Source of the DNA: Rhodospirillales bacterium
Lineage (GTDB): Bacteria > Pseudomonadota > Alphaproteobacteria > Acetobacterales > Acetobacteraceae
Assembly (NCBI GenBank): GCA_018971905.1
Contig: JAGWZS010000022.1
Coordinates: forward strand, 1 to 13,154
Direction: 5' to 3'
Length of the DNA stretch: 13,154 nucleotides
Part shown: positions 1 through 13,154 of the stretch, in pieces
Layout: each line of letters opens with the position of its first letter
Numbering within the stretch: the first letter of the stretch is position 1
Translations under genes and position numbers: made by a program
Notes under the pieces: model-generated
The model's input: the letters and a program-made list of their open reading frames with translations, nothing else
What the model was told of the DNA's origin: nothing
The model's database searches: none

Positions 1-38
1 CCGAATTGCCGGCGGCAGCCGTCACAACCTTTCCATGA
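1..38 (+). CDS. 3' end of an upstream gene (partial), possibly psd
   Basis: The frame beginning at position 3 is open from the window edge and ends in TGA at 36-38, giving only 11 residues (ELPAAAVTTFP). Its stop shares the ATGA at 35-38 with the first ATG of pssA, the usual sign of two genes translated in series. In many alphaproteobacteria the gene just before pssA is psd, phosphatidylserine decarboxylase. That identity is inference from gene order, because eleven residues are too few to recognise a family. The tail could also be a chance open frame. Confidence 0.35.
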   Translation, partial: ELPAAAVTTFP

Positions 39-868
39 TGCCGCCCCGCCGCCTGCCCCGGCGGCAGCGTTTTTCCGGGCTCAGCTTCAACCGGATGCTG
101 CCGAACCTGATGACGCTGCTGGGGCTGTGCATCGGGCTTTCCTCCATCCGGCTGGGAATGGACGGGCGCTTTGGCGCGGCGGTGCTGGCCATCGCGGTTT
201 CCGGCGTGATTGACGGGCTGGACGGCCGCCTGGCGCGGCTGCTGAAAGCCACCTCGCGCTTCGGGGCGGAGTTTGACAGCCTGGCGGATTTTCTATGCTT
301 CGGCGTGGCCCCGGCATTGCTGCTTTATATGTGGTCCTTGCAGCCTTGGGGGGCGATCGGGTTTTTGCCGCCGTTGATGTTTGCCTCCGCCATGGCGCTG
401 CGGCTGGCGCGGTTCAACGCGGCGCTGGATTCCGCGCCCAAGGCGGCCTTCGCGTATAATTTCTTCACCGGCGTGCCCGCCCCGGCGGGGGCGGTGCTGG
501 TGCTGTTTCCGTTGTTCGTGGGGCTGGAGGCAAGCCAGCATGACCAGTTCTGGCTGCAGGATCTGGTGAGCTATCCGCTGTTTACCGGCGCGTTCCTGGT
601 GGTTACGGCGCTGCTCTGTGTTTCCACCCTGCCGGTCTGGAGCTTCAAGAATTTCAAGATTCCGACGGCGGGCATTCTGCCCTTGCTGCTGGGTGTGGTG
701 GTGGGCGCGGCGCTGATCTTCGCGGACCCGTTCCTGGCCGGGGCGCTGGCGGGGTTCGCCTATATTGTCATGCTGCCATTCTCGCTGCGCAGCTACCGCA
801 AGCTGGCCCGCGAGGCAGAAGGGCGGCGCATGGCGGCTGACGGTGAGGCAGAACAACCTCTGGGTTAA
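35..868 (+). CDS. pssA: CDP-diacylglycerol--serine O-phosphatidyltransferase (phosphatidylserine synthase)
   Basis: Transfers a phosphatidyl group from CDP-diacylglycerol to serine in the inner membrane, the committed step to phosphatidylserine and phosphatidylethanolamine. The complete CDP-alcohol phosphotransferase signature is visible: D60, D63-G64, A67-R68, eight residues, G77, D81 and D85, all at the required spacing. The acidic residues bind the metal and activate serine. Several hydrophobic segments before and after it fit the multi-pass membrane fold, and the 277-residue length fits the long alphaproteobacterial form. Two adjacent ATGs (35 and 38) could start it. Neither has a clear Shine-Dalgarno sequence, so translation is probably coupled to the upstream frame through the ATGA overlap. 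The basic N-terminus (PRRLPRRQR) is normal for this form. The family is secure; which ATG is used is not. Confidence 0.93.
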   Translation: MMPPRRLPRRQRFSGLSFNRMLPNLMTLLGLCIGLSSIRLGMDGRFGAAVLAIAVSGVIDGLDGRLARLLKATSRFGAEFDSLADFLCFGVAPALLLYMWSLQPWGAIGFLPPLMFASAMALRLARFNAALDSAPKAAFAYNFFTGVPAPAGAVLVLFPLFVGLEASQHDQFWLQDLVSYPLFTGAFLVVTALLCVSTLPVWSFKNFKIPTAGILPLLLGVVVGAALIFADPFLAGALAGFAYIVMLPFSLRSYRKLAREAEGRRMAADGEAEQPLG

Positions 869-936
869 TTTTCCGTTGAAATAAACAATTTGTAATTTTA
901 ATTAACTTCCCGCGCGCAGGCCGCGGGGGAAGTTTT
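869..936 (+). promoter_or_regulatory. Possible promoter and 5' leader for the Hint/beta-helix gene
   Basis: This 68-nt gap is far more AT-rich than its surroundings up to about 906. A TTGAAA at 876-881 is followed 15 nt later by TTTAAT at 897-902; each matches its sigma-70 consensus box at five of six positions. The 15-nt spacer is shorter than the optimal 17, so this is a suggestion only. The GC-rich remainder forms the hairpin listed separately. Confidence 0.3.
904..934 (+). promoter_or_regulatory. Hairpin burying the ribosome binding site; may also act as pssA terminator
   Basis: AACTTCCC at 904-911 is the exact reverse complement of GGGAAGTT at 927-934. Inside it CGCG (913-916) can pair with CGCG (922-925). 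The right arm contains the purine-rich Shine-Dalgarno region (925-932), four bases before the ATG at 937. The folded RNA would therefore hide the ribosome binding site. The same stem ends in four T residues (933-936), so it could also work as a weak intrinsic terminator for pssA. The pairing is seen directly; which role it plays is inference. Confidence 0.5.
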
Positions 937-2112
937 ATGTCCGGCACCACAATCACATCCAGCGGCACCTCGGCCCTGCTGCTTGCCGCGGCGGGGCCCG
1001 CGCCTGTTACCATCGCCACTGGGGTGAGTATCGTTCTTTCGGGCAGCGTGGCGGCGGATAACAGCCTTGCCAGCGCCGTTTATGGCGGGCCCGGCGGGGG
1101 CTGGAGCGTGCTGAACGAAGGCACACTGGGGGCCGGTGTTACGCTGGCCTCTGGCATGGCGGCGGGCACGGGGCTGGAGTTTGCCGGCGCGGGCAGCGCC
1201 ACCAATGGGCTGGCCGGGGTGATCGAGGGCAACGCGGAAGGGCTGGCGCTGCTGGCCGGCGGCAATGTGGTTAACCGGGGCACCATTTCCGGCGGCATGG
1301 GCGCTGGCGGCACCGGGCTGGGGCGCATTGGCGTACAGCTTGGCGGCGCCACGCTGCAGAATAACGGGCTGGTGCAGGGCGGGGCTTACGGTGTGAGCCT
1401 GGGTGCGGCGGCCGGGGCGGCGAATAACGACATGATCACGGGTGGTGAGGCCGGGGCGGTGCTTGCCACTGGCGCCAGCCTGGCCAATGCAGCGGGGGCG
1501 GTGATAACCGGGGGTGCCGCGGGCGCGGTGCTGCGGGCCGGGGCCAGCCTGGCCAATGCAGGCAGCATTGAGGCAGCGGGGCACCAGGGCGTGCTGCTGG
1601 CGGGCGGGGCTTACCTGGCCAACCGGGGCAGCATCAGCGGGTTCGACGGGGTGTGGGGTGCATCTGGCACCGCCACGCTGATGAACGACGGCTGGATCAG
1701 CAGTGGCGGCTCGCTGGGCTTGCCGCTCACGTCCACCGGCTACAGCTTTTTCAGCGGCGCGGCGGTTGAGCTGACCAGTACCACAATCATCAACCAGGGC
1801 GTGATGCAGGGCAATAATGTGCCGCCGGATGCGCTGATGCAGGCGGGCTCGGCGGGCAGCGGGCTGGTGCTGGGGGCGGGCACGCTGATGAACCTGGGCA
1901 CGCTGGCGGGCGGCGGCGGGGCCTATGCCACCCATGGCGGGCTGGGGCTGGCCGGGGCGGCGCAGCTTGCCGGGTATAATGCCGGGCGGATAGACGGCGG
2001 CAGCGGCACCTATGGCGGCGCGGGGGCCATGCTGTTTGGCGGCTCGCTGCTGAATGCCGGCAGCATTCTGGGGGCAATGGCGTTGTTTCCGGCGGGGATG
2101 GGGTGGTGCTGA
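937..2112 (+). CDS. Glycine-rich beta-helix repeat protein, N-terminal part of a frameshifted Hint-domain gene
   Basis: A 391-residue frame made almost wholly of short repeats of about 20-23 residues with a core of hydrophobic-x-N-x-G-x-I/L-x-G (for example LANRGSISG, LQNNGLVQGG, LLNAGSILG). Such repeats typically form right-handed parallel beta-helices in secreted or surface proteins. There is no classical signal peptide; the start MSGTTITSSGT resembles beta-helix proteins that lack one. ATG 937 has a GGGGGAAG ribosome binding site four bases upstream. After residue 379 the repeat pattern collapses into LGAMALFPAGMGWC and a stop. The same repeat pattern continues at once in the frame one base back, which runs through GNGVVSGGDGVVLNNG into the next entry. 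I therefore read 937-3704 as one gene of about 922 residues broken at the five-G run 2070-2074. Function is unknown; a surface structure or adhesin-like role is only a guess. Confidence 0.72.
   Translation: MSGTTITSSGTSALLLAAAGPAPVTIATGVSIVLSGSVAADNSLASAVYGGPGGGWSVLNEGTLGAGVTLASGMAAGTGLEFAGAGSATNGLAGVIEGNAEGLALLAGGNVVNRGTISGGMGAGGTGLGRIGVQLGGATLQNNGLVQGGAYGVSLGAAAGAANNDMITGGEAGAVLATGASLANAAGAVITGGAAGAVLRAGASLANAGSIEAAGHQGVLLAGGAYLANRGSISGFDGVWGASGTATLMNDGWISSGGSLGLPLTSTGYSFFSGAAVELTSTTIINQGVMQGNNVPPDALMQAGSAGSGLVLGAGTLMNLGTLAGGGGAYATHGGLGLAGAAQLAGYNAGRIDGGSGTYGGAGAMLFGGSLLNAGSILGAMALFPAGMGWC
1444..1581 (+). repeat. Two 69-nt tandem repeat units coding for beta-helix coils
   Basis: Two units start at 1444 and 1513, exactly 69 nt (23 residues) apart. 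They share a 19-nt identical core, at 1474-1492 and 1543-1561, which encodes the ASLANA stretch. The exact DNA identity suggests recent duplication within the gene rather than only conserved protein structure. Looser copies of the same motif run through the rest of the beta-helix region. Confidence 0.65.
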
Positions 2113-3704
2113 ACAATGGTGCCACGCTGGTGAACCAGGGCCAGATTACCGGCGGTATCGGCCCGCAATATCTTTGGAATGTGGGGCTGGGCGCGGGCGT
2201 GGCGCTTTATAACGGCGTGCTGGAAAATGCGGGGACACTCTCCGGCGGCGGGCAGCAGCTGATGGGGCTGTGGATGGGCGGCGGCCAGGCCGTGAATACC
2301 GGCACCATCATGGGCCATGCGGCGGTGGCGATGGAGGGTGGCGCACTGGAAAACAGCGCGCTGATTTCCGGCACCGCCATCGGGGTTGACCTGGCCGGGG
2401 GCAGCTTCCTGAATGCCGGCACGGTGGCGGGCAGCTATGCGGTGTACATGGCCAATGCCGGGGCCATGCTTGGCGTGGCGGCGGGGGGTGTGTTCCGGGG
2501 CAAGGTAGCGGACCTTGCGGGCGGGGCTACCTTGCAGCTCACCGGCGCCGCGCCCGGCACGCTGGACATGGGCACGAGCTTCTCCGGCTTTGGCGAGATT
2601 TCCTTCGCCGCGGGGGCGGACTGGGTGCTGGCGGGCGGCACGGCGCAACTGGCGGGCGGCGAGATTATTTCCGGTTTCGCGGGCAACGACACGCTGCTGC
2701 TGGAAGGTTTCACCGCCAGCAGTGAGAGTTTCACCTCCGGCGGCGGGCTGGTGCTGAGCGAGGGCAGCGCCAGCGTGACGCTGGATGTGCAGGCCAGCGC
2801 CCCGCTGTTGGTGAATGACGTGGTGGAGGGCACCCAGATCGTGATCTGCTACCGGCGCGGCACGATGATCCAGACCCTGCATGGCGAGCAGGATGTGGCG
2901 GCGCTGAACATTGGAGACATTCTGCCCACGCGCTTTGGCGGGCTGCGCCGGGTCAAATGGATCGGCCGGCAGAGCTTCAGCCCGGCGGCGGTAGCGGGCA
3001 ACCGGGCGCGTATCCCGGTCTGCATCCACGCTGGCGCGCTGGGCAACGGCCTGCCGCACCGGGCGCTTTACGTGTCACCCGGGCATTCCATGCTGCTGGA
3101 TGGCGTGCTGGTGCTGGCCGCAGCCCTGGTGAACGGCGTGACCATAACGCAGGAATATGATGGCGGGGTGGTTGAATATGTTCTGCCGGAGCTTGAGACC
3201 CACGATTGCCTGCTGGCCGAGGGCGCCTGGAGCGAAAGCTTCGCCGATGGCCCCGGCCTGCGCCGCCAGTTCCACAACCGCGCCGAGTTTCACGCACTTT
3301 TTAAAACCTACCGTGAGCCAGATGGCATTGCCCTTTGCGCCTCCCGGCCACTGGAAGGTGCGGCGTTGGAGGCAGCCTTGCGCCCGGTGCTGGCGGGGGC
3401 GGCGCCAGCACCAGGGGTGTTCAGGGGCTGTGTGGATGTGGCGGATGGCTGGCGCGTAGAGGGCTGGGCGCAGGACATGGCCTGGCCTGAGTTTCCGCAG
3501 CATCTGGAATTTTATGCCGGCCGCCGCAAGCTGGGCGAGGCGCTGGCCTGCCATTTCCGGGAGGATTTGGCCAAAGCGGGCATAGGCGCCGGGCGGGCGG
3601 CGTTCAGCTTTCTGGCCCCGCGCCGTTTCAGGCCGGAAAACCTGCTGGTTTGCCGCACGGGGGATGGCGCCCAGATTTACGCCGCCACCCGGTGCGCGGC
3701 CTGA
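2103..3704 (+). CDS. Hint-domain protein, C-terminal part of the frameshifted beta-helix gene
   Basis: A 533-residue frame overlapping the previous one by 10 nt. Residues 1-125 continue the N-x-G-x-I repeats. Residues 183-235 (GGEIISGFAGNDTLLLEGF) resemble the linker that ends such beta-helices. Residues 243-385 match the bacterial Hint_2 type: the likely N-terminal nucleophile Cys249 in CYRRGTMI, then ALNIGD, VKWIGR, SPGHSMLLDG (His328), LVNGVTI and ELETHDCLLAEG. Hint folds in hedgehog proteins and inteins cleave their own peptide bond; whether this one does is unknown. Residues 439-533 form a separate module (VEGWAQD, then CHFREDLAKAGIGAGRAAF) that I associate with Acetobacteraceae surface and glycosylation proteins. 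The first ATG (2103) has no convincing ribosome binding site and starts in the middle of a repeat, so it is unlikely to be a natural start. If the frame is restored the whole protein has about 922 residues. Confidence 0.75.
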   Translation: MVLNNGATLVNQGQITGGIGPQYLWNVGLGAGVALYNGVLENAGTLSGGGQQLMGLWMGGGQAVNTGTIMGHAAVAMEGGALENSALISGTAIGVDLAGGSFLNAGTVAGSYAVYMANAGAMLGVAAGGVFRGKVADLAGGATLQLTGAAPGTLDMGTSFSGFGEISFAAGADWVLAGGTAQLAGGEIISGFAGNDTLLLEGFTASSESFTSGGGLVLSEGSASVTLDVQASAPLLVNDVVEGTQIVICYRRGTMIQTLHGEQDVAALNIGDILPTRFGGLRRVKWIGRQSFSPAAVAGNRARIPVCIHAGALGNGLPHRALYVSPGHSMLLDGVLVLAAALVNGVTITQEYDGGVVEYVLPELETHDCLLAEGAWSESFADGPGLRRQFHNRAEFHALFKTYREPDGIALCASRPLEGAALEAALRPVLAGAAPAPGVFRGCVDVADGWRVEGWAQDMAWPEFPQHLEFYAGRRKLGEALACHFREDLAKAGIGAGRAAFSFLAPRRFRPENLLVCRTGDGAQIYAATRCAA

Positions 3705-3944
3705 TCAGGTCTGCACATCGGTTTGCGGCCGGTCGATCCCCAGCGTTTTCTCGGTATGCCACACGCCGTCTTCGGTTTCGTACATGATCAGCCCTGTTTC
3801 ACCGGGCACGCGCTGCTCATGCGCCACACGGCGGGCCGCCTTCAGCGCGGCCTCGTGGGTGGGGTAGGTTTCGGAGAAGCTGCCATTCAACGTGTAGGCA
3901 AAGCCGCCGTTATGCGGAACGATCTTATAATGCGCAGTGCTCAT
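3705..3944 (-). CDS. DUF2188 domain-containing protein (79 aa)
   Basis: A small soluble protein starting MSTAHYKIVPHNGG. It shows the DUF2188 pattern: an N-terminal strand ending in P, an aromatic-containing strand (FAYTLNGS), an EAALKAARRVAHEQ helix, then LIMYETEDGVWHTE. The biochemical role of this family is not established. The start chosen is ATG 3944, because GGGAGG lies five bases upstream (3950-3955) and the conserved domain begins right after it. A longer start at 4037 would add a basic 31-residue leader and overlaps the stop of the next gene by ATGA. It is possible but has a poorer ribosome binding site. The gene probably shares a transcript with the 62-residue gene upstream. Its TGA stop abuts the TGA of the convergent Hint gene with no base between them. 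Confidence 0.8.
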   Translation of the reverse strand: MSTAHYKIVPHNGGFAYTLNGSFSETYPTHEAALKAARRVAHEQRVPGETGLIMYETEDGVWHTEKTLGIDRPQTDVQT

Positions 3945-3949
3945 CTCGC

Positions 3950-3955
3950 CCTCCC
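3950..3955 (-). promoter_or_regulatory. Ribosome binding site deciding the DUF2188 start
   Basis: The minus strand reads GGGAGG followed by five bases and ATG at 3944. This is a near-ideal Shine-Dalgarno arrangement and is the main reason to prefer this start over the upstream ATG at 4037. Confidence 0.7.
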
Positions 3956-4033
3956 GTGAAATGCCGTTGCTAATATAAGGCGCTCGGCGCGGCCTTGCCA
4001 TGGCCACAGACGCGGCACGGATGCGAATACTGG

Positions 4034-4222
4034 TCATGATACGGCATCCTGGGCCGGGGCTGGCAGCGCGGCTTTGCCGCCCTCAATCACCACCGGGCGG
4101 AAGCCGCGTGGCGGCCTCTGCGGTTCACGCCGCGCGCGGGCGCGGGTACGCCAGGTGGCGGCGGCAAAGCCAAGCCCGGCGGCGCAGGCGGTTAAAAGCA
4201 GCAGCAAAACCAGCGGCGGCAT
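4034..4222 (-). CDS. Small single-pass membrane protein (62 aa), unknown function
   Basis: I do not recognise this protein. Residues 3-23 form one hydrophobic helix (LVLLLLL, then AAGLGFAAA), followed at once by an arginine-rich stretch (RTRARARRE, residues 25-33). This predicts insertion with the C-terminal tail in the cytoplasm. The tail is proline-rich (PQRPPRGFRP) and then polar. LTAC at residues 10-13 resembles a lipobox, but the hydrophobic stretch continues past the cysteine and there are no positive charges before it, so a membrane anchor is more likely than a lipoprotein. ATG 4222 is supported by GAGGAG six bases upstream (4229-4234). The TGA stop overlaps the ATG at 4037 by ATGA. 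Its leader lies just after the hairpin and terminator listed below, so its expression may depend on read-through. Confidence 0.62.
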   Translation of the reverse strand: MPPLVLLLLLTACAAGLGFAAATWRTRARARREPQRPPRGFRPVVIEGGKAALPAPAQDAVS

Positions 4223-4228
4223 AAAAGG

Positions 4229-4234
4229 CTCCTC
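4229..4234 (-). promoter_or_regulatory. Ribosome binding site of the 62-aa membrane protein gene
   Basis: The minus strand reads GAGGAG, then six bases, then ATG at 4222. This strong site is the best evidence that the small frame is a translated gene rather than chance. Confidence 0.65.
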
Positions 4235-4260
4235 AGCGGTAGAGGGCGGGGCCTTTGTGC

Positions 4261-4295
4261 AAAAACAAACCCCGCCGGAAGGATCGGGCGGGGTT
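4261..4295 (-). terminator. Intrinsic terminator upstream of the 62-aa gene (minus strand)
   Basis: On the minus strand a 9-bp perfect stem, AACCCCGCC with GGCGGGGTT (4295-4287 and 4276-4268), encloses a 10-base loop and is followed by TGTTTTTG. GC-rich stem plus T run is the standard rho-independent form. No annotated gene ends just before it on this strand. It lies 39 nt upstream of the ATG at 4222, so it must end either a small RNA or the leader of that gene. A further CCCCGCC copy (minus strand, 4251-4245) could pair with GGCGGGG of the stem as an alternative fold. Confidence 0.68.
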
Positions 4296-4342
4296 GGCAG
4301 ATTAGGCTTGAAACTTTGGTCTCAACCCGTCCGCACCCCCGC

Positions 4343-4385
4343 GCGCAGCCATACCTTGCCAATAATCATGGCAAGGGTGCTGCGC
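4343..4385. repeat. Long interrupted inverted repeat
   Basis: GCGCAGC (4343-4349) pairs with GCTGCGC (4379-4385), and CCTTGCCA (4354-4361) pairs with TGGCAAGG (4369-4376). A 4-by-2 internal loop separates the stems and the apical loop is 7 bases. Fifteen paired positions in 43 nt outside any gene is more than expected by chance, and suggests a folded RNA on one of the two strands. Confidence 0.55.
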
Positions 4386-4417
4386 ATATGGGCCTGGCGG
4401 ATTTTCATAACGGCGCG

Positions 4418-4446
4418 ACGCTACCCAGGAAAACATGTTTTGCCAA
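4418..4446 (-). promoter_or_regulatory. Possible minus-strand promoter with a palindromic operator
   Basis: On the minus strand TTGGCA (4446-4441) is followed by exactly 17 bases and TAGCGT (4423-4418). The -35 box fits at five of six positions, the -10 box at only three. A perfect 12-bp palindrome AAAACATGTTTT (4430-4441) sits in the spacer and touches the -35 box, where a repressor dimer would block polymerase. I found no comparable promoter for the divergent SDR gene on the plus strand. Confidence 0.35.
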
Positions 4447-4511
4447 CCACATATTCGCGCATGGCCCTTGTGTTGCGGGCGAATAGGCTTTTCTCTTCAG
4501 CACGGCGCAGT

Positions 4512-4517
4512 AAGGAG
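4512..4517 (+). promoter_or_regulatory. Ribosome binding site fixing the SDR start
   Basis: AAGGAG followed by five bases and ATG at 4523. It overlaps the GTG at 4517 and lies two bases from the GTG at 4520, so those codons cannot serve as starts with this site. Confidence 0.7.
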
Positions 4518-4522
4518 TGGTG

Positions 4523-5215
4523 ATGGCAGGCAAGCGGGACAGAAAGCACGTTCTTGTGGTGGGCGCGTCGCGCGGGCTGGGGCTGGGGCTGACCAAAGAG
4601 TTTCTGCGCAGAGGCTACCACGTGACCGCCACCGTGCGCGCCGCCATTTCCGGCGCCGGGCTAGATGAATATTACGAACAGCTGACGCTGGACACGCTCG
4701 ACATCAACAGCCCCAATCTGACCGAGGCATTTCTGGCGCGGATGAAAGGGCAGTTCTTCGACGCGGTGGTGCTGAACGCCGGCATTTACGGCCCGCAGGG
4801 CAAAAACCTGAGCGAGGTGACCACGCAAGAAGTTTCGCATGTGATGATGACCAATGCCATCAACCCCGTGCGCCTGGCGGAACGGCTGGCCCCCATGCTG
4901 CGGCCAGAAACCGGGGTGCTGGCCTTCATATCCTCAGCACTGGCCAGCCTGGAGCTGAACGCGGACGATGCCACCCCGCTTTACTGCGCCAGCAAGGCGG
5001 CGCTGAACCGTTTGAGCCGCGCCTTCGCCGCCACGCATGATTATCTGACCATTGTGAACCTGCACCCCGGCTGGGTGCGCACGGATATGGGCGGGCCAGA
5101 CGCGCCGCTGGATGTGGAAACCAGCGCGCGCGGCATAGCCGACGTGCTGGAACAGCGCGCGGGCAGCGGCGGGCATGAATTTCTGGATTACCGGGGCAAG
5201 ATCATTCCCTGGTAA
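4523..5215 (+). CDS. Short-chain dehydrogenase/reductase (SDR), C-factor-like
   Basis: A 230-residue cytosolic NAD(P)-dependent oxidoreductase of the classical SDR fold. The nucleotide-binding motif is GASRGLG (residues 14-20). D60-I follows the adenine-binding strand, and LNAG (84-87) stabilises the sheet. The catalytic set is N111, S138, Y154 and K158 (YCASK). HPGWVRTDMGG (181-191) after the active site is typical of the CsgA/C-factor-like subgroup. The substrate cannot be told from sequence. Start: AAGGAG at 4512-4517 is five bases from ATG 4523; two in-frame GTGs just before it overlap or crowd that site and are rejected. The gene precedes prfC by 47 nt on the same strand and may be partly co-transcribed with it. 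Confidence 0.88.
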   Translation: MAGKRDRKHVLVVGASRGLGLGLTKEFLRRGYHVTATVRAAISGAGLDEYYEQLTLDTLDINSPNLTEAFLARMKGQFFDAVVLNAGIYGPQGKNLSEVTTQEVSHVMMTNAINPVRLAERLAPMLRPETGVLAFISSALASLELNADDATPLYCASKAALNRLSRAFAATHDYLTIVNLHPGWVRTDMGGPDAPLDVETSARGIADVLEQRAGSGGHEFLDYRGKIIPW

Positions 5216-5227
5216 GGCCGCCCGCGG

Positions 5228-5256
5228 TTGGTTTTGGCGCAAAACCTTGCTAGAGC
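5228..5256 (+). promoter_or_regulatory. Weak promoter-like pair directly upstream of prfC
   Basis: TTGGTT (5228-5233) and TAGAGC (5251-5256) are separated by exactly 17 bases. Each matches the sigma-70 boxes at only three positions. Transcription from it would begin about seven bases later, at the prfC ATG (5263), giving a leaderless message. A small hairpin, GGTTTT (5230-5235) with AAAACC (5241-5246), lies in the spacer. Tentative. Confidence 0.25.
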
Positions 5257-5262
5257 GCCGCG

Positions 5263-6831
5263 ATGGACCAGCCCCTGCAGCAGAGCGAAACCGCGACCGG
5301 CATTCCGCCGCGCCGCACCTTCGCGATCATCTCCCACCCGGACGCCGGTAAAACGACGCTGACCGAGAAGCTGCTGCTGTTCGGCGGCGCCATCCGCGAG
5401 GCGGGGATGGTGAAGGCGCGGCAGGATAGGCGCAACACGCGGTCGGACTGGATGAAGATCGAGCGCCAGCGCGGTATTTCCGTCACCTCCTCGGTGATGA
5501 CCTTCGAGTTCGGCGGTGCGGTGTTCAATTTGCTGGACACACCAGGCCACGAGGATTTCTCTGAAGACACTTACCGCACGCTCACCGCCGTAGACTCCGC
5601 GGTGATGGTGATCGACGCCGCCAAGGGCATCGAGTTGCAGACCCGCAAGCTGTTCGAGGTCTGCCGGTTGCGGAATATTCCCATCACGACCTTCATCAAC
5701 AAGATCGACCGCGAGAGCCAGAACCCGTTCGCGCTGCTGGACGAGATTGCCGACACGCTGCAACTGGATATCTGCCCGATGGTCTGGCCCATCGGCTCAG
5801 GCGGGCTGTTTAAGGGCTGCTACAATATGCGCAACGATCAGCTGGTTTCCGCCAAGAAGCCGGGCGAGGAGGTGGGCGAGCAGAATTTCGCCATTCCGGC
5901 TGACCAGCAGGCGCAGTTGGACGAGGATGTGGAGCTGATCCGCGCCGCCTACCCGGCGTTCGACCGGCAATCCTTCGAGGAAGGACATCTCACGCCGGTC
6001 TATTTCGGCTCGGCGTTGAAGGATTATTCCGTGCGCGAATTGCTGGAAGGGCTGGTGGCCAACGCGCCGCCACCGCAGCCCCGCGCCACAGACACGCGTG
6101 AGGTAGCACCTGAGGAAAAGCCGGTGACGGGCTTTGTGTTCAAGGTGCAGGCCAATATGGATCCTCAGCACCGCGACCGGATTGCCTTCACCCGCATCTG
6201 CTCCGGCAAATTCACGCGCGGCATGAAGCTGACCCATTCGCGGACGGCCAAGCCCATGGCCATCCAGGCGCCGATCTTCTTCTTCGCGCAGGACCGCTCC
6301 CTGGCCGAGGAAGCGTTTCCGGGGGATATTATAGGGATTCCCAACCATGGCACGCTGCGGGTGGGCGACACGCTGACCGAAGGCGAAAAACTCCGCTTCA
6401 CCGGCATTCCGGATTTTGCGCCGGAAATTCTGCGCCGCGTGCGCCTCGCGGACCCGATGAAGGCCAAGCAGATGCGCAAGGCGCTGGAGGATCTGGCCGA
6501 GGAAGGTGTGACGCAGGTGTTCCGCCCGATGACCGGCGCGGACTGGATTGTGGGCGTGGTAGGCATGTTGCAGCTGGACGTACTCTCCAGCCGCATCGAG
6601 CAGGAATATAACGTGCCGATCGGCTTCGATCCCGCCCCGTTCGACACGGCGCGCTGGATATTCTCCGAGGATACGGCGCGCCTGAAATTCTTCATCGAGG
6701 TGAACAAGAGCGCGATGAGCGAGGACCGCGACGGCGCGCCGGTTTATCTGGTGCGCAATGGCTGGGAGCTGAACCGGATGAAGGAGAATTTCCCGGAGAT
6801 CACTTTCTCGGCCACGCGTGAGCGTCAGTAA
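5263..6831 (+). CDS. prfC: Peptide chain release factor 3 (RF3)
   Basis: A translational GTPase that removes RF1 or RF2 from the ribosome after peptide release. The GTP-binding motifs are all present: P-loop SHPDAGKTT (24-32), the RGISVTSS switch I region (70-77), DTPGHED (92-98) and NKID (146-149). SDWM, TYRTLTAVDSA and KLFEVCR are characteristic RF3 sequences that separate it from EF-G and TypA. The length of 522 residues is close to the E. coli protein (529). ATG 5263 is followed quickly by the conserved core, and no convincing Shine-Dalgarno precedes it. The stop at 6829-6831 overlaps the end of the convergent tamB gene by 7 nt, and no terminator is visible between them. Confidence 0.96.
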   Translation: MDQPLQQSETATGIPPRRTFAIISHPDAGKTTLTEKLLLFGGAIREAGMVKARQDRRNTRSDWMKIERQRGISVTSSVMTFEFGGAVFNLLDTPGHEDFSEDTYRTLTAVDSAVMVIDAAKGIELQTRKLFEVCRLRNIPITTFINKIDRESQNPFALLDEIADTLQLDICPMVWPIGSGGLFKGCYNMRNDQLVSAKKPGEEVGEQNFAIPADQQAQLDEDVELIRAAYPAFDRQSFEEGHLTPVYFGSALKDYSVRELLEGLVANAPPPQPRATDTREVAPEEKPVTGFVFKVQANMDPQHRDRIAFTRICSGKFTRGMKLTHSRTAKPMAIQAPIFFFAQDRSLAEEAFPGDIIGIPNHGTLRVGDTLTEGEKLRFTGIPDFAPEILRRVRLADPMKAKQMRKALEDLAEEGVTQVFRPMTGADWIVGVVGMLQLDVLSSRIEQEYNVPIGFDPAPFDTARWIFSEDTARLKFFIEVNKSAMSEDRDGAPVYLVRNGWELNRMKENFPEITFSATRERQ

Positions 6832-9800
6832 TTGAACTGATAGCTTAAGCCCACGCTGCTGCTGTTCTGGCCGGTGCTGTCCGTGCCGGTGGAGCTTTGC
6901 AGCTTGAGGCCCTTGTAGAGGTTAATCTCCACATTGGCTGAGGTACCCTGGCCGCTGGCGGCCTGGCTGGCGCCCACATACACGCCCGGCGCAATATAAC
7001 GCCCCGCCTGCACGGTGGGTGCGCCACTGGCGGAGCTGCCGAGGGAAAGCTGGTCCAGCCCCAGGGCGTTGCGCACGGAATCCAGCGGGTTCAGCCCCCC
7101 GCCAATGCCGGAGAGCTGCGCCAGCGCCGCCGCCAGCGAGGCCGCCTGGAACGGCGAGAGGTTGGCCGTGCTTTGAGCAAACAGCAATTGGGAGAGAACC
7201 TCATCCGACGGCAAGGGCGGCGAGCTGCTCAGGCTGATCTGCGGTTTGGCCGCCGTGCCGCCGATAATAAGTGAGGCGGTACCGTTATTGCTGGTGGTTG
7301 TGGTTGCCTCCAGATCCAGCGCCGGAATGAAGCCTCCGCCGTTGAACTCGATCTTGCCGGAGGTGAATTGCAACGTTTTTCCCGCCAGGGAGAAATTGCC
7401 GCGGATGAGGGTGAAACCGCCGGAGGGCTGGGGATGATCGGTGGTGCCGCCAATGCCGATATGCCCGCCAAGCTCGGCGAACAGCCCGTCGCCCCGGATG
7501 AAGATCTGGTTTTTGGCGTGCACGTCCAGCGCCAGTTTTATGGGCGGCAACGGCGGCGGCGCGCTTTTGGGCGGGACTGGCGGGGCGCTGGCATTATGGA
7601 TCGGCAGATTGGCGACCGAGGGCGGCAGCGATTTAGGAATATTGATATTGGCCTTCAGCAGATCCACCCGCCCGGCCAGGGTGGCGCTGCTTTTAATATC
7701 GCCTTTCAGCGTCAGCGCGGCATTCAGCGTCTCGGTTATCAGGTCTGACGCGATGGGGGTGGCGTGGTCCGCGGTCAAGGCAAAATCCACCGGCATGGCG
7801 GGCGTGCCGAGATTGATGGTGCCGTGGCCTGAGATTGTGCCCTGGCCAGCCGTGGCCGAGAGGCTTTGCAGGGTGATGAGCTTGTTGGCCGCTGCCATAT
7901 CAGCGTTGATGGCGATGAGGTTGAGGCCGGAGGCGATATTTTGCACCGAGCCACCGGCCAGTTGCAGCGTGCCCGTGGCGCTGGGGGCTTTTGGCGTGCC
8001 GCCCAGGCGCAGAGTGGTGGTGACAATCCCGCGCACGAGACTGCCATCCGCCGCCAGAACGGGGTCCAGCAATTTCAAATCCAGCCGCCCGGTCACGTCC
8101 AGGTTCATGGGGCTGGTCATCGCCATGGGGGCAGTGCCGTTGACGGTGAAATTCACATTCTGCCCGGCGTTCAAGCCCAAGTTCACGTCCACAGCCCGGG
8201 CTTTAAGGTTGGCTTTGGCGGTAATGTCAGCCGGCGGCAGGGATGCGGCGGGGCCGGATTCATCGCGCAGCTGCCGGGCGGTGAAGGTGATTTGCCCCGT
8301 GGGGGCCTTGGGCGTGCCGGCGAGCCGCATGGTGGTGGCAACAAGGCCGCTCAGCCTGGTATGCATCTGGGCCAGCAGCGGGTTCAGCATGGCCATGTTC
8401 AGCCGCCCTTCTATGGCCAGTTTCATCGCCCCCGCCATGGAAAGCGGGGCCAAGCCGCGCGCGGTTATGTTCACGTCCTGCCCGGCACTGGCGGCAAGGT
8501 TGATGTTGGCGCTCTGGCCTTGCAAATCCGCCGTGCCGGAGAGCTTTGCGGCGGGCAGCCCGGTGGTGGATTTGCTGATATAGCGCAGGCCGGTGGCGTT
8601 GAGCGTAACTCTTCCCTCTGGCGCTTTTGGCGTGCCGATGAGGCTGGCGGTGAGGTTCACAATACCCGCCGCGTCCAGCCTGGAAGAAAACAGCCTGGCG
8701 AGCGACAGGTCGAGATGTTTCACGGATGCCTGGGCGTTCAGCTCGGGCGATAGCGTGCCATCCAGCGCGATACTGGCGTTGGCCAGGGCAAGGTTGAGAT
8801 GATGCACCACAATGGCGGGGTGGGTTTCAATCGCCGTGGGGCCGCGCAGCCGGGCGGCGAGGCCGTGCCAATCCGCGTTCAGTTTGGTGATGTGAGCACT
8901 TTTATTCTGCGCGTTCAGCACGCCGGCCAGGCTGAGCCGGGCGGGGTAAGACAGCAGCCGGGCAATGGTGGCGTCCGCCTGGATGGCCAGTGCGGCGAGC
9001 GGCCCCTGGGCAGTGATTGTGCCGTTGACGGCGCCGAGCGCAGGCGTGGCGACAAGATTTTTCGCGGCCACGTGCAGGGTTAGATCCTGGTTATCCTGAT
9101 ACGTGAAATCCGCATCCGCCGCGCCGCGCATATGGCCGCCGGTGAACATATCGAAATCCGACAGTGACCCAAGCGCGACATGGGCGGCACCGGTGGGCAG
9201 TTTGGCCCCGGCGGCGAGGTGAAGGTCCGCCTGAGCGGTGAGGGATTTCCATGCCGCCTGGAGTATTTTCACGCTGGCGGCCCCCTGGGCAGTGCGGGCA
9301 AAGGCGGCGTTAAGCGCCAGGGGTGCGCCCGCCAACAGGCCGGTGCCGGTGAGTGTGCCTTGCGGGGTTTGGGGCAGATGGGCAGCGTGCAGGATGATCC
9401 GGAACGGGCCGGTGGGAAGGTTGGGCGCGGAAAGCTGGCCGGTGACAACGGCATCCGCCGTGAAATCCCGCGGGGTGCCGGTAACGTGGCTTTGCACCTG
9501 CACCTTGCCGGCAAGCCGCGGCGAGAGGGCCGCCACGCTATCCAGCGTTGCGGCCGTTGTCAGGTCCAAGCGGGTTTTATTCAGCACGCCATGACCGTTC
9601 AGGCTGAATTGCGGACCCTTCAACGCCAACTGGCCGATGGTGATTGTTTTGCCTTGCAGGCTGGCAAGCAAGGAAAGCGCCGTGCGCCCGGCGAGCAGCT
9701 TGTTCAGCCCCGCAGGCGCCTGGGTGAGGGCGACATGGCCCTGCAGGGAAAGGGTTGCGCCCTTTTTGCTGGCGGTTTGAACCACCAGCAGATGCAGCCG

Positions 9801-10661
9801 CGTGTCACCGCTCAAGGGTTGCCGCGCCAGCTTGCCAAATGGGGCAAGGGCGGGAATGGTGAGCACCACATCCGCGAAGGGGTTGGCGCGCGTCAGCCCC
9901 AGCGTGCCATTCATGGCCAGCCTCGCATTGCCCAGCGCCACATCGGCCTTCAGCGCGGCGTCAGCGCGGGGGCCGTTCAGGGCGATACCCATGCGCAAGG
10001 GCTGCTGCACCTGCGGCCCGGCGAAATGGCCCAGCAGCCCATTTGGCGGTTCCTGTACATGCAGGTGCATCGCCACGGTTTGCGGGTTGAGCGTGGCGTT
10101 GAGGATATAGGACGCGGCGCCGTGCGGCGTGGTGGCGCGCAGCGCGATCTCACCATGCCGGAGATCACGCAGATGCGTATGGCCGGTGACATGCAGCGCG
10201 ATGGCCTCACCCGCCAGCGCCGGCGCGATGCGCAGCGTGCCGATGTCCAGCCTATCCAGATTCACACGGATATTGGGCAGGCTGAACCTGCTGCCACCAT
10301 GCTTTTTGGCGGGCGGGTAGGCGGGGGCGCGCGCCACGCTGAGGCTTTGCGCGGTGAGCGCCTGAACGGAAAGATTGCCGTGCAGCAGCGCCAGGGGCGA
10401 CCATTGCAGCGCCAGCTCTTGCCCGCTCAGCCACACGCCTTTCGTATCCACCAACTGGAGGCTGGGGATTGTGATGTCTGCCGGGAAATGCCCGGCCAGC
10501 CCGCCAAGATGCACGTAGGACTTGCCGAGCTTATTGATCTCGCCAACCGCGAACTGCCGCCCCGCCTGGCTGTTGAGCACGGCGAACATGCCGAACACCG
10601 CCAACACCAGCAGAAGGGCGAGGGACAGAAGCCCGATGAGAATGCGGTTGAGCCAGCGCAT
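6825..10661 (-). CDS. tamB: Translocation and assembly module inner-membrane component TamB
   Basis: A 1278-residue protein (E. coli TamB is about 1259) that spans the periplasm as a long beta-structured groove and works with TamA in outer-membrane assembly and lipid transport. Residues 7-29 are the inner-membrane anchor. The typical opening follows: GLAGHFPADITIPSLQL, then GVWLSGQELALQWSPLALL. The C-terminal DUF490/TamB domain covers about residues 920-1278, including ANINIPKSLP, FTLIRGNFSLAGKTLQF and the LPSDEVLSQLLFAQ segment. It ends in SYQFNY, an aromatic end like that of outer-membrane partners. Internal repeats of exactly 106 residues begin at 676, 782 and 888, each opening GTPKAP. A proline-rich stretch (APPVPPKSAPPPLPP, about 7540-7595) interrupts the C-terminal domain and is unusual. 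The gene starts five bases after the tamA stop. Its GGGGAGG site (10675-10681) lies 13 bases upstream, so translation is probably coupled to tamA. Confidence 0.93.
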   Translation of the reverse strand: MRWLNRILIGLLSLALLLVLAVFGMFAVLNSQAGRQFAVGEINKLGKSYVHLGGLAGHFPADITIPSLQLVDTKGVWLSGQELALQWSPLALLHGNLSVQALTAQSLSVARAPAYPPAKKHGGSRFSLPNIRVNLDRLDIGTLRIAPALAGEAIALHVTGHTHLRDLRHGEIALRATTPHGAASYILNATLNPQTVAMHLHVQEPPNGLLGHFAGPQVQQPLRMGIALNGPRADAALKADVALGNARLAMNGTLGLTRANPFADVVLTIPALAPFGKLARQPLSGDTRLHLLVVQTASKKGATLSLQGHVALTQAPAGLNKLLAGRTALSLLASLQGKTITIGQLALKGPQFSLNGHGVLNKTRLDLTTAATLDSVAALSPRLAGKVQVQSHVTGTPRDFTADAVVTGQLSAPNLPTGPFRIILHAAHLPQTPQGTLTGTGLLAGAPLALNAAFARTAQGAASVKILQAAWKSLTAQADLHLAAGAKLPTGAAHVALGSLSDFDMFTGGHMRGAADADFTYQDNQDLTLHVAAKNLVATPALGAVNGTITAQGPLAALAIQADATIARLLSYPARLSLAGVLNAQNKSAHITKLNADWHGLAARLRGPTAIETHPAIVVHHLNLALANASIALDGTLSPELNAQASVKHLDLSLARLFSSRLDAAGIVNLTASLIGTPKAPEGRVTLNATGLRYISKSTTGLPAAKLSGTADLQGQSANINLAASAGQDVNITARGLAPLSMAGAMKLAIEGRLNMAMLNPLLAQMHTRLSGLVATTMRLAGTPKAPTGQITFTARQLRDESGPAASLPPADITAKANLKARAVDVNLGLNAGQNVNFTVNGTAPMAMTSPMNLDVTGRLDLKLLDPVLAADGSLVRGIVTTTLRLGGTPKAPSATGTLQLAGGSVQNIASGLNLIAINADMAAANKLITLQSLSATAGQGTISGHGTINLGTPAMPVDFALTADHATPIASDLITETLNAALTLKGDIKSSATLAGRVDLLKANINIPKSLPPSVANLPIHNASAPPVPPKSAPPPLPPIKLALDVHAKNQIFIRGDGLFAELGGHIGIGGTTDHPQPSGGFTLIRGNFSLAGKTLQFTSGKIEFNGGGFIPALDLEATTTTSNNGTASLIIGGTAAKPQISLSSSPPLPSDEVLSQLLFAQSTANLSPFQAASLAAALAQLSGIGGGLNPLDSVRNALGLDQLSLGSSASGAPTVQAGRYIAPGVYVGASQAASGQGTSANVEINLYKGLKLQSSTGTDSTGQNSSSVGLSYQFNY
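7988..8636 (-). repeat. 106-residue internal repeats in tamB (318-nt period)
   Basis: The GGCGTGCC-containing GTPKAP codons recur at 8636, 8318 and 8000, exactly 318 nt apart twice. Two full units (residues 676-781 and 782-887) align without gaps: GTPKAP at the start, LPxA near position 27, AGQxVNxT at 51, APxxMxxxM near 63, GRL at 77, LxPxLA at 84 and TTxRL at the end. A third copy begins at 888 but soon merges into the C-terminal domain. Confidence 0.8.
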
Positions 10662-10666
10662 GGGGG

Positions 10667-12487
10667 TTAGAACGCCTCCCCAAGCCCGAGGTAAAGCGCG
10701 AAGCCGCCGCTGCCGGGCGTGCGCTTTACCGGAAAGGCGATATCCGCGCGGATGGGACCAATGGAGGTGTAATAGCGCGCGCCGAGCCCATAGCCGACGT
10801 TGACCCTGCCCTTAAACGGCGCGGAGCCCGCATTCACCTGCCCGGCATCGATAAACGGCACAATGCCGATGGTTTTGGTGATATGCTGGCGGAATTCAAA
10901 TTCCACGGCGTCCATCGCCAGCCCGCCTTCGGGTTTGTCGTCAGGGAAGAGCGGGCCGATGGTCTGATAGGCATAGCCGCGCACCGTGCCGGAGCCGCCC
11001 GCGTAAAACCGTTGGTCCGGCGGCACGCCGAACTGGCTGGCGCCCTGGATGCTGCCCACCACCCCATGCACCGCGATCACGCCCCAGGCTTTGCGCTCAA
11101 CGGGAAAATAGACCGAGCCGGTGCCGAGAAGGATAACAAAGGGACTGTGTTTGGAACTGACCACCGGGTAGGTGGGGGTGATGGTGAGCGCCAGGCTGTG
11201 GCCGCGTGTGGGCTCCAGCAGGGAGTTAGTGGTGTTCCAGGCAAAACTGACGGGGAATTGCGCCAGCACATAGGTGCGGATGATGCCTTCCTGTTTCACA
11301 CGCTCACTGATGAAGCTGGGGCCGTAGGTGATGGTGGTGGTTGGGGTGATGGGGCGCGAGAGCGACGCGCCGAGCAGAATGCCCGTGCGGTCATACGCGA
11401 TGAGGGATTGCTTCAGCCCCTCGGCCGAGAGGGTGAGCGTTTGCCCGCGGGCATAATCATCCGGCTTGGTAAACACGCCCTTTATGTCATAGCCCGGCGC
11501 GGTGGTGCCGGTGCCGCCCAGCCCGTTCGCGGCAACCGAGAGGGTGAGTGTTTCGGCATGGCGGAAAACATTCCGGTCTTCCCAGCTGGTGCCGATGGTA
11601 AAGCCGGTATCCGTGGCGTAGGCGCCAGAAAGCGAAACAGCGTGGCGCTTCTGCTCAACCACATGGAACACAACCGGCACCTGCCCGTTTATGGCCGTTG
11701 TGGCGGGCACGGGGGCTACGGAAGAGAACACGCCGAGCCCCAGCAGGGACTCCCGCGCGGCCTGCAATGAAGTGTCTGAATAACGCTGACCAGGGCGCAG
11801 GGCGATATGGCGGCGCAGGAAGTCAGGATCTGTGCGGGTGAGTCCGGAGAAGGTGATGGGGCCGATGTCCACCCGCGGGCCCGGGGTGACGGTGTAGGAA
11901 ACATCCAGCGTGTGGCTGGGCAGGCTGGCCACCGCATAAGGCGGGGTTACAGTTGCGAAGCCATAGCCCGCATTACGCAAATCTGCCGTAAGCTTGGCGC
12001 TCGCGGCCAGAATTGGCGCAGCATTGGCCACCTGCCCGGCGCGGATGCCAGGGCGCGCCTGAAAGCCCGGCGGCAGGCCGGTGATGCTCACCTGGCCAAG
12101 CCTGAACAGCGGCCCCTTTTGGGTTGTTACCCTCACCTTGGCCGGGGTGGCGGTGGGAAGCTGGTTTAAATGCTCCAGCAAAGCTGGGTCGTTCAGCGCC
12201 ATGCCATCTATGGTGATGGTGGCTTTGCCAGCATCATACCCCAGCGAATGCAGCACGGTCACGAACTGGGTTTCGTCTGCCCTGGCCCGGCCAATGAGCG
12301 CGAACGGGGCTGGCGGCAACCTGGTGCGCAGGGAGAGAAGGCTGGAGGTTTGTTTTATCAGCCCGTCCAGCTGCTCGCTGCCTGATGGGGCGAAATTCAC
12401 ATCATATTTCACCGGGTCTGCGCCTTGCGCGGCGGTGCCGCAAAGGGCGAGGCAAAGGCACAGAAGAGATCTAATCCATCGGCGCAT
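10667..12487 (-). CDS. tamA: Outer-membrane Omp85-family assembly protein TamA
   Basis: A 606-residue Omp85 protein (E. coli TamA is 577), the outer-membrane half of the TamA-TamB module. It opens with a signal peptide, MRRWIRSLLCLCLALCG followed by TAAQGADP. Residues of roughly 30-260 make up the periplasmic POTRA region (for example VRVTTQKGPLFRLGQVSITG and YTVTPGPRVDIGPITFSGLTRT). The rest is a 16-strand-type beta-barrel. The VRGY motif that locks the barrel lumen is at 502-505 in RFYAGGSGTVRGYAY, and the protein ends in phenylalanine (GLGEAF), as outer-membrane proteins do. ATG 12487 is chosen because the signal peptide begins there. A GTG at 12523 would put twelve non-signal residues in front. 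No strong ribosome binding site is seen for either. It is followed by tamB after five bases. The 192-nt gap to the divergent EAL gene must hold its promoter, but no clear box pair stands out. Confidence 0.92.
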   Translation of the reverse strand: MRRWIRSLLCLCLALCGTAAQGADPVKYDVNFAPSGSEQLDGLIKQTSSLLSLRTRLPPAPFALIGRARADETQFVTVLHSLGYDAGKATITIDGMALNDPALLEHLNQLPTATPAKVRVTTQKGPLFRLGQVSITGLPPGFQARPGIRAGQVANAAPILAASAKLTADLRNAGYGFATVTPPYAVASLPSHTLDVSYTVTPGPRVDIGPITFSGLTRTDPDFLRRHIALRPGQRYSDTSLQAARESLLGLGVFSSVAPVPATTAINGQVPVVFHVVEQKRHAVSLSGAYATDTGFTIGTSWEDRNVFRHAETLTLSVAANGLGGTGTTAPGYDIKGVFTKPDDYARGQTLTLSAEGLKQSLIAYDRTGILLGASLSRPITPTTTITYGPSFISERVKQEGIIRTYVLAQFPVSFAWNTTNSLLEPTRGHSLALTITPTYPVVSSKHSPFVILLGTGSVYFPVERKAWGVIAVHGVVGSIQGASQFGVPPDQRFYAGGSGTVRGYAYQTIGPLFPDDKPEGGLAMDAVEFEFRQHITKTIGIVPFIDAGQVNAGSAPFKGRVNVGYGLGARYYTSIGPIRADIAFPVKRTPGSGGFALYLGLGEAF

Positions 12488-12679
12488 GACCCAGATGTGG
12501 CAGGGTTTTGCACAAGATTCCACCCCAGCCCGGACTTAACCGCCTGTAAGCTTGTTAATGTTTTAATCGCATCCGCCGGCAGGGGGTGGAGTACGAAACA
12601 TGCATCTTACAAACAACAGAACGGGCTTCAACATAAATAATACCCTGTTGCTGCCGTATGCCCAAAAGCCAAGCACACC

Positions 12680-13154
12680 ATGAAGGGGCAGGAATATTTT
12701 CTGGCGCGGCAGCCGATTTTGAATGAGCGGCAAACGCTGGTTGCCTACGAACTTCTGTTTCGAAGCAGTACTGAAAACCACGCGGTGATTGCTGATGACA
12801 TGTCCGCCAGCATGGCGGTGATTCAACATGCGTTTCTGACCCTTGGCGTGGATACGGCGCTGAACGGTAAACCCGCCTTCATCAATATCTCCGAGGATTT
12901 GCTGCTGAGCGACCTGCTGGAGATTCTTCCCGCCGATAAGGTGGTGCTGGAATTATTGGAAACAGTGCCCCGAACCGAAGCGGTGATTAACCGCTGCATG
13001 GCCTTGCGGGAGGCAGGGTTTCGCTTTGCCATCGACGATGTGATGGAGGATGACGAGGCGCTGCACAAAATTCTGCCCGTGGTGGATATTGTGAAGGTGG
13101 ATATGCTTGGCGTGAACATGGACAATCTGTTTTCCATCGCGCAGCGTGTCCGCG
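12680..13154 (+). CDS. EAL/HDOD-type signal transduction protein, N-terminal part (partial)
   Basis: The gene runs off the right edge. 158 codons are visible, starting MKGQEYFLARQPILN. FLARQPIL followed by LVAYELLFRSS is the hallmark opening of the YuxH-like proteins that join a degenerate EAL domain to an HDOD domain. The visible part is the EAL-like domain: YELLFR replaces the catalytic EAL, FINISEDLL follows, VLELLETV stands where active enzymes have the metal-binding ExxE, and FAIDDVMEDDEAL and VDIVKVDML fit the later strands. The altered motifs imply a regulatory or binding role rather than cyclic-di-GMP hydrolysis. The HDOD half would lie beyond the window. ATG 12680 is the only ATG after the in-frame stop at 12638; the ribosome binding site is weak. 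The gene is transcribed away from tamA. Confidence 0.85.
   Translation, partial: MKGQEYFLARQPILNERQTLVAYELLFRSSTENHAVIADDMSASMAVIQHAFLTLGVDTALNGKPAFINISEDLLLSDLLEILPADKVVLELLETVPRTEAVINRCMALREAGFRFAIDDVMEDDEALHKILPVVDIVKVDMLGVNMDNLFSIAQRVR

Follow-up and report, generated by a model that had tools for sequence, protein, structure and literature searches.

Hint domains, in which a conserved cysteine at the start of the domain and conserved histidines have established roles, are known to cleave themselves, and extracellular proteins are a usual target of phase variation. For bacterial intein-like Hint domains, self-cleavage is described in the excerpted text of one study (PMC5874633). An excerpt on contingency loci describes a meningococcal coding poly-C tract that alternates between C5 and C6 (PMC5084427), indicating that short tracts may vary. 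Apparent pseudogenes can result from assembly errors, as an excerpt from a third study documents (PMC11017572). In Acidocella and its relatives, repeat proteins with Hint_2 (PF13403) combine a repeat region, this domain and a C-terminal region.

The gene analyzed here shares all three of these parts with the proteins of Acidocella and relatives but, unlike theirs, it is split at a junction within the repeats, and it is the only copy among the screened loci to be split there. It resembles contingency loci, as far as these are described in the excerpt of PMC5084427, in that the frame changes at a G tract in the gene of a probable surface protein. Unlike in such loci, however, the run is a short one of a kind common in this gene, and it is not conserved. 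With the assembly-derived pseudogenes of the PMC11017572 excerpt it has in common an apparent frameshift in a draft sequence and a whole gene in a near-identical one. It differs from the general error case in that the frame-change rate of its genome is not clearly raised, and we infer the error here. The split gene has little meaning alone; it is a worked case of a draft metagenome genome whose apparent on/off switch finds no support in whole homologues. Should the change in length prove real and reversible, surface-protein switching would become testable in these acidophilic bacteria.

Gene structure and whole homologues

The window, meaning the whole stretch of 13,154 nucleotides that was analyzed, is an entire contig from a 1.98-Mb draft genome (331 contigs, 81% complete). 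The features of the split gene are as follows.

937..2112, forward strand: upstream piece, an open reading frame of 391 aa from the ATG at 937, with the N-terminal glycine-rich N-x-G repeat region
2070..2074, forward strand: five-G run where the reading frame changes, read from the sequence; the tblastn pieces of the homologue P0001 meet here
2073..3704, forward strand: downstream piece, one frame back, with the rest of the repeats, the Hint_2 domain and the C-terminal region
2844..3251, forward strand: Hint_2 domain (PF13403), residues 248-383 of the 533-aa downstream open reading frame, Pfam E 4.4e-36

The list of open reading frames places the stop codon of the first at 2110-2112, and the last 12 or 13 residues of its 391 are in a register that differs from that of the homologues. 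The downstream open reading frame (2103-3704, 533 aa from the GTG at 2103) overlaps the end of the first by ten bases, and its open frame extends upstream past the junction, giving 574 aa from stop to stop. Based on family matches, the neighboring genes are ordinary: a CDP-alcohol phosphatidyltransferase, a DUF2188 protein, a short-chain dehydrogenase, RF3, TamB and an Omp85 protein. An EAL-domain gene at 12680-13154 is truncated by the contig end.

With the second piece as query, a protein search of 8000 scored candidates returned 280 proteins, the best 120 of which were examined. The best match, P0001, is a protein of 926 aa with a Hint_2 domain, encoded on a contig of 13,408 bases (ENA), and is 98% identical over the whole second-piece query. 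It represents a cluster of 20 member sequences, of which the representative alone was examined. In tblastn, P0001 aligns to the window gene as residues 1-383 and 383-926, and the two pieces meet at 2070-2073, indicating one frame change in the gene. Aligned with residues 1-378 of the first piece, P0001 is identical in 368 of 382 columns with one 4-residue gap. Its residues 384-926 agree at 531 of 543 positions with the second frame, read from 2073, and this match starts one residue after the end of the match in the first frame, so that the continuity across the two frames is not accidental. The window gene and P0001 are therefore alike in domain order and homologous over their full length (96% and 98% identity to the two pieces); P0001 differs in its continuous frame and in having four residues more near residue 209.

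The other homologues were compared at the junction with probes from before and after it. Among the best 120 of the 280 proteins, 27 match the after-probe; 11 of these also match the before-probe and 16 match the after-probe only. The probes lie exactly one residue apart in nine of the 11 two-probe proteins (P0001 and P0003-P0010), while P0015 and P0026 have other spacings and their alignments are poorly conserved there. The junction is uninterrupted in nine of the ten closest homologues among the matches listed (P0001-P0010). The tenth, P0002, has a different lesion; it is one of the 16 proteins matching the after-probe only and fits the contig of a related locus, L036. We also screened 49 fetched loci (41 distinct) for frame changes, using the 120 homologues as queries. 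A frame change at the junction was found in L001 and L006 only, each of which is a copy of the window gene itself, in a screen that is not exhaustive, given that a larger break in L036 escaped it.

Two further searches returned nothing related. The first piece as a protein query gave no match at E 0.001 among 8000 scored candidates, probably because of its low-complexity words. Among viral contigs one stretch matched a pattern, and none encodes a relative of P0001.

Two independent genes, with the second starting at the GTG at 2103, would be compatible with the open frame, the possible start and the ten-base overlap noted above. However, the homologues are single proteins across the junction, and the homology of the second frame reaches upstream of this GTG to about 2070, so that we regard the chance of two genes as practically negligible. 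We conclude that 937-3704 is a single gene for a repeat protein of approximately 920-930 aa with Hint_2 near its C-terminal end. In this respect the sequence-only reading was accurate. It had the frame 1 repeats continuing one base back at 2070-2074, as the sequence, the open reading frames and the P0001 alignment all confirm, and it took the locus for a single gene whose frame is broken by one base, which whole homologues such as P0001 bear out. The Hint domain that it placed in the restored protein is the PF13403 match of the second open reading frame, and its estimate of about 922 residues agrees with the 926 aa of P0001 minus the 4-residue difference. Orthologues consisting of two genes with their own starts, which it had named as a refuting outcome, were not seen among the homologues examined.

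Predicted function of the protein

The Pfam profile of PF13403 matches the downstream open reading frame at 124.9 bits, against a curated cut-off of 28.4, and the first piece matches no Pfam family. At E 0.1, NCBIfam returned no match for the first piece, the second piece or P0001, and a PDB sequence search returned none for the second piece. Residues C642, H721 and H760 (P0001 numbering) are invariant in 33 aligned homologues, and the same residues occur in the same context in the second piece of the window. The consensus of these 33 homologues also has conserved GWAQD and ACxYRxDL stretches in the C-terminal region.

The N-x-G repeats suggest a beta-helix fold for the repeat region. Based on the profile match, the conserved cysteine and histidines, and what is known of Hint domains, the intact product is probably a repeat solenoid that is secreted or exposed on the surface, with predicted self-cleavage at the Hint domain. 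Some other Hint_2 proteins among the matches listed carry PF16168 and are named 'autotransporter passenger strand-loop-strand repeat protein'. Their PF16168 matches would fit a solenoid by analogy, and concern those proteins and not the window gene.

Hint_2 was also searched for in 36 genomes of same-genus relatives. At least 24 matches were found in each of three of them (G013, G015 and G032), and a few of the listed matches have an internal stop. Among the literature matches listed for 'Hint domain', no title concerns a Hint_2 repeat gene family in Acidocella.

The G tract as a possible switch

Slipped-strand phase variation at the G run would turn the full-length protein on and off. The run lies exactly where the frame changes, the protein is probably extracellular and would as such be a usual target, and the meningococcal C5/C6 tract (PMC5084427) speaks in favor of variation at short tracts. 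However, the tract consists of five G only, and similar runs occur throughout the gene, which has twelve runs of at least five G, the one at the junction not being the longest. In the window as a whole such runs are rarer than in dinucleotide shuffles: counting both strands, GGGGG occurs 34 times, against a mean of 83.3, and GGGGGG three times, against 26.3, so that both are depleted. The tract is also not conserved, because the related locus L037, which is in frame and keeps a run of five G, has other bases before it. No off-frame copy at the junction was found besides the window's own gene, either in the 49 loci (41 distinct) or among the ten closest homologues, nine of which are continuous. 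With a short, common and non-conserved tract, and no other copy off-frame here among the screened loci, we consider phase variation of this kind highly improbable.

A broader version would combine a real, reversible change at a very short G tract, of which the repeat-rich Hint gene family has many, with entire families of these surface proteins diversified by low-rate slippage and repeat recombination; under this reading the deletion in L036 would be a second example. We think it exceedingly unlikely that the gene works in this way. Any switch at the junction, of whatever kind, is in our judgement very unlikely, a grading that was not computed.

If ribosomes instead underwent programmed -1 frameshifting at the G run, the sequence as it stands would give both a short and a full-length product. 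The direction of the change is indeed -1, and the G run permits single-codon re-pairing. Against this, the zero frame of 937-2112 contains no slippery heptamer of the form X XXY YYZ, and the predicted fold of the 60 and 90 bases from 2076 is like that of shuffled sequences (z -0.34 and -0.22, with pseudoknots outside the model). In addition, close relatives encode the protein in one frame, where a shift is unnecessary, and the split frame is not conserved. With neither a heptamer nor an unusual fold, and with relatives in one frame, -1 slippage has less in its favor than phase variation, and we find it barely credible. Four causes had been proposed from the sequence. Phase variation and -1 slippage are poorly supported by these results, and a sequence error and a loss-of-function mutation remain as candidates.

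Origin of the one-base difference

At the DNA level, the window is one base shorter than L036, L037 and L038 within approximately 10 bases of the G run. Further length differences from L037 and L038 comprise 3 and 12 bases, together with a single base in a stretch of low identity at 3685. Compared with L036, there is an 8-base length difference at 2004, close to the break that L036 itself has. Near 1562 the window has twelve bases (four residues) fewer than L037 and L038, and four residues fewer than P0001, with the frame kept.

We attribute the private one-base difference to a local error in the metagenome assembly of a gene that is rich in repeats and varies among strains, with a probability of about 0.6 (a judgement, not a computed value). 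The contig has one base less near the short G run, which splits the frame; on this reading the base would be absent from the assembly and not from the cell, and the split would not be a regulatory device.

A second draft contig is broken differently. In bases 1-250 of L036 (JAGWIE010000129.1) an early repeat is joined to the region before the junction, with approximately 180 residues gone and the frame changed. The first 50 residues of L036 are those of P0004, which comes from another record and is whole across the L036 break. This break could be a misassembly of repeats or a real repeat deletion. The two draft contigs are thus broken in different ways while each has a whole close counterpart, a pattern consistent with repeats that assemble poorly or vary between strains.

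Whether the genome is generally prone to such errors was assessed with frame-switch screens. A first screen, which gave five pairs from four places within 33.9 kb of aligned sequence, had suggested an error-rich genome; this explanation was dropped because control genomes gave similar rates. Unfiltered, the screen gave 7 sites in 102.0 kb for the window's genome, against 12 in 213.9 kb, 18 in 227.1 kb and 5 in 102.0 kb for the controls. We put the similar rates in the controls down to non-gene open reading frames among the queries, antisense ones above all. The filtered screen, in which the queries were coding-like open reading frames of other genomes and the window's own break was not counted, gave 2 sites in 95.0 kb aligned for the window's genome (from a sample of 260.5 kb, window included). 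The corresponding values for the controls were 2 in 199.2 kb (G034), 6 in 216.4 kb (G007) and 1 in 96.0 kb (G002), together 9 in 511.5 kb; these are small numbers with residual false positives. One of the two sites in the window's genome, L129, has a counterpart in G002, given by the same query at almost the identical residue, and probably does not reflect a lesion. The window's genome is thus not clearly error-rich. This counts against an explanation by general quality, but it does not speak against an error confined to one gene with many repeats.

Selection and divergence along the gene

Based on the Nei-Gojobori method, dN/dS for the first piece is 0.26 against both L037 and L038. For the second piece it is 0.21 against L037, 0.19 against L038 and 0.15 against L036. 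The whole relatives L037 and L038, compared with each other, give similar values, 0.22 and 0.18 for the two parts. Both halves are under purifying selection and no decay is seen. Neither half decays, and the break, if real, is therefore young. An old pseudogene is not indicated, as there is neither relaxed selection (dN/dS 0.15-0.26) nor a second frame change along both pieces.

These values bear on the possibility of a real and recent loss-of-function mutation, after which the cell would make a truncated 391-aa repeat protein without Hint, and little or no Hint piece. The frame-change rate, which is not clearly above that of the controls, means that a general error is not forced. Hint_2 genes are also multicopy, with six matches in the window's genome, so one loss could be tolerated. 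On the other side, the P0001 matches (residues 1-383 and 383-926) show no second frame change, selection is not relaxed, and the near-identical P0001 is whole, as are eight further close homologues, points that nevertheless leave room for a very young mutation. We hold such a mutation to be possible, at clearly less than even odds. An assembly error and a real loss of function are alike in every test made, and a very recent mutation would look identical to an error.

Divergence is uneven along 937-3704. At synonymous sites the first piece diverges from L037 and L038 by 0.36 and 0.38, approximately half as much as the second (0.69 and 0.75). DNA identity, which is 87-92% at 1601-2200, amounts to 61-72% from position 3401 onward. 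This pattern is possibly due to gene conversion.
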